Part shown: positions 1 to 64,000 of the stretch, piece after piece
Layout of the letters: every line of letters starts with the position of its first letter
How positions within the stretch are numbered: position 1 is the first letter of the stretch
Source: Pseudanabaena sp. PCC 6802
GTDB taxonomy: Bacteria > Cyanobacteriota > Cyanobacteriia > Pseudanabaenales > Pseudanabaenaceae
Direction: 5' to 3'
Length of the DNA stretch: 64,000 nucleotides
Assembly (NCBI RefSeq): GCF_000332175.1
Contig: NZ_KB235914.1
Location: forward strand, 3,716,868-3,780,867
The notes under the pieces: model-generated
The model's database searches: none
Told to the model about the DNA's origin: nothing
Seen by the model: only the letters and a program-made list of their open reading frames with translations
Position numbers and translations under genes: made by a program

Positions 1-1416
1 CAGGTGGAATCTACGCTTGGCGGCAGAGCCTCATCCGTGGGAGTAATCACCGATGGCGAATCGAATATCAGACAAACGCTGGCGAGCCAGTTATTTGACA
101 CTAAGGTCGCGATCGCCGTGCAATCCGCCCAACGAGAAAGCGTGCGTCGCGCCAGCGAGCAGGTGGTAGCCGCATTCGCCCAAATTCCCCAGTTGCAACA
201 AACCTATACGGAACTACAGCGCCAATTCTCCTTTGACTCTTCTTTACATGCGAAATTTGCAGAGCGATTAGAGGAGTTGCGCCTCGCTGAATCGCAAGAG
301 AGTCCCTCCTGGCGCTTGCTCGATCGCCCAATATTACCAGAATATCCAGTCGATCCGAATATCCTTCTCAATCTCGTGTTGGGTGGTGTTGGTGGAGTTC
401 TACTAGCTTTAGCACTCGTCCTCCTTTTGGAACGCAACGAGCGTCGCATTCAAGAGGTAGATGAGATTAAAGAGCTGACTGATATTCCTTTGTTGGGAAC
501 GATACCCAAACTTAAGACATCGCCATTTTATGCCAGCAGTACTAGCGATCGGACTGACAAAAGCCATGAGAGCGTATCTAATGCTGTGGCAAACATCGTA
601 TCGAACTACCAGCATGCTGCTTTTGTCGAGTCTCTGCGCTCCCTGGCAATTAACCTGCGCTATCTCGATGTGAACCGCTCCATCAAATCGATCGCGTTCA
701 CTTCAGCGCTGCCAGCGGAAGGCAAAAGTACGTTGATTTACAACTTAGGTTGTATCTTAGCAGAACTGGACTATAGGGTACTCGTGGTCGATGCCGACCT
801 GCGCAGGCCAACTATTCATAAACTGGCTGGACTATCTAACGGCTTAGGTCTATCTACAGCGATCGCGACCAATCATGCCTGGCGGGAAATAGTCCGTACC
901 TTGTCCTTGCAAAATTCCCTGGACGTGCTGACATCAGGGCCGATTCCGCCTAACCCATTAGTGCTGCTAGAGTCCGTCAAGATGACAAACCTGATGCAAG
1001 CCTGGGAAGACGAATACGACTATGTTTTATTCGATACACCCCCCATCGTCGGTCTTGCCGACGCTCAAAGTCTGGCTGCTAAGGTCGATGCGGTGGTGAT
1101 GGTAGCGGCAATTCAAAAGTCTACTCGCACTGCGATCGCCCGCACTGTGGATATTCTCATCAAGCGACACGCTCGTATTGCTGGGATTTTAATTAACATG
1201 TGCGATCGGCACGATAGCAGTGACTACTACACCGACTACCGCAGCTACTATACGGAACCTCCCATCGAGCAAATCGATCGCATCGATGGCATTGATGGGG
1301 AAGATCGAGCCGATCGCTTTGCAGGCTCGGAAATTAATCCATCCCTAGCACTACCACAGGCGAAGGATATGGAACCAGACGACGATACCGCAGCCGTAAC
1401 TGAAATCGATCGTTGA
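1..1416 (+). CDS. Exopolysaccharide tyrosine autokinase (BY-kinase, Wzc/CpsD type), 5' end missing
   Basis: The reading frame is already open at base 1, so the gene starts upstream and only about 471 residues are seen. The visible part runs from the end of a coiled periplasmic region, through a proline-containing segment and a membrane helix (about residues 120-145 counted from base 4), into a cytoplasmic P-loop kinase domain. Walker A is ALPAEGKST (Lys about 241) and Walker A' is VVDADLRRP (about 261-269), the hallmarks of bacterial tyrosine kinases. A C-terminal tyrosine cluster (DYYTDYRSYY) is the expected autophosphorylation tail. Such proteins control chain length and export of capsule or exopolysaccharide at the inner membrane. 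The family is clear; the polysaccharide served is unknown because the upstream neighbours are outside the window. Confidence 0.9.
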   Translation, partial: QVESTLGGRASSVGVITDGESNIRQTLASQLFDTKVAIAVQSAQRESVRRASEQVVAAFAQIPQLQQTYTELQRQFSFDSSLHAKFAERLEELRLAESQESPSWRLLDRPILPEYPVDPNILLNLVLGGVGGVLLALALVLLLERNERRIQEVDEIKELTDIPLLGTIPKLKTSPFYASSTSDRTDKSHESVSNAVANIVSNYQHAAFVESLRSLAINLRYLDVNRSIKSIAFTSALPAEGKSTLIYNLGCILAELDYRVLVVDADLRRPTIHKLAGLSNGLGLSTAIATNHAWREIVRTLSLQNSLDVLTSGPIPPNPLVLLESVKMTNLMQAWEDEYDYVLFDTPPIVGLADAQSLAAKVDAVVMVAAIQKSTRTAIARTVDILIKRHARIAGILINMCDRHDSSDYYTDYRSYYTEPPIEQIDRIDGIDGEDRADRFAGSEINPSLALPQAKDMEPDDDTAAVTEIDR

Positions 1417-1430
1417 TAACCATGTAGTTT

Positions 1431-1766
1431 CTACGCAATCGCATATCCGCTAAATTGGCGTTTGAAGGGAGAGTGAAAACCTAGCACAATATCGGAGGGT
1501 GGAACGCCTTTTTCGGTCAAAACTTGAGCGATCGCCACTTCCGTTCCATTATGCTGAATCCAGATTTTGCCATCTTTAATATCAAAGTGCAGGATGAGAT
1601 TAAAAATTCGTTGCTGATCTTCCCAGCCGATATAGGTGAGTTGGTAATGATCGTGTTCGGTGTCGCAAATGATTTCAGTCTCTACCTCATTGGAATGAGC
1701 GTAGGGATGGGCTTGTTCTGTTAAGACCTGACGAATTATTTGTTGGTATTGTTGAAGCTTATCCAT
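1431..1766 (-). CDS. xisI: XisI-like protein (fdxN element excision controlling factor family)
   Basis: A 111-residue protein matching the XisI family over its whole length: an N-terminal helix (MDKLQQYQQIIRQVL), then TEIICDTEHDHYQL, a WEDQQRIFNLILHFDIKDGKIWIQ block and a C-terminal VPPSDIVLGFHSP motif. In Anabaena, XisI is needed with XisH and the recombinase XisF for excision of the fdxN element during heterocyst differentiation. Homologues are widespread in cyanobacteria without that element, and their job there is unknown. The start lies 31 bp inside the 3' end of xisH, so the two are probably translated from one message. No xisF recombinase or fdxN gene is in the window. Confidence 0.88.
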   Translation of the reverse strand: MDKLQQYQQIIRQVLTEQAHPYAHSNEVETEIICDTEHDHYQLTYIGWEDQQRIFNLILHFDIKDGKIWIQHNGTEVAIAQVLTEKGVPPSDIVLGFHSPFKRQFSGYAIA

Positions 1767-2173
1767 TGTTTGATTTCCTCCTTGGTAGGGTTGTAAATAA
1801 TTAGCTTTACCGCATGACGTTTGAGAGATTTTTGGATGAAAGGGACTTGAAAAAAATCACGATAGGTTTCAAGGGGAACTGCAAGATACAAAACGCGATC
1901 GGGTTCTTTATCTTCGAGTGCCTGAAGATAGTTCAAATATTGTCCTAAAGCTGTGTGAAACTCATTAATGTCTGAGTCTGTAATAAAGCTTTTGATTTCG
2001 ACAGCAATTTTTTCCTGGCCGCGTTGAGCCGCGATCGCGCTTTCAGCCCCCAAGTCAATTTTTAGTTTAACGGCTTCGCTAATTTGGATCGTAAATGGAT
2101 CGTGGGTAATCAGCCAGCCATCTTTTTCTAGAGCGTGTTTAACTGCTTCATGAAATCGATCTTTGCGAGACAT
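1736..2173 (-). CDS. xisH: XisH-like protein (PD-(D/E)XK nuclease-like)
   Basis: A 145-residue XisH family protein: MSRKDRFHEAVKHALEKDGW at the N-terminus is the family signature. KIDLGAES followed by a spacer and IAVEIKSF fits the D...ExK core of the PD-(D/E)XK nuclease fold, so an endonuclease-like activity is inferred, not shown. It overlaps xisI by 31 bp and lies upstream of it on the same strand, the usual pairing. The pair may be a conflict or toxin-antitoxin-like module rather than an excision factor here, since nothing like the fdxN element is nearby. Confidence 0.88.
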   Translation of the reverse strand: MSRKDRFHEAVKHALEKDGWLITHDPFTIQISEAVKLKIDLGAESAIAAQRGQEKIAVEIKSFITDSDINEFHTALGQYLNYLQALEDKEPDRVLYLAVPLETYRDFFQVPFIQKSLKRHAVKLIIYNPTKEEIKQWISFNNTNK

Positions 2174-2177
2174 GGCT

Positions 2178-2273
2178 CTACACCCCCACCTCTACAGCAA
2201 TCGAGGTATCGCATACCAAGGCATCGATGCCCTTATGAAGGACAAGAACTTCGTTGGCTTGCAGTACTGCCAT
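2178..2273 (-). CDS. Possible 31-residue ORF upstream of xisH
   Basis: A short frame starting MAVLQANEVLVLHKGIDA ends 4 bp before the xisH start and begins 30 bp after the stop of the upstream hypothetical gene. An AAAGGA sequence lies about 10 nt before its ATG. It fills the gap neatly in the same direction as xisHI. It may be a small leader peptide, the remnant of a longer gene, or chance. I recognise no family. Confidence 0.22.
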   Translation of the reverse strand: MAVLQANEVLVLHKGIDALVCDTSIAVEVGV

Positions 2274-2303
2274 TGCATATTCGCGTCCTTTAAGGTCGGC
2301 AAA

Positions 2304-2831
2304 TTACTTCTTAGAAGGCTCAAGCTTTTTGGGTTCCGGTTCTGATTTAGGAGCGTCGCTAGACTGTAATGCTCTATCCAGGACTTCCCTAGCGTTATGT
2401 GCCTGAGATTTGGCTTCTTGATAGCGCAAATTATATTGGGCAAAGTTCTTGAGGACTTTGAACCCTTCGCGCAAACTGGAAATTTCCTCCTCGCTAACAG
2501 GTTCGTCGGTAAATAAAATATCTACCTGCGATCGCACTTTCATAGCTTCGGCTCGCAGTTCCTGCATTTTTACCTTTAAAGTTGCCAGATTATTCAACAC
2601 CTGTACTGCTTGAGTAATAGCATCCTCTGCCTCATTAGTAGCTGGCATAGGTAGCTCCTTGACTTCAATAAACTGTTGGGGACTAAACCCATCCTCTAGC
2701 TCCGCCTCTATCTGACCGGCATCCATCAGTTCGACTAATTGAGCCATGGCTTTTTCGCGGGCTTTGGGTGAATCTTTGCCAGGAACTGCAATTACAACTT
2801 CTGGACTTTGGGCAAGCGTGTACTGAACCAT
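2304..2831 (-). CDS. Conserved cyanobacterial hypothetical protein, coiled-coil rich
   Basis: A 175-residue acidic, helix-rich soluble protein. The N-terminus (VQYTLAQSPEVVIAVPGKDSPKAREKAMAQL) is followed by predicted helices around residues 65-150 (repeated Leu/Lys/Glu heptad-like spacing) and a charged Pro/Lys/Glu tail (SEPEPKKLEPSKK). There is no signal peptide or membrane segment. I do not recognise a functional family. It lies on the same strand as xisHI, 130 bp upstream, and is divergent from the beta-helix gene. Confidence 0.75.
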   Translation of the reverse strand: MVQYTLAQSPEVVIAVPGKDSPKAREKAMAQLVELMDAGQIEAELEDGFSPQQFIEVKELPMPATNEAEDAITQAVQVLNNLATLKVKMQELRAEAMKVRSQVDILFTDEPVSEEEISSLREGFKVLKNFAQYNLRYQEAKSQAHNAREVLDRALQSSDAPKSEPEPKKLEPSKK

Positions 2832-2931
2832 ACTTAACCTGGTATTGTGTTTATCCGAGAAATAACTATTGAAAATCTAACTTTTCATGTAGCATATTCA
2901 CACAAAATTTCTGGAATTGGAAATTATTACC

Positions 2932-4647
2932 ATGCACTGGGGACAATTAGGTCGGGGTTTAGTATCTACTACTGGTACTTTAGGGCTATGTACTTTAGGG
3001 CTATGTTGGTCGGCAAATGCAGGTGTAACAGGCACTCCAGAAATTACATCTGTGGAGGGTGCTTTAAGCCATGTAAGTCCTGGCACCATCACTGACAAAC
3101 CTTTGCTGGTAGCCCAGCAAGACACGAACGTTATCTTTGTCGCGCCCAATGGCACTGATATTACAGGCGCAGGTACGCAGTCGCAGCCATTCCGAACGAT
3201 TACAGCCGCATTAAGCACTAACCCCCAACCAGGCACCACGATCCAACTAGCCCCTGGTGTATATGATGCGGAAAATGGAGAGGTGTTTCCAATCAAATTG
3301 CTGCCAGGGATCAAACTTATTGGCACTAGCAACACCAAAGGCGAAGGCGTGACGATCTCTGGTGGCGGTAAATTCATCAGTCCTACATTTGCCAGCCAGA
3401 ATATTACGATGTTGGCGGAGCATAATACTACTATCGAAGGCATCACTCTCACTAATAGTAACTTTAGAGGTTATGCCCTTTGGTTAGAGTCCAGGCGCAA
3501 TGTGGTAATTACCAACAACACTTTTAGGAATACCACCCATGATGGTATTTTCTTGACTGGCGATACTCAAGCTCTTATCGCGCACAATATATTTACTCGA
3601 AACAGAGGCAGTGGTATTTCAGCAGTTGGTAATAGCACGGGAGAAATTCGGGGAAATACCTTCAACAACACTGGATTCGGCTTATCTATCGGACAGAAAT
3701 CTCAGGTGATGCTTGTCAACAATCGCATCGTCAACAATGTAGATGGGGTAATTATTTCCAATGTCGCAACTCCAGTTCTACGCGGTAATACGATTACCAA
3801 CAACAATCGCAATGGTGTAGTCATTCTTAAGGATCGGGAGGGTCAGCCCGTACCAGACATGGGTATCGCCACCGATCCCGGTCGTAACATGATTCAAAAT
3901 AATAAGGTTAAAGATATTCACAATGTCTCTGGCGTGGCGATCGCTGCGGCTGGTAACGAACTGAGTCGCAGTAAAATTGCTGGCCCCATCGATACAGTCG
4001 CAACCCGATTTGTGGCGAGAACTCCTAGTTACACCCCACCGCCGCAAACTACTCCCAGGGTAGTTTCGCCAGTTTCTCCCATCACAACATTACCGTCACG
4101 TACGACAATCCCACCGCGCGTAACGTTACCTCCACGTACGACGCTGCCGCCACGCACGACTACATTACCTCCACGTACGACGCTGCCGCCGCGCACCACC
4201 AACCCAGAGATTAATCCAGACCCTGCTAGCGTTGCACCTTTACCCTCGCCCAACGAACCTATTCCTACTACGATTTCGATCGAGCGCAGTTTACCCCCTG
4301 TGTCGACTAAGCGGCCTCCAGGTAAAGTGGTGGAGCGCCCCATCAGTACAGTTGTAACTCAGCCCGTGACACCCGTAACTGCCCTGCCACCAATTACTAC
4401 GAGCAGCCGGGTCGAGAATCCCACTACGAACAGAGAGGTGCTGCGCTATCGCGTGGTAGTACCTCTGAGCGCAAGCACTACCAGAGAAGCGATCCGCCGT
4501 GTAGTTCCTAATGCTTTTATGGCTAGATATAACGGTCGCCCCGCCATGCAAACCGGAGCCTACAGCGATCGCGATACTGCTGAAGAGCAAGCCAAAATAT
4601 TACTGGATTCTGGTTTGCCAGCGATCGTCGTTCAGATGAACAGCTAG
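2932..4647 (+). CDS. Secreted DUF1565-type right-handed beta-helix protein with Pro/Thr repeats and SPOR-like tail
   Basis: I place the start at the ATG at 2932, which gives a signal peptide ending at SANA; a TTG 15 bp upstream is also possible. After the signal comes FVAPNGTDITGAGTQSQPFRTITAAL, the opening motif of DUF1565 parallel beta-helix proteins. About ten helical coils rich in NNT/NRI motifs follow (roughly residues 110-340). A low-complexity linker then has repeated TLPPRTT units (nt about 4085-4200). The last 70 residues (YRVVVPLSA...GAYSDRDTAEEQAKILLDSGLPAIVVQ) look like a SPOR peptidoglycan-binding fold. An envelope location with sugar or peptidoglycan binding is inferred. The stop codon abuts the stop of the convergent MFS gene with no spacer. 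Confidence 0.82.
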   Translation: MHWGQLGRGLVSTTGTLGLCTLGLCWSANAGVTGTPEITSVEGALSHVSPGTITDKPLLVAQQDTNVIFVAPNGTDITGAGTQSQPFRTITAALSTNPQPGTTIQLAPGVYDAENGEVFPIKLLPGIKLIGTSNTKGEGVTISGGGKFISPTFASQNITMLAEHNTTIEGITLTNSNFRGYALWLESRRNVVITNNTFRNTTHDGIFLTGDTQALIAHNIFTRNRGSGISAVGNSTGEIRGNTFNNTGFGLSIGQKSQVMLVNNRIVNNVDGVIISNVATPVLRGNTITNNNRNGVVILKDREGQPVPDMGIATDPGRNMIQNNKVKDIHNVSGVAIAAAGNELSRSKIAGPIDTVATRFVARTPSYTPPPQTTPRVVSPVSPITTLPSRTTIPPRVTLPPRTTLPPRTTTLPPRTTLPPRTTNPEINPDPASVAPLPSPNEPIPTTISIERSLPPVSTKRPPGKVVERPISTVVTQPVTPVTALPPITTSSRVENPTTNREVLRYRVVVPLSASTTREAIRRVVPNAFMARYNGRPAMQTGAYSDRDTAEEQAKILLDSGLPAIVVQMNS

Positions 4648-5919
4648 CTAAATCTGAGTTACTGCGTATTTATCTTTAGACTTGCCCATAGCAAAGCGCA
4701 ATGATTCGGCGAGGCTGTGGTTTGCTTGCGTGCTGAAAATAACGATCGCCAGAATAGATAATCCTGTAGCGATCGAAAAGGAATTTGCTAATCCCACGCG
4801 CGGAATAATATTGCCCATCACTGGCCCCGCAAAAGCGATACCTAAGTCGAAGCCAGCCCAGGCTAAGCCAAAGACAAAACCCCTTTCAGCGGATACAGTC
4901 CGATCTGCGAGCAAAGTCACGATCGCCGGAATCGTAATACCCGCTCCAATCCCCTCCAGCATTCCTGCAACAAGGAAGTGAGGTGCAGAGTGGGAGACAA
5001 AGATCGTTAACATGGACGTTGCATAGAAACACAATCCCAACGATATGAATAAGCCGCGTCCGTAGCGATCGCTAATTCTAGCCAGTGGCAATCGCACTAT
5101 AAAACCTGCGATCGCGGCGGCCATGTAGAACAGGCCGACATTAAAGGGAATTTTCTGCGCTTTAATCAATAAAGGCAAAAAGGCGCTGAGATTGCCGAAT
5201 ATCAGACCGATTAGGAATAAAATCAAAGCGGGAGTTCGCACCCTGGGGCTAAGCAGGGTCGGCCAAAATGGTAGATGAGTGCGACGATCGATCGTACCGA
5301 GATCTTGCACTGCGACACCTCGTACTGTGGATGTATATCCTTCCTCCTCAATCTCCCAAGTGACGGCGTATCCCATCATTGCCAGCCCAGCAGCAACGAT
5401 AAATAGATTTTGATAGCCCCATGTTGCCTGGATCCACCCCCCTAATGCGGGGCCAATGCCCAAGCCCAATGGATTCACCAAACTCATATAGCCAATGATT
5501 TCACCGCGCTGCTTCGGTGGAGCCAGATCGGACGTGAGGGCACTATAACCAGTGGTAAAGGCAGCAATACTGATACCGTGCACGGCTCGAAATACCATCA
5601 GCAATGGGATGGAATTAGATAAGGCATAGCATAGTGGCATAGCAGCAGCAACTGCTAAGCCAAGTTGCATCACGATCCGCCTACCTCTGCGATCGGCCAG
5701 CCTGCCCAGATAGGCGCGACAGAGGAGCAATCCGATCGCAAAGGCACCCATCACCGAGCCAACCTGTGCCTCAGTACCGCCTAGACTGTCAACGTACAGC
5801 GGCAGGACAGGTAGCTGTGATGCCATGCTCGACCAGAACAATAGTCCTGTAAAGAAACATGCAACCAAATTGCGCCGCGTATCAACGGGAAGTTGCTGAA
5901 AGGTTTGAGATAAGCGCAT
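4648..5919 (-). CDS. MFS transporter, 12-TM, probable drug/metabolite efflux
   Basis: A 423-residue polytopic protein with the Major Facilitator Superfamily layout: about 12 hydrophobic helices in two halves. The A-motif between TM2 and TM3 (GRLADRRGRR) and its half-copy in the second half (ARISDRYGRG) are visible. The cytoplasmic link between the halves lies around residues 195-215. The family includes multidrug exporters; no substrate can be assigned. It is convergent with the beta-helix gene, stops touching. Directly upstream (5935-5957) is a short run of TTAGCTT units. Confidence 0.85.
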   Translation of the reverse strand: MRLSQTFQQLPVDTRRNLVACFFTGLLFWSSMASQLPVLPLYVDSLGGTEAQVGSVMGAFAIGLLLCRAYLGRLADRRGRRIVMQLGLAVAAAMPLCYALSNSIPLLMVFRAVHGISIAAFTTGYSALTSDLAPPKQRGEIIGYMSLVNPLGLGIGPALGGWIQATWGYQNLFIVAAGLAMMGYAVTWEIEEEGYTSTVRGVAVQDLGTIDRRTHLPFWPTLLSPRVRTPALILFLIGLIFGNLSAFLPLLIKAQKIPFNVGLFYMAAAIAGFIVRLPLARISDRYGRGLFISLGLCFYATSMLTIFVSHSAPHFLVAGMLEGIGAGITIPAIVTLLADRTVSAERGFVFGLAWAGFDLGIAFAGPVMGNIIPRVGLANSFSIATGLSILAIVIFSTQANHSLAESLRFAMGKSKDKYAVTQI

Positions 5920-5962
5920 CTGGTTATGTAAGAGTTAGCTTTTAGCTTTTAGCTTTAAGTCC

Positions 5963-6298
5963 CTACCTGATAGCTAGAGAAGCTAAGGGATCTGGGATAG
6001 TTGCGCTAGGTGCAGTGAATTCGCCTGTGGCGACAAACTCCAGGCGAAGCTTTAACCAGCGTACTACGTTTGGATCGGTGGAAACGATCGCTGCCGCCGG
6101 TTGCGGGCATTGCCGTTTCACATCCGCCATTTCCGGCGCATCCAGAAAAGCTGGCTGCTCTACCAGCCAGAAGTCGATTTCTTTTTTGCGATCGCCATAA
6201 TTTCGGGTACGTTCTTTCAGCGATTCTGCTAGGGGTTCGTCTTCGCACAAAAAATTACGGCTAGCGGCGACAAAATAATAGTTTTTTGGCTCTTGCAT
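5963..6298 (-). CDS. ycf54: Ycf54 family protein, partner of the Mg-protoporphyrin IX monomethyl ester cyclase
   Basis: A 111-residue protein with the full Ycf54 signature: YYFVAASRNFL, PLAESLKERTRNYGDRKKEIDFWLVEQPAFLDAPE, CPQPAAAIVSTDPNVVRWLKLRLEFV and TGEFTAPSATIPDPL. Ycf54 binds the aerobic cyclase AcsF (ChlE) and is needed for ring E formation of chlorophyll. The length matches the family. The gene stands alone between an MFS gene and an array of R1 repeats. Together with chlB at 53 kb it puts two chlorophyll biosynthesis genes in the window. Confidence 0.93.
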   Translation of the reverse strand: MQEPKNYYFVAASRNFLCEDEPLAESLKERTRNYGDRKKEIDFWLVEQPAFLDAPEMADVKRQCPQPAAAIVSTDPNVVRWLKLRLEFVATGEFTAPSATIPDPLASLAIR

Positions 6299-6344
6299 AT
6301 GAAAAAAGTTTTGAACAATTGGAAAAAGTCAGCTTCGTCTATAT

Positions 6345-6446
6345 ATAGCCGCAGACAGATCTGTTAGGACAGGGGGTGTGGGGGCTGCGCCCCCACGCAG
6401 GGGTTTCACCCCTGCACCCCGTCCTCAGCCTATTGGCTATAGCTAT
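6345..6446. repeat. R1 palindromic interspersed repeat, full copy A
   Basis: A 102-bp element bounded by imperfect inverted arms: ATAGCCGCAGACAGATC at the left and GGCTATAGCTAT at the right, with TAGGAC/GTCCT closing each arm. The left arm carries the perfect palindrome ACAGATCTGT. The core holds two GC hairpins (GTGGGGGC/GCCCCCAC and GCAGGGG/CCCCTGC). TA flanks both ends. It is nearly identical to the copy at 6501. No protein is encoded. It resembles a MITE or a structured repeat RNA. Confidence 0.85.
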
Positions 6447-6500
6447 ATTTTAAGACTTAAGCATAAGCCCTAAAATTATCGATCTTAATTACTTAATGTT

Positions 6501-6602
6501 ATAGCCGTAGACAGATCTGTTAGGACAGGGGGTGTGGGGGCTGCGCCCCCACGCAGGGGTTTCACCCCTGCACCCCGTCCTCAGCCTATTGGCTATAGCT
6601 AT
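6501..6602. repeat. R1 palindromic interspersed repeat, full copy B
   Basis: A second 102-bp copy in the same orientation as copy A and separated from it by 54 bp of AT-rich sequence. It differs from A by one base in the left arm (CCGTAG instead of CCGCAG). It ends 15 bp before the stop codon of the convergently placed GH3 gene. Together copies A and B fill the 319-bp gene-free gap 6299-6617. Confidence 0.85.
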
Positions 6603-6617
6603 AAAAGGTTATCGATC

Positions 6618-8192
6618 TTAAACCGCAGCTAAACCCAGTGCTTGCATGACTGCCAATTGAGCTGCAGGTAGCTGGCTGTAGGAAAACGTCCAGGGTATGC
6701 CAGGTGGTAGCAATGGAATGATGCGGTCGAGATTGTAGGGACTGCCATAGACGGCGATCGCAGCTAGTTTGTCTTGTTCTACTAGTTCTGTGATTAATTT
6801 ACCGATCTGCTCGTGCAGATCGACACTGCCCCGGAAGGGATTACCGCGACTAAATATTTGCAGGAGTACGTGCGGATAGCCTTCTAACTTGACGTACGGC
6901 AAAGTATAGCGATCGAGAATCAAATGCGGGTAGCCCAATTGACTGGGCACTGCAACCGCAGCCGATCGCGGAGATAAAAATTCCGTGCAGGTAAGTTGGT
7001 CGTCGACGATTAGAAGATCGATCGCCTGGCGATCGCGGAGTGGCGCAAGCGATGGAGGCTTATGAATGCGTAGAGAGTTAACCGTAATTTCCTGGCTGGC
7101 CTGGAGATTTTCCTCACTACCCAAGTTGGTATAAAGCTCGTCAAGGGCGGGCTGTTCGCCACAAACACGGGTCTTTGCTTTCCAAATTCTTTCCAGTGAG
7201 GCTTTGATGCGATAGCGACTAATTTTACCTGCTTCAACGGCAGCGCAGATCGCCTCAATGGTGGCGACAGGATCGACAGGCATCAGCAGTATATCCGCAC
7301 CAGCCATCACAGCTTGTACTGCCACCTGCTCGACTGTATAGCGATCGGCAATGCCAGCCATAACCAGTGCATCGGTGACAATCAGACCATCAAACCGCAT
7401 TTCCTGTCTTAGCAAATCTGTAACGATTTTGGGTGATAGGGTGGCGATATACTGAGCGTCCAGAACGGGCGCGTAGACGTGTGCTGTCATCACCGCATCC
7501 ACACCCGCAGCGATCGCGCTGGCAAAAGGCGGCAGTTCCACATTAGTAAAACGCTCGCGATCGCAGTCAATAGTAGGTGTTTGCAGGTGAGAGTCAATGG
7601 CTGTGTCTCCATGTCCGGGGAAGTGTTTGGCGGTAGTCAGCACGGCATGGGATTTAGCACCGCGAATAAACGCCGAGCCTAATCTAGATACCTCCATACT
7701 GTTTTCTGCAAACGACCGGACGTTGATGACTGGATTGGCAGGATTATTGTTTACATCTACAACGGGAGCCATTAACCAATTCAGCCCAATTGCCTTTGCC
7801 TCCTGCGCCGTGACAGCTCCCATCCTTTCTGCCATATTTATCGCTGTGTGTGGCGATGCCAGATTCGAGAGTGCCATCGGCGGTGGAAAGCAAGTAGCTC
7901 CCTCAAATCTTTGCCCCACACCCTCCTCAACATCAGCAGCGATTAGAAGCGGAATCCCTGCCCAGGAATGGAGTTGCTGCGATCGCAAATAAACTTCTGG
8001 CGCGCTACCACCCATCAGGATGACACCACCCACACCATACCGACTAATCCAAGTTTGCAGAGTTTGGTTGGGTGGTTCCCAGTTGGGATATTGAATCTGA
8101 TGATCGTATAAGTATCCTGATGCCCTGATCGCAATCATCTGAGCCACTTGTTCTTGCAGCGACAGCGAATCAATATTTGGGAGAGTAATCAT
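6618..8192 (-). CDS. Glycoside hydrolase family 3, beta-N-acetylhexosaminidase (NagZ-like)
   Basis: About 524 residues from the ATG at 8192, preceded by GAGG at a good distance; an upstream start at 8231 would add 13 residues of poor quality. The GH3 TIM barrel is clear: QMIAIRASG, GVGGVILMGG, LLIAADVEEG and the catalytic loop KHFPGHGDTAIDSH, which in NagZ enzymes carries the histidine acid/base. The nucleophile Asp lies in IVTDALVMAG. A C-terminal domain (about residues 350-524) resembles the GH3 C-terminal alpha/beta sandwich. Family knowledge points to removal of N-acetylglucosamine from peptidoglycan fragments. There is no obvious signal peptide, so a cytoplasmic recycling role is inferred. 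Confidence 0.88.
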   Translation of the reverse strand: MITLPNIDSLSLQEQVAQMIAIRASGYLYDHQIQYPNWEPPNQTLQTWISRYGVGGVILMGGSAPEVYLRSQQLHSWAGIPLLIAADVEEGVGQRFEGATCFPPPMALSNLASPHTAINMAERMGAVTAQEAKAIGLNWLMAPVVDVNNNPANPVINVRSFAENSMEVSRLGSAFIRGAKSHAVLTTAKHFPGHGDTAIDSHLQTPTIDCDRERFTNVELPPFASAIAAGVDAVMTAHVYAPVLDAQYIATLSPKIVTDLLRQEMRFDGLIVTDALVMAGIADRYTVEQVAVQAVMAGADILLMPVDPVATIEAICAAVEAGKISRYRIKASLERIWKAKTRVCGEQPALDELYTNLGSEENLQASQEITVNSLRIHKPPSLAPLRDRQAIDLLIVDDQLTCTEFLSPRSAAVAVPSQLGYPHLILDRYTLPYVKLEGYPHVLLQIFSRGNPFRGSVDLHEQIGKLITELVEQDKLAAIAVYGSPYNLDRIIPLLPPGIPWTFSYSQLPAAQLAVMQALGLAAV

Positions 8193-8275
8193 GGAGAGTG
8201 CCTCGCAGCATGTGACGCTTAAAGCTGCCAACCTTGTAGTTGACAGCTTATCAAAAAATTTAGAACAATTTAGTT

Positions 8276-8356
8276 ATAGCCGTAGACATATCTGTTAGGA
8301 CGGGGTGCAGGGGTTCCACCCCTGCACCCCGTCCTAAGCCTGTTGGCTATAGCTAT
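8276..8356. repeat. R1 repeat, short copy C
   Basis: An 81-bp copy with both R1 arms (ATAGCCGTAGACATATC... and ...GGCTATAGCTAT) but lacking the GTGGGGGCTGCGCCCCCAC hairpin of the long copies; only the GCAGGGG/CCCCTGC hairpin remains. The left-arm palindrome ACAGATCTGT is changed to ACATATCTGT. The length variation suggests the core hairpins are modular. Confidence 0.8.
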
Positions 8357-8390
8357 ATAGAAAATCTATAGCGATCGCAAATGATTGGTG

Positions 8391-8448
8391 AAAAGGGGTT
8401 GTGGGGCTGCGCCCCACGCAGGGTTGACCGCCCCTGCACCACGTTCAT
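8391..8448. repeat. R1-related core hairpins without arms
   Basis: A 58-bp stretch with a GTGGGGCTGCGCCCCAC hairpin and a degenerate CAGGG...CCCTG hairpin, similar to the core of R1 but without its terminal arms. It lies 34 bp after copy C and just before the stop of the binding-protein gene. It may be a decayed R1 or the core of a related family. Confidence 0.55.
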
Positions 8449-8471
8449 AAATGATTTAGCATCGCTACAGA

Positions 8472-9689
8472 TTACTTTAAGAATTTAAACTTACCGTTAC
8501 TACCGCCTGGTTCCATACTGATTTGTGCGACATAAAATTCCTTCTGAATGATTTCGCCTTCGGGGGTAAAGGAGATCTCGCCCAGTGGAGTATCGTACTT
8601 ACCTGCCAAAATCGCTTTATTTAGATCGGTGCGCAATTGAGGTAGGGATAAAGTACTAATTTTAGTTTTGCCATCTACGGCTTTCAGTGCTTCTACGAAT
8701 ACCTGTACGCCTGTAAATGCCTGCGCGCTGAACTGCGGTGGTTCCTTCTTGTTTTGCTCGGTGTAGATTCTGCGAAATTCTTTGTTAATTTCGTTAGGAT
8801 GCTCGGGACTGTATGCTTGGGCGATCAGGATGCCATCGCATAGAGCTTTACAAACAGGTAGCAGATTAGAAGTATTTAACCCATTACCACCAATAATTAA
8901 GCCCTTGTAGCCTAGTTCGCGCAACTGTTTCACCAGGTTGCCGCCGTCAGCCGCTAGCCCGGAAATTATAACCAGTTCGGGCTTCAGGTTAATTGTATTA
9001 GTTGCCTGGGTTTGAAAGTCGGTATCCGTGGTCTGAAACTTTTGCACGGTAACCAGGTCAAGCCCTTGAGCCTTCACCGTCTCTTGAAATGTTCCGGTTT
9101 CCGACTTACTAAAAGCATCGTTCTGGGCGTAAAATACTGCCACCTTTTTAATATTGGGGTTAATCTTGAGCGCGGCTTTGACGGCGTTCGGTGCTACAAC
9201 CGCTACTGGTGCCGATACCCGCGAAATGTATTCGCCTATTTGGGGAATGCCCTTAGCCGTATTTGAAGGCGCGAGCACGGGGACTTTGGCTCGTTCGGCG
9301 ATCGGGTCGGCGCTGAAAGCATGTTGAGATAGGGTAGGCCCCACTATACCGACCACTTTATCTTGATTAATTAGGGCATTAAAAGCATTGATGGCACCTT
9401 GTTCGTCACCGGAAGTATCCTGGAAAAACAACTTAATTGGCGTGCCATTTACACCACCTTTCTGATTAAAAAACTGCTCGGCAATTTTGGCACCAATTAC
9501 TTGCTCCTGACCCAAAAGGGCAACGTTACTGGTCTGAGCCACACCTATCCCAATGGGGATAGGTGCGTTACCCGTTGTGTTAACTGGGGCTGTAGTTGTA
9601 GTGGCGATCGGTGTGTTTGACTGGCCGCAGGCTACAACCAGAATGCAGGTTATAAATGCAGTCAGCAGGTGTTTAAATATGCTTTTCAT
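8472..9689 (-). CDS. ABC-type branched-chain amino acid-like periplasmic binding lipoprotein (LivK/UrtA superfamily)
   Basis: I prefer the start at 9689 (MKSIFKHLLTAF), which gives a lipoprotein signal with lipobox VVAC; a start at 9716 adds nine residues before it. The mature protein has the type I periplasmic binding fold: PIGIGVAQT, QFFNQKGGVNG, VVGIVGPTLSQ, KVAVFYAQNDAFSKS and GLIIGGNG. The family binds amino acids, urea or amides outside the membrane for an ABC importer. No permease or ATPase gene is adjacent, so it is an orphan here and the ligand is unknown. The mature N-terminus starts with a Thr-rich linker. Confidence 0.87.
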   Translation of the reverse strand: MKSIFKHLLTAFITCILVVACGQSNTPIATTTTAPVNTTGNAPIPIGIGVAQTSNVALLGQEQVIGAKIAEQFFNQKGGVNGTPIKLFFQDTSGDEQGAINAFNALINQDKVVGIVGPTLSQHAFSADPIAERAKVPVLAPSNTAKGIPQIGEYISRVSAPVAVVAPNAVKAALKINPNIKKVAVFYAQNDAFSKSETGTFQETVKAQGLDLVTVQKFQTTDTDFQTQATNTINLKPELVIISGLAADGGNLVKQLRELGYKGLIIGGNGLNTSNLLPVCKALCDGILIAQAYSPEHPNEINKEFRRIYTEQNKKEPPQFSAQAFTGVQVFVEALKAVDGKTKISTLSLPQLRTDLNKAILAGKYDTPLGEISFTPEGEIIQKEFYVAQISMEPGGSNGKFKFLK

Positions 9690-9853
9690 AAAATCATTAC
9701 TTAAATATACGAGCACAATTATCTTAAGAAATAGTTGCTTCTTGTCACTTTCCTACCCTACACAATAACAGAGGCTTTCGATCGGGGTTCGGTATTGCGC
9801 TCCGGTACAATTTGTTATGGTCAAACAATTTATGAAAAAAATCGATCGCTTTT

Positions 9854-10468
9854 ATGAGTCAAGCAAAAGAGCTAAGCCCAGAAGAGTTGTTTCAAGAGGG
9901 GATTCGGCTCAGTAAAATCGGGCAGTACGAAGCGGCGATCGCGGCGTTTAACCAGGCACTGATTGCTAAGCCAGGTTTTGCGGAAGCTTGGAACGATCGT
10001 GGTATGGCGCTTGGCGATTTGCAGGAATACGATGAGGCGGTTGCCAGTTACGACAAAGCCATAGAGATTAATCCCAAACTCCATCAAGCTTGGTATAACC
10101 GAGGTGTGGCTCTGGGCAACTTAGGCAAATATGAAGAGGCGATCGCCAGTTGGGATAAAGCCCTAGAAATTAATCCCGATCTGGCAGAGGCCTGGTACAA
10201 TCGCGGCTGCGCTATGGGAAATTTGCAGCACTTCAACGGTGCGATCGCTGCCTTTGCCAAAGCGATCGAGATAAATCCTAACTATGCGGCTGCCTGGTTC
10301 AGCCAAGCTTGCATTTACATGGTGCAGGGTAATGTAGACTCAGCGATCGAGTATCTCCACCAGGCCATTCAATTAGATCGGCATCGATATCTCAACCTAG
10401 CTAAGAAGCATCCTGGTTTTGATGAAATCCGCCAAGATTCAAGATTCCAAAATTTGCTGATGCAATAG
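9854..10468 (+). CDS. Tetratricopeptide repeat protein
   Basis: 204 residues made almost entirely of TPR units. At least four are plain (AIAAFNQALIAKPGFAEAWNDRG, AVASYDKAIEINPKLHQAWYNRG, AIASWDKALEINPDLAEAWYNRG, AIAAFAKAIEINPNYAAAWF) and a fifth is degenerate. The tail LAKKHPGFDEIRQDSRFQNLL is a common end in cyanobacterial TPR proteins. It has no signal peptide. TPRs mediate protein-protein contacts; the partner is unknown. The stop codon is separated by one base from the stop of the convergent symporter gene. Confidence 0.88.
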   Translation: MSQAKELSPEELFQEGIRLSKIGQYEAAIAAFNQALIAKPGFAEAWNDRGMALGDLQEYDEAVASYDKAIEINPKLHQAWYNRGVALGNLGKYEEAIASWDKALEINPDLAEAWYNRGCAMGNLQHFNGAIAAFAKAIEINPNYAAAWFSQACIYMVQGNVDSAIEYLHQAIQLDRHRYLNLAKKHPGFDEIRQDSRFQNLLMQ

Positions 10469-10469
10469 G

Positions 10470-11804
10470 TTACGAAGCCACGAGATAGTCTTCTGTTTCA
10501 ATTACTTGTCGATCTGGTTCCACATCTGCAATTACTGCACTAACAGCAATACTAGTATGCAAGGTACACAAAGTGCGGAATGGATCCATAATCGGATCGA
10601 CCGCAAAAAAGAGAACCAGAACCGCATCTAAAGGTAAGCCTAAAGGTTGTAAAACTACACCCATAGTTGCGAGGGTAGCAATACCCGTTGCGCCCGAGCT
10701 AGCGATGCCTGCAAAAATCGAACCAACCACTACTATCGATAGTCCCCCCACACCCAAGTCAAACTTATAAAGCTGAGCCACAAATAGACTGGCAAGGGCG
10801 AAGTAGAGCACCTGACCAAATCTACCGACCGTAACTGCCAAAGGCACAATCACATTGATTGCCTGCAGATCGAATTTAAGTCCGTCGCTCATGGCGGCAA
10901 TGCTAGAAGGCAGACAAGCAAAAGCATTACTCGTAGCTAGCGCTAATATGGAAGTATCGCGCAACGTGGCAAAAGTGAATAGGAAGGAGCGCTTGACTCG
11001 ACTCCAAATTACTAACATGCTGATGATGTAGACAATGGCATAGGCGATTAGCCCAGCGATTAGAAAATTTACCATCGCAAAGATCACATTTAAACCTGCT
11101 TTAGCAATCTGTGAAGCTAACAAGCAGAACAAACCAAAGGGTAGTAGTAAGGTCAGCCAGCCAATCAGCTTATTGAAAGATTTGTAGATATAGTCAAAGG
11201 TACTAAAGACTCGATATGGATTACTAGATTTACTATTAACAATCCCAAGCGTGGCACCGAATACAATTGAGAAAAAGACAACTTTAAGCGTTTCCCCTTC
11301 GCTGAGCGAGCCGAATATATTACTAGGAATCATGCTAGCAATAAAGCCGAGTAAGTTCGGCACCTCTTTGGGTGGAGTTAGAGGCCCACTTAGAGATATG
11401 ACTAAATCCACTCCTTCTTTATTGATTAAAACGCCTAGCCTCTGGAGTGTCCCCGAACTCAAACTTCTGCCAGGCCCTAAGATTAATGCGGTCAGAAGAC
11501 CTACCAGCGATACCGCCAACATGCCAATGGGAAATACGAGAAGAACTCTCTTAATATACCGCCCAGCTTCATGGGAGACCATCAATCTGCCTATACTCAT
11601 GGTAATTGCTGAAATCAGTATGGGCAGAACGCACATTTTCAGCAAAGAGAGATAGATATTTCCAAATGGAGCAAGTGATTTCGCAAAATTTGGTTGAGAT
11701 GCACCCAGATATATTGCAATTAAAGCACTACACAAAATAGTCCACGGATTGCGCAGTACCCCGAATAGCCAGGAAGTGGGAGTCCATGATTTTAGCTCAG
11801 CCAA
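10470..11804 (-). CDS. Dicarboxylate/amino acid:cation symporter (DAACS/GltP family)
   Basis: 444 residues with about eight to nine hydrophobic segments and re-entrant loop motifs. The C-terminal half carries the substrate region (ALATSNAFACLPSSIAAM, ASSGATGIATLATMGVVLQPLGLPLDAVLVLFFAVDPIMDPFRTLCTLHTSIAVSAVIAD), diagnostic of glutamate/dicarboxylate symporters. The start is a TTG at 11804, with AAGGAG eight bases upstream embedded in the end of the preceding gene. It follows the binding-protein gene by only 5 bp, so the two are co-translated. The substrate is probably an acidic amino acid or dicarboxylate, driven by Na+ or H+. Confidence 0.88.
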   Translation of the reverse strand: MAELKSWTPTSWLFGVLRNPWTILCSALIAIYLGASQPNFAKSLAPFGNIYLSLLKMCVLPILISAITMSIGRLMVSHEAGRYIKRVLLVFPIGMLAVSLVGLLTALILGPGRSLSSGTLQRLGVLINKEGVDLVISLSGPLTPPKEVPNLLGFIASMIPSNIFGSLSEGETLKVVFFSIVFGATLGIVNSKSSNPYRVFSTFDYIYKSFNKLIGWLTLLLPFGLFCLLASQIAKAGLNVIFAMVNFLIAGLIAYAIVYIISMLVIWSRVKRSFLFTFATLRDTSILALATSNAFACLPSSIAAMSDGLKFDLQAINVIVPLAVTVGRFGQVLYFALASLFVAQLYKFDLGVGGLSIVVVGSIFAGIASSGATGIATLATMGVVLQPLGLPLDAVLVLFFAVDPIMDPFRTLCTLHTSIAVSAVIADVEPDRQVIETEDYLVAS

Positions 11805-11809
11805 TGCAG

Positions 11810-12985
11810 TTACTCCTTCCGAAATGAATTTTCATAGGTTTTTATTAGTTGATCTGCCGTATAACTCAGCTTGTTCAGACTGAGGTCATAATTGACAAAA
11901 TCTATGAGTTGAGAACTCTGCCAGTGGCCAACAACGGCAAGTAGGTCTGTCGTATCGCTAAATGCAACTGTCTGCACCTGAAGTGCGAAATCAGGTTGGA
12001 GGAGAAGGACTTTCTTAATTTCTAGCTCATCGCGGAAGGCAGCCAGAATCTCGCCTTTGCCAACAGCATCAACCGCATCAGTCCATTTAGGGAACTCTAC
12101 CACCGTTGACTTGGGGAATCTTTTCTTCGCAAATAGAGAATACTGCGTACCCTGAATTACACCTACCTTACCATCAAGGCCTCTAATCACTTCTTCCGCC
12201 GTAAAGCCTCCACTCATTCTCTGCGCGAGTTGTAACCTATTTACAAGAAGGGCTTGACGCATAGTCACGTACGGCAACGAGAATTTCATTTGTTTAGCTC
12301 GTCTCAAGCTAATACTGAGTTTAGAGATTGCTAAGTCAGCTTTTCGTCTTTGCACCAATTCTACAGCTTCGTTAAATGTTTTCGGCGAGCGATCGAATCT
12401 CACTTTTACGCCTAATTCCCGAGCGATCGATCTGCCAATATCGACATCTAAACCTGAAAGCACGTTACCCTTTGCCCGTTCAAAAAAAGGTGGATTATCA
12501 ATTCCCAGCATTGCTACTATAAGTTCGCCGCGTTTTAATATTCTCCCTATATCTTCTGGAAAGCTAGGTTCTATTTCCTTCTCAGCAGGTACTTGCTTGG
12601 AAATCTTCAACTGAGTGAATGTTGGAGATATAGAATCTGGGGCTGCTTGCTCTAGATGACCTCTCACGCTTATTGTCGGTAATACCTCTGTAGCACCATG
12701 CTCTATGTCTATGTCTTTAAGCACGCCCTGAATGCTGACATCTGGTAAGACTTCAGATGCTCCTTTATCCAAAGTCATTTGCTCGATCGCGCCTCGAATG
12801 CCCGAGCGATCGCTGACTGGAATGTCCTGAGCAATTTTAAGAGGAAGCGCCAAAGCGTAGGGCGATCGCCCCATAAAAATAAATAAAATTAGAACGATAA
12901 TCAAGCCCGAGCGGGTTCTTGTCAATAAAGTTTGCAAGCCTTGAATTACTGCATAGAACTTTAAATTATTTATTCTAGGTAGCAT
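11810..12985 (-). CDS. Amino acid-type periplasmic binding protein (SBP_bac_3) with unusual N-terminal repeat region
   Basis: 391 residues. A membrane segment or signal anchor lies at about residues 27-47. A 90-residue linker contains two copies of a 22-residue unit (KGASEVLPDVSIQG, HGATEVLPTISVRG). The solute-binding domain then begins at about residue 145 (ILKRGELIVAMLGIDNPPFF, DVDIGRSIARELGVKVRF, DLAISKLSISLRRAKQMKFSLPYV). The fold belongs to the glutamine/polar amino acid binding family, also used as sensor domains. It lies directly upstream of a DAACS symporter rather than an ABC permease, so it may feed or regulate that carrier. The uncleaved-looking leader could anchor it on the outer face of the inner membrane. 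Confidence 0.84.
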   Translation of the reverse strand: MLPRINNLKFYAVIQGLQTLLTRTRSGLIIVLILFIFMGRSPYALALPLKIAQDIPVSDRSGIRGAIEQMTLDKGASEVLPDVSIQGVLKDIDIEHGATEVLPTISVRGHLEQAAPDSISPTFTQLKISKQVPAEKEIEPSFPEDIGRILKRGELIVAMLGIDNPPFFERAKGNVLSGLDVDIGRSIARELGVKVRFDRSPKTFNEAVELVQRRKADLAISKLSISLRRAKQMKFSLPYVTMRQALLVNRLQLAQRMSGGFTAEEVIRGLDGKVGVIQGTQYSLFAKKRFPKSTVVEFPKWTDAVDAVGKGEILAAFRDELEIKKVLLLQPDFALQVQTVAFSDTTDLLAVVGHWQSSQLIDFVNYDLSLNKLSYTADQLIKTYENSFRKE

Positions 12986-13196
12986 TTAGTGAGTCTCCTA
13001 GCGCATGTTAGCCCTGTGGTTGTTTGGGCTTAATAACTTCTCAGTTAGTCGATTTAGCTATGACCTGTACCCCTATAATTCCCAAATTCTAGGGGAATTT
13101 GAACAATCTGTCTCCCCTAGTTGTGCAGGGGGCAAGGACTTGACCAAGAAGTATTGGGTTTAGGTTAATATAGTAGTTTGTTGCCACTAATACCAC

Positions 13197-13391
13197 ATGA
13201 CTACCCATTTCGTTACCGCAGAAATCGACTTAAATAGCGCGGAATCCTCAGTAATTGAGGCGGTCAATACCGAACTAGCCAAGCACGGCGAACCACTGCG
13301 CTGGGCGATTACTTCTGTAGATGCCGATCGACAAACTGCGCAGGTAGAAGCAGTAGTTACGGTCGGCTCCGTACAAAACTTACCTAAGTAG
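13197..13391 (+). CDS. Small conserved hypothetical protein, 64 aa
   Basis: A 64-residue acidic protein starting MTTHFVTAEIDL. Alternating hydrophobic strands (RWAITSVD, TAQVEAVVTV) suggest a small alpha/beta fold. Codon use and HIP1-like GATCG content match neighbours, supporting a real gene. The next gene starts 73 bp downstream on the same strand. I recognise no function. Confidence 0.65.
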   Translation: MTTHFVTAEIDLNSAESSVIEAVNTELAKHGEPLRWAITSVDADRQTAQVEAVVTVGSVQNLPK

Positions 13392-13464
13392 ACGCTGAGG
13401 TTCGTGCAGAAGTGTAGCCTGAATTCAGCCAAACTACTCCATATAACAACACATTAACCCCTAT

Positions 13465-13926
13465 ATGTCCACTTATCAAACTGCTCCTGACCTCCAGCCT
13501 TCAGATTACATTATTTTGGGCATTGCCAACTGCTTCATTAAAGCTGATGGTGAAGTTCAGCAAGTCAAAGTGGCAGAACCGATTCCCTCTGCGGCTTTAG
13601 AGGCAATCCTCAAGCAGATCCCGACCTCCTACGAACTTGCCTATGCCACCGATCTCGGGCAGATACTGGATAGTGATGGTAAGCCCCAGCTACCGGCAGG
13701 GGTTTTTCCGGCTGATGTCCAGATCTGTAGTGAGTTTCTCGATCGCGCGATCGCTGCTGCCCGCACCTACAAAACTCGTCCCGAGGCCAAAAAACACATT
13801 CCCGTAGGGCAAACTCATACCAACTTTAACTTTTCGCTAGAGAAAAAACGCATTCTCAACCCAGATCGCGTCGTCCGCGAAGAAGATAACGTCAAGCAAC
13901 ATCCCCACACCCATAAGGTACTCTAG
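13465..13926 (+). CDS. Conserved hypothetical protein, 153 aa
   Basis: A soluble 153-residue protein, likely cyanobacterial only. The N-terminal half (DYIILGIANCFIKADGEVQQVKVAEPIPSAALEAIL) reads as an alpha/beta domain; the C-terminal part is basic and His-rich (KQHPHTHKVL), possibly metal-binding. No membrane segment is present. It sits between the 64-residue ORF and ribD on the same strand with gaps of 73 and 48 bp, so it may be in one transcript with ribD. No function can be assigned. Confidence 0.72.
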   Translation: MSTYQTAPDLQPSDYIILGIANCFIKADGEVQQVKVAEPIPSAALEAILKQIPTSYELAYATDLGQILDSDGKPQLPAGVFPADVQICSEFLDRAIAAARTYKTRPEAKKHIPVGQTHTNFNFSLEKKRILNPDRVVREEDNVKQHPHTHKVL

Positions 13927-13974
13927 ATATCAGCTTTTAGCTATGAAATATTAGGAAGTTTTTGATGTTAAGCA

Positions 13975-15129
13975 GTGCCAGATCGAGATCGAGAAAATTG
14001 GCAGGAGCTAAATAATCTACACCACCTGAAGTGGATGCAGCGCTGTCTGGAACTTGCTCAAGGGGCTAGAGGGCGGACTGCACCCAATCCTATGGTTGGT
14101 TGCGCGATCGTCAAAGATGGCGAACTAATCGGTGAAGGCTTTCACCCCGCTGCCGGACAACCCCATGCGGAGGTGTTCGCGATCGCCGCCGCCCAATCTA
14201 ATCGTGGTATTGATGCCACGCAGGGAGCCACGCTCTACGTTAATTTAGAACCATGCAACCATTTTGGTCGTACCCCTCCCTGCACCGAAGCGATCGTCAA
14301 GGCAGGTATTAGCCATGTGGTAGTGGGCATGGTCGATCCCGATCCGCGCGTTTCGGGTAGCGGCTGCGATCGCCTGCGTCAAGCCGGAATTTCTGTTACG
14401 GTGGGCGTAGCTGAAACTGCCTGTCAAGAACTAAATGAGGCATTCATCCATCGCGTCACCCATCAAGTCCCGTTTGGCATTCTCAAGTATGCCATGACTC
14501 TAGATGGCAAAATCGCCACTGCAACTGGGCATAGTTACTGGATTACTTCTGAACCTGCGCGTCGCGAAGTACACTACCTGCGGGCAGGATGCGATGCTAT
14601 TGTCACGGGTGGCAATACCGTACGCCTCGACAACCCCCATCTCACCACCCACGGCATCTCAGAGCAATCACCTTTGCGAGTAGTCATGTCTCGAACCTTA
14701 GACCTTCCAATTGAGGCTAACCTGTGGCAGGTGAACGACCGACAGCGTACCTTGGTAATTACCCAAACCGATCGAGATCGTCAGGTAGCAGAATGCCTGC
14801 GCGATCGCGGTGTTGAAGTACTGGTGTTGCCAGAATTATCTCCCCAGTATGTCATGTCAGAATTAGGTCGGCGCGGCTGCAATGCGGTGTTGTGGGAATG
14901 CGGTGGTGTCCTGGCTGCCAGCGCGATCGCATCGGGATCGATCCAGAAAGTTTATGCTTTTATCGCACCTAAGTTAATTGGTGGGCTTGACGCACCTGGG
15001 CCAATTGCATCGCTGGGCTACACCAGGATGACGCAAGCATTAAATCTAGAGAGAATTAGCACCTCAAATATCGGCGACGATTTGCTTGTTGCAGGTTACG
15101 TGAGACAAGAGATAGATATCCCAAGTTGA
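13975..15129 (+). CDS. ribD: Riboflavin biosynthesis deaminase/reductase RibD
   Basis: 384 residues from a GTG at 13975; a stop codon lies one codon upstream in this frame, so the start cannot be much earlier. The N-terminal deaminase domain has the zinc motifs PHAEVFAI and EPCNHFGRTPPC and the opener GRTAPNPMVGCAIV. The C-terminal reductase domain begins at VPFGILKYAMTLDGKIAT (about residue 165) and contains CDAIVTGGNTVRLDNPHLT. RibD carries out the second and third steps from GTP to riboflavin in the cytoplasm. The two-domain architecture and length match the family. Confidence 0.95.
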   Translation: MPDRDRENWQELNNLHHLKWMQRCLELAQGARGRTAPNPMVGCAIVKDGELIGEGFHPAAGQPHAEVFAIAAAQSNRGIDATQGATLYVNLEPCNHFGRTPPCTEAIVKAGISHVVVGMVDPDPRVSGSGCDRLRQAGISVTVGVAETACQELNEAFIHRVTHQVPFGILKYAMTLDGKIATATGHSYWITSEPARREVHYLRAGCDAIVTGGNTVRLDNPHLTTHGISEQSPLRVVMSRTLDLPIEANLWQVNDRQRTLVITQTDRDRQVAECLRDRGVEVLVLPELSPQYVMSELGRRGCNAVLWECGGVLAASAIASGSIQKVYAFIAPKLIGGLDAPGPIASLGYTRMTQALNLERISTSNIGDDLLVAGYVRQEIDIPS

Positions 15130-15163
15130 GGCAGAAAGAATCGAGTCGTTGAAACCTTCTTTG

Positions 15164-15562
15164 TCAACATATAGTTTTTCCAACTGAACTGAAAGATTGC
15201 TCAATCGATCTAGCATAGGCAGTAAACTTATCCGGTTTCACTTCGATATTCCCGACAAGAGATGCGATCGCAAATCTTAACAGCAATAGGTAGAGCAAAA
15301 TAAAAACTCTCAGGAATATCACTCGTTTACTTTTCTTGTCTCCCATCAGGAACCATGTCAGCACTAAGAGTGGAGCTACAAGCCAGAAATCGATCGCAAA
15401 TAGACGATTGCCAAATTCTTGGCAAATTGGGTGGCTGGCATGGAAATAAGCGGAGGTTGTTCCAGTGCAATATATTCTAAGACCGACAAAATGTAATATG
15501 TAGTAGAGTTGACTGGCTACAAAGATAACCAGTAAGAAGCACCGCCAAGAAAATCCTGCCAT
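15164..15562 (-). CDS. Small membrane protein of unknown function, 132 aa
   Basis: A 132-residue protein with about three hydrophobic segments: residues 8-28 (CFLLVIFVASQLYYILHF), 57-73 (FWLVAPLLVLTWFLM) and 82-103 (VIFLRVFILLYLLLLRFAIASL). Four Cys residues lie outside or at the helix edges. It follows the secreted protein gene by 21 bp on the same strand, so the two likely form an operon. No family is recognised. Confidence 0.65.
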   Translation of the reverse strand: MAGFSWRCFLLVIFVASQLYYILHFVGLRIYCTGTTSAYFHASHPICQEFGNRLFAIDFWLVAPLLVLTWFLMGDKKSKRVIFLRVFILLYLLLLRFAIASLVGNIEVKPDKFTAYARSIEQSFSSVGKTIC

Positions 15563-15583
15563 ATTTACTTCTCGATCGCAAAT

Positions 15584-16381
15584 TTACGGTAAATAGATAT
15601 TATTAATCTCTGGATATAACTGTCGATACTGCTCGGAAGAGTTTAACCACTGACAGCGTTTGAGCTTTACCTGATGCCAACCGACCATATATTTTCTAAA
15701 TCCTTCTACTTCTCTAGTTTCACCATCGCGGAGGGGTGGCTCAAAACCGAAAGTCCATCCCTGGTAGCGTCGATATGGGTTGCTCAACGTACGCAGATCG
15801 TTGCCATCCTTATCCAAAATTTCTAGTTCGACGGCAAGAATTTGTTGTTTTCTCTTGCTACGGTTGGTGACGGCGATCGTGAAGGTTACTTCTCCATATG
15901 GATCTAACAAATTCCAATTTTTGAGACTGCAAGTTGAGGAATCGCTAGTGTGGGCTGAGTTGGCAGTTGGAGCGGCAGGAGATTGCCATCGATCTTTAGT
16001 TGCCTCCAGCAAGCGAACTACTTCTTCGCGATTGAGATAGTAAGAATCCACTAAAACTGTGCGATAGAAGATATTAACAGCATTGGGTGCGTAAGGGCGT
16101 TCCCAATCTTTCCATGCTTGTGGCTTGTTGAGATCGAGGCTATTGGAACGATTGGAGCTGTCAATTCTTTTGCCCTCGCTCGCTCGCTCGAACTCTGGCC
16201 AGGTGACGCACCTCGGCACACTCGAATGAAGTCGTTCGCCGCTCGACTTAGATGTCGTCAGAGGGGGAGGATCGATGGGAATTGGCTCGGAAGCAACTGA
16301 CGGATTACTAGCACAATTTGTCGTAACCAGCAGTATGAAGGGTGCTAGCAATACGGAAAAAGTAACTTTGGAAATTTGCAT
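15584..16381 (-). CDS. Secreted or lipoprotein of unknown function, 265 aa
   Basis: The N-terminus MQISKVTFSVLLAPFILLVTTNCAS is a signal peptide ending in a Cys; the TTNC sequence is a poor lipobox, so lipidation is uncertain. A proline-rich stretch follows. The C-terminal half (GEVTFTIAVTNRSKRKQQILAVELEILDKDGNDL) reads as a beta-sandwich like the FxLYD-type or extracellular immunoglobulin-like domains. It is upstream of and 21 bp from the small membrane protein gene. No function is known to me. Confidence 0.65.
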   Translation of the reverse strand: MQISKVTFSVLLAPFILLVTTNCASNPSVASEPIPIDPPPLTTSKSSGERLHSSVPRCVTWPEFERASEGKRIDSSNRSNSLDLNKPQAWKDWERPYAPNAVNIFYRTVLVDSYYLNREEVVRLLEATKDRWQSPAAPTANSAHTSDSSTCSLKNWNLLDPYGEVTFTIAVTNRSKRKQQILAVELEILDKDGNDLRTLSNPYRRYQGWTFGFEPPLRDGETREVEGFRKYMVGWHQVKLKRCQWLNSSEQYRQLYPEINNIYLP

Positions 16382-16535
16382 CTCGATCGATAGCTATATC
16401 AACGTCAAAATCAGCCAGAATTAATGGTAATGACGCACTTCCAGTTTTAAGCTGCGATCGCTCTAACATCCTAATTGAACGCTTCGACCGCTCTCTTGTA
16501 CCTGATGTTCCCCAATTCACCTTAAGATTTAACCT

Positions 16536-16586
16536 GCCTTGGGAGGAGGGGCTGGGGGATGAGGGAGTACGTTAGTTGCACATCGC
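16536..16586. repeat. R5 repeat, right half only
   Basis: The sequence GGGGCTGGGGGATGAGGGA followed by GTACGTTAGTTGCACATCGCG matches the right end of the complete R5 element at 25703-25857. The left half is absent. The remaining gene-free sequence 16382-16692 shows no other convincing feature. Confidence 0.6.
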
Positions 16587-16692
16587 GTAAGTATTGCATT
16601 AACACTAAAAAAACTCAGGTCATTTAAACCTGCTTTGTCGGCATAGCACGGGCTAAAATCAGAATTAAGGTTTGTTCTGAGTTACTGCACGT

Positions 16693-17757
16693 ATGCCCGT
16701 TTTATCGCCCGATCTCCAACAAAAGCTGGCTGCACCGCTCAAGGTAGGCAACTTTGAGCTGCACAGCCGCGTATTGCAGTCACCCTTGTCCGGTGTTACG
16801 GATATGGTATTTCGCCGACTGGTGCGCCGCTATGCCCCCCAGTCAATGCTCTACACCGAGATGGTGAACGCAACTGGATTGCAATACGCCAAAGAGCTAC
16901 CCAAGATTATGGAAGTAGAGCGATCGGAAACGCCAATTAGCATCCAACTATTTGACTGCCGACCTGATTTCCTCGCTGAAGCTGCTCGCATGGCGGTCGC
17001 TGAAGGAGCCGATACCGTTGATATCAATATGGGTTGCCCGGTAAATAAAATTACTAAAAATGGGGGTGGCTCGTCCTTGCTGCGCCAGCCAGAGGTGGCA
17101 GAAGCAATTGTCCGCTCTGTAGTTAGTGCGGTTAACGTTCCCGTCACCGTCAAAACTCGGATTGGCTGGAGTGAAAGCGAGATTAATATCCTGGACTTTG
17201 CGCGACGCATGGAGGATGCGGGCGCTCAGATGATTACCGTACACGGGCGCACGCGAGCGCAGGGTTACAATGGTCCTGCCAAGTGGGAATGGATTCGTCG
17301 CGTTAAAGAAATAATGTCCATTCCCGTAATCGCCAATGGCGATATCTTCTCGGTGGAAGCGGCGATCGCTTGTCTAGAACAAACAGGCGCGGATGGTGTG
17401 ATGTGTTCGCGCGGCACACTGGGCTATCCGTTCCTGGTTGGTGAAATCGACCATTTCCTTAAAACTGGAGAACTTAAACCCAAGCCTTCACCCATAGAAC
17501 GCCTGCAGGTGGCGCGCACCCATCTAATCGAACTGTACGACTATAAGGGCGATCGCGGCATTCGGCAGGCACGCAAACATATGACCTGGTATGCCAAGGG
17601 TTTTGCTGGAGCCGCAACTTTGCGGGGGCAATTATGCCTGGTAGAAAACCTGCAACAGGGTTTAGATTTACTAGATGCCGCGATCGCTCAACTAGCAGAT
17701 CGATCGCACGAGTTGCAAGCAACCGAAGCGGATCTGGCGATGTCGGTGGCAATGTAG
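16693..17757 (+). CDS. dusB: tRNA-dihydrouridine synthase (DusB type)
   Basis: 354 residues with the Dus TIM barrel: LQSPLSGVTDMVFRRLVRRY at the FMN site, TEMVNATGL, the catalytic loop DINMGCPVNKITKNGGGSSLL (active-site Cys in MGCP), TVKTRIGW, ITVHGRTRAQGY and VIANGDIFSVEAA. A C-terminal helical tRNA-binding domain follows (RQARKHMTWYAKGFAGAATLRGQL). It reduces specific uridines in the tRNA D-loop with FMN and NADPH. Length and motifs are typical of DusB. Confidence 0.94.
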   Translation: MPVLSPDLQQKLAAPLKVGNFELHSRVLQSPLSGVTDMVFRRLVRRYAPQSMLYTEMVNATGLQYAKELPKIMEVERSETPISIQLFDCRPDFLAEAARMAVAEGADTVDINMGCPVNKITKNGGGSSLLRQPEVAEAIVRSVVSAVNVPVTVKTRIGWSESEINILDFARRMEDAGAQMITVHGRTRAQGYNGPAKWEWIRRVKEIMSIPVIANGDIFSVEAAIACLEQTGADGVMCSRGTLGYPFLVGEIDHFLKTGELKPKPSPIERLQVARTHLIELYDYKGDRGIRQARKHMTWYAKGFAGAATLRGQLCLVENLQQGLDLLDAAIAQLADRSHELQATEADLAMSVAM

Positions 17758-17805
17758 GCATATGCAGCCCGATCTATGTTATCGTCACGGAGGTTTGGCA
17801 AGATT

Positions 17806-17924
17806 TGTAGGACTTACGTATTGAATGCTGAGATCGAGATCCCCCCTAGCCCCCCTTAACAAGGGGGGGACTTCTAAAGCCCTCTTAATTAAGGGGGTTG
17901 GGGGATCTATCTTGCGTAAGCCCC
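17806..17924. repeat. R2 palindromic repeat with nested C/G-rich arms
   Basis: Outer arms GGACTTACGT (left) and GCGTAAGCCCC (right) are inverted. Nested inside are AGATCCCCCCTAGCCCCC and GGGGGTTGGGGGATCT, also inverted, plus a local CCCCCCTT/AAGGGGGG hairpin. This is a common class of cyanobacterial intergenic repeat. It ends 34 bp before the lptC start. Confidence 0.75.
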
Positions 17925-17958
17925 GATTCGATAACTCCCCCACTAGGAGCATAGATTT

Positions 17959-19092
17959 ATGAAAAATTTGGATTGGTCGAAGCTGCGCTTTGTATGGCTA
18001 CTGGTTGGGGCATTGCTTGGAGTTGGAGCCTACACTGTCTGGTGGTTTACCATCCAGAGGCAAACAGTCCCAAATGGCTCTATACCACCAGTATTACCAG
18101 GATCTAGCCTTTCCAATATCACGTTTTCAGAAGTTGACAAGAATGGCAAGCAGTTGTGGGAAATTCAGGCCAGCAATGCGGAATACAACCAGAATCAGCG
18201 CATAGCTTCGGTGAAGAAAGTCAGGGGCAAGTTTTTCCGCGATGGCAAGCCAGCGATCGAAGCTGTGGGTGAGAGGGGGACGATCGATCAAGCTAAGCGC
18301 GAGATTACGATTGAGGGGAAAGTGAGCGCGATCGCCATTAAAGACGGGATTAACCTCAAAGCAGATCGGATTGTGTGGGAAGCGGATCGAGATTTATTAA
18401 CCGCAACGGGCAATATCAAGGCCGAAAAACCTGCCGATAAGCTAGCGATCGTCGGCAAAAAGCTGACGGCCTATCCCAGTACGAACCGCTTTAAACTAGA
18501 GAAAGAAGTGGTTGCAACCTCGGTGAAACCGCCGCTCAGACTAGAAAGTGCCTTACTAGTGTGGGATGCCAATCTCAATAAGGTGATTGCGGATGTGCCT
18601 TTTCGCGTCGTCCATCTCAAGGAAAAAGTGAGGATCAGAGCTGACAAGGGCGAATGGAGTATCAAAGATAGTCTGGTGACTTTAGTTGGGAATGTGAAGG
18701 GCAGATCCTTCGACCGCGATCTTGATGTCATCTCTAATTCCTTAGTGTGGGATATTCAGAAACAAATCGTGAACCTGCCTGTTTCTCTGCGCGTGGTCAG
18801 CAACAGCCGAGGCGTGGAGCTAAATGCTAATAAGGGGCGAATCGATCTAGGCAAACAGCAAATAAACCTGGACGGCCAAATTCAAGCTAGTTCCAAGCAG
18901 AATCAGGCTGTCCTCACAGCAGATGCGGTGGAGTGGCAAATTCCCGCTCAGACAATCGTCGTTCAGGGTAATGTCAACTACCGTCAAACCGAGAAAAATG
19001 TCAGCGTTACGGGCGATCGCGCCGTTGCCAATATTGCCGAGCAAACCGTACAAGTTTCCGGTGGCGATGTGGTTACCAAAATTACACCATAG
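17959..19092 (+). CDS. lptC: LPS export periplasmic protein LptC/LptA-like
   Basis: 377 residues: an N-terminal membrane anchor (LRFVWLLVGALLGVGAYTVWWF), then LSNITFSEVDKNGKQLWEIQASNAEYN, which is the LptC opening. It is followed by repeated strand pairs of the type VWEADRDLLTATGNIKA, LVWDANLNKVIADVPF, LVWDIQKQIVNLPVSL and VEWQIPAQTIVVQGNV, typical of the beta-jellyroll. It is about twice the length of enterobacterial LptC, as expected for the long cyanobacterial form that fuses several OstA-like units. It would bridge LPS from the inner to the outer membrane. Confidence 0.88.
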   Translation: MKNLDWSKLRFVWLLVGALLGVGAYTVWWFTIQRQTVPNGSIPPVLPGSSLSNITFSEVDKNGKQLWEIQASNAEYNQNQRIASVKKVRGKFFRDGKPAIEAVGERGTIDQAKREITIEGKVSAIAIKDGINLKADRIVWEADRDLLTATGNIKAEKPADKLAIVGKKLTAYPSTNRFKLEKEVVATSVKPPLRLESALLVWDANLNKVIADVPFRVVHLKEKVRIRADKGEWSIKDSLVTLVGNVKGRSFDRDLDVISNSLVWDIQKQIVNLPVSLRVVSNSRGVELNANKGRIDLGKQQINLDGQIQASSKQNQAVLTADAVEWQIPAQTIVVQGNVNYRQTEKNVSVTGDRAVANIAEQTVQVSGGDVVTKITP

Positions 19093-19130
19093 TTAGCTAT
19101 AATTTCTAAGCCTTGCTTTTATCGAATGAT

Positions 19131-19234
19131 ATAGCCGTAGACAGATTTGTTAGTACAGGGGGTGTGGGGGCTGCGCCCCCACGCAGGGGTTTCACCCCTG
19201 CACCCGGTCTTAAGCCTGTTGGCTATAGCTCTAT
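19131..19234. repeat. R1 repeat, full copy E
   Basis: A full-length copy with both arms and both hairpins, 104 bp, ending 32 bp before the rpsF start. The left-arm palindrome is altered (ACAGATTTGT) and the right arm has a small insertion (GCTATAGCTCTAT). In this position it would lie in the leader of an rpsF transcript coming from upstream. Confidence 0.82.
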
Positions 19235-19266
19235 AAAAGCCTAATGTCCACAAGGAAACTGTATTA

Positions 19267-19611
19267 ATGCGTCCATACGAAACCATGTACATTCTCCGCC
19301 CCGATTTAGGTGATGGAGAAATTGAGAGTGCGATCGCCAAGTACCAAACTTTCTTACAAGACCAGGGATCTGAGTCAATTAAAGTCCAGCATCGCGGCAA
19401 GCGCCGTCTTGCCTATGAAATTGATAGGCATCGCGAAGGCGTGTACGTTCAAATGAACTACTATGCCAAGCCCAGCACCATCGAGCTGTTGGAGCGCTCT
19501 ATGCGTCTGAGCGACGATGTAATTCGCTATATGACTTTAGCTAGAGAGGCTGAAGATCGAGTCGCAGTAGGCGCGGGGAATGAAGTTGAGTCAGAAACTG
19601 CTGCTAGCTAA
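19267..19611 (+). CDS. rpsF: 30S ribosomal protein S6
   Basis: 114 residues: [59 protein letters not shown] are diagnostic of S6, with a C-terminal acidic extension ([19 protein letters not shown]). An AAGGAA sequence lies about ten bases before the ATG. S6 binds 16S rRNA with S18 on the platform of the small subunit. The gene stands alone, without the rpsR/ssb neighbours usual in other bacteria. Confidence 0.96.
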
Positions 19612-19643
19612 AACGAGCGCTGAACGCTAAAAGTAACCAATAC

Positions 19644-19676
19644 CCAGCCTATTTATTTTGTATAATGATAGGCTGG
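19644..19676 (+). promoter_or_regulatory. Nine-base-pair hairpin with a TATAAT in its loop
   Basis: CCAGCCTAT (19644-19652) and ATAGGCTGG (19668-19676) form a perfect stem around a loop that includes TATAAT (19661-19666). The hexamer would suit a -10 box for rpmB 46 bp further on. The stem may also end rpsF transcription, although there is no T-tract behind it. Confidence 0.5.
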
Positions 19677-19721
19677 ACTAAAAACAAAAAAACAACAAAG
19701 CATTAAATAGGTTGAACTAAC

Positions 19722-19958
19722 ATGAGCCGCCACTGTCAGCTAACAGGCAAAAAAGCCAATAACTCCGTTACCATTTGCTTTTCCCATAAACGTCACAAGC
19801 GCCTACAACACGTTAACTTACAGTGGAAGCGTATTTGGTGGCCGGAGGGCAATCGTTTTGTGACATTACATATTTCCACGAAAGCCATTAAGACCCTGCA
19901 AAAGAAAAGCTTGAGTACCTTTGCGAAAGAAGCAGGCATAGATCTAAATAAATTCTAA
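19722..19958 (+). CDS. rpmB: 50S ribosomal protein L28
   Basis: 78 residues, full-length L28 of the cyanobacterial/plastid type: [39 protein letters not shown] and [24 protein letters not shown]. It is a basic protein of the large subunit. It is 110 bp downstream of rpsF on the same strand. Confidence 0.96.
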
Positions 19959-20043
19959 GTGCGATCGATCTGCGATCGCGAAATTAGAAATAGCGGCATG
20001 TTAGGGGTTTGCAGTTTTGCAGACCTTTTTGCTCGTTGAAATA

Positions 20044-20110
20044 CAACAGGGACGGGTTTTGTAGTTAATCTAACGAATAGAACCATAGGATTCGTGCTAA
20101 ACCTGCCCCT
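20044..20110. repeat. R3 palindromic repeat, copy 1
   Basis: The left arm AGGGACGGGTTTTGTAG and right arm GCTAAACCTGCCCCT are imperfectly inverted. Inside, ACGAAT (20073-20078) and ATTCGT (20090-20095) form a nested hairpin. A second copy is at 53075-53140. Just after it a CCCCTaaaccAGGGG hairpin is followed by TATATTTTC. Confidence 0.65.
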
Positions 20111-20145
20111 AAACCAGGGGTATATTTTCACTGAGAAATCTCCCT

Positions 20146-20985
20146 ATGAACATTGGCATTGCTGGTTTAGGCTTAATTGGTGGCTCTCTCGGTTTAGATC
20201 TGAGAAGCTTGGGGCATTACGTTTGGGGTATCAGTCGCAGTTCGGATACCTGCAAGCAGGCCGTAGCGATTGGTGCCGTAGATGCCGCCTGTCAGGAGGT
20301 ATCTATGATCCCTTATCTGAATAAAACCGATGTGGTGTTCGTTTGTACGCCCATCACCGCCATCTTGCCAACGATCGCGGCGATCGCGCCACAACTCAGC
20401 CCAAAAACTATCTTCACAGATGTTGGCTCTGTTAAATCCGCCATAGTCGGCGAAGCAACTAAGCTATGCCGCTTTGTGGGCAGCCACCCTATGGCAGGTA
20501 CCGCCTTTAGTGGCATTAATGCCGCCGAGCGCAATTTATTTAAAAACCGCCCCTGCGTAATCGCACCTACCGAAGATCGAGAGGCAATGGTAGTAGTGCG
20601 ATCGCTATGGGAGTCATTGGGGATGCTTATCTATGAGTGCGATGCCGCAGTTCACGACAGGGCTGTAGCCTGGATCAGCCACCTACCCGTAATGGTCAGT
20701 GCCGCGCTCATCCATTCCTGCCAGCAGGAACCTGATGCAGAAGTAGTCCAACTGGCAAAAAATCTAGCCAGTTCTGGGTTTCGCGATACCAGCCGCGTGG
20801 GTGGTGGCAATCCAGAGCTAGGCAGGCTAATGGCAGAGTATAACCAAACCGCACTACTGAAAACATTGCATACGTACCGCGATGTTTTGCAAAGCTTAAT
20901 TGGTGAAATCGAAAATGGCAACTGGGATGCTCTGCAAGCTTTACTAGAGACAACTCAAGCCGCAAGACCTCTTTATATCAAGTAA
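20146..20985 (+). CDS. tyrA: Arogenate/prephenate dehydrogenase TyrA
   Basis: 279 residues, the short TyrA form. A Rossmann motif GIAGLGLIGGSLGLDL opens the protein, followed by DVVFVCTPITA, TDVGSVKSAI and FVGSHPMAGTAFSGINAA (the substrate and catalytic His region), then HDRAVAWISHLPVMVSAALI. It makes tyrosine by NAD(P)-dependent oxidation of arogenate, the usual substrate in cyanobacteria; preference cannot be read from sequence alone. No ACT or chorismate mutase domain is fused. Confidence 0.92.
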   Translation: MNIGIAGLGLIGGSLGLDLRSLGHYVWGISRSSDTCKQAVAIGAVDAACQEVSMIPYLNKTDVVFVCTPITAILPTIAAIAPQLSPKTIFTDVGSVKSAIVGEATKLCRFVGSHPMAGTAFSGINAAERNLFKNRPCVIAPTEDREAMVVVRSLWESLGMLIYECDAAVHDRAVAWISHLPVMVSAALIHSCQQEPDAEVVQLAKNLASSGFRDTSRVGGGNPELGRLMAEYNQTALLKTLHTYRDVLQSLIGEIENGNWDALQALLETTQAARPLYIK

Positions 20986-21106
20986 AGCAGGCCAGTCTAA
21001 ACTGGAGAGCGACTCTCCAGGAAATACTCAAACGCATAACCGAAGATCTCAATATATACTTTGAACAGGAGCTGCAAATGTTCAGCTTGGAGGATAAAGG
21101 AAATTT

Positions 21107-21493
21107 ATGAGTACAAATCCTACACAACAAACTTCGCAATCTCCCACTGCTGAGGATAAACTTGAAAATATCCAAGCAATGGCATTAACTATAATTGATG
21201 AACTTCATAAGTTGACTGAGGGAGGCGCGAAATCTAAAAGCGCTCTAGAAGAAGCTCAACTATCAAAGAAGCTAGAAAAACCACCAGCTAATTCTCGTGT
21301 AATGGTGAATATATCTTCTGATATAGATGAAAAACTTGAAAGTCTTGCAAACAAGATAGGACGGACAAAGGATGAAATCCTGCTAGGAGGTATTTCCTTG
21401 ATTGAGCTTGCCGTTAAAGCAAAAGAAGAAGGAAAGAAATTTGGAGTGGCTGAACAAGATCAGACACTTATAACTGAGGTTGTTGGATTGTAA
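21107..21493 (+). CDS. Unknown protein with ribbon-helix-helix-like C-terminus, first gene of a two-gene pair
   Basis: 128 residues. A disordered Ser/Thr/Gln-rich head and a helical middle (KLENIQAMALTIIDELHKL) are followed by a segment at about residues 64-110 (NSRVMVNISSDIDEKLESLANKIGRTKDEILLGGISLIELAVKAKEEG) with the strand-helix-helix spacing of RHH/CopG-type domains. The C-terminal GKKFGVAEQDQTLITEVVGL is a conserved-looking tail. The DNA is more AT-rich than the flanking tyrA and ubiD. The gap to the next gene is 8 bp. Its function is unknown; DNA binding is an inference. Confidence 0.65.
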   Translation: MSTNPTQQTSQSPTAEDKLENIQAMALTIIDELHKLTEGGAKSKSALEEAQLSKKLEKPPANSRVMVNISSDIDEKLESLANKIGRTKDEILLGGISLIELAVKAKEEGKKFGVAEQDQTLITEVVGL

Positions 21494-21501
21494 GCATACT
21501 G

Positions 21502-21897
21502 ATGACATCTGAGAACCCAACTCCTGCAAATCTTCCAGAAAAATTCGACTTATTTAGTAAATCTGGACAATTTCAATACAGTCAAGAGCCTGACGATGTA
21601 AGAGCTGCTCGTTTAGCAAACGATCGCCTTAAGCTCGAAAGTGAGACTCGACAAAAAGAGTATGACTTAAGCTTCCAACGAAGAATGGAAGTTTTTAAAA
21701 CTACTGCATTCACAATTGTCTCGATTGCAGCAATTGGTTTTGGTTTGTACTTTTGCTTGCAAATTATTAACAGTTCTACCTCATCTGAAGACGCGAAAAA
21801 AGCTGCGATCGCAACTATTAGCTCTATTTTGACTTCATCTATAACTGGAATTGCAGGATATCTTGCTGGAAGTAATAAGAATAGTAATCTCAAGTAG
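21502..21897 (+). CDS. Unknown two-TM membrane protein, second gene of a two-gene pair
   Basis: 131 residues. A charged helical stretch (ARLANDRLKLESETRQKEYDLSFQRRMEVFKTT, about 35-67) precedes a membrane helix (AFTIVSIAAIGFGLYFCLQII), a short charged loop (SSEDAKKAA) and a second Gly-containing helix (TISSILTSSITGIAGYLAG). The architecture resembles small coiled-coil/two-TM proteins found next to regulators in cyanobacterial conflict-type loci, but I cannot name a family. It overlaps the 3' end of the convergent ubiD gene by 8 bp. Confidence 0.65.
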   Translation: MTSENPTPANLPEKFDLFSKSGQFQYSQEPDDVRAARLANDRLKLESETRQKEYDLSFQRRMEVFKTTAFTIVSIAAIGFGLYFCLQIINSSTSSEDAKKAAIATISSILTSSITGIAGYLAGSNKNSNLK

Positions 21898-23416
21898 AAA
21901 AGGGTGGAATTTCGTAGCCAAATAGATTAGCATCTACGGCATCGAGTTTTAGATCTGCCAAGCCGTACTCTGCCCAACGGCGATCGCACATAGCAGCAAC
22001 GTCAGGATCGCTCTCCAGGGCTTCACCCCATTCATGCTCCGCTTCAGGAGGTACTTTTGTAGTGGCATCAATGCCCATGCGACCGCCTAAGCCGATCTTC
22101 TCGCTGGCAAAGTCGAGGGAATCGAAGGGAGTGCTGGGTAGAATAAATACATCGCGCACCGGATCGACTTTGGAACTAAGCGCCCATACTACCTGACGCG
22201 GATCGCGAATATTAATCGACTCATCCACTACAATTACGAATTTGGTGTAGGTAAATTGCGGTAACGCGCTCCAAAACGCTAGAGCCGCGCGGCGAGCCTG
22301 TCCGGGATATGACTTTTTAATTGAGATAATCGCAGCTTTGTAGCTGAGAGCTTCCATTGGCAGAAAGAAGTCGGTAATTTCCGTTACCTGTTGGCGCAGA
22401 ATAGGCGTGTAGATGCGATTGAGCGCGATCGCGATCATAGCCTCTTCTTTAGGCGGTCTGCCGCTGAATGTCGTGAGATAGATCGGATCGCGGCGATGGG
22501 TAATTGCCTGGAAGCGAATCAAAGGGGAATCTTCCACACCGCCGTAGTATCCCATATGATCGCCAAATGGACCGTCGGGCAGAACTTCTCCTGGCGCGAT
22601 CGTACCCTCTAGAATAAACTCGGCTTGGGCGGGAACTTCTAAATCTATGGTCTTGCACTTGACCAGTTGCACTCCTTCACCACTATAAAGTCCAGCAAAT
22701 ATCCATTCTGAGAGATCGATAGGGATGGGAGTCGCCGCCGCCATAATTAATAAGGGATCGACTCCAATCGCGATCGCAATTTCTAATTTCTTCCCCATTT
22801 CGGCAGCTTTGCGCAGATGCCTCGCTCCTCCCCGTACTGAAAGCCAATGCACGGTCATCGTATTTTTGGATTGCTGCTGCAAGCGATAGACGCTGACATT
22901 GGGAATTCCATTCTCTGGGTCTTTGGTAATGACTAATCCCAGCGTAATTACCTTACCCGCATCCTTTGGCCAGGGACGGATCGTGGGAATGATATCGAGA
23001 TCGACTTCTTCGCCGTGCAGTACGACTTCTTGGCAGGGAGCGTTACCGAATAGAACTTTCTGCGGGCGCGACTTCACCACATCAAATAGAATTTTACCAA
23101 AATCCACAGCTTGAGATAGTTTTTTGGGCGGCTTGGGGCTTTGCAGTTTGCCAAGTTTTTCGCCCAACGCTTCCAGTTCCTGTTGACTTTCCATTCCCAT
23201 GGCCCAGGTTACCCGCTCGACCGTACCGAGTAGATTCACCACAACTGGAACCTTGCTACCTTTCACGTTTTCAAAGATCAGCGCGGGGCCAGCAGCCTGT
23301 AAGAGTCGGTTGCTAATTTCGGCGATTTCCAGATCGCGATCGACTAAAGCGGTGACCCGCCGCAGTTGGTTGCGAGTTTCGAGCAATTTCAGGAACGAAC
23401 GCAGGTCACGGGTCAT
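21890..23416 (-). CDS. ubiD: UbiD family prenylated-FMN decarboxylase
   Basis: 508 residues, full UbiD length. Motifs: the N-terminal MTRDLRSFLKLLETRNQLRRV, VSVYRLQQQSKNTMTVHW (the catalytic Arg region), AQAEFILEGTIAPGEVLPDGPFGDHMGYYG (catalytic Glu residues) and KVDPVRDVFILPSTPFDSLDFAS. With prFMN made by UbiX it decarboxylates 4-hydroxybenzoate derivatives; in cyanobacteria this serves plastoquinone synthesis. ubiX is not in the window. The stop overlaps the convergent membrane-protein gene by 8 bp. Confidence 0.93.
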   Translation of the reverse strand: MTRDLRSFLKLLETRNQLRRVTALVDRDLEIAEISNRLLQAAGPALIFENVKGSKVPVVVNLLGTVERVTWAMGMESQQELEALGEKLGKLQSPKPPKKLSQAVDFGKILFDVVKSRPQKVLFGNAPCQEVVLHGEEVDLDIIPTIRPWPKDAGKVITLGLVITKDPENGIPNVSVYRLQQQSKNTMTVHWLSVRGGARHLRKAAEMGKKLEIAIAIGVDPLLIMAAATPIPIDLSEWIFAGLYSGEGVQLVKCKTIDLEVPAQAEFILEGTIAPGEVLPDGPFGDHMGYYGGVEDSPLIRFQAITHRRDPIYLTTFSGRPPKEEAMIAIALNRIYTPILRQQVTEITDFFLPMEALSYKAAIISIKKSYPGQARRAALAFWSALPQFTYTKFVIVVDESINIRDPRQVVWALSSKVDPVRDVFILPSTPFDSLDFASEKIGLGGRMGIDATTKVPPEAEHEWGEALESDPDVAAMCDRRWAEYGLADLKLDAVDANLFGYEIPPFST

Positions 23417-23584
23417 AGTTTTAAGTCGGACTTTGTTAAGTTATGTATCAAAATTCTGTTACTATTCTATGCTAGTTAAACCAAACAGTTGAAGTGGATC
23501 CAATCGATTCATCCCTTAAAGAAGGCGAAACTTTGCCAGAACCACAAGTCTTTGCGCGATCGCTTCAAACTGCATAACTACCTT

Positions 23585-24910
23585 TTAGGTATAAATAGTC
23601 GAGCTTAGATTTTTGAGGATGAGTTTTGAGGCAGCGATCGCTTCTAAAGGCTCGGTCAAGTAAAATCCCTGCCCCTGCTTGCATGCCAATGACTTCAGTT
23701 TGTGCAGTTGGGCTGGCGTTTCAATCCCTTCTGCGATCGCCCCTATCCCCAAAGCATCGGCCATCATGATAATGGCATTCACCACTGCCCACTCTTCCTG
23801 CGACACAAACGAGCGATCGATTTTGAGCGTGTCGATCGGGAAATTATGGAGGTGCTTCAAAGAAGAATAGCCGGTACCAAAATCATCGACGCAAAGCTGA
23901 ATTCCTAAATTCTTGAGCTTCCTTAGTATTTCGCACACATAGTCCGGATCGGTCATCAACGTACTTTCGGTAAGCTCAAAGTTAAGGTTGGCGGGAACGA
24001 TCTGATTGTCGTGCAGTACCCTTTCAATTAGCTGTGCAAATCCCGAACCGTTGATTTGTCTGGAGGATATATTAACGCTCATGGTGAGATGGGCAGCATG
24101 AGGAGCTTGCTGCAACCAATTGCCCATATCCTGACAGGATTGGCAAATCACCCATTCCCCTAGTGCCTCGATCAATCCCATAGTTTCCGCTAAAGGAATG
24201 AAGTCCAGGGGTGAAACCTCCCCAAAGTCGGGATGATGCCAGCGCAGTAATGCCTCAAACCCTCTAATCCTGGACGTTTCCAACTCGAAGATCGGTTGAT
24301 ACTTTAACTGCATCTCGTGATTGGCGATCGCCGCACGTAAAGCTGGATGCAGAGATTTATCAACCCGCCGCAGAGCTAGGATTTGACGTTGCAGATCGCG
24401 ATTCTGGTTTTCCAAGATCCTGGCTTGTTCCTGTAATTGTAGTTGCAAAGATCGCAATCTGAGGTGGGTCTCGACCCGCGCCAGGACTTCTAATACTTGG
24501 AAAGGCTTGTTGATGTAGTCTAGACCGCCGACCGAAAAAGCCTCGATCTTATCGAGGGGGTCGTCGATCTCGCTGATAAATAGAACGGGAATCTCGCTAG
24601 TTCTAGCATTACTTTTGAGGTGGTTGCATACCTGATACCCATCTATATCGGGTATGTAGACAGCCAGCAAGATTAGATCGGGCGGATCGGCTGCTGCCTC
24701 AGCTAGCGCGTCCGAACCGTTTAGGGCTATACGTACCTCGTACCCCTGCCGCCGCAATAGTAGAGACAAAAGCTCTAGGTCATTTGGGGCATCATCGACA
24801 ATGAGTATACTAGCCTTATTTTGCTCGTCTGTATAATCTGGGTAATCTAAGCTGGCTGACATGGAGGAGTGTAAATTTAATGGGTTGGCTAGGTAAGTGC
24901 TGTCTGACAT
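23585..24910 (-). CDS. Receiver-EAL protein (c-di-GMP phosphodiesterase) with degenerate receiver
   Basis: 441 residues. An N-terminal receiver (about 33-155) has ILIVDD (Asp39, Asp40) and the conserved Lys (YINKPF, Lys135). The phosphoacceptor position reads LILLAVYIPDIDGYQ: Ala83 stands where Asp is expected, so ordinary phosphorylation should be lost. A coiled coil (about 155-185) leads to an EAL domain (about 190-435) with all catalytic motifs: EALLRWHHP, SVNISSRQ, FELTES, DDFGTGYSS, LKIDRSF and AEGIET. An active c-di-GMP phosphodiesterase with phosphorylation-independent input is inferred. Confidence 0.9.
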   Translation of the reverse strand: MSDSTYLANPLNLHSSMSASLDYPDYTDEQNKASILIVDDAPNDLELLSLLLRRQGYEVRIALNGSDALAEAAADPPDLILLAVYIPDIDGYQVCNHLKSNARTSEIPVLFISEIDDPLDKIEAFSVGGLDYINKPFQVLEVLARVETHLRLRSLQLQLQEQARILENQNRDLQRQILALRRVDKSLHPALRAAIANHEMQLKYQPIFELETSRIRGFEALLRWHHPDFGEVSPLDFIPLAETMGLIEALGEWVICQSCQDMGNWLQQAPHAAHLTMSVNISSRQINGSGFAQLIERVLHDNQIVPANLNFELTESTLMTDPDYVCEILRKLKNLGIQLCVDDFGTGYSSLKHLHNFPIDTLKIDRSFVSQEEWAVVNAIIMMADALGIGAIAEGIETPAQLHKLKSLACKQGQGFYLTEPLEAIAASKLILKNLSSTIYT

Positions 24911-24923
24911 TACCTAACTTCAT

Positions 24924-25541
24924 TCATTTTAGTCCCTCTGCGAACTGCTGTACCTGCGCGATCGCTGCTGGACGAATTTCATGCCCCATATCGTATTCTA
25001 AGTATTTGACTTTAGCTCCCAGCCCGAGCAATGTGTCGCGGGCTATCTGTGCTGCCTTTAATGGTACAACTGCATCCTGCTTGCCATGTACGATCAAAAT
25101 TGGCGAAATTGGCGATTTAGGGGGAGTGGCGATCGCGTGCAAATAACCGCTCAAACAAACCAGACCTGCCAGCGGCAACCTCAAGCCTACGTCGAGTGCC
25201 ATCGCCCCACCCTGAGAAAAACCCAATAGAATCGTACGAGATAGCGGAATACCGGTGGTTTTCGGTAGAGAGTTTAAAAATTCTGCGAGTATTTGACGAC
25301 TTTTGGCTAAGCCGCCGCGATCGGGATCTTGAAGGTCGTACCACATTTTGCCGCCCGGTACCTGGGGGTGGTCAAATGGCGCTTCCGGAAAGATAAATTC
25401 ATAGTCCGGCAGATTTAACTCAGGTGCGAGCGGTACTAGATCGTTGCCATTAGCACCCCAGCCGTGCAAGGCAATCAGTACGCCTGACTTGGTTTTACTA
25501 GCCGGAATAGTTCTGAGTTTCAAAGGTTTAGATTGTGCCAT
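24924..25541 (-). CDS. Phospholipase/carboxylesterase family alpha/beta hydrolase
   Basis: 205 residues with the YpfH/carboxylesterase layout: LIALHGWGANGNDLVPLAPEL (oxyanion loop), the nucleophile elbow LGFSQGGAMALD (Ser), PILIVHGKQDAVVPL (acid Asp) and the final MGHEIRPAAIAQVQQF (His). The catalytic triad is complete. Substrates are short acyl or lysophospholipid esters in the family. The start codon is preceded directly by a C-rich tandem repeat (25542-25578) instead of a normal ribosome-binding site. The stop lies 14 bp before the receiver-EAL gene on the same strand, so the two may be co-transcribed. Confidence 0.9.
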   Translation of the reverse strand: MAQSKPLKLRTIPASKTKSGVLIALHGWGANGNDLVPLAPELNLPDYEFIFPEAPFDHPQVPGGKMWYDLQDPDRGGLAKSRQILAEFLNSLPKTTGIPLSRTILLGFSQGGAMALDVGLRLPLAGLVCLSGYLHAIATPPKSPISPILIVHGKQDAVVPLKAAQIARDTLLGLGAKVKYLEYDMGHEIRPAAIAQVQQFAEGLK

Positions 25542-25578
25542 TGGGGTTGGGGGTTGGGGATTGGGGGTTGGGGATTGG
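25542..25578. repeat. GGGGTTGGGGATT-type short tandem repeat at the esterase start
   Basis: About five units of a TTGGGG(G)/ATTGGGG(G) repeat run right up to the ATG of the esterase (which reads on the other strand as CCCCAA units). The same kind of C-rich sequence occurs inside the second chemoreceptor gene near 36684-36715. Simple repeats of this kind can slip. Confidence 0.8.
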
Positions 25579-25702
25579 AGGGTAGAGCGATCGCCAGTCG
25601 AGCGTTCCGCACTACAAGCTGCTAGCGATGCGAGAAATTGTGCTAGAAATAAGCGCCGTGAAAATTTTGCGATTACCTACCACCTACCTTATTTGTTAAT
25701 TA

Positions 25703-25857
25703 TGCGATGTACAACTTTCCCCCATTACCCTCACCCTAAATCCCTCTCCCGCTCTGGGAGAGGGACTTTGACCGATTCTGGCTCCTTCCCTTCTCCTGGC
25801 TTGGGAGAAGGGGCTGGGGGATGAGGGAATGAGGGAGTACGTTAGTTGCACTTTGCG
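25703..25857. repeat. R5 palindromic repeat, complete copy
   Basis: A 155-bp element bounded by TGCGATGTACAAC (25703-25715) and GTTGCACTTTGCG (25845-25857), imperfect inverted ends. Inside are a CCCTCTCCC/GGGAGAGGG hairpin and a CCTTCTCC/GGAGAAGG hairpin. It is one of the familiar cyanobacterial structured intergenic repeats. With the tandem repeat above it accounts for most of the gap 25542-25862. It ends 5 bp before the stop of the GGDEF-EAL gene. Confidence 0.75.
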
Positions 25858-25862
25858 TTTAA

Positions 25863-28712
25863 TTAAGTTTCTGCTTGTAATTCCCGAACGATCATTTCGG
25901 CAGCCAGACTGTCTACAGGTCTGGAAATGAAATATCCTTGCACTGATTCCTGCCCCATTGCTTCCAGGCAAGCTAACTGCTCTGATGTCTCAACTCCTTC
26001 CGCCACTACGCCCATACCAATACTACGGGCCAGTGACATGATTGCCTGGACGATTTGCAAGCTGTTTTCGTCAAAAGCAATCTTATTGATAAAGGATTTG
26101 TCGATTTTCAGCACGTCGATCGGGAGATTTTGTAGGTACCCAAATGATGAATAGCCAGTACCAAAATCATCAATGTAGACCTGAATATTTCGGTTGCGCA
26201 ATTGCTCGAACCGCTTACAGGCAATATCAAGATTGTCCATAAGGGCAGTCTCTGTGATTTCTAGCTTTAAGCATTTGGGATCGAGTCCAGTTTCTTGTAG
26301 TATTTGTTCGACCTGGTCGATAAAGTTAGGTTGGGTAACTTGCAAACTAGAAATATTGACGCTAATTGTCAGTGGCGTATCCAGGGGGAACTGTGCCTGC
26401 CATTTTAAAAGTTGGCGACAGGCTTCGCGCAATACCCATTCGCCGATCGCCACAATTAGTCCGGTTTCTTCAGCAAGAGCGATGAAGTCAATGGGGAAGA
26501 TAAATCCCCGCTCGGGGTGGTGCCAGCGTAGTAAGGCTTCAAAACCCGTCACCTTTTTAGTAGCGAGCGACATGATCGGCTGATAAAAAAGCCTTAGCTC
26601 GTTGCGTTCGATCGCTTTGCGCATGTCAATTTCAGATTGCAGTCTGGTTACCGCACCTGCATACATGGCGGGTTCGAACATGACATATTGCGCCTTACCC
26701 CTAGCTTTAGCACGATACATCGCCGTGTCGGCATCGCGTAACATCGACTCCGGATCTTCATACCCAAAGCTACTCATAACAATACCAATACTGACAGAAG
26801 TAAACACTTCATATCCGCTCAGAACAAAGGGTTGGTGTAATTCTTGTTGCAAGCGATCGGCGAGGGAGATAGCTTCGCTATAGTCAGCAATATCTTCCAG
26901 CAAGATCGTAAATTCATCTCCCCCCAGACGAGCAAACGTATCAGAGGAATAAAGACAAGATTGCAGGCGCTTGGCGATCGCAATTAACAGTTGATCGCCA
27001 ATCGTATGTCCGAGACTATCGTTAACGACTTTAAAGCGATCTATATCGAGAAAAAGCACCGCAAATAAATGCGAACTGTGCCGCTTGGTACGCTCTACAG
27101 CGTGACTGAGGCGATCCATAAATAAAGCTCGATTTGGCAGATCCGTAAGGGAATCGTGAAAAGCATTGTGCAGTAGCTTGGCCTCTGCGAGCTTGCGCTC
27201 CGCCAACTCTACCTGCGATTGCTCTAAAAGAGAAGATTGATGAATGGTGATGGCTAGCTGCGGTGCAAACCTTTCCAGGAAAGCAATTTCCGTTGGTTGC
27301 CATTGCCGCAGTTCCGTGCAGTGGTGAATTACCATCAACCCCCACAGTTTATTTCCCCTTGGGATCGGTACGATCAGACTGGATTTCACCTGCAACTCGG
27401 TTAAAAACTCAACATCTGTTTGCTCTATTCTGGCTTGAGAAATATCTTCGATCGCGATGGCATTGCCGCGCAAGAAAGAATCGGTAGCAATATTGTCAAA
27501 GTAGTCGTGGCGAATATTTCTACCTAAAAGCGACCACTGCAGTGCAGATACTGATTCAAGACTAAGTATCCCATCCCAATTCGGATCGAAGGGATAAATA
27601 AATACGCGATCGCTCTGCAGCCAAACCCTGATTTCTAAAGCAGCGGTTTCTAAAATTTCTTCTAAATCTAGAGACTGGCGCAGTCGCATAGCAATGATTG
27701 CCAGTAGATAATCGCGCTCGATTTCAGCTTGAATCGTTGAGTTACTTTGAGTTTCAGGGACTTCTGCACTCTTATTCAAACTTTGCAGCAGTTCTAATTT
27801 CTCTTGCTTGAGACTATTGACCTGTTGCTGTAAATTTGCAGCAAACCCATAGACAATTGTGGGATTGAATACTTCTAAAATAGACAGTTGTGGCATTACA
27901 CCTACCAGATTTCCCCGACGATCTACTACCCCCAATTGAGAGACTTGCAGTCGTTGCATCATTTGATGTGCGTGCCACAGAGAGTCATCGCGATCGATGC
28001 GATCGAAGTTTGCATTCATGACCTCACCAACTGATAACCCGCTGAGGCCGCGATCGCGCACGGACAGGTAGATGATATCTCGGGCAGTAATAAGGCCAAC
28101 TGACTCGTCAGCAAGAACGATCGCGTAGTTAATACTATGCTTTGCCATTAATTTGGCTGCGGAAAGTACAGATGTAGATGGCAGCGCGGAGACCAAATCG
28201 ACCTGCATGAATTCGGCAACCGAGCAATATTTCAGCAGGTTAGTCACTTCCAGAGCTTGCAATAGCTTATCCAACGTCACCACCCCAACTAAACAGCCCC
28301 GATCGTTGAGAATAGGAAGGCAGTTAGATTGATGGTGCTTTAACAAATCGAGGACAGCAAAGATATCTTGGAAATCTGACTCTTCCAAGGTCGCAAGCGG
28401 TGACACCATGACATCAGCAGCATGCACCGCACTTATATCCTCCCCTCGAGATATAAGCCCTAGAATTGCAGCTTCAGTGATGATACCGACTAGTTGTAGC
28501 TCATTTACCACTACAGTAAAGTCATTCCCCCCCGTAACCGAGCTAGAAGCATCTTCCTGCTTTGATTCATCTGCCTCCAGCCTTCTACCGTTATAGCCAA
28601 TTAGCTTGATAATCTCTACTAGAGGAGTATCCTGTGTAACAGTTAATACATTGGAGTCGAGAACGTCGCGCAGTGGTGGCAATAAGCTATGCAAACCTTT
28701 ATTGTTCTGCAT
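25863..28712 (-). CDS. CBS x4 - GAF - GGDEF - EAL c-di-GMP signalling protein
   Basis: 949 residues. Four CBS motifs fill about residues 15-285 (HAADVMVSPLATLEE, SVAEFMQVDLVSALP and SVGEVMNANFDRIDR begin three of them). A coiled coil (about 290-325) precedes a GAF domain (about 335-500), then GGDEF (about 520-680; the motif ARLGGDEF at about 597 is intact) and EAL (about 700-940; GFEALLRWHHP, SVNISSLQ, LEITETALMD, DDFGTGYSSF, AEGVET all intact). Both cyclase and phosphodiesterase sites look competent. CBS domains usually sense adenine nucleotides, and the GAF may sense a small molecule. The GAF has no DXCF motif or canonical Cys-His, so a bilin is unlikely. Confidence 0.92.
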   Translation of the reverse strand: MQNNKGLHSLLPPLRDVLDSNVLTVTQDTPLVEIIKLIGYNGRRLEADESKQEDASSSVTGGNDFTVVVNELQLVGIITEAAILGLISRGEDISAVHAADVMVSPLATLEESDFQDIFAVLDLLKHHQSNCLPILNDRGCLVGVVTLDKLLQALEVTNLLKYCSVAEFMQVDLVSALPSTSVLSAAKLMAKHSINYAIVLADESVGLITARDIIYLSVRDRGLSGLSVGEVMNANFDRIDRDDSLWHAHQMMQRLQVSQLGVVDRRGNLVGVMPQLSILEVFNPTIVYGFAANLQQQVNSLKQEKLELLQSLNKSAEVPETQSNSTIQAEIERDYLLAIIAMRLRQSLDLEEILETAALEIRVWLQSDRVFIYPFDPNWDGILSLESVSALQWSLLGRNIRHDYFDNIATDSFLRGNAIAIEDISQARIEQTDVEFLTELQVKSSLIVPIPRGNKLWGLMVIHHCTELRQWQPTEIAFLERFAPQLAITIHQSSLLEQSQVELAERKLAEAKLLHNAFHDSLTDLPNRALFMDRLSHAVERTKRHSSHLFAVLFLDIDRFKVVNDSLGHTIGDQLLIAIAKRLQSCLYSSDTFARLGGDEFTILLEDIADYSEAISLADRLQQELHQPFVLSGYEVFTSVSIGIVMSSFGYEDPESMLRDADTAMYRAKARGKAQYVMFEPAMYAGAVTRLQSEIDMRKAIERNELRLFYQPIMSLATKKVTGFEALLRWHHPERGFIFPIDFIALAEETGLIVAIGEWVLREACRQLLKWQAQFPLDTPLTISVNISSLQVTQPNFIDQVEQILQETGLDPKCLKLEITETALMDNLDIACKRFEQLRNRNIQVYIDDFGTGYSSFGYLQNLPIDVLKIDKSFINKIAFDENSLQIVQAIMSLARSIGMGVVAEGVETSEQLACLEAMGQESVQGYFISRPVDSLAAEMIVRELQAET

Positions 28713-28760
28713 ACTTAGAATTTGTAATTAGCGATCGATTATATTACATAGCCTTTCACA

Positions 28761-28848
28761 TATAGCAGTCCCGTTTGAGTTGTAAAATCTCTGCACTGAC
28801 CGCTGACCGCTGACCGCTAATTTGCACGAATCATTGCGGATTGCTATA
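28761..28848. repeat. R4 palindromic repeat, complete copy
   Basis: The ends TATAGCAGTCC (28761-28771) and GGATTGCTATA (28838-28848) are inverted with one mismatch. Inside is a GACCGCT tandem (CTGACCGCTGACCGCTGACCGCT). The right part (TTGCACGAATCATTGCGGATTGCTA) recurs at 61262-61322, and the last 11 bases recur near 44132. Confidence 0.7.
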
Positions 28849-28874
28849 CACCTAGCTTTAATTAGTAACAATAC

Positions 28875-29543
28875 CTAGGTTCCTCGCCGTTTAATCTCGC
28901 TGCTAACAGCAGCCAGGGTGTTGCTGAGCGAGCTTTTGAAAATATCGTAGAAAGTGGACTGCGGTACAGATGACTTTGGCTGAGCGCTAACATTATGCGT
29001 GATCAGCACTTGGTTAGGCTTAGCACCCGGATAGGTAGCAACCAGTTCCATTTTCCAGTAACCTTGCAAACTTTCCAGATCGCCATCGACCATTTGAAAG
29101 TCAATTTGCTTTTGAAAGGTTTCTTTAATAGCCAGTTTAGTGCGCGATCGCACGTTAATTAAAAATACTTGACGGCTATCGACCTGCTCTACTACTTTTC
29201 GGTTGCCCTTGTTCTCCAGCACCTTGCTAGAAGCTAGGTTAGGAATAAACTTAGACAGATTAGCGTAATCGGTTAAAACACTCCACACGGCTTGGGGCGA
29301 AGCTTGCACCAATACCTTAGCCTCATATTGGCCCAGATCGCCTTTGACAACTACCTGTCCCTTGCGCAGAGCATCGCGCTCGATGGGCGGCAATCGATCT
29401 ACAGGCCCATTGAATAGCTCTGCTTGCACAGATGAGATGTTGTTGAGACCGATTAGACTAGTTAATGCACTCCCTAAGACCGCTAAGCTAACTTGCTGGC
29501 ATGTCCTAAGTACCACCCGCGTACGATTTATCTTTTTGCTCAA
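28875..29543 (-). CDS. SRPBCC (START/Bet v1-like) family protein, secreted
   Basis: 222 residues from a TTG start with AGGAG upstream. A signal peptide or anchor (VSLAVLGSALTSLIGLNNISSVQA) precedes an SRPBCC domain: KGDLGQYEAKVLVQASPQAVWSVLTDYANLSKFIPNLASSKVLENKG is the typical cyclase/dehydrase opening. This fold binds hydrophobic ligands; no ligand can be named. It is divergent from trpF, the two starts being only 26 bp apart. Confidence 0.83.
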   Translation of the reverse strand: MSKKINRTRVVLRTCQQVSLAVLGSALTSLIGLNNISSVQAELFNGPVDRLPPIERDALRKGQVVVKGDLGQYEAKVLVQASPQAVWSVLTDYANLSKFIPNLASSKVLENKGNRKVVEQVDSRQVFLINVRSRTKLAIKETFQKQIDFQMVDGDLESLQGYWKMELVATYPGAKPNQVLITHNVSAQPKSSVPQSTFYDIFKSSLSNTLAAVSSEIKRRGT

Positions 29544-29569
29544 GCTAAATCTCCTACTTCCTAATACTT

Positions 29570-30217
29570 ATGTACATTAAAGTTTGCGGAATTACTAAGC
29601 CGGATCAAGCCGTAGCGATCGCCGCTATGGAAATCGATGCTTTGGGCTTTATTTGCGTACCTTACACGCCCCGCTATGTCGATTGCGAACAAATTCGCTG
29701 CATATGCGATCTCCTGCCTGCAAGCGTAGATCGAGTTGGTGTATTTCTGGATGCCAGTTTACCTGAAATCCACCAAATAATACAGCGATCTGGTTTAAAT
29801 TGCGTGCAATTACATGGGAAGGAATCGTTACAGTTTTGTCAGGCTCTGCGGTCTGCAATCCCAAATGTCAAGTTAATTAAAGCATTCAGAATTCAGACAA
29901 AAGAGGATCTAGAGCAGGCACGGGCATATGTTGAAGGGACTGATGCCATTGATGCCATCCTGCTTGATGCTTACGATCCTAAATTAGCTGGTGGTACAGG
30001 TAGAACGATTAACTGGGACATTCTGACTGATTTTCGCCCCACCTGTCACTGGTTATTGGCAGGTGGGCTAACGCCTGAAAATGTCGCGATCGCTCTAGAG
30101 CAGTTGCATCCCGATGGCATAGATATATCGAGTGGAGTAGAAATTGCACCTGGGAATAAGGACATCGGTCGTGTTAGGAAATTAATCCATGCAGTTAGAC
30201 AACCGCTCGCAATTTAA
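29570..30217 (+). CDS. trpF: Phosphoribosylanthranilate isomerase TrpF
   Basis: 215 residues, full-length TIM barrel: IKVCGITKPDQA (catalytic Cys), GFICVPYTPRYV, VGVFLDA, VQLHGKES, AILLDAYDPKLAGGTGRTINW (catalytic Asp) and LAGGLTPENV with the terminal SSGVEIAPGNKD phosphate site. It isomerises PRA to CdRP in tryptophan synthesis. The gene stands apart from other trp genes, as is common in cyanobacteria. Confidence 0.95.
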   Translation: MYIKVCGITKPDQAVAIAAMEIDALGFICVPYTPRYVDCEQIRCICDLLPASVDRVGVFLDASLPEIHQIIQRSGLNCVQLHGKESLQFCQALRSAIPNVKLIKAFRIQTKEDLEQARAYVEGTDAIDAILLDAYDPKLAGGTGRTINWDILTDFRPTCHWLLAGGLTPENVAIALEQLHPDGIDISSGVEIAPGNKDIGRVRKLIHAVRQPLAI

Positions 30218-30778
30218 CTATGAGTCTCTGACGCAGGTGCACCTGCATCGGAAAGCAGTTGAGCTGATTTTGCAGTGCTATAGCACGAGCTGGGATTGGG
30301 TAGCTAGCCAAAATACCTAGACTGAGGCAACACTAGGCACCAAATAGAACTTTTAAAGTAGGTTACTAAGAGTTAAATTTTGGCAAAGATGGGGAATACT
30401 ATTTCTGAAGATCGGGAATACTAGTGCTATGGTTGTGACTCAGATTATAAAAATTACTAATTTGCATAATTTGCATCGCTCATCGTAGCTTTACTTTTTG
30501 TCAGCTATATTTTTATATTTTGAGACTGGCTTAATATTAAGTAATGCTAGGTGAAGTATTTTCCTATAGCATTAGTTAATAAAAACTTGGAGCTAACCCT
30601 CAAGCTCAGCAGTTACTTAGCTGACAATACCGATCGCTTCGGATACGGCAAGATATTACTAACTATACCCTAACTATAACTTTACGCTTTTAGTTCTTCC
30701 AAATACAAATGGATCTACTAGTAGTTGTACGAGTAGGCCAATCCAAACCGCAACTTAAATTAATGAGACTTCGAGCGC
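30218..30778. other. Gene-free stretch with two perfect palindromes
   Basis: No credible ORF is seen. A 14-bp perfect palindrome GCAGGTGCACCTGC lies at 30233-30246, 15 bp after trpF, and a 12-bp palindrome GTGCTATAGCAC at 30275-30286. Further on are short direct repeats (GGGAATACTA twice; AATTTGCAT twice) and AT-rich sequence that probably holds the promoter of the chemotaxis operon. Confidence 0.5.
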
Positions 30779-31969
30779 ATGGAAGCAGAAATTTCAGCAT
30801 TATCAGGGATCGCGAACGAGCTAAAGCTCTTGCAACACGATCGCGCATCAGGAGAGTTAATAGTTGTTCCAGAACAGCAGCCATCTTCTACCTGGAGCTT
30901 TTACCTCTACCAGGGGCGGTTGATCTATGCCACCGGTGGCAGCCATCGGGCAAGGCGTTTATTTAGGGCAATTAGGCAGCATTGCCCTAGTGCCATTTCC
31001 GAAACCTGGCTGCGTACTCTGGGTAATCTGCCTGAGCCGTGGGAATTTTATCTGATTGGGAACGCGCTCAAACAGGCAAAAATCGACTCGGAAAAGGCGA
31101 AGGCATTGATTGTAGCAAGCGTGCAAGAAGTGCTATACACCTTAATCGATCGCGGTCAGCTCCAAATTGACTGGAAATTTAGCAAGCAGCCTTTACAGCC
31201 TCTAGTCTTGCTATCAGTGGATCAGGTGATTCAACACGCCTATGATGCCAAGACAAAATGGCAAATGGCCGGTCTAGGCCATATTCAAAAAATGATGCCG
31301 GGGTTCTCTTTTGACTTCGCACCTTTTCTGGCATTGCCCGATCAGCTCAAAGCTATGGTTGATAGTGGCTCGATCACCCCACCGACATACAAGGTCTTAG
31401 TCAGCTTGCTAAACGGTCAGAATACCCTTTGGGATCTGTCGTTTAAGATGCAGCGCTCCATGATTGCCGTGATGCGATCGCTCTTGCCACTGATAATCGA
31501 TGGCATTGTGGAATTAAAAGAAATTCCCGATTTACCCTATCCGCCAGTCAGCCAGCAACCGGAAAGCGAGCCACCGCCTCCCAAGAGCAAAGGTTTGATT
31601 GCCTGCATTGACGATAGTCCGCTCATCGGGCAAGAAATGACTCAGATCCTCAATAATGAAGGGTACGAAGTCATACATATTATCGACCCACTGCAAGGGG
31701 TAAGTTTGCTGTTAAAACGCAAACCCGACCTGATTTTTCTAGATCTGGTCATGCCCAATACTAATGGCTATGAGTTATGTACGTTTTTGCGTAAAACTTC
31801 CACCTTCCAAGATATTCCGATCGTGATCTTGACTGGACACGATGGCGTAATCGATCGGGTGCGAGCCAAGATGGTGGGTGCATCGGATTTTCTAGGGAAA
31901 CCAGCCGATCCAGTGAAAGTGAGGCAAATGCTTGATAAGTACCTAAATCAAGCAGAAACGGAAAATTAG
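30779..31969 (+). CDS. PatA-family response regulator (PATAN/DUF4388 + receiver), PixG/TaxP1-like
   Basis: 396 residues. The N-terminal PATAN region (about 1-260: GELIVVPEQQPSSTWSFYLYQGRLIYATGG) and a C-terminal receiver (about 275-395) with CIDDSP, phosphoacceptor Asp322 (LIFLDLVMPNTNGYELC), ILTGH and GKPADP. This order is that of PixG/PilG/TaxP1 regulators that act on the type IV pilus in phototaxis. It begins the che-like operon; cheY follows after 131 bp. The start ATG has only a weak ribosome-binding site. Confidence 0.9.
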   Translation: MEAEISALSGIANELKLLQHDRASGELIVVPEQQPSSTWSFYLYQGRLIYATGGSHRARRLFRAIRQHCPSAISETWLRTLGNLPEPWEFYLIGNALKQAKIDSEKAKALIVASVQEVLYTLIDRGQLQIDWKFSKQPLQPLVLLSVDQVIQHAYDAKTKWQMAGLGHIQKMMPGFSFDFAPFLALPDQLKAMVDSGSITPPTYKVLVSLLNGQNTLWDLSFKMQRSMIAVMRSLLPLIIDGIVELKEIPDLPYPPVSQQPESEPPPPKSKGLIACIDDSPLIGQEMTQILNNEGYEVIHIIDPLQGVSLLLKRKPDLIFLDLVMPNTNGYELCTFLRKTSTFQDIPIVILTGHDGVIDRVRAKMVGASDFLGKPADPVKVRQMLDKYLNQAETEN

Positions 31970-32100
31970 TTGCGGAAAAGTTAAGATTTTGCGCGTAAAA
32001 CGCTGACCTACAAGTGCTTTATGTTTGAATGCCAAGTTAGAGATCGATGCGTTTTTTTTGGGAATTATTTAGTTTGAGAACCATTATTAGGGAGACATAA

Positions 32101-32466
32101 ATGTCAACAGTTCTAATTGTCGAAGATACACTGACAGAAGCGGAAATCATCACCAGCACGCTCAAAGGTGCTGGCTTCACGACTGTGGTAGCAAAGAGTA
32201 GCGAAGATGCCAAGACTATGCTGGCACAGCAAAAACCCGACCTGATTGTTATGGATGTTGTTTTACCAGGCGAAAGTGGATTTGAGCTTTGTCGCGAACT
32301 CAAGGAAAAGCCAGAAACTAAAGATATCCCCATCGTCATGTGTTCGACCAAGAGCGGTGAGATGGACAAGTTCTGGGGCATGAAGCAGGGCGCATCTTCC
32401 TACTTGACCAAACCCATCGATCCAGCAGAATTAGTGCGTACGGTTAAATTATTGGCTAAAGGTTAA
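32101..32466 (+). CDS. CheY-like response regulator (PixH/TaxY-like)
   Basis: 121 residues, a single receiver domain: VLIVEDT (acidic pocket), Asp52 in LIVMDVVLPGESGFELC, MCSTKS (Thr/Ser) and YLTKPIDP (Lys). All active residues are present. GGGAG lies seven bases before the ATG. In Pix/Pil systems this protein is a phosphate acceptor or sink of the CheA homologue. cheW follows after 10 bp. Confidence 0.94.
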   Translation: MSTVLIVEDTLTEAEIITSTLKGAGFTTVVAKSSEDAKTMLAQQKPDLIVMDVVLPGESGFELCRELKEKPETKDIPIVMCSTKSGEMDKFWGMKQGASSYLTKPIDPAELVRTVKLLAKG

Positions 32467-32476
32467 TCTTTGATTT

Positions 32477-32971
32477 ATGGCAGAAAGCACCTCGACCAAA
32501 GCAACTGCTAGCGAGCAGTTCTTAACCTTCTTGCTGCCTCCTAAGCAAAGGGTAATGATCTCGACTAAACAACTGGTAGAGATCGTTAATATCTCTATCG
32601 GTCAAGTTGTGCCCATACCAGATGTCTCTCCCTATGTTATGGGAGTAAGTAACTGGCGGGGGGAAGTTTTGTGGATGGTCGATCTAGGTTGCATGCTGGG
32701 GTTTGAGCCGCTTCACGCGGCAAGCTACACCCAAGCCACCTACAAATCCATCCTGGTACGCAGCCAGGGACAAATTATGGGTCTGGTGGTAAGTGGGGTG
32801 GAACAGATGCTCTGGTGCGCTCCCGATCGAATTCAAACATCAGTCGCGAACTACGTTACTTCGGATTTAGCTAGTTACTTGCGAGGGTATTATTTGGCTC
32901 CCGATCGCGACTTGACACTAGTTTTAGATGGGGATGCGCTTGCGCCAGCAATGAATGCGATAGATGCATAA
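32477..32971 (+). CDS. CheW-like adaptor (PixI-like)
   Basis: 164 residues, one CheW domain: FLTFLLPPKQRVMISTKQLVEIVNI, PDVSPYVMGVSNWRGEVLWMVDLG and SILVRSQGQIMGLVVSGVEQM. It couples the chemoreceptors to the CheA kinase. It is 10 bp behind cheY and 242 bp before the first receptor gene; that gap holds a decayed receptor 3' end. Confidence 0.93.
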   Translation: MAESTSTKATASEQFLTFLLPPKQRVMISTKQLVEIVNISIGQVVPIPDVSPYVMGVSNWRGEVLWMVDLGCMLGFEPLHAASYTQATYKSILVRSQGQIMGLVVSGVEQMLWCAPDRIQTSVANYVTSDLASYLRGYYLAPDRDLTLVLDGDALAPAMNAIDA

Positions 32972-33034
32972 GTGTCAATCCGATGTAGATATCAGATAAA
33001 AGTCAATTTCCACCTCAGGACTAATCCTCATACT

Positions 33035-33139
33035 ATGACTGAGCCGATCGAAAATTTTAAAATTCTGACGGATGCTCAAGGTGAAACGGTTGCCAGAGAT
33101 TTGCAGGTCGTCAGCGCATCTCAGCTTCAGGTTAGCTAG
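33035..33139 (+). pseudogene. Probable relic of a third chemoreceptor gene 3' end (or a 34-residue ORF)
   Basis: The end of this frame ([18 protein letters not shown]) resembles the receptor C-terminus ([16 protein letters not shown]). After the stop codon the DNA is almost the same as after the first receptor: CTAGCTACTAATCTCCCGTT here against CTAGCTGCTAATCTCCCGTT at 36519-36538. The sequence before both receptor starts (AAAGGACAACCAACCATGCT) is also shared. A complete 34-residue ORF from an ATG is possible, but a truncated receptor copy explains the downstream identity better. Confidence 0.5.
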
Positions 33140-33213
33140 CTACTAATCTCCCGTTATCAATATTGCAGATTCTTCCTCGATTATCCAACCACATCAGCAA
33201 AGGACAACCAACC

Positions 33214-36200
33214 ATGCTTTTAGATAACAATCAGGTTTCCAAATTCGACGACACCCAATCCCCCAACGGCACCACGATCGCAAAAGGTACGCTCAAACTA
33301 TCTCCTACTCACCTTACACGAGGTACTGGCGGAGCGACACCCCCACCTCCAAATAACCTTCAATCTGCAAACAAGAAGCGTTTTGGCTGGCGGTCGCTGA
33401 AGTTACGCACTAAGGCTACAGCGCTAGCAGTGGCGATCGGAATTGTACCTGTAATTGCGATCGGGACGGCTGCATATTTAGCAGCGGATAGAGCCTTTGA
33501 AGCCCAGATCGCGCGACAAAAAACTTCCGAAGCTGAGGAATTTCTGGCAACAATCGAGCGCTTTTTGTTCGAGCGTTTCGGAGACATTCAGGCGTTATCC
33601 TATCAACCAGTATTGCAAGAAAAAAACACCCAGGATAAATCCCTCCTACTGACAAAATTTAAGCAAATCCATGGCGTGTACGACAGTATTACGCTCATGG
33701 ACTTAACCGGCACTGATATTGCGGCAAGTGAGGGCACGCAACTGGGCAAACACGAAGATGACGACTACTTTCAAGCGATCGTAAAGGGTGCAAATGTCTT
33801 TTTTTCGCAGCCGCGTGTGGCTAAAGCGACTGGCGAGGTTGTGATGTACTTTTCGGCTCCTGTACGCGATCCTGCTACGGGTAAACTTACTGGTGTGGTG
33901 AGAGCGCGCATGCCAGTCAAACACATTGATGCCCTGGTCAGCAGGTTTGGGCAAAACTCGACCACATATCATTTGGCGGATCGTAATGGTAAAGTTTTTG
34001 TGGTTAACGACGGCACAGCAATTGGTACGCCTGCTAAAGAGCACCTACCGATTTTTGAACAATTGCGCAAAGAAGGCAAAACGACGACAGTTGATACTTA
34101 CGAACCGCTTGAGAAACGAGATGTGTGGGGAGTTTACGCTCCTTTTAAATCGCAACGCCTACCAGATATCGGTTGGGATGGCTTCCTCTTAGCTGATGAC
34201 AAGGTTGTTTTTTCCCCATTGTATGGTCTGGCTGCTAACCTGATTGGTGGTACTTTAATTGCCTCGGGTGTGGTGGCTCTGCTTGCCGCATATTTGGCGA
34301 GACGGGCAACTCAACCGATTCAAGATGCGGCTTTAGCTGTGGAAAAAATCGGGCAGGGCGAATTGGATACCCGTATTCCTACGGTTGGTACCGATGAATT
34401 GGCGGTGCTAGGTACCAGTATTAACTCGATGGCGGCGCAAATTCAGCAGAGAAACAAGCTTTCTAGTCTGGCTCTGTCAATTCGGCAATCCGTAGATTTA
34501 GAAACGGCATTGGAAATGTTCGTGCGGGAAACGCGGCAACTGATTGGGGCTGAGCGAGTGGTGATCTACCGCTTTAACCCTGACTGGAGCGGTTATCTAT
34601 CCCACGAATCCGTCCTGTCCGGCTTACCCAGTGCCCTCAAAGAAAAGGCTACTGACTCCTGTATCAGTCCAGATTTGCTCGAAGCCTATCGCCAGGGGCG
34701 CGTGGCAGTAAATAATGACGTATCCGAACGCGATTATCATCCAGAGCACAGGCAGTTATTGCAACGCCTGCAAATTAAGGCGAATTTGGTCACCCCCATT
34801 GTGCAGCAAGGGCAACTTTTCGGTTTGTTGGTCGCCCACCACTGCACTAAAAAACACACTTGGCAAGCAGATGAAATCAATCTGCTCTCCGAAGTTGCGT
34901 TTCATGTGGGTTATGCCATCGGTCAAATTATCTCAATCGAACAAAAGGCTAAAGTCGCTGCGCTTAAAGATAGATTGGCGGAAATCTCGCTCAAGATGGG
35001 GAAAAATCTCGACTTCCAGGAAATCCTCGATACGGCGGTGCATGAGGTGCGCGATTTACTCAGAACCGATCGCGCCATTATCTATAGTTTTGACGCGGAT
35101 TGGCAAGGCACGATCGTCGCAGAATCGGTGGGAGACAAATGGCCGAAATCTCTGGGCACTCAAATTGCCGATCCTTGTTTCGCCGATCGCTATGTGGAGA
35201 AATATCGCAACGGTCGAGTTCAAGCTACACCGGACATATACGCCGCTAACTTAACTGACTGCCACCTCAAACAATTGGAACCCTTTGCGGTGAAGGCAAA
35301 TCTGGTCGCACCCATTCTGCGCAATAAAGAGCTAATGGGGCTGTTAATCGTGCACCAGTGCGATGCCCCGCGCAAATGGGATGAAAACGAGATCGAGCTC
35401 CTGGGACAGTTGGCGGTGCAGTTGGGCTACACGATCGAGCAAGCCACAACGATCGAACAAATTGAAAAAGCTCGTATTGATGCTCGCGCTGAAGCAGATG
35501 CGCGGGCAGAAGCACAAAAGCAAGAGAAAGAGTTCCTGCAAAAACGCGCTCTAGAACTACTAATGGAAGTCGATCCAGTCAGTAAAGGCGACTTGACCGT
35601 GAGAGCGAGAGTGACTGAGGATGAAATCGGTACGGTGGCTGACTCATATAATTCCACGATCCGCAACCTCAGACAAATCGTCGAACAGGTGCAATCTGCC
35701 ACCCAAGCTGTATCTCAAACTACAGCAGATAGCGAACCAAAGGTAAAGAGCATGGCTGTTGAGGCGGTACGGCAGGTGGAAGCGATCGCCGCAGCCCTAG
35801 AGCAAATCGAAACCATGTCCAAATCTAGCCAGGGTGTAGCTACTCGCGCCAAAACCGCCACCGAACAAGTGCAAATGGCCGATCGGGTTGTAAAGGCAGG
35901 TGACGAAGCCATGAACCGCACGGTATCGAGTATCTCTTTGGTACAGTCCACCGTATCCGATGCTGCCAAGAAAATAAAGCAGCTAGGGGAATCTTCCCAA
36001 AAGATTTCCAAGGTAGTCAAGCTGATCCGCAATATCGCTGCCCAGACTAATATGCTGGCGCTGAATGCTTCGATTGAAGCTGCCCGCGCTGGCGAAGAAG
36101 GACAAGGCTTTGCGGTGGTAGCAGAACAGGTACGGGCGCTAGCACAGCGATCGGCATCAGCCACCACTGAAATCGGACAAATTATCGAAGAGATTCAAGC

Positions 36201-36522
36201 TCAAACTAGTGAAGTGGTGCTGGCGATGGAAACCGGCACGGAGCAGGTAAATACCGGGTCCCGTCAGGTAGAAGAAGCCCGACAGCAACTAGCCCAGGTT
36301 GCTGAGGTGAGCGCCCAGGTTAACAAACTGGTACAAGAAATCGCACGGGCAGCCGTAACTCAGACACAGGTATCGACCAAAGTCGGTCAAACCATCAAAG
36401 ATGTAGCCGAAATCGCCTCCAATACCCAAACGCAATCTGGCAGCGTCGTCGCATCATTTAGCAATTTACTCGAAGTTGCCAAAGAACTACAGGTCAGTGT
36501 CTCGCAGTTTAAAGTCAACTAG
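33214..36522 (+). CDS. Cyanobacteriochrome chemoreceptor 1 (dCache-like - HAMP - GAF - CBCR GAF - MCP signal), PixJ-like
   Basis: 1102 residues from the ATG at 33214; an upstream ATG at 33163 is rejected because the paralogue starts MLLDNNQVS and both have AAAGGA in front. TM1 (about 62-85), an extracytoplasmic Cache-like sensor, TM2 and HAMP (about 345-425) are followed by GAF1 and GAF2. GAF2 has DPCF with Cys655 and a canonical bilin Cys683 (TDCHL), 28 residues apart, the arrangement of DXCF cyanobacteriochromes such as TePixJ. GAF1 has DSCI (Cys483) but Tyr in place of the canonical Cys. A second HAMP-like segment and an MCP signalling hairpin ([29 protein letters not shown]) end the protein. 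Blue/green or related light sensing for phototaxis is inferred. Confidence 0.93.
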
Positions 36523-36597
36523 CTGCTAATCTCCCGTTGCGATTTTGCGGAATCTTAACTTTACCCATCTAACCACACCATCAAAGGACAACCAACC

Positions 36598-39500
36598 ATG
36601 CTTCTAGATAACAATCAGGTCTCCAACTTCGATACCCAATCTGCCAACGGCACCACCACGAAAGATACCATCAAACTAACTCCCCCCTCCCAGCCCCCAA
36701 CCCCCAGCCCCCAACCCAAGAGCGAGAAGCTTTCTAAGCAACGATCGCTTAATCTACGCACCAAAGCCACAGCTCTGGCGATCGCGCTCGGAACGATACC
36801 TGTAATTGCGATCGGTACAACGGTCTCCTTACTTAGTGCTGGTAACTCTACTCGGCAGTTGGAAGCGAATCAAATAAATCTAACGCAGTCTTTGGCTACC
36901 AACCTTAGTGGCTTTATGTTCGAGCGCTATGGCGATGTCCAGGTGCTGGCTGACTTACCAATTCTCACCAATGCTAAGCTCCGTACTACCCTGACTACAG
37001 CAGAAAAAATTGACATTTTAGATCGCTACATCCAAGCTTATGGTGTTTATGACAGCATTGCTGTCTACGGTTTAGATGGCAAATTGCAACTGGCATCATC
37101 CAAGGTTGAATCACCTGCTGACGTTAACTTCCGCCAATACTTTCAAGAAGCAAAGCGTACTAACCAGCCCTACATCGAACAGGAAGTGCAGGTTTCAAAA
37201 GTTACGAAGCTTCCCAGTTTCTTTCTAGCAGCACCAGTAAAAGATAGAGCTACTGGTGAGACAATTGCGATTCTGCGTACTCGCATTCCTGCTTCTGCAG
37301 TAGAAGTTTTGTTCTCAGATAACGAGCAATTTGGTGAATATCACCTCGTTGATAGTGCGGGCAAATTTGTTCTTGCATTAGAAAAAAATCAGATTGGCAG
37401 AGAAGCCGATAAAGATTTACCAGGTTTTGCTCAGAAAATTGCTACTAGTAAATCGGGGGCATTTTACTCAACCGACCAGATTGATGGCAGTCGACAGATT
37501 CTTGCTTTTAGCAAGACACCCCAAGTTCGCTCCCTACCTCAGCTCAACTGGTTTGTCATCCTCGGCCTAGATGAAGATATTGCATTTAAACAACAACGCG
37601 AGTTGCAATTGCTGCTTGTGTCCAGTATATTGCTGGCTTCTGTTGTGGTTGCTGCGATCTCGGCAATCTTGGCAAATCGCACTGTTAGACCAATTCAAAC
37701 TGCGGCAACAGCAGTAGAAAAAATCGGTCAAGGCGAACTCGACACCCGCGTTCCCGTCGAGGGTGCAGATGAATTAGCACTGCTGGGTTCTAACATCAAC
37801 TTGATGGCCGAGCAAATTCAGCGCAGAAATGATGTCTCTAGCCTGGCTCTGACAATTCGACAATCTACGGATCTAGACAATACCCTGGACGTGCTCGTTA
37901 CCGAAACCCGCCGCATGCTCGATGTCGATCGCGTGGTGATCTACCGCTTTAACCCCGACTGGAGCGGTTATCTGTCCCACGAATCCGTCCTCCCTGGCTT
38001 GCCCAGTGCCCTCGAAGAAGATGCTACAGATTCCTGCATCAGCCCAGACTTGATCGAAGACTATCGCCAGGGGCGCATAGTCGTCAATAACGACGTATCG
38101 GAGCGAGATTACCATCCAGAGCACCGACAGTTATTGAACCGCCTGCAAATTAGAGCGAATTTGGTAACGCCAATCGTACAGCAAGGACAGCTATTCGGTC
38201 TTTTAGTAGCGCACCACTGTAAAAACACCCACGTTTGGCAGGCAGATGAAATCGGTTTGCTCTCAGAAGTATCAGTCCAGGTAGGTTATGCTGTGGGGCA
38301 AATTCTCTCAACCGAACAAAAAGCTAAGGTTGCCGCGCTCAAAGATAGGCTGGCTGAAATCTCGCTCAAGATTGGTAAAACTCTCGACTTCCAAGAAATC
38401 CTGGATACAGCAGTGCATGAAGTGCGAGATTTGTTCAAAACCGATCGCGCGATTATCTATAGTTTTGATGCCGATTGGAAAGGGACGATAATTGCAGAGT
38501 CCGTGGGGAGTCAATGGCCGAAAGCTCTGGGTGCCCAAATTCACGATCCCTGTTTCGCCGATCGCTATGTCGAAAAATATCGTGAAGGGCGCGTTCAGGC
38601 TACACCTAATATCTACAAAGCCAACCTCACCGACTGCCATTTAAAGCAACTAGAACCATTTGCCGTGAAAGCCAATCTGGTCGCTCCCATTGTGCGCAAC
38701 AAGGAGCTAATCGGCCTGTTGATCTTGCATCAATGCGATGCCCCGCGCATTTGGGATGACAGCGAAATTGACTTGTTCAGACAACTGGCAAGCCAGGTAG
38801 GTTATGCGATCGAACAAGCCACGTTCATCGAACAAATGGACAAAGCCCGCCAAGAAGCTCGTGCCGAGGCTGCCGCGATCGCTAAAGATCAACAAGAGCA
38901 AAAGGAACTACTGCAAAAACGAGCGCTTGAGTTGCTGATGGAAGTCGATCCTGTGAGTAGAGGCGATCTGACGGTCAAGGCCAAGGTGACACCCGATGAA
39001 GTTGGTACCCTGGCTGACTCCTACAATGCGATTATTCGCAGCTTGCGCCAGATTGTAACCGACGTGCAAGGTGCCTCGGTTGAGGTGGTAAAAACAGCCA
39101 TGAGTAATGAAGGTGCAATTAGCGAAGTTGCAACGGTATCATCGCAACAGGCTGAAACGATTAGCACAGCACTCAAACAGGTGGAGGCGATCGCTGAATC
39201 GCTGCAAGTGATGGCAACCCGAGCCAAGCAAGCCGAACAGCAGGTGCAACGCGCTAACCAGGAAGCCCAAGCTGGCGACGAAGCTATGAACCGCACAGTG
39301 ACCGGGATCTCTAACATCCGCGAGACGGTATCTGAAACTGCCAAGAAGGTAAAACGATTGGGTGAAGCTTCTCAGAAAATTTCTAAGGTAGTTAACCTGA
39401 TTAGTGGCTTTGCCGACCAAACCAACCTCCTGGCACTGAACGCCGCCATTGAAGCAGCCCGCGCTGGAGAAGAAGGTAGAGGCTTCGCGGTGGTAGCCGA

Positions 39501-39894
39501 AGAAGTCCGCGCCCTAGCTCAACAGTCCGCTTCTGCTACAGCCGATATCGAGCAGTTAGTCGAAGAAATTCAAACCCAAACTAACGAAGTAGTAGCAGCA
39601 ATGGAAGATGGTACCGAGCAAGTAGTAGTCGGGACGCAACTCGTAGAAGAAGCTCGCCAAAAGCTCGCCCAGATTACAACCGTAAGTAATCAGGCCAATA
39701 AACTAGTGCAGGAGATCGCTCAAACGGCGGCGGCACAAACTCGCACCTCGGCGACGGTAAGTAAAACCATGCAAGACGTTGCCACCAGCGCTAAGGAAGC
39801 ATCCGAGCAGTCCACCTCTGTGGCAGCGTCGTTCGAACAGCTTGTAAACGTTGCCGAACAATTGCAAGTTAGCGTATCTCAGTTCAAGCTGTAG
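36598..39894 (+). CDS. Cyanobacteriochrome chemoreceptor 2, tandem paralogue of the preceding gene
   Basis: 1098 residues with the same domain order as receptor 1: TM1, Cache-like sensor (much diverged from receptor 1), TM2, HAMP, GAF1, bilin GAF2, HAMP-like segment and MCP signalling domain ([36 protein letters not shown]). GAF2 keeps DPCF Cys652 and TDCHL Cys680, again 28 apart. GAF1 again has DSCI and DYH. The N-terminal linker contains a Pro/Ser-rich tract coded by a C-rich repeat (36684-36715). The gene starts 75 bp after receptor 1 and arose by tandem duplication. Confidence 0.93.
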
Positions 39895-39992
39895 CGTTGG
39901 TGCCTGGCTCTCTTCCCTTCTGCTTAGCAAGGGGTGAGGGCTTTGACATTACGCGCTCTAGAAATTACCTTAGTTGTTAGTGGCTAATTCCT

Positions 39993-42900
39993 ATGTCTAG
40001 TCTCGATCCCCAAATCCGCGACCAAGCCTATCAATTTTTTGCCCAGGAAGCCATCGAGTTCTTGCACACCATCGAAGGCGGCCTGATGCAACTACGCAGC
40101 GATCGCAGCGTACCTCAGGTGCACAGTCTAATGCGAGCGGCGCACTCGATTAAAGGTGGAGCTGCCAGCGTCGATCTACCTGGCATCCAAAAAATTGCCC
40201 ATCGCCTCGAAGACGTGTTTCGCGCCTTATATCGCCAGGAAAAAGAAATCGATCTAGATGTCGAAGAACTTCTACTCCAGGCCTTTGACTGTTTGCGCGT
40301 GCCATTAGTCGAGCAAATTGAAACTGGCTACTACAATGCTGAAGAAGCGATCGCTAAAGCAGAGCCAATTTTTAGCGTCCTGGAAAATTATTTAGGCGAT
40401 AGCATAGGAGCGGATTTGGAGCTGCCCACTGCTGCCGAACTGGGGTTTGATATCGCTCAGGTGGTGTTCTCCGGCGACGTAACGATGGGGATAGAACGAC
40501 TAAAGTCCGTGCTGGCTCATCCTGAGGTAGAGGAAGTAGAAGGTGAGATTAGGGCGCAGGCAGAAGTATTTGCCGGTATTGCTGAGTTGTTGAATTTGCC
40601 AGGGTTTAAGGCGATCGCCCAAACCACAGTTCAGGCACTAGATCGCCATCCTGAAAATCCATTGCTTGTAGGACAGACTGCCATAGCTAATTTCACAGAA
40701 GCACAAGCTGCCGTTTTAGCAGGCGATCGCTCCCAAGGTGGCACTCCCAGCACCGAACTATTAGCGCTCGCTGGCGCGACAGATAGTTCTAATGGCTCGT
40801 CGCAACCGGCAGTCGCAGACTTAACGGACGTTGATAGCAGTATTTTGCCTGACTTAGGATTGGACTTTTCTGATGCGGATCTAAACCCTCTAGCGGATCT
40901 GAGCGATCTTTCCGATTTATCTAATCTATCGTTAGATAACCTGGACATAACCGATAATGTTGAAGATATTTCCAACAACTTCTCCAGTGCTTTTAGCGAC
41001 GACCTTCAAGGCGATCTGGCTGACTTAGATCTCAGTGCGCTGAATGCAACTGTATTTGATGATGCTCGCGATTCCCAGATCGGCGATCGACTAGCCCCAT
41101 CTACAGAATCCCAACTTGTTAATACCGATTTAGCGCACAATCTTGGCGATCTGGATGCTGATACCTATCAACTTATAGATCGAGGTATCGGTCTAAATGA
41201 AGAAGATTTAAATGCCGAGCTAGGAACCGGATTAGATGCTTTGTGCGATCGCATAGATGAGGTGACCTTAGACGAAGCTCCAACTACCCAGTTCCAATTC
41301 TCATCTTTTGCTGACGAGGCCGACCTCAACGAGAATGTAACCTTACTGGATAATACGTTTGGTAATATTAGCGAGGCAGAAGCAGATAGTCTCATCGCCG
41401 CTGAGATATCGGCATTTCCATCGCTGCCAGACATCCCAATTACATCCGTCAGCGCACCTTCCACAACTACTCCCACTAATGCTAATGCGTCCGACACATC
41501 GGGAGTCAAGCCACAACTAACTCCTCCACCTCCAGACCCTGCCAGGAGACCTGCCGCCAGATTGGAAATTACAACTAACTCGGGAGCTACCTCTTCCCAA
41601 TCTCCTGCCCAGCTTGCCACCAGTATGGTGAGAGTAGATTTGGGAAGGATGGAGCGCTTAAATAACTTGGTGGGAGAGCTAGTAACCCAAGAAAATGGCT
41701 CCATGCTGCAAAGCCAACAGCTACAGGAGACACTGCGCACCTTGCAAAGACGGTTCGAGCGGTTTGAGCAAATCGCCAAGGAATTAGAAAAGTGTCTTGA
41801 TACCAGTCAGACCTCGCAGGTGAGTAGTATCAAGTCAGAAGCTCTAGAACGTAATTCTTTGAGTTTATCTACCGTCCTTACACCTACCAATGCTCTGGCC
41901 GAACTCGATAGTTTCGATCCCTTGCTGATGGATTCCTACAGTTACGTTTACACCGTCGTGCAGGAATCTTTAGAAGAGATTGCCCAAATGGGAGAGACCA
42001 TGCGGGATATGGCTCTCCTGACGCAACAATCCCAACAAACTCAACGCCAGAAGCAGCAAACCCTGAAACAGGTTCGTAATGACCTGTTATGGGCGAGGAT
42101 GATGCCCCTCAGTGAAATATTGCAGCGCTTTCCACGGATGGTGAGAGATTTAGCGGCCAAAAATAATAAGCAAGTAAAGCTCAAGACTGTTGGTGCTAAT
42201 ACTTTAGTAGATAAAGCGGTATTAGAGAAACTCTTCGATCCTCTGGTACACCTGATCCGTAACGCTTTCGATCACGGTACTGAGACCCCAGAAGAGAGGA
42301 AAACCAAAGGCAAGCCACCAGAAGCAACGATCGAACTGCGCGCCTATCATCGCGGTAACCAAACCTACATTGAAGTACGGGATGATGGGAGGGGCATCGA
42401 TATTGAGAAAGTGCGATCGGTGGCGATCGCAAGGGAAGCCATGACTAAGGATGAGGCCATGGCAGCTTCGGCTGCGGAACTATACGAACTGCTTTTCTCA
42501 CCCAGTTTCTCAACTGCCGACAAAGTAAGCGAGATTTCCGGTCGCGGTATGGGTTTGCCAGCCGTGCGAGAGCAAATCGGCAGTCTCAAAGGTGGTATTG
42601 TGATTACTTCTGAACTAGGTCAGGGCACGACATTCACAATTCGGCTACCACTAACTCTGACCATTGCTAAGCTACTCATATTTAGCATCAGTTCCAACTT
42701 GATGGCAATCCCCGTCGATACCTTAACCAGCATCGTGACTGCTGCTGATGCCGATATTCAAACAATTCAAGGCAAACAATTCTATCGTTACCAAGAACGT
42801 CTCATCTCCCTTTATCCGCATTCAGCTTTCTCCTATGCCTATCCATTACCGAAACGAGCCGAGGAACCGATCTCTACAATGGCTTTACCTTCTGAAGAAG

Positions 42901-43577
42901 GAATACCGCTGCTGATTGTATCGAGTGGCGAACAAACAATTGCCCTGGAGGTAGACCAGATCCTGAGCGAACAAGAATTGGTAATTAAGCCGTTTGGCAA
43001 AGCGATCGCCGCACCTTCATATCTCTATGGCTGTACTATTCAAGGCGACGGTTCTATGCTGCCAGTAATCGACGGTCTGGCCCTAGTATCGAAACTCCTC
43101 AACCCTCAACCATTACAGGACAAGCGCTTTGCCAGGTCAGCCAGCACCTTCGCAGATCTGTCTGCCGCTCCTAATCCTCAACAAAACGCCAGGAGTGTCC
43201 TGGTTATAGATGACTCGCTCACAACTCGCCAAACCTTAGCTTTAACTTTAAAGAAAGCAGGCTATCGCGTCATTCAAGCTGGTGATGGGCGCGATGGGTT
43301 AGATAAACTGCAACAGGAACCTGAGATTGATGCCGTTTTCTGCGATGTGGAAATGCCGCGTATGAATGGCTTTGAATTTTTGAGCCAGTGTCGCCAAGAG
43401 CCAGCCCGTGCGGGATTGCCCATCATTATGCTGACCTCCCGTTCTGGAGAGAAACATCGCTCGCTTGCCAAACTGCTCAAAGCTACCGCATACCTCACCA
43501 AACCCTACTTGGAGCAGGAATTACTCAAAACCCTAAACTCGTGTTTAGAAAGTCAACCTGTGGGTAGTATTAGATAA
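39993..43577 (+). CDS. Hybrid CheA-type histidine kinase with C-terminal receiver (PixL/TaxAY-like)
   Basis: 1194 residues. An HPt domain at the N-terminus has the phosphorylatable His51 (AHSIKGGAAS). A long acidic Asp/Leu/Ser-rich linker (about 240-540) includes LADLSDLSDLSNLSLDNLDI repeats. Then come the dimerisation helices (VRVDLGRMERLNNLVGELVT), the HATPase (LVHLIRNAFDHGTETPEER, DDGRGID, GRGMGLPAVREQI), a CheW-like regulatory domain, and a receiver with Asp1118 (AVFCDVEMPRMNGFEF). It autophosphorylates under receptor control and passes phosphate to CheY/PatA proteins. It is 98 bp behind receptor 2. Confidence 0.94.
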   Translation: MSSLDPQIRDQAYQFFAQEAIEFLHTIEGGLMQLRSDRSVPQVHSLMRAAHSIKGGAASVDLPGIQKIAHRLEDVFRALYRQEKEIDLDVEELLLQAFDCLRVPLVEQIETGYYNAEEAIAKAEPIFSVLENYLGDSIGADLELPTAAELGFDIAQVVFSGDVTMGIERLKSVLAHPEVEEVEGEIRAQAEVFAGIAELLNLPGFKAIAQTTVQALDRHPENPLLVGQTAIANFTEAQAAVLAGDRSQGGTPSTELLALAGATDSSNGSSQPAVADLTDVDSSILPDLGLDFSDADLNPLADLSDLSDLSNLSLDNLDITDNVEDISNNFSSAFSDDLQGDLADLDLSALNATVFDDARDSQIGDRLAPSTESQLVNTDLAHNLGDLDADTYQLIDRGIGLNEEDLNAELGTGLDALCDRIDEVTLDEAPTTQFQFSSFADEADLNENVTLLDNTFGNISEAEADSLIAAEISAFPSLPDIPITSVSAPSTTTPTNANASDTSGVKPQLTPPPPDPARRPAARLEITTNSGATSSQSPAQLATSMVRVDLGRMERLNNLVGELVTQENGSMLQSQQLQETLRTLQRRFERFEQIAKELEKCLDTSQTSQVSSIKSEALERNSLSLSTVLTPTNALAELDSFDPLLMDSYSYVYTVVQESLEEIAQMGETMRDMALLTQQSQQTQRQKQQTLKQVRNDLLWARMMPLSEILQRFPRMVRDLAAKNNKQVKLKTVGANTLVDKAVLEKLFDPLVHLIRNAFDHGTETPEERKTKGKPPEATIELRAYHRGNQTYIEVRDDGRGIDIEKVRSVAIAREAMTKDEAMAASAAELYELLFSPSFSTADKVSEISGRGMGLPAVREQIGSLKGGIVITSELGQGTTFTIRLPLTLTIAKLLIFSISSNLMAIPVDTLTSIVTAADADIQTIQGKQFYRYQERLISLYPHSAFSYAYPLPKRAEEPISTMALPSEEGIPLLIVSSGEQTIALEVDQILSEQELVIKPFGKAIAAPSYLYGCTIQGDGSMLPVIDGLALVSKLLNPQPLQDKRFARSASTFADLSAAPNPQQNARSVLVIDDSLTTRQTLALTLKKAGYRVIQAGDGRDGLDKLQQEPEIDAVFCDVEMPRMNGFEFLSQCRQEPARAGLPIIMLTSRSGEKHRSLAKLLKATAYLTKPYLEQELLKTLNSCLESQPVGSIR

Positions 43578-43616
43578 GTAGATCCGCTCGACTCGCACTC
43601 AATTCGTGCTGAACCC

Positions 43617-44087
43617 ATGCTAAAAACAAAGACTAAAGAAGCTACGCAGAAGATGCTAGTTTTTGCCCTAAAGCATCTTAATGTTGCCATCAAACTAGAC
43701 GACGTAATTAAAGTTATTCCCACTCCCGAAATCTTTAGAAGCGGTGACAAAACCCTAGGGCTTGCCAACTTTGAGGACAAGGAGTTACTAATCGTCGATC
43801 TTTCCCATGAAATCTTTGGCAGCTCTAGTACCAACCCAGGGCGCTATTTAGTCGTCATGCAAGGAGACAGGCAAGAGTTTTTTGGCGTGCCTGTGCCCGG
43901 TTTACCAAAGATGAGCGATGTGGCTGCGTCGGCGGTGCGTCCGATTCCTAGCGACTACCGCGATCGCGATGCCCTCGGCATTGCCAGCCACATGGTACAG
44001 GTACCGAGCGGCGAAGCAACCCAAACCGCATTCCTCCTCTCAACAGATAAGCTAATCGAGATCGTGCGCCGCCAGAGCCAAAGTTAA
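43617..44087 (+). CDS. Second CheW-like protein
   Basis: 156 residues: MLVFALKHLNVAIKLDDVIKVI, GLANFEDKELLIVDLSHEIFG and YLVVMQGDRQEFFGVPVPGLPKM match a CheW domain, with a C-terminal extension ending DKLIEIVRRQSQS. It begins 39 bp after the cheA stop and likely ends the operon; no cheR or cheB is present. It may be a second adaptor for one of the two receptors. Confidence 0.85.
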   Translation: MLKTKTKEATQKMLVFALKHLNVAIKLDDVIKVIPTPEIFRSGDKTLGLANFEDKELLIVDLSHEIFGSSSTNPGRYLVVMQGDRQEFFGVPVPGLPKMSDVAASAVRPIPSDYRDRDALGIASHMVQVPSGEATQTAFLLSTDKLIEIVRRQSQS

Positions 44088-44151
44088 TACGGTTGCCTGA
44101 CTTAAACCATCGATTCAGATAGGATTGCTATAGTAACGCCATCTAAAACTA

Positions 44152-44886
44152 ATGTTTGCATCTTTATTCAGCACGCTCCAAATCTGGCTGTATCAACTCG
44201 AGCAGTGGTCGGATGTTCTGGTAAACAGCCAGTTAGCTCATCTCTCCTTGTTTAGTGCTGGGTTCGTATTTTTGGCGGGATTAGCAACAAGTCTATCGCC
44301 TTGCACTTTGTCGATGTTGCCTTTGACGATTGGCTATATTGGTGGGTTTGAGTCAAAAAATAGCTGGACGGCGGCAACTCAATCGATATGGTTTGCTCTG
44401 GGATGTGCCACGACGCTGACAGGACTCGGACTGGCAGCAGCCCTACTGGGTAAAATCTACGGTCAGGTTGGTTGGGGCTGGTCGATTCTGATGGGTGCCG
44501 TGGCGATCGCAATGGGACTGCAGCTATTAGAAATTCTGCCGATGCAGTTGCCGAATTGGGGCAATATCGAGATTTCGCGTCAGTTACCTAGTGGGGTTAG
44601 ATCCTATTTAGTGGGATTGACTTTTGGTCTGGTGGCCTCACCCTGCAGTACGCCAGTTCTCGTCACGCTACTAACCTGGGTGAGCGCGACTGGCAGTATT
44701 GCAATTGGGGCAGGATTCTTGCTGGCCTATGCCATAGGCTCTGTTGCACCCTTAATCCTGGCGGGTACTTTTACAGGCGCGTTAAATCAGATTGTTGCCA
44801 TCCGCACCTGGTCGGGTTGGTTAACGAAGGGAAGCGGCATAATTCTGATCGGCTTTGGCACTATCTCTATTCTCAGTCAAACTTAA
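44152..44886 (+). CDS. ccdA: Cytochrome c biogenesis protein CcdA (thiol-disulfide transmembrane reductase)
   Basis: 244 residues with six hydrophobic segments and the two conserved Cys motifs: ATSLSPCTLSMLPLTIGY and LVASPCSTPVLVTLL. CcdA passes reducing equivalents across the thylakoid or cytoplasmic membrane for haem attachment to c-type cytochromes (f, c6). It is 64 bp after the second cheW, but its role is unrelated, so it may have its own promoter. Confidence 0.93.
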   Translation: MFASLFSTLQIWLYQLEQWSDVLVNSQLAHLSLFSAGFVFLAGLATSLSPCTLSMLPLTIGYIGGFESKNSWTAATQSIWFALGCATTLTGLGLAAALLGKIYGQVGWGWSILMGAVAIAMGLQLLEILPMQLPNWGNIEISRQLPSGVRSYLVGLTFGLVASPCSTPVLVTLLTWVSATGSIAIGAGFLLAYAIGSVAPLILAGTFTGALNQIVAIRTWSGWLTKGSGIILIGFGTISILSQT

Positions 44887-44990
44887 TCAACAGGTAGCGA
44901 TGCAAAGTAATGTTTAGGCGCAAAGCCTCTCAACACAGAAGCAGAAGCGCTAACACGCATTCTTGGTGCGATTATTGTCAAAGTTAAGAG

Positions 44991-45020
44991 AAGTAAAAAA
45001 TGGAACTCTACTTTTTACTT
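44991..45020. terminator. Bidirectional terminator between ccdA and the HNH gene
   Basis: AAGTAAAAA (44991-44999) and TTTTTACTT (45012-45020) form a perfect AT stem between the convergent ends of ccdA and the HNH gene, with further T-rich sequence after it. The stem is weak in GC, so efficiency is uncertain. Confidence 0.5.
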
Positions 45021-45027
45021 TTTACCT

Positions 45028-45525
45028 TTAAAAACCGATCACGTACTTTTGCCACTCCTGATGGCCGCCGCTGCGGAGATACTTTGTTACCTCAAAATAA
45101 AGGCCGCTGTGAGGGCGGCGCGGTTGTTTCTTTAAAGGCATGTGGGCTTCTTTAGGCGTGCGATTACCTTTTTTGACATTACAGCGCACGCAGGCAGTGA
45201 CTATATTGTCCCAAGATTCACCACCGCCACGCGATTTAGGAATGACGTGATCTAGGGTCAGATCGTCACCCGTATAACTACAATATTGACAGGAGTGCCC
45301 GTCTCTATGTAGTATATTTCTCCTTGTCAGCGGAATTTCCTTGTAAGGAAGATTGATGTAGTGCAGAAGCCGAATCACCGTTGGCGCAGGGAAGCCTGGA
45401 TAAAGCATTCTGCCGTTGTGCTCTACCTGTTCGGCTTTTCCTTTAATTAACAAGCCAACCGCGCGTTGCCAACTAGTTATGTTTAGCGGCTCATACGATG
45501 CATTGAGTACCAAGACTTTTGCCAT
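45028..45525 (-). CDS. HNH endonuclease family protein
   Basis: 165 residues: an N-terminal VLVLNASYEPLNITSWQRAVGLLIKGKAE region typical of the cyanobacterial/plastid-type HNH group, then zinc and active-site motifs CQYC, LTLDHVIPKSRGGGESWDNIVTACVRCNVKKGNR. The HNH core (D-H, N, second Cys pair) is complete. The protein is common in cyanobacteria; the physiological target is not known to me. Confidence 0.9.
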   Translation of the reverse strand: MAKVLVLNASYEPLNITSWQRAVGLLIKGKAEQVEHNGRMLYPGFPAPTVIRLLHYINLPYKEIPLTRRNILHRDGHSCQYCSYTGDDLTLDHVIPKSRGGGESWDNIVTACVRCNVKKGNRTPKEAHMPLKKQPRRPHSGLYFEVTKYLRSGGHQEWQKYVIGF

Positions 45526-45684
45526 CGGTTAAATCTACATAGGCTTTCAGAAGATGCTAGCATAGGCGGAACCGATCGCATATATATTAAGTGAGTTTTA
45601 TAGTCAAATTTTTATATAGCGACCTCATTCTGCATCACGTCGTAAGTTGCTATTCGATCCAAGCTCAATCCAAAATCGGCTGGC

Positions 45685-46632
45685 ATGTTAACTACCGAAA
45701 CACTGACTAAACAGACTAAACGGAGCGATCGCTCTATTTCATTGCCAGCCATGTCAAGCCGCGATTGGGTCTGGAGGGGCTGGCAAACCCGCTACACCTT
45801 TATGCGCCCATCACAGGAGCAGAGCCGTATTCCGATTATTCTCGTGCATGGTTTTGGCGCGTCGGGACTGCACTGGCGGCATAATATGCCCGAACTTTCC
45901 CAACGACATATGGTCTACGCGCTAGATCTGGTTGGGTTTGGCGGCTCGGAAAAACCGCCGGCTAGTTACAGTATTAGTTTGTGGGTAGAGCAGGTGTTTG
46001 AGTTCTGGCGTACGTTTGTGAAGCAGCCTGCGGTAATTGTGGGGAACTCGTTAGGCGCGCTCATCTCAGTAATTGCCGCACATACCCATCCAGAAATGGC
46101 GGCAGGGGTAGTGGCGATTAGTTTGCCCGATCTCGATGCCCTGGAGGCAATGGTGCCGAAACCAGTACGACCGATTAAGCGATCGCTAGAAGCTATTGTT
46201 TTGCGGTTGTGCCTCAAGCCCATGTTTTATTTTCTCGCTCGACCCCAGACGATCGAGTCAGTGTTGAAAAATTTTGTCTACTGCGATCGCAGTAATGTCG
46301 ATCCCGAACTGGTGCAGATTATCGTCGAACCAACTCTGGAGAAGAAAGCCGTTACTGCTTTTTTACACCTGAGCCTCAGCCTCAATCGACCTGGATACTC
46401 GCCCAGTTTGACCAAAGCCCTGCAAGCATTGCACGTTCCCTTATTGATTCTGTGGGGAGCTAAAGATAAAGCAATTCCGCCCACCGAAGGGCCGCGTTTA
46501 GTTAAATTAGCTCCCAATGGACGGCTTATTCAACTGCCGGATCGGGGTCACTGCCCCCACGATGAAGATCCGGCTAGAGTAAATCGGGAAATCCTAGACT
46601 GGTTGGATGCGATCGCAAAGCAGCAATCGTGA
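45685..46632 (+). CDS. Alpha/beta hydrolase fold protein
   Basis: 315 residues: IILVHGFGASGLHWRHNMPELSQRHMVYALDLVGFGGSEKP, the nucleophile elbow VVGNSLGALIS (Ser), LILWGAKDKAIPPTEG (acid) and DRGHCPHDEDP (His). The triad is complete. This subgroup is common in cyanobacteria and plants, including the chlorophyll-related hydrolases, but I cannot name a substrate. It is the only gene on its strand in this neighbourhood. Confidence 0.87.
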   Translation: MLTTETLTKQTKRSDRSISLPAMSSRDWVWRGWQTRYTFMRPSQEQSRIPIILVHGFGASGLHWRHNMPELSQRHMVYALDLVGFGGSEKPPASYSISLWVEQVFEFWRTFVKQPAVIVGNSLGALISVIAAHTHPEMAAGVVAISLPDLDALEAMVPKPVRPIKRSLEAIVLRLCLKPMFYFLARPQTIESVLKNFVYCDRSNVDPELVQIIVEPTLEKKAVTAFLHLSLSLNRPGYSPSLTKALQALHVPLLILWGAKDKAIPPTEGPRLVKLAPNGRLIQLPDRGHCPHDEDPARVNREILDWLDAIAKQQS

Positions 46633-46756
46633 ATTATCAACGCATGGAATAGAGCCTTAGGTGTTATAGCAATTAGCGATTGGTTTTATTGTGCAAGTTG
46701 AGCTAGGTGTCTAAAGCTCTATCCCAGAGAGCGTTAGTGGAGAGCGATGGTAGCCG

Positions 46757-46921
46757 CTACGTGGCTTCAGGAGATTCACGCACTCTACGTTTGAGGCTTC
46801 GGAGCAATTCTCTCAGTACTTCAGTTTTGGTTCGCTGAGTTTGCTGACAATAAAGCTCCAGAAGTTGCTTTTCTTCATCAGAAGCCTGAAACGTAATCCA
46901 GCCCTGTTCTTTTCTTGGCAT
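46757..46921 (-). CDS. Small ribbon-helix-helix (CopG-like) protein, 54 aa
   Basis: A 54-residue frame: MPRKEQGWITFQASDEEKQL followed by two helices (LELYCQQTQRTKTEVLRELLRSL). The strand-helix-helix pattern is that of RHH DNA-binding proteins. A GAGAGGT ribosome-binding site lies seven bases before the ATG, which makes it a credible gene. It may be an orphan antitoxin or a small regulator; no toxin gene is adjacent. Confidence 0.72.
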   Translation of the reverse strand: MPRKEQGWITFQASDEEKQLLELYCQQTQRTKTEVLRELLRSLKRRVRESPEAT

Positions 46922-47167
46922 TGATTACCTCTCAATCGCGTCTTCATTGTTCACTGTTCATTGTAACAACAACTTTTTATCTTAGTTGGTATTTGCCACA
47001 TATCTGTCAAAAGTGATAGCCTTATAGCGCAATCAACTCGCAATCACCCCCCCTAGCATTATGTTTCGCCCCTCCTGCGGGCGATCGCATTCATCAAGCC
47101 ATCAGTTTGGCTGGGTATGTTCGACTCACGTACAGGCTTATGAATAGAAAGGTTGCGGATAAAAGAT

Positions 47168-47917
47168 TTATACCAAATCCCGATCTGTTAACCCGATTTT
47201 CTTGGAGTCCGCACAGGCAGACTTTGGTTGTGTAGCCGCGACTTCTAGCTGCCAGGCATATAGAGGTGTAATCAACTCGGATTTAGCCTTAGTATGGCGA
47301 TCGCGTGAATTCTTGAAGAATTTGAATATTTGCAGGATCGATATCCAGGCCAATAAGCCCAACAAAACGAATAAACCAAATCGCGTCACGTAATGAGCTA
47401 GCTGTTCTAGGGAGATGAAACTACCTGCAAAGTAGGCAAGGCTGGTTATAATCGACGACCATATAATTGCCCCAGTGGCATTAAAAAATAAAAATCGCCT
47501 GTAGGACATACCCGATAGCCCCGCCATCGGGCCTGCAAAGATACGGAGTAGGGTGATAAATCTACCAAAAAATACCGCGCGATCGGCATTGCCAACAAAT
47601 TTCTCTCTGGCTCTAACCACTTGCTCGTGACTGACGCGGAACAGTCGGCCAATTTTCTCTAGAACCTTTATCCCTCCCCATCTGCCCAGCCAATAACCAA
47701 AGTTATCGCCGAGGATTGCCCCTAATGCAGTACAGACAAGCACTATGGGATATGAAAGTTCGTTGCTGCCAGCCAGAAATCCACCTACTAGTACGATCGT
47801 CTCCCCAGGAATAGGGATGCCAGCATTTTCCAGCATAATGCCCAAAAAAATGAACCAGTAGCCATAGGTATGGGCGAGGTTCTGAATTGCTTCTAGAGGT
47901 ATAAAGTCGAAGGACAT
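47168..47917 (-). CDS. DedA family (SNARE-associated) membrane protein
   Basis: 249 residues: YWFIFLGIMLENAGIPIPGETIVLVGGFLAG and GDNFGYWLGRWGG, FFGRFITLLRIFAGPMAGLSGMSYRRFLFFNATGAIIWS are the DedA signature, including the Glu and Arg residues tied to lipid scramblase activity. About four to five hydrophobic segments are seen. DedA proteins recycle undecaprenyl phosphate or move phospholipids in known cases. The C-terminal 45 residues are hydrophilic and variable. Confidence 0.92.
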   Translation of the reverse strand: MSFDFIPLEAIQNLAHTYGYWFIFLGIMLENAGIPIPGETIVLVGGFLAGSNELSYPIVLVCTALGAILGDNFGYWLGRWGGIKVLEKIGRLFRVSHEQVVRAREKFVGNADRAVFFGRFITLLRIFAGPMAGLSGMSYRRFLFFNATGAIIWSSIITSLAYFAGSFISLEQLAHYVTRFGLFVLLGLLAWISILQIFKFFKNSRDRHTKAKSELITPLYAWQLEVAATQPKSACADSKKIGLTDRDLV

Positions 47918-48037
47918 CCAGTGGTTTGCCTGAGGAGATTGTTACTTTTTGTATCAATGTATCAATTTTATTATAGGAGCTAAGCTCAGGTTTTTGGTTT
48001 AAAAATTGAGATACTGAGATACAACGGAATTCTAGAT

Positions 48038-48130
48038 ATAGCCGTAGACAGATCGGTTAGTTCAGGGGGTGTGGGGGTTTCACCCCCACGCAGGGGTATA
48101 ACTCCTGCACCCCGTCCTACGCCTAGCTAT
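48038..48130. repeat. R1 repeat, diverged copy F
   Basis: A 93-bp copy with the left arm ATAGCCGTAGACAGATC and a shortened right arm (CCTAGCTAT); the central hairpin is changed to GTGGGGGTTTCACCCCCAC and the second to GCAGGGGTATAACTCCTGC. The stem of the first hairpin is conserved although its loop differs, which suggests that pairing is kept. It lies between dedA and hemW. Confidence 0.78.
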
Positions 48131-48174
48131 AATTCTTCCCTGTATTCGGAATTGCCGATCGGGTTGAAATTGCT

Positions 48175-49350
48175 TTAAGAAATTGCTTCAAACAGATCGG
48201 CAATAATCTCGTTAGAAAATAGCCAGCCTTCAGGTACTGAAAGACTGAGGTAATCCTGGCGATCGCCGATTAACTGCGCCCATCCTTTTTGAAAATAGGG
48301 TTGCAAGCATGTCAAAGCTCTTGCCACTAAGTCTTTGCCATAGTTCTGGTTTAGTTTATGCAGGCTAATCCCCTCCGCTAAACGCAAACCCTGCATGAGC
48401 GTATCGAGTAATTCATCTTTCGGTAGAGTTGGCGGCGCGTTGGGCGCAATGCCTCGATCTCGCCACGCAGCCACCATCTCAAAGTAATCTCGCAGTTTGC
48501 GGGGGCGATCGATACGACATTTATCGACATAGCTGGTTGCGCCCATGCCGACACCGTAAAACGGGCGGTTGTGCCAATAGGTGAGGTTATGGCGGCATTG
48601 ATAGCCAGACCGAGCATAATTCGAGATCTCGTAATGCGTGTAGCCTGCCGCTTGCAGTTGGGCGCTCGCTGATAGATACATTTCCACCGTAGCTGCCTCA
48701 GTTGGTAAGGGTCGATCGCCTGCTTGATAGCGTTTGCCAAATGCCGTGCTGGGTTCGATCGTCAGATCGTAGACAGAGAGGTGGGTGGGCTGCAGCGCGA
48801 TCGCCCGTGCGAGCGACTCCTGCCATTGGTGCATATTTTGATGGGGGAGACCTGAAATTAAGTCGAGGCTGAAATTAGTAATTCCAGCAAGAGCGATCGC
48901 CTCAACCGCCGTGTAGATGTCGTCAACACCGTGACCGCGTCCGGCTAAGTCGAGCAGTTCCTGTTGAAATGCCTGAGCACCTAAGCTAATCCGATTAACC
49001 CCCGCCGAGCGATAGCCGCGCAAACTCTCCAGGGTTACAGTGCCAGGATTAGCTTCCAAGGAGATCTCCACATCATCGGCAATGCCAAACTGGCGATCGA
49101 TTGTCTCCAGGATGGTTGCGATCTGCCGTACATCTAGCAACGAAGGCGTACCACCCCCAAAAAATATAGTTTGTAGAGGGGGACAGTGTTTTTGTTGTAT
49201 TTCGGCTGCGGTCAGTACGATCTCCCAGCAAATAGCATCGACATATCGTGCCTTTAAGTCCTGACCGCCTGTTGTAATGGCGAAGTCGCAGTAAAAACAA
49301 CGCCTGAGGCAAAAGGGAATGTGTAGATAAATTGACTCAACTAGTTCCAC
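48175..49350 (-). CDS. hemW: HemW, radical SAM haem chaperone (coproporphyrinogen III oxidase-like)
   Basis: 391 residues with the radical SAM cluster motif CLRRCFYCDF (CxxxCxxC), IFFGGGTPSLL, VEISLEANPGTV and GVNRISLGAQAFQQELLDLAGRGH. The QCRHNLTYWHNRPFYGVGMGATSY segment marks the HemW subgroup, not true HemN. HemW inserts haem into respiratory or photosynthetic proteins. The C-terminal winged-helix region (LLDTLMQGLRLAEGISL) is complete. Confidence 0.9.
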   Translation of the reverse strand: MELVESIYLHIPFCLRRCFYCDFAITTGGQDLKARYVDAICWEIVLTAAEIQQKHCPPLQTIFFGGGTPSLLDVRQIATILETIDRQFGIADDVEISLEANPGTVTLESLRGYRSAGVNRISLGAQAFQQELLDLAGRGHGVDDIYTAVEAIALAGITNFSLDLISGLPHQNMHQWQESLARAIALQPTHLSVYDLTIEPSTAFGKRYQAGDRPLPTEAATVEMYLSASAQLQAAGYTHYEISNYARSGYQCRHNLTYWHNRPFYGVGMGATSYVDKCRIDRPRKLRDYFEMVAAWRDRGIAPNAPPTLPKDELLDTLMQGLRLAEGISLHKLNQNYGKDLVARALTCLQPYFQKGWAQLIGDRQDYLSLSVPEGWLFSNEIIADLFEAIS

Positions 49351-49382
49351 AAATACATAAAGTGCATAAAGACTCTACTAGG

Positions 49383-49526
49383 CAGAGCACGATCTCTATA
49401 GGTTAAGGTGGTAGTAATTCCCACACCACCTAACCTACCTAATTTATTAAGAGATGGTGGAAAAATGGTAGTTGTGTAAAATTATATGTTAAGCCTTGAG
49501 AAAGGCTGAAGGGATCGTGCTGTGGC
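49383..49526. other. Candidate structured RNA or palindromic element upstream of the PIN-TRAM gene
   Basis: A perfect 9-bp outer pair AGCACGATC (49386-49394) and GATCGTGCT (49513-49521) encloses a strong hairpin AGGTTAAGGTGGT (49400-49412) with ACCACCTAACCT (49425-49436) and a smaller AGCCTT/AAGGCT hairpin (49492-49507). The gap 49351-49615 has no ORF. It could be a non-coding RNA, a leader structure for the downstream gene, or a repeat of a family not otherwise present here. Confidence 0.5.
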
Positions 49527-49615
49527 AGGAGTAACACTCTAAGCTAATCCAAGTTCCCCAATTTAGAACATACATAACACATACATACATACTAGAGCGG
49601 AGATGCTCAACCATC

Positions 49616-50692
49616 ATGATTGATGCTGTCATTATTATTACATTCATTCTTGCAGGTGCGGGCACGGGCTTTCATGGCGTGGACTTGCTACCTGTAGAAG
49701 TACTAGCAAAAATTAACCCTCACGGGTTGCGCTGGGTAGCCTTAGGTTTTGGCGCATTTTTTGGGTTGATTTTAGGCATAGTAGCGCAAAATGCCTACCG
49801 TCGCCTCGAAGCCAAAGTTAGGGTTATGCCAGTTGAGGCTCTACTCAGCCGCGCTGTAGGCCTGGTAGTGGGGTTGCTGGTTGCCAATCTGATGCTAGCG
49901 CCATTATTCCTATTACCCATTCCCGATGACTTCTCCTTTTTCAAGCCTCTAACGGCAATCCTGGTGAGTATCATGTTTGCCTATACGGGCATGACGCTTT
50001 CAGATACTCACGGACGTGCCCTCGTGCGCTTGATTAACCCCAACAACATTGAAAGTAGCTTGCTAGCTGAGGGTATCCTCAAGCCAGCAGCGACCAAGAT
50101 TCTCGATACAAGTTGCGTGATTGACGGTCGGATTGAAACCCTAATGAACACGGGCTTCCTGGAAGGACAACTCCTGATCCCGCAGTTTGTGATTCAGGAA
50201 TTGCAGACGATCGCCGATAGCTCCAACGATCAAAAGCGCGTGCGCGGACGCAGGGGACTGGATATTCTCAATAATATGCGGAACGATTACGGCGATCGCG
50301 TGGTCATTCACCCCGCCGACTACGAGGATATCTCCACTGTTGATGCTAAACTCGTGCGACTGGCGCAGGAAATTAACGGCACGCTCATCACTAATGACTA
50401 CAACCTCAATAAAGTCGCAAACCTCCAGCAGGTCGATGTACTGAACATTAACGATCTGGCTCAGGCATTGCGTCCTACCTATTTACCTGGCGACGGCTTG
50501 AACCTCAAAGTAATCAAAGACGGGAAAGAACCAACACAGGGAGTTGGTTATCTCGATGACGGAACTATGGTAGTGATCGAAGATGGACGACGCTACATTG
50601 GTAAGCAATTACATGTAATTGTGACGAGCGCCTTGCAAACGTCCGCTGGCCGCATGATTTTTGCCCGACCTGAAGTGACGGCAAACGTTTAG
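49616..50692 (+). CDS. PIN/TRAM domain membrane protein (YacL family)
   Basis: 358 residues. Four N-terminal membrane helices (about 1-140) are followed by a PIN nuclease domain (ILDTSCVIDGRIETLMNTGFLEGQLLIPQFVIQELQTIAD, conserved Asp and Glu residues, LITNDYNLNKVA) and a C-terminal TRAM RNA-binding domain (GEPTQGVGYLDDGTMVVIEDG-like). The layout is that of YacL/PIN-TRAM proteins of Gram-positives and cyanobacteria. A role in RNA processing at the membrane is inferred. The next gene begins 2 bp after the stop. Confidence 0.92.
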   Translation: MIDAVIIITFILAGAGTGFHGVDLLPVEVLAKINPHGLRWVALGFGAFFGLILGIVAQNAYRRLEAKVRVMPVEALLSRAVGLVVGLLVANLMLAPLFLLPIPDDFSFFKPLTAILVSIMFAYTGMTLSDTHGRALVRLINPNNIESSLLAEGILKPAATKILDTSCVIDGRIETLMNTGFLEGQLLIPQFVIQELQTIADSSNDQKRVRGRRGLDILNNMRNDYGDRVVIHPADYEDISTVDAKLVRLAQEINGTLITNDYNLNKVANLQQVDVLNINDLAQALRPTYLPGDGLNLKVIKDGKEPTQGVGYLDDGTMVVIEDGRRYIGKQLHVIVTSALQTSAGRMIFARPEVTANV

Positions 50693-50694
50693 TC

Positions 50695-52041
50695 ATGGTA
50701 ATTCCCGAGCGTCAGGTGGTTTCAGGTAAGCCAGATTGGGGTTCGTCGCAATCGGCGCAGTTAATTGCTATTTCCTCATTTTTGGCTGGTCTTTTCATTC
50801 TAGTCAATAGCATCGTGCCTGTTTTGAGGGTAGGCAATCCGCAGCTATTAACGATTGTTTTAGTCTCTTCATTACTGGCATTTATTTTTTCTAGGTATGT
50901 AGCGCTTTCGATCTGGCGAGACTGCCGACAAAACTCGCCTTTTAGCTTTACGGGCGAGTTAACTACGGGCATAGGAATTGGTTGGTTGGTGCTGTTAGGG
51001 CTATTAAACTTTAACCTACCGCCAGAAATAACAAATGCACTGGTTGCAGCTTTATGGTTGTTTGTAAGTGCGGGATTATTAGGTATATCAACGTGGCTGG
51101 GTTTAGCCATAGGTAAACCAATAACAGAAGCAGATTTAGCCATTTCCGATCGCCTCAGCGTGATTACGTATGGCGATCGAAGCGTGTGCATCAGCCCCAC
51201 ATCTCTCAGCCAGCAACCGCGTCAGTTTAACAGCGCGATCTTATTGCTCCTGAGCGTGTTTTTTTGGACGACGCTAGAAGGTTCTGGGTACATTCGGACA
51301 ATTGTGGCGATCGCGCTGGCAATGGCAGGTTTGACGGGCTTAAGTACGTGGCAAATTCTAGTAAAACCACAGCAGCGGCTGTTACAGATGCAATTTAGCG
51401 GTATCTGGGGCTTGGAGTCTATCTACACAATTAACTTGCAAGCCTTTTCCAGGTTAGAGGTGGTGAAGTTGCGCGAAGGCGATCTGAGTTGGATGCAGTT
51501 GGCTGGCTATAGTAAGGATATTACCTTACCCAGTGCGGTTCTAGGTACGGGTAAGACAAATGGCGAAAGCGAGTTAGGACAAGCCTTATTGAACAGTTGC
51601 AATTTAGCACGCCATGAAACTACCCGCGATAGTTTAGGTTTAGTTGGCATTCTATTACCTCAAGGAGCTGGCATCCTGGCTGGTATAGCGTTTATCGCTG
51701 TTGGCTTGTTTTCTATGCTATTTTTACCTTCACTGCCCAGGACCGCCCTTCCAGGCTGCGTTATGCTGATGGGTGCATGTCTGATCGCTCCTGTGGTGGC
51801 ACGATATGTAATTAATTTGGTTGCACCTGCGAGCCTGATGCCAGACTCGCCAAAGTATGCCGATCGCCTGCAAGCATGGGAAATAGGGCTGGCTTTAGTA
51901 ATTGCATTTGCCGCACTGAGAAACGCTCAAGGAGTTAATGTCTTACCATTAATTAGTTTGGCCGGAGCGTGGACGTGTTTTGGCATAGGGGTTTGCATTC
52001 TTACCTTAGTGCGGCGCACGCCGATCGCAACTAAAAATTAG
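50695..52041 (+). CDS. Multi-pass membrane protein of unknown function
   Basis: 448 residues with about nine hydrophobic segments: four in the first 140 residues, two around 190-225, and three in the last 130. The soluble stretch between (about 230-300) reads RLLQMQFSGIWGLESIYTINLQAFSRLEVVKLREGDLSW. It resembles proteins annotated as cofactor-assembly (CCB-like) factors in cyanobacteria, but I am not sure. It starts 2 bp after the PIN-TRAM stop, so translation is probably coupled. Confidence 0.7.
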   Translation: MVIPERQVVSGKPDWGSSQSAQLIAISSFLAGLFILVNSIVPVLRVGNPQLLTIVLVSSLLAFIFSRYVALSIWRDCRQNSPFSFTGELTTGIGIGWLVLLGLLNFNLPPEITNALVAALWLFVSAGLLGISTWLGLAIGKPITEADLAISDRLSVITYGDRSVCISPTSLSQQPRQFNSAILLLLSVFFWTTLEGSGYIRTIVAIALAMAGLTGLSTWQILVKPQQRLLQMQFSGIWGLESIYTINLQAFSRLEVVKLREGDLSWMQLAGYSKDITLPSAVLGTGKTNGESELGQALLNSCNLARHETTRDSLGLVGILLPQGAGILAGIAFIAVGLFSMLFLPSLPRTALPGCVMLMGACLIAPVVARYVINLVAPASLMPDSPKYADRLQAWEIGLALVIAFAALRNAQGVNVLPLISLAGAWTCFGIGVCILTLVRRTPIATKN

Positions 52042-52050
52042 AATTGGAAC

Positions 52051-52338
52051 TTATGCCAGCTTCATGAGAACAAATGGCTGGACGATTAAGCTAGGAAATG
52101 TTTGCTCTTTGTTTTGATTCCAGGTTAAGAATTGTTCCTCTGTTGGATGTGCAAGTAATCCATGCTCCAACCATTGCTGTACCAGAGCTACGTTATCTTG
52201 GGCGATCGCCACTCCCACATCGACTAAATCCAAACTGGAAGAGACTAGAAATAGTCTACTCCGTAGTGCGTGTTCCTCCAACCAGCCCCATTCAGCCACA
52301 TCCATCATTTCCGTTAACTCTGCTCTCAGGTCGCTCAT
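52051..52338 (-). CDS. DUF2288 family protein
   Basis: 95 residues matching DUF2288 over the full length: LRAELTEMMDVAEWGWLEEHALRSRLFLVSSSLDLVDVGVAIAQDNVALVQQWLEHGLL and PSLIVQPFVLMKLA. Its ATG shares one base with the stop codon of the glycosylase gene (TAATG), with GGAGGA in front, so it is translationally coupled to it. Function is unknown; the coupling hints at a DNA-repair-related role only by context. Confidence 0.87.
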   Translation of the reverse strand: MSDLRAELTEMMDVAEWGWLEEHALRSRLFLVSSSLDLVDVGVAIAQDNVALVQQWLEHGLLAHPTEEQFLTWNQNKEQTFPSLIVQPFVLMKLA

Positions 52339-53060
52339 TAAAATTCCTCCTCTGCCATCAGTTCCAAATACCTAGCCTTTACCCGTTGAATATCTTGCCA
52401 CATCAGCCACTTGGGGCTGCCTTCTTCTCGACTAGCATTCCGCAATAAATAAGCAGGGTGGAAAATCGGCATTGCCAATCTTCCTTGCCACTCCATCCAT
52501 TCGCCTCTAATCCTGGTAATGCCGCGCTTATCACCCGTAATTGCCTTTACGGCAGTCGCTCCTGTGAGAAGGATAATTTTGGGATCGACGAGACGGATTT
52601 GCTCTAATAGGTATGGCTTGCAAGCGGCAACTTCTTCATCGGTGGGCACGCGATTGCCAGGCGGCCTGCATTTATTAATGTTGCAAATATAGACATTCGA
52701 CTCGTCTAGTCCCACTGATGCCAGAATCTTATCCAGCAACTGCCCGGCCTTACCCACAAAAGGTAGCCCCTGTTCGTCCTCGTTCTGACCGGGAGCCTCG
52801 CCAATAATCATAATCTTGGCATTGCGATTACCGCGCTCTACCACAACGTTAATCCGCGTTGCTGCTAGAGGGCACTTCTGGCAAGCCATAGCCTCCGCCC
52901 TTAGAGCGTCAAGGTTGGCATAGATAGCGTTACTTGCAGGTGGTACTGCCACTGGCACGGTGGGCTTAGCCTCCGATTTTGGTGGAACTGGCTCTAGATC
53001 GAACAGGCTCATTTGTTCGCGATCGCTTTGGTTCATTGAAATATCCAACAAATTTTCCAC
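52338..53060 (-). CDS. Uracil-DNA glycosylase, family 4 (Fe-S type)
   Basis: 240 residues; a start at the internal Met9 (MNQSDREQ) is possible. Motifs: CQKCPLAATR (first cluster Cys pair), IMIIGEAPGQNEDEQGLPFVGKAGQLLD (family 4 motif), YICNINKCRPPGNRVP (cluster Cys), LLTGATAVKAI and MPIFHPAYLLRN (catalytic His). It removes uracil from DNA and carries a 4Fe-4S cluster. An N-terminal Pro/Ala-rich linker precedes the catalytic domain, as in many cyanobacterial members. Confidence 0.92.
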   Translation of the reverse strand: MENLLDISMNQSDREQMSLFDLEPVPPKSEAKPTVPVAVPPASNAIYANLDALRAEAMACQKCPLAATRINVVVERGNRNAKIMIIGEAPGQNEDEQGLPFVGKAGQLLDKILASVGLDESNVYICNINKCRPPGNRVPTDEEVAACKPYLLEQIRLVDPKIILLTGATAVKAITGDKRGITRIRGEWMEWQGRLAMPIFHPAYLLRNASREEGSPKWLMWQDIQRVKARYLELMAEEEF

Positions 53061-53074
53061 TGATGGGCGATTCT

Positions 53075-53140
53075 GTAGGGGGCAGGTTTTGTAGGAGCGT
53101 ATCGTTGAAAATCGACAACTTCGGGCTAAACCTGCGCCCC
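53075..53140. repeat. R3 palindromic repeat, copy 2
   Basis: The left arm GTAGGGGGCAGGTTTTGTAG and right arm GGGCTAAACCTGCGCCCC are imperfectly inverted and match the copy at 20044-20110 in their arms; the centre differs. The remaining sequence to chlB (53141-53341) is AT-rich and probably holds the chlB promoter. Confidence 0.65.
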
Positions 53141-53341
53141 GCGCTAATAAATTTTTACCGCACCCTGATGCTACTCAGCATAATATTCAACTATATTCTT
53201 AATCTTATTCGCCGTGTAAAGAACAGTTGCTAGTGCCAGCATTATAAAAATAAAGAATGTTTAAGCGATCGCCCCAAGGTGCTTACCCGCCATTTAGGCT
53301 TAAAAAAGATTTATAAGTTAGCGCTATAGAGAAGAACATAT

Positions 53342-54868
53342 ATGAAATTGGCATATTGGATGTACGCTGGCCCCGCGCATATTGGCACGTTGCGCATAGC
53401 TAGCTCGTTTAAGAACGTTCACGCCATTATGCATGCGCCTTTAGGCGATGACTATTTCAACGTCATGCGCTCCATGTTGGAAAGAGAGCGCAACTTCACC
53501 CCAGTCACGACCAGCGTAGTCGATCGCCACGTACTGGCACGCGGCTCTGGCGAAAAGGTGGTCGATAATATTACGCGCAAAGACAGCGAAGAGTCCCCGG
53601 ATTTAATCGTACTAACCCCTACCTGCACGTCCAGCATCCTGCAAGAAGACCTGCATAACTTCGTCGAGCAGGCTCAAATGAATTCCAAGGGCGATGTGAT
53701 GCTGGCGGATGTCAATCACTATCGCGTTAACGAACTGCAAGCTGCCGATCGCACCCTGGAACAAATCGTCAAATTCTACATTGAGAAAGCACGCAAGAAG
53801 GGCGATCTGCCTACGGGCAAAACTAGCAAGCCCTCTGTAAATATCATCGGCATTTCCACGCTCGGCTTTCACAACCACCACGACTGCACTGAACTGAAGC
53901 GCCTGATGGCGGATCTCGGTATTGAGATCAATCAGGTAATTCCTGAGGGTGCCTCGGTACATGAATTGAAGAATCTCCCACAAGCCTGGTTTAACCTCGT
54001 CCCCTACCGCGAGTTAGGATTGATGACAGCTAACTACCTGCAAGCAGAATTTGGGATGCCATTTGTGGATATCACACCTATGGGCGTAGTGGAAACCGCA
54101 CGTTGCATTCGCAAAATCCAGGAAGTATTGAACGCTCAAGGCGCAGAGGTTGACTACGAAGAGTTCATCAACGAGCAAACTCTCTACGTCTCGGAAGCCG
54201 CATGGTTCTCTCGTTCGATTGACTGCCAAAATCTCACGGGTAAAAAAGCCGTAGTCTACGGCGATGCCACCCATGCTGTCGCAATGGCAAAAATTCTCAC
54301 CCGCGAGATGGGAATTCACGTCGTCTGGGCTGGAACGTTCTGCAAATACGACGAGGAATGGTTCCGCCAGGAAGTAAGCGAATATTGCGATGAAGTAATT
54401 ATCAGCGACGATCACGGTTATATCGGCGATCGCATTGCTCAAGTCGAACCCGCCGCCATCTTTGGCACTCAGATGGAGCGCCACGTTGGCAAGCGCCTGA
54501 ATATTCCCTGCGGCGTGATTTCGTCACCCGTCCACATCCAGAACTTTACGCTGGGCTTCAAACCGTTCCTGGGTTATGAAGGCACCAACCAGATCTGCGA
54601 CCTCGTCTACAACTCCTTTACGCTAGGCATGGAAGATCACCTTTTGGAGATCTTTGGCGGCCACGACACCAAGGAAGTGATTACCAAGGGTATCTCAGCA
54701 GACTCTGATATGAACTGGAATAAAGAAGCCAAAGAGCTGCTCAATAAAATCCCCGGATTTGTGCGCGGCAAAGTGAAGCGCAATACAGAGAAATTCGCAC
54801 GCGATCGCAACATTAGCGAAATCACGTTAGAAGTCTTCTACGCCGCCAAGGAATCTGTTGGTGCATAA
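53342..54868 (+). CDS. chlB: Light-independent protochlorophyllide reductase subunit B
   Basis: 508 residues, full-length Chl[36 protein letters not shown] (Asp36, the unusual Asp ligand of the NB cluster), [47 protein letters not shown] and the C-terminal domain ([18 protein letters not shown]). With ChlL and ChlN it reduces protochlorophyllide without light, using a nitrogenase-like mechanism. chlL and chlN are not in the window; in cyanobacteria chlB is often apart from them. A clear terminator follows. Confidence 0.97.
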
Positions 54869-54913
54869 AAACAGGTAAACATAAGCGACTAGCTGTAATT
54901 TTGAGTAATACTT

Positions 54914-54964
54914 AAGGCAGGGAGAACCAATTGACACGATTGGCTTATCCCTGCTTGTTTTTGC
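54914..54964 (+). terminator. Intrinsic terminator of chlB
   Basis: GCAGGGA (54917-54923) pairs with TCCCTGC (54948-54954); a second pair CCAATT/ATTGG lies inside. It is followed at once by TTGTTTTTG. It is the clearest rho-independent terminator in the window. Confidence 0.8.
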
Positions 54965-55017
54965 TACAAGTATAGATAAATACTATAGCTGTGTATTAAT
55001 TACTTAGCAGGAATATT

Positions 55018-55659
55018 ATGGTTACATTACAGGCAAAGAACTTAACTCTAGAGGATGTACAAAACCTGTTAGGCCTTCAGGAAGAAGTTGACGGCTCATT
55101 TACAAATTTATTAGATTTAAAGCCCCTTACAGAATTTGAGCAACAAGAGCTTACCCAAATTAGAGATGATTTTCGACACTATATTGCCAGTGGCAAGGTT
55201 TCTGAAGGACAGGTGAAATTTTTGGTAATTGCGCCTTTGATGCGTCTAGCTGGTTTTTATAAAGCTCCTTTGGAAATTACCCTCGAAGAGGATATTGCCG
55301 CGATCGAGATCGTTGATGAAGATACTAAAATTAACGGTAGGTTGGACATCCTAGCTGTCAAGAAAACTCTCTCAAAAACTGAAGCTGCTTTTTGGATTTT
55401 GGTAGTTGAGGCAAAGAACAGTGAAATCTCAGCCCTCGCCGGACTACCACAACTGCTGGCCTATGCCTACAAAAGTCTGGAATATCAACCCAATATTTGG
55501 GGATTGACTACAAATGGCGTAACGTATCAGTTCGTCCACATTCGCCAAGGGAATCCACCAACTTATCAATTACTGCCGGATCTGAGCTTGATTAATTCTG
55601 AGCGTTTAGTGCAATTACTCCAGGTACTTAAATCTATTCGCGATTTGGTAGCCGCATAA
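55018..55659 (+). CDS. HSDR_N-like (type I restriction R protein N-terminal-like) protein
   Basis: 213 residues. A helical head (about 1-60) is followed by KFLVIAPLMRLAGFYKAPLEITLEED, KINGRLDILAVKK and FWILVVEAKNSEISALAGLPQLLAYAYKSL, which has the D...ExK spacing of PD-(D/E)XK nucleases and matches the HSDR_N domain. No helicase, methylase or specificity gene is next to it. Such solo proteins are frequent in cyanobacteria, with unknown function. It lies 13 bp from the stop of the convergent larB. Confidence 0.78.
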   Translation: MVTLQAKNLTLEDVQNLLGLQEEVDGSFTNLLDLKPLTEFEQQELTQIRDDFRHYIASGKVSEGQVKFLVIAPLMRLAGFYKAPLEITLEEDIAAIEIVDEDTKINGRLDILAVKKTLSKTEAAFWILVVEAKNSEISALAGLPQLLAYAYKSLEYQPNIWGLTTNGVTYQFVHIRQGNPPTYQLLPDLSLINSERLVQLLQVLKSIRDLVAA

Positions 55660-55672
55660 ATCTGCTACAGAT

Positions 55673-56434
55673 TTATCGCCGACGGGCAACTCTGAGGATT
55701 TGACAGGCAAGCATTGCCGCACCAAAGCCATTATCAATATTAACGACCCCAATGCCTGTGGCGCAGGAATTGAGCATGGTAAGTAAAGGTGCAATACCGT
55801 TAAAACTGGCACCATAACCCACGCTGGTCGGTACGGCAATTACGGGACAATCCACCAAACCTGCTACGACGCTCGCCAAAGCGCCTTCCATTCCCGCTAC
55901 GACAATCAGGACATCGGCGGCGTGCAATATTTGTTTGTGTGTTAAAAGACGATGAATGCCAGCCACACCGACATCCCAGAGACGCTGCACTTGATAGCCG
56001 CACAGTTCGGCGGTAACCGCTGCTTCCTCGGCCACTGGAAGATCGGCTGTACCCGCTGTCACGATCGCGATCGCTCCCTTCTCGGCATCAATGTCTGGGG
56101 CTTTGCCTAGCGTGCAGATCTGCGCCAGGGGAAAGTAATTTAAATCGGGTAGTTCGGACTTTAGTTGTTCGTATACAGGCTGGGAGATGCGAGTTGTCAT
56201 GACGAGAGGAGTGCGCGATCGCATCGCCTGCACGATCGCCACAATTTGCTCCGGGGTTTTACCCAAGCCAAACACGACCTCTGGGAATCCAGTGCGCAGT
56301 TGGCGGTGATTGTCGATTTTGGCAATGTCGCCAACTGGTTCAAAATCGAAATATTTGAGTTGCTCTAGTGCCGCATCTGGGCTGAGGGTACCGTCAGCTA
56401 CAGTCTGCAAAAGTTGTCTCAATTCTTCTTTCAT
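55673..56434 (-). CDS. larB: LarB, nickel-pincer cofactor biosynthesis carboxylase
   Basis: 253 residues: an N-terminal helical region (LRQLLQTVADGTLSPDAALEQLKYFDFE), then the AIR-carboxylase-like core (AIVTAGTADLPVAEEAAVTAELCG, VADVLIVVAGMEGALASVVAGLV, PTSVGYGASFNGIAPLLTMLNSCATGIGVVNIDNGFGAA). LarB carboxylates and hydrolyses NaAD in making the nickel pincer cofactor of lactate racemase. No larC or larE is beside it. Confidence 0.93.
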   Translation of the reverse strand: MKEELRQLLQTVADGTLSPDAALEQLKYFDFEPVGDIAKIDNHRQLRTGFPEVVFGLGKTPEQIVAIVQAMRSRTPLVMTTRISQPVYEQLKSELPDLNYFPLAQICTLGKAPDIDAEKGAIAIVTAGTADLPVAEEAAVTAELCGYQVQRLWDVGVAGIHRLLTHKQILHAADVLIVVAGMEGALASVVAGLVDCPVIAVPTSVGYGASFNGIAPLLTMLNSCATGIGVVNIDNGFGAAMLACQILRVARRR

Positions 56435-56444
56435 TAACTAACTT

Positions 56445-56566
56445 ACCGCACAGTGCGGTTAAAAACCTACCACAGAGTTACTAGACCGCAATATACAGTC
56501 TAACATGCACAAATAAACATACTAGACGCAAAAAGTGGTAAAAGACGCTTTTTAAAGGTACTAGAC
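56445..56566. promoter_or_regulatory. Possible regulatory region: palindrome and three spaced TACTAGAC octamers
   Basis: ACCGCACAGTGCGGT (56445-56459) is a 15-bp palindrome with a single central base, 11 bp upstream of larB. Three copies of TACTAGAC start at 56479, 56520 and 56559, spaced 41 and 39 bp, close to four helical turns each. The region is AT-rich and gene-free, between larB and the foreign ORF. A regulator binding on one DNA face is an inference. Confidence 0.4.
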
Positions 56567-56645
56567 TACTAAATGCGGTAATATACGTCAATTCAGTGTG
56601 CTATACTACACTTGGCGCTTTAATATATAGTTCGACAGACCAACG

Positions 56646-57137
56646 ATGGGAGCTGCGACCAGATATCTGTGCCGAGGGCGACTCGAGGGCGGCGAGCGAA
56701 TCTTTCTGTGGGAGACGAATGATCGCGACCGCGTCGTGGTTGATGAGGCTGGCGATGTGGTCTCGTTCGCCACGGAGGCTGAGGCCCTTGAAGCGCGGGC
56801 TACCTCAGCGGGTATCTCGAGTGAACCGAGTGCATTTTACGACTTCGACGCGATACAGGCATGGTGTCACTCTCGGAACCAAGCGGTAGACTGCCCGGCC
56901 GTCTTGAACATATGGAACCTGCTCAATGACGTTCCGGGCGTGCAGGAACTTTTCTCGGCGGCCGAGTCTCGCGCCGCCGAGATCTACGGCAAACTCTTTC
57001 ACGGCTGCAATCTACCCGCGATGGGAGCAAGTCCCTGCGAGTACGTTCCCGAGTGGACAAGTGCCGAGATACTCGATCTGAAGCGACTAATCCTGCTGGG
57101 ACTCAATGACTTCCGCATGCGCTGCAAGTCGTGGTAA
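56646..57137 (+). CDS. Unknown protein of a probable integron gene cassette, 163 aa
   Basis: 163 residues, soluble, Cys- and Trp-containing (WETNDRDRVVVDEAGDVVSFATEAEALEARA; YDFDAIQAWCHSRN; ILDLKRLILLGLNDF). I recognise no family, although the opening looks like a small immunity- or DUF-type protein. The DNA is GC-rich, has no GCGATCGC site and differs in codon use from its neighbours, which marks transfer. A GTTCGAC sequence (56630-56636, one mismatch from GTTRRRY) lies just before the ORF, and an attC-like site directly follows the stop codon. A gene cassette is the best reading. Confidence 0.75.
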   Translation: MGAATRYLCRGRLEGGERIFLWETNDRDRVVVDEAGDVVSFATEAEALEARATSAGISSEPSAFYDFDAIQAWCHSRNQAVDCPAVLNIWNLLNDVPGVQELFSAAESRAAEIYGKLFHGCNLPAMGASPCEYVPEWTSAEILDLKRLILLGLNDFRMRCKSW

Positions 57138-57140
57138 GCT

Positions 57141-57224
57141 GTCGAACCAAGCGTTGCAGACGGACCTGGCCCTCGCTGGCGCTCGGAACCAGGTCGCTGA
57201 ACGCCAAGCCGTTAGCCGTTAGGT
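57141..57224 (+). other. attC-like recombination site 1 (59-base element type)
   Basis: Begins with GTCGAAC (R''-like, one base off RYYYAAC) and CCAAGCGTTGCAG (L''). A GACCTGG/CCAGGTC stem lies in the centre. CTGAACGCC (L', 57197-57205) follows, then GTTAGCC (57211-57217) and directly GTTAGGT (57218-57224), which fits GTTRRRY. GCGTTGCAG pairs with CTGAACGC except for one unpaired G, exactly the extrahelical base expected in L'' of attC sites. The ORF upstream ends three bases before it. Confidence 0.72.
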
Positions 57225-57444
57225 TTTGTAGCCTTCAAGCTGCTGAGAGCTGAGTATTGATGACTGGCATAAGATTTGCGCTCATATGGAGTAATAGGTG
57301 GAGCTATTTAACGGGCTTGCCTGGAATCTTTGCAGTTGCAAGATAAAAATTTTTCATGTATACGATTTTCACCTGCTTGCCGATATGAGCGAAGATTTGA
57401 TGGATACTATAAGTCTATAGATCCATACAATGATAAATTCATAG

Positions 57445-57559
57445 ATATAGCGTTTTTCAATTGAGAACAGGTTTTATTGACGGGGTGAAGGGGTGGAACC
57501 CCGTCATGGAGGCAACGCCCCCAAACCCCCTACTCTTTCCGATCTGAAAACCGCTATAT
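57445..57559. repeat. Palindromic repeat with ATATAGCG/CGCTATAT arms
   Basis: The left arm ATATAGCGTTTTTCA and right arm TGAAAACCGCTATAT are inverted. The core holds ACGGGGT...ACCCCGT and GGGG/CCCC stretches reminiscent of R1, but the arms differ. It sits in the gap (57225-57654) between attC-like site 1 and hicB; the rest of that gap shows no ORF. No second copy is in the window. Confidence 0.6.
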
Positions 57560-57654
57560 ATTTCGTTTTTATCCTAATGGAAGTATAAGTAAATTTGTGT
57601 TAGTATAAACGGCTGAATAAATACCTGTATCTACAAATCTCATACGGTTTAGTC

Positions 57655-57879
57655 ATGCATCTACAACTTACAAAGGTCTTTAAAAAAGTCCCAGAGGGCT
57701 ACATCGGTTTTGTCGAAGAGTTACCAGGAGCTAATGCACAAGCAAATACTCTGGAAGAGGTAAGAGTAGATTTAGAAGAAGCAATTGAATTAGTTCTTGA
57801 GGCAAATCGTCTACTCTCGGAAGAACAACTTCAAGGTCAAGATGTTGTTCGTGAGTCTATTACCCTGTCTGTTGCATGA
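57655..57879 (+). CDS. hicB: HicB-family antitoxin
   Basis: 74 residues: LTKVFKKVPEGYIGFVEELPGANAQANTLEEVRVDLEEAIELVLEANR is the partial RNase H-like fold of HicB antitoxins. It is short and has no C-terminal DNA-binding domain. Its stop overlaps the hicA start by four bases (ATGA), so they are translationally coupled. It would bind and block HicA. The gene lies in the region bounded by two attC-like sites. Confidence 0.92.
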   Translation: MHLQLTKVFKKVPEGYIGFVEELPGANAQANTLEEVRVDLEEAIELVLEANRLLSEEQLQGQDVVRESITLSVA

Positions 57880-58070
57880 AGCGTTTAGACTTAATCCGTC
57901 ACCTTGAAGCGCATGGATGTGAATTTTTGCGTGAAGGCAGCAAGCATACCATCTACGTCAATCGTGCTAAACAAGCCTCATCTTCTATTCCATGTCATCG
58001 TGAAATAAATAATATGCTTGCTCGCAAAATTTGTCGTGACTTACAAGTGCCTGATATATCTGGAACCTAA
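57876..58070 (+). CDS. hicA: HicA-family mRNA interferase toxin
   Basis: 64 residues with the dsRBD-like HicA fold: KRLDLIRHLEAHGCEFLREGSKHTIYVN (catalytic His in GSKH) and CHREINNMLARKICRDLQV. HicA toxins cleave mRNA. The order antitoxin-toxin is the less common one but known. The stop codon TAA lies inside the ACCTAAC box of the following attC-like site, which is typical of cassette genes. Confidence 0.93.
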   Translation: MKRLDLIRHLEAHGCEFLREGSKHTIYVNRAKQASSSIPCHREINNMLARKICRDLQVPDISGT

Positions 58071-58154
58071 CCAGGGCTTGCAGCGGATAGACTCAACACC
58101 CTAGCAATGACTCGAAAAACCTTGCAACCGCTGAAGCCCAAGCCGTTGTTATAC
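58065..58154 (+). other. attC-like recombination site 2
   Basis: ACCTAAC (58065-58071) fits the R'' consensus RYYYAAC exactly. GGGCTTGCAGCGG (L'', 58074-58086) pairs with CCGCTGAAGCCC (L', 58128-58139) except for one extra G in L'', the extrahelical base of attC sites. GTTGTTA (58145-58151) or GTTATAC (58148-58154) is the R' candidate, neither a perfect match to GTTRRRY. The total is about 90 bp, in the usual range. Confidence 0.72.
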
Positions 58155-58195
58155 GTAGCGATAGCGCCGATTGAGACCGTTGAGATGATCTGAGT

Positions 58196-58302
58196 GCGAT
58201 TGGCTACGCCACGCAAGCTAACGCAAATAAGCAAGCAAGACGAATGGACTACGTTTGCAAGTCCCGAAAATGGATCGGCGATTGGCTACGACACGCAAGC
58301 TA
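58196..58302. repeat. Direct repeat pair of 25 bp
   Basis: GCGATTGGCTACGCCACGC at 58196 recurs as GCGATTGGCTACGACACGC at 58278; the matches run 25 bp with one mismatch and start 82 bp apart. The unit is of the kind often scattered in cyanobacterial genomes. The gene-free stretch 58155-58372 contains only this and an AT palindrome near 58326. Confidence 0.65.
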
Positions 58303-58372
58303 CGGAAGTTGGCTAGTAACAAAGGAGAAATTATTAATTAATTTCTTAGATGTCCATACCCTACATCCTCGA

Positions 58373-59914
58373 TTAAGGCGAGTCTGTCTGCACGCCTCGG
58401 ATAATACGCGATAGTTCGCTCTTTTCATCGATGGAGGTGCGAGAAGGCGAGCCGCTGAGGATGCGCTCGAATCCTTGGAAGGAGTCTTTAATCTGGGCAC
58501 CGCGATCGGTGATGATGTACTCCCGAATCTTGTTGTCATGTCGAGAACCCCGCATCTTAAATACGTTGACAGCACGGGACATTTGACCGCGAATTTCCAC
58601 ATACTGCAACAGAATGATCGTGTCGGTAATCGTGGAAATGTGAGACTCGGTAATGGAATGAGAACCCATAAACTGGTCGGTGGTATTGGTGAATAGTCCG
58701 GTAATTTCCTCTTGCTTCACAAAACCAGTTAAGCCGATCACGAACTGGCGGAAGGTATTATTACTAACGCCGCGTGCCAATGCAGACAGCGAGTCGATCG
58801 CAATGCGAGAAGGCTTAAACGAATCAATTTCCGACTTGATCGTTTGCAGGTGATCCTCAAGACCAGTGGACTCGGGATAGGCGCAAATAATTTTGAGCAA
58901 CCCTATGCTCTCTAACTCCTCAAAGTTAGTGCCCCAAGAGGAAGCATTGCGAGATAGCTGCGCTCGCGACTCCTCGTAGGCAAATAGAATAGCGCGCTCG
59001 CCGCTTTGACAGCCATTCTGTAAAAACTTGCTAACCATCAAGGTCTTACCCGTGCCAGTGGCACCGGTAATGAGGATGATAGAGTCTTTGAAGTAGCCAC
59101 CGCCGCACATTTCATCCAGGGTTTCCACACCAGACGAAACGCGCACGTTTGAGGATTTTTGCGTGAGGCGCATGGCTCCTAAGGGGAAGATATTGATGCC
59201 ATGGTGGGTCATGGTGAAAGGAAACTCGCCTTTCATGTGGGTAGTACCGCGTAACTTTAAAATTTCTACAGTGCGGTGCCGTCTTTCCCCTTCCAACACG
59301 TTGCGCATAATGATCACGTTATCCGAGACAAACTCTTCCACGCCGAATCTGGCAACGGGGCCGTACTCATCGACTCGCTCAGTGGTCATTACAGTCGTAA
59401 CTCCTAAGGATTTGAGCCTGGCTACCAGGCGAAAGATTTCGCGCCGCACTAAACCTAAGGAATCATATTGCTGGAAAATTGCCGTAATTGAGTCGATCGC
59501 TACCCTTTTCGCTTTGTACTTGACGATGGCGTACTGAATGCGTTCGATCAGAGCTGACAGGTCAAACTCCCCTACAATTTCCTGCATTTCTGGATCGGGC
59601 GAAGCATCGAGAATAAATAGTTTGCCCTGGTCGATCAGCGCTTGCAGATCCCAGTTAAAACTAAAAGCGTTCTTAATAATGTCCGCTGGTGATTCTTCAA
59701 AAGTAACAAAGATGCCGTGGTCGCCCAGTCCGACAATGCCGTTATAAACGAATTGCAGAGCCATTAAGGTTTTGCCAGTGCCCGACGTACCGCTGACAAG
59801 CGTCGATCTCCCCATAGGTAACCCACCGTGGGTAATATCATCTAAACCTTCAACCATAGTGCGTAACTTTTGCACGCCCTGATCTGGATTTGATAGCGGC
59901 AAATTAGACATCAT
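58373..59914 (-). CDS. kaiC: Circadian clock ATPase/kinase KaiC
   Basis: 513 residues (512 if the second Met is used). Two RecA-like domains: CI with Walker [10 protein letters not shown] (about 41-49) and the catalytic EE pair (VTFEESPAD); CII with GATGTGKT and FAYEESRAQ. The autophosphorylation pair is Ser427/Thr428 (HISTITDT). The C-terminal A-loop and tail ([35 protein letters not shown]) for KaiA are present. KaiC's slow ATPase and phosphorylation cycle keep daily time. The start overlaps the 3' end of kaiB by 11 bp. Confidence 0.97.
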
Positions 59915-60209
59915 CCATTAATTCCTCATAAAGTAAATCGAGACCAATCAAAACTTTCTCGCGATCGGAGAGATCGCCAATAATTTTGCGGACGGGTGGT
60001 GGCAAAATTTTGGCGAGCGTTGGAGTGGCAAGAATTTTGTCTTCTTCTGCTAGTTGCGGATTTTTTAAGACATCAATGACTTTAAGCGTATAAACTCCCT
60101 GAAATTCTTTTTCAAGAATATCATTCAGTGTTTTTAACGCGCGGACGGAATTAGGAGTGTTACCCGCCACGTAAAGTTTCAGTACATAAGTTTTACGCAT
60201 AGAACTCAT
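59904..60209 (-). CDS. kaiB: Circadian clock protein KaiB
   Basis: 101 residues from the ATG at 60209 ([17 protein letters not shown]); a longer frame from 60272 runs into kaiA and is rejected. The body is typical: [86 protein letters not shown] lies nine bases before the ATG, inside the last codons of kaiA. KaiB switches fold to bind KaiC CI and sequester KaiA. It is 4 bp from kaiA and overlaps kaiC. Confidence 0.97.
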
Positions 60210-60213
60210 TGTT

Positions 60214-61080
60214 TTAGGCTTCCCTTGGAATCGATCGACGATATAGCTCGCATAAATGGGCAATAACATCAATTAAAGTAATACGATAATCTAACAGAAC
60301 CTCATCATTGCGACCTTCTAACTTAAGCTGCTTAGAAAATTCATCAATAAGAGACATGTGAATTTCTAACACCTGGGTGACAGAAATATCGCTAAAGAAA
60401 GCCAGATTAATAAACTCATCTATTTGCTGATTTAAATTGCGATTACTATCCTTAAAGTACTCTAAAACAATGGTACGGTACACGTCTGTTAATCGTGCAA
60501 TTAGTAACTTCCTCTCCTCATCGGAAAGATACCGAAAAAATTGTTTGGGATCGCGCTTATAGTACACTCCCAAGTACCCCAGTCTTTCTTTGAGTTTTTC
60601 TGATAGGCGTTGTTGTTGCGTAGTTAGAGAAATAAACGTTCTTGACTCTGGTATATCTAGATAAAGTTGCCCTCTTTGGGGCACGGAGAGTTTTAGAAAC
60701 ATAGCGATCGCTCGATCGATAGCATCTGGTAAATCTGTTAACTGTTGACAGTTGACTGTAACTACGGCTGTATTTAGAATATACGGCTTTTGACTGGTAT
60801 AGCCCTCTTGCGAGCGAGGGCCATCCGTCACAATTACTACAGGTAGTAGTATGCCAAGCTCGGCCAACTTATGCCTGATGTCATTACCATCGTCACACAC
60901 AATTAAACAGTCCTGGCTATATCCTTGCCTGCTTATTAGCTCGGTTAGCCCTTCTATATTGCTAGCAGTGGTAATAATGTAACGATCCACAGCCAGAACC
61001 TCATGAAGCTGTGCTTGCAAGTTTTGAGATTGCTTGCCTGAAATCAAGCAACAAATTTGCAGGGTTGGGGAAGAAGCCAC
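60214..61080 (-). CDS. kaiA: Circadian clock protein KaiA
   Basis: 288 residues, the full-length form: an N-terminal pseudo-receiver (about 1-135; [31 protein letters not shown]) and the C-terminal four-helix KaiC-binding domain (about 170-285: [82 protein letters not shown]). KaiA stimulates KaiC phosphorylation. The gene heads the compact kaiABC operon; the promoter should lie in 61081-61509. Confidence 0.96.
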
Positions 61081-61509
61081 AGTAGAACTAGCTGCTAGAG
61101 TTTACCTTTCGTAATTTATCTTTGTACAACTATACCAAGTAAGTGCCAATTGAGAATGATGACATAGTACGAAGCCGACACCTGTAGAACCCAGCCGCCC
61201 CACTCCTGCTTGCAAACCACTTGCAAACTACTTACAAACTATGCGGCATCTTTAATCTGATTTGTAAAATTTCTTTGCCGATCGCTGAGCACTAACTTGC
61301 ACGAATCATTTCGGATTGCTACATGAATTGCAATTTGATTAACAGTTTGTAATTTTGCAAGTGTTTTTTTTAATCTTTATTTTCTCACTCTATTGGCAAA
61401 ACCATGTGAAATTGTTTGATATTACAGGTCAAGCACTGAAAAATTCTCGGTCAATTGTTGTGCAAATTTATAGCCGCAGACAGATCTGTTAGTACAGAAG
61501 GTCTTTATC
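61081..61509. other. Gene-free divergent region between kaiA and the histidine kinase, with repeats
   Basis: Contains three tandem 11-bp units of the type CTTGCAAACTA (61209-61241), an R4-like right part (61262-61322, with TTGCACGAATCAT and CGGATTGCTA), and a left-arm-only R1 copy (61470-61498, ATAGCCGCAGACAGATC). The kaiABC promoter and the kinase promoter should be here; I see no sure -10/-35 pair. AGAAGG at the end of the R1 fragment serves as ribosome-binding site of the kinase. Confidence 0.6.
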
Positions 61510-64000
61510 ATGGAGTCAATAGCCTCAAATCAGTCTCTGGATCTGTTTGCCCAAGCTAAGGTCATAACCTGCAGCCTGGACATGTTGGTAGTTGAGGCAG
61601 TTTCTTTGCTCAAAAAAGGGCATCCTTACGCCGTCGTGCTCGATCGCGAGCGTATTCCCCAGGGCTTATTTAACTCGCAGTGCCTGTTGAGTTGGCTGGA
61701 ATTCCAGAGCGAAACGATCGGCAGTCAACGACGAAACAGAAAACACGAAAAACTTGCTGATGTCGATCTGCAACCTTTACCATCGATCGCTGCTGCCACT
61801 TCGATCGATGAGTTTCTAGCGCGGGTATCGCAATACGATCACTCCGCCAGCATTTGGGCATTGGTCGATCGCGATAGTAGGTACATCGGCGCGATTGAAG
61901 TATTGCCATTGGTGCGGCAAATAGCTTGGCAAAATTTGACTGATACTGCCAGATCTTTGGAGCAGTTGCGCAGTTTGATCGAGCCTTTACCTTTACCGCT
62001 GATGATCCATAATGCCGAAGGTCATATCCTGGGGGCAAACCAGCAGTGGCAAATTTATTTGAACCAGTGCATTCACCAGATCCCGCAACACTCTGGCGAT
62101 CGCCCGCATACCTATCATTGCCCGATTGATGGTGGCGCGATTCGCACGTGGCAGGTAGTCAGTGTAGAGTTATCGGGTAGACTGAGAGGCTTGTCGCTGG
62201 CGATCGCTCAAAACATTACCAACCAGGAGCAACTAGCGACGGAGTTATCGGAGCAAAATGCCAGCCTGGTACGGCTAAATCGCATGAAGGACGAATTTCT
62301 GGCTTGTATTACCCACGAGCTTAAAACCCCCCTGACATCGGTAATTGGCATGGCAAGCCTGCTAGAGACCAAGACATTTGGCGAGTTAACCGAGCGGCAA
62401 AGCCGCTATGTGAATCTGATCCATCGCAGCGGTCGGCATTTAATGGCGATCGTCGATAATATTGTCGATCTGGCAAAAGCGGAAACAGGACAACTAGAAA
62501 TCGATCCAGTCACCATTGCCATCAAACAAATGTGCGAGCAAAGTATTTACCAAACCCAAAAACTCTTGCAGCAGAATGCTTGGACGGAGCAGAGTCCGGT
62601 GCCCCATATTCAGCTAGATATTGACCCCGCGCTGACAAATATAGTGGCAGATAGCGTAAAGGTGCAGCAAATGCTGGTCAACCTCCTATCGAATGCGTTT
62701 AAATTTAGCGAAGACGACAAGCAACCCGAGGTGGGGTTAACCGTGCGGCGCTGGGAGGGCTGGATTGCCTTTACTGTTTGGGATCGCGGTATCGGCATCC
62801 CAGAAGAAAAACAGCATTTGATATTCCAGAAATTTCAGCAGCTAGAAAATACTCTCACCCGCAGGTTTGACGGTACGGGCTTGGGATTGGTCTTGACTCG
62901 ACACCTGGCCAGATTGCATGGTGGCGATGTTACGTTTGTGTCGCAGGTGGGAGTCGGCAGTCAGTTCACAATTTTGTTGCCTCCCATTCCACCGCGCTCG
63001 GCTGAAACTGCGAAAGTGCCGATTGTATCCAGTCAGTTTGTCCTGGTTGTAGACAATGCGGCTGTGGATATCGATAGATTGTCAACGATGTTAACGAATA
63101 GGGGCTATAGAGTCGCGATCGCCCGTACGGGTACGGAAGCGCTCGAAAAAGCCAGGCGGCTCCAACCTTCACTGATTTTGCTCAGTCCCGATTTGCCCGT
63201 CTTATCCGGTTGGGACGTGCTGGCATTACTAAAACAAGATGCCGCTACTAAGCACATCCGCGTTGCCATGATGGTTAGTAATGGCGATCGCAATCGCGAT
63301 ACTCAACAAGCAAACGATCTTTTGGTGAAGCCAATTGAACCGGAGCATTTAAACGCCTTTTTATCTCGCAAGCCCGTTCATAGAGATCCATTGACAATTA
63401 TCTGTTTGGGTAAATGTCAACACGAGGATGTGATGACTCATTTGCAAGCGTTGGGGCATCGCCTTTTAGAAGCCGATAGTGTAGAGCAAGGAGAAATATT
63501 GACCCAAATCTGGCACCCCAATTTAGTTTGGCTTGACTGCAAGCCTAAAGACGTGTTTGCCAACCTGGAGCGTATCGATCGGTGCCATTTTTTAAAGTCC
63601 TTACCGATCTTAATTGGTTCTGAGGGCATCGATCGCTGTCGCATGGAATTTCCCAAGCTGGACTTGCATGGATTTTCTAGTACACTACCGCACCAGGTTA
63701 CGGAAACAGAAGTCAGTCGTATTGTCAATCAAGCTGTAGGCTATCTACACTCCCCAACCGTATTGGTAGCGGACTTCAGCAGTTCGGGTATTCTGTCACA
63801 ATCTTTGCAACAGTACATTTTAATGGCAGGATTCCACGTACAGATATCCCATTCCCACGAGCTAATCTTGCAGCAACTCCAATCTGGTAGCGTTGATGCT
63901 TTGCTCGTGACATTGCATAACCAATCTTGCCTCTCTCCTAAAGAACTAGCTGCTATAGACTTCCTGGTTCAAATCGATACGGATATCCCAATCATCGTAG
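61510..64000 (+). CDS. Hybrid sensor histidine kinase with degenerate receiver, 3' end outside the window
   Basis: At least 830 residues, open to the window end. An N-terminal CBS-like pair (about 20-140; DMLVVEAVSLLKKGHPYAVVLDRE, SIDEFLARVSQYDHSASIWALVDRD) is followed by a PAS-like segment (PLPLPLMIHNAEGHILGANQQWQIYLN), HisKA with His269 (FLACITHELKTPLTSVIG), HATPase (LVNLLSNAFKFS, DRGIGIPEE, GTGLGLVLT) and a receiver (about 508-620). The receiver keeps Asp515 and Lys607, but Ser559 replaces the phosphoacceptor Asp (LILLSPDLPVLSGW). A further receiver-like or degenerate region follows (from about 635). It is divergent from kaiA. It is neither SasA (no KaiB-like head) nor CikA (no bilin GAF). 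Confidence 0.88.
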   Translation, partial: MESIASNQSLDLFAQAKVITCSLDMLVVEAVSLLKKGHPYAVVLDRERIPQGLFNSQCLLSWLEFQSETIGSQRRNRKHEKLADVDLQPLPSIAAATSIDEFLARVSQYDHSASIWALVDRDSRYIGAIEVLPLVRQIAWQNLTDTARSLEQLRSLIEPLPLPLMIHNAEGHILGANQQWQIYLNQCIHQIPQHSGDRPHTYHCPIDGGAIRTWQVVSVELSGRLRGLSLAIAQNITNQEQLATELSEQNASLVRLNRMKDEFLACITHELKTPLTSVIGMASLLETKTFGELTERQSRYVNLIHRSGRHLMAIVDNIVDLAKAETGQLEIDPVTIAIKQMCEQSIYQTQKLLQQNAWTEQSPVPHIQLDIDPALTNIVADSVKVQQMLVNLLSNAFKFSEDDKQPEVGLTVRRWEGWIAFTVWDRGIGIPEEKQHLIFQKFQQLENTLTRRFDGTGLGLVLTRHLARLHGGDVTFVSQVGVGSQFTILLPPIPPRSAETAKVPIVSSQFVLVVDNAAVDIDRLSTMLTNRGYRVAIARTGTEALEKARRLQPSLILLSPDLPVLSGWDVLALLKQDAATKHIRVAMMVSNGDRNRDTQQANDLLVKPIEPEHLNAFLSRKPVHRDPLTIICLGKCQHEDVMTHLQALGHRLLEADSVEQGEILTQIWHPNLVWLDCKPKDVFANLERIDRCHFLKSLPILIGSEGIDRCRMEFPKLDLHGFSSTLPHQVTETEVSRIVNQAVGYLHSPTVLVADFSSSGILSQSLQQYILMAGFHVQISHSHELILQQLQSGSVDALLVTLHNQSCLSPKELAAIDFLVQIDTDIPIIV

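Follow-up and report, generated by a model that had tools for sequence, protein, structure and literature searches.

In the window, the whole 64-kb stretch of DNA that was analysed, the housekeeping genes larB and kaiC are separated by a gap of about 1.9 kb, which holds a GC-rich ORF of 163 aa, a hicB-hicA pair and two attC-like hairpins. From left to right, the locus reads attI, cassette 1 (ORF1), attC, cassette 2 (hicBA), attC and a truncated non-coding cassette, as follows.

55673-56434, minus strand: larB, left flank of the array
56444-56630, plus strand: orphan attI of type A; its right end is the crossover G|TT, with the G at 56630; homologue of the attI beside intI-A
56445-56459: perfect palindrome ACCGCACAGTGCGGT, left edge of the attI homology
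56602-56607, plus strand: TATACT, a -10-like element
56631-57211, plus strand: gene cassette 1 (TTCGAC ... CAAGCCG); its 5' end is the reverse complement of R''
56646-57137, plus strand: ORF1, 163 aa, no known family
57141-57217, plus strand: attC site 1 (model R2, 27.5 bits, E 2.1e-4)
57212-57218, plus strand: 7 extra nt, TTAGCCG, between cassettes 1 and 2 (scar)
57219-58145, plus strand: gene cassette 2 (TTAGGT ... CAAGCCG), carrying hicBA; its 5' end is the reverse complement of R''
57441-57562: dispersed genomic repeat of about 120 bp inside cassette 2, upstream of hicBA
57655-57879, plus strand: hicB-like antitoxin, 74 aa (PF21748, UPF0150-like, 27.7 bits versus a cut-off of 27.3, a marginal match)
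57876-58070, plus strand: hicA toxin, 64 aa (PF07927 HicA_toxin, E 6e-9, over the cut-off), with its stop inside R''
58065-58154, plus strand: attC site 2 (R2, 27.8 bits, E 1.7e-4; limits taken from the model)
58146-58148: extra bases TTG after cassette 2
58146-58302, plus strand: third cassette, non-coding, truncated, attC lost, recognised by similarity to non-coding cassettes of the genome
58373-59914, minus strand: kaiC, right flank of the array

The preliminary description had picked out two structures with the attC plan, each with a single unpaired G in L'', and both are found where it placed them. At site 1 the boxes are R'' GTCGAAC, L'' GCGTT-G-CAG, L' CTG-AACGC and R' GTTAGCC; at site 2 they are R'' ACCTAAC, L'' GGCTT-G-CAGCGG and L' CCGCTG-AAGCC, followed by GTT. 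Both hairpins share one register (7-base R'', 3 bases, 5-base L'' arm, unpaired G, CAG plus the remaining arm, L' arm, GTT), and the position of the unpaired G in each L'' corresponds to the bulge column of known attCs. The hicA stop codon, at 58068-58070, does lie within R'' of site 2, as had been observed. The cassette end at this site is most likely G 58145, short of the limit called by the model, and an attC at C5:3283359 (contig and position) is 90% identical to site 2.

A covariance-model search for attC, proposed in the preliminary description as a check, matched both sites. The first model, R1, was trained on 22 attCs from integrase-bearing contigs, mostly of other phyla including Proteobacteria, and gave a weak match at site 1 (17.3 bits, E 0.33) and none at site 2. 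As it was too distant for site 2, it was superseded by R2, trained on 25 attCs, most of which came from cyanobacterial arrays, other loci of this genome among them. The window was excluded from both training sets, and the E-values of both models are rough. Over the whole 64-kb window, R2 gave two matches only, sites 1 and 2. Folding of the bottom strand as DNA, a second check proposed at the outset, produced a bulged stem at both sites, but it beat shuffled sequences at site 2 only (z -2.46, versus 0.04 at site 1). That site 1 folds no better than shuffles is what might be expected of chance hairpins, terminators or repeats standing beside ordinary genes. A crude hand-made palindrome scan points the same way: it recovered both sites together with chance palindromes of equal score elsewhere in the window, and for that reason served for seed collection only. 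Chance hairpins are nevertheless contradicted by the independent model matches, by the cassette ends and by the attI homology, and we give this explanation practically no weight.

The cassette ends provide a test that is independent of the hairpins. IntI inserts a circular cassette at G|TT, and the first bases of an integrated cassette complement its own R''. Cassette 1 starts with GTTCGAC (from 56630), the exact reverse complement of its R'' GTCGAAC, and cassette 2 with GTTAGGT (from 57218), the exact reverse complement of its R'' ACCTAAC; this complementarity is the signature of integration at G|TT. The same match was found in 16 of the 16 listed cassettes of the genome's arrays, versus a mean of 2.1 after partners were shuffled, in a set selected for having both ends readable and from which several single sites (R'' missing or interrupted) were excluded. 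The outer boxes had been called imperfect (R' at site 2, R'' at site 1). They look so because the R' adjoining an attC is, within an array, part of the next cassette; the cassette's own 5' end pairs perfectly with R''.

The unequal composition attributed to the first ORF was confirmed, ORF1 having a GC content of 58.9% (GC3 67%) versus 47.8% GC for the window. ORF1 has no Pfam or NCBIfam match, no relative among 386 cyanobacterial genomes, in plasmids or in viral contigs, and no significant match in the PDB. The reading of the next two genes as a hicBA toxin-antitoxin pair also stands, since a HicA_toxin protein adjoins a HicB-type antitoxin, the match of the antitoxin being marginal. The repeat upstream of the pair recurs in at least 10 further stretches of the genome, with matches of 78-98%, some of which are partial (the 5.62-Mb genome, in 6 contigs, was searched and read in stretches, designated by L numbers). 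The third cassette is 73-74% similar to non-coding cassettes in L010 (two copies), L168, L189 and L191. A non-coding cassette with a complete length of about 310 bp is repeated in arrays of the genome (L010 13243-13551 and 14208-14520, L168 from 7972, L191 and L189). The extra TTAGCCG and TTG at the joints are perhaps remains of deleted cassettes. Together, the truncation of the third cassette, the scars at both joints and the dispersed repeat in cassette 2 suggest an array of some age.

No TIGR02249 match to intI was found near the larB-kaiC locus, the nearest intact intI being about 290 kb distant, and Rfam returned nothing relevant there. A CALIN is defined as at least two attC sites without an integrase (PMC9024848), and this is what the locus holds; of a complete integron it has the attI beside the first cassette and lacks an adjacent intI. 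The cluster had been described as CALIN-like. A cassette cluster without adjacent integrase is supported by the independent covariance model, the matching cassette ends and homologous arrays in the same genome. The cluster is nevertheless not simply CALIN-like, as it has an attI of its own.

This attI occupies the sequence before cassette 1, which had first been taken for ordinary flank. When the genome was searched with the 200 bases preceding cassette 1, they proved homologous to C5:3481887-3482064, beside intI-A and 290 kb away. Identity is about 75% over some 190 bp, 46 of the last 50 bases are identical, and the homology stops at G|TT; a third copy of attI-A lies at C5:4.3986 Mb. At the other side, the homology begins abruptly at the palindrome ACCGCACAGTGCGGT, about 10 bases from the larB start codon; the counterpart in the intI-A copy is ACCGCACTGTGCGGT. 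Judged from its sequence, the palindrome is possibly a binding site for a regulator or for the integrase, and TATACT, within the most conserved part of attI in both copies, is a candidate for the cassette promoter (Pc).

Because an attI homologue directly precedes cassette 1, the array is an orphan-attI array and not a chance CALIN: it is an integron landing site with two to three captured cassettes, without a recombinase gene of its own. Almost certainly, it was built by IntI on an attI copy. The alternative is that cassettes went off target into a random attG between larB and kaiC, with no attI involved. Insertions at attG are known, attG being listed among IntI substrates (PMC12901181), and single attCs are scattered over this genome. 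Such an origin is contradicted by the attI-A homologue before cassette 1, exact to the crossover, and appears highly improbable to us.

"Integrase-less", the term first applied to the cluster, is correct for the 64-kb window and not for the genome. A search of the genome for intI, also proposed at the start, gave two intact genes, one pseudogene and one fragment.

C5:3480843-3481784: intI-A, intact (TIGR02249, 467 bits, cut-off 265)
C1:2190-3131: intI-B, intact (TIGR02249, 473 bits, cut-off 265)
C5:0.990 Mb: intI pseudogene
C5:3.287 Mb: intI fragment beside an IS-like transposase (IS-broken)

Read from their sequences, IntI-A and IntI-B both have the insert specific to integron integrases, together with the tyrosine-recombinase residues R, HxxR, GH and Y. 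About 30 attC sites are found in the genome with model R2, and the array of integron B appears to span the end of C5 and the start of C1, which would join these contigs.

Both intact intI genes adjoin copies of one ABC-transporter ATPase gene (L010 10340-10780; L008 3186 onward), intact beside intI-B and internally deleted beside intI-A. In integron A, a single 3.7-kb cassette (L010 14520-18303) carries a RiPP-like cluster, which comprises several small peptides of the MKLPIQAQP type, a Nif11-type peptide and a PatG-like subtilase (Peptidase_S8, PatG_C). A type II restriction-modification cassette (L011 8043-9923), made of a C5 methylase and an Eco29kI-like endonuclease, adjoins the intI pseudogene. 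At several places attCs are broken at the R'' box by group II intron sequences (L189 6244-8075, L170 to 8270, two copies in L191, and L012). These were recognised by a reverse transcriptase with maturase domain and, in L189, L170 and L191, by Rfam group-II-D1D4, while L012 has the same intron end by sequence. Group II introns targeting attC are known, and those at the R'' boxes of this genome resemble them.

In the mechanism that we propose for the window array, a copy of the attI of the intact integron, with its putative cassette promoter, lies between larB and kaiC without an integrase gene. IntI would have inserted cassettes at this attI, each of them recombining at G|TT through its attC, the bottom strand of which is folded, the now-truncated non-coding cassette and hicBA presumably first and the imported ORF1 last. 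The integrase would most likely have come in trans from intI-A (C5:3.481 Mb), whose attI has the same recombination core. ORF1, 15 bases past the crossover, would be read from the putative attI promoter, and hicBA, preceded by a 430-base leader of its own, would as a toxin-antitoxin pair select against loss of the array.

We incline to the view that IntI-A supplies recombination in trans to the window array. The attI core is kept (46/50) while the rest has drifted, so that overall identity is about 75%, and the copy reaches exactly to the crossover. Cassette-bearing orphan attIs are seen again elsewhere in this genome and in related ones, two intact integron-type IntI are at hand, and ORF1 has no homologue among the 386 cyanobacteria. 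The signs of age in the array tell against this view. The array could also be the fossil of a decayed integron, in which a full intI-attI-cassette unit, a duplicate of integron A, first took up cassettes by itself and later lost the intI that lay between larB and attI. The intI pseudogene and the IS-broken fragment agree with such decay, as do the abrupt beginning of the attI homology so close to larB, the truncated third cassette and the dispersed repeat. Yet no trace of intI is present at the locus, the attI core is well kept, and some other orphan attIs of the genome are not explained by intI loss, because they look like inserted units. Decay is quite possible as a history of this array, if short of probable.

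Orphan attIs recur in this genome, which supports service in trans by IntI-A. Excluding the pseudogene locus, there are seven attI copies that have no intact intI of their own, of which two belong to type A, four to type B and one to type C; this gives at least six further landing sites without an intact recombinase besides the window attI. Type C is found beside the intI pseudogene, with a second copy at C5:2.881 Mb without any intI. Besides the site of intI-B itself, attI-B has four more copies, at C1:572760, C2:26839 (on a contig of 109 kb), C5:1449102 and C5:4398399. The last of these follows the third attI-A copy immediately, as a tandem. By stretch, attI-B copies and the junction predicted for a circular form are as follows.

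L008 1957-2111: attI-B
L189 from 5760: attI-B
L170 from 4839: attI-B
L190: attI-B (C5:1449102)
L017: attI-B (C5:4398399)
Predicted circular junction of the attI-B unit: ATATATAG/TTATTTTGC

In three of the copies, attI-B forms a gene-less unit of about 155 bp, which starts exactly at G|TTATTTTGCATTTTG (G|TTATTTTGC, in three copies, as listed by stretch) and ends at ATAG|TT. The units at C1 and C2 lie beside an upstream attC half common to both and are for this reason counted as one event; the third lies inside the attI-A crossover. Beside intI-B, the left edge of the unit falls within the first codons of intI-B. As far as can be read from these edges, the pattern is as would be expected if an attI-carrying circle, cut by IntI between attI and a cryptic GTT, had been inserted like a cassette. 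We therefore advance, as a tentative and still rather doubtful proposal, that attI is mobile in this clade: IntI would release gene-less units by cutting at the crossover of attI and at a cryptic G|TT among the opening codons of intI, and would insert them at other attI or attC sites, so that integrase-less platforms are seeded on chromosome and plasmid and served by one or two shared integrases. If this were true, the integron would be a system distributed over the genome, and many CALINs would be such platforms and not decayed integrons. The window copy does not fit this pattern, since the palindrome forms its left edge and no G|TT precedes it, and movement of the window attI as a G|TT-bounded unit was rejected.

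Of 39 genomes searched, among them the one that contains the window, 14 have an integrase over the cut-off. For the attI of the relative G028, between 1 and 12 matches were found per genome in 12 genomes of its genus, the weakest matches being short and possibly repeats. Six of these 12 genomes gave fragments or distant recombinases but no integrase over the cut-off; this absence rests on genome-wide searches, because the stretches read around the relatives' attIs were cut close to attI. Among the 15 stretches read outwards from these attIs, 12 contain attCs, and in seven of the stretches from relatives the heptamer at the attI crossover is exactly complementary to the first R''. In the relatives examined, larB and kaiC lie apart, and neither ORF1, hicBA nor attI is found at the flanks of either gene. 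The two intact recombinases of the window's genome and its further landing sites without one suggest one gene-capture system spread over many places in this clade.

To our knowledge, attI sites outside class 1 have hardly been described. The origin of CALINs is usually ascribed to decay. In the open literature (subscription papers not covered), no report of an orphan attI was found; in mobile integrons, attI is known to form part of unusual cassettes (PMC12901181). The number of CALINs is about equal to that of complete integrons, and IntegronFinder makes no attI search outside class 1 (PMC9024848), so that orphan-attI arrays would count as plain CALINs. Integron parts had been called seldom reported in cyanobacteria; they are already on record (PMC2426708), and cyanobacterial attCs have been used for a covariance model (PMC8352920), so integrons in a cyanobacterium are not by themselves the surprise. 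What matters is that one genome has seven attI copies of three types without an intact intI, and that 12 relatives have one to twelve matches, six of them without an intact intI. Should IntI serve orphan attIs in trans, or should attI move like a cassette, the textbook rule that an integrase has one attI, in cis with it, would fail in this clade, and cassette capture would have many landing sites.

Chromosomal integrons are known to carry toxin-antitoxin pairs as one cassette with its own leader. The hicBA cassette is like their HicBA cassettes in this, here in a cyanobacterium and as predicted from sequence. With a sedentary chromosomal integron (intI, attI and attC array), the locus shares an attI with a promoter-like element, the G|TT crossover and attC-ended cassettes of mostly one gene or operon each; it differs in having no intI, the nearest intact one being some 290 kb off. 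Like a CALIN, it has two attCs and no nearby integrase, to which it adds its own attI copy. The attI-B units resemble the delta-attI-type cassettes of mobile integrons (PMC12901181), in that attI is found away from intI, in units that IntI moves or, for attI-B, may have moved. In delta-attI-type cassettes, however, a resistance gene is joined to a partial attI acting as recombination site, whereas the attI-B unit is gene-less and about 155 bp long, and the window attI has no G|TT bound on its left.
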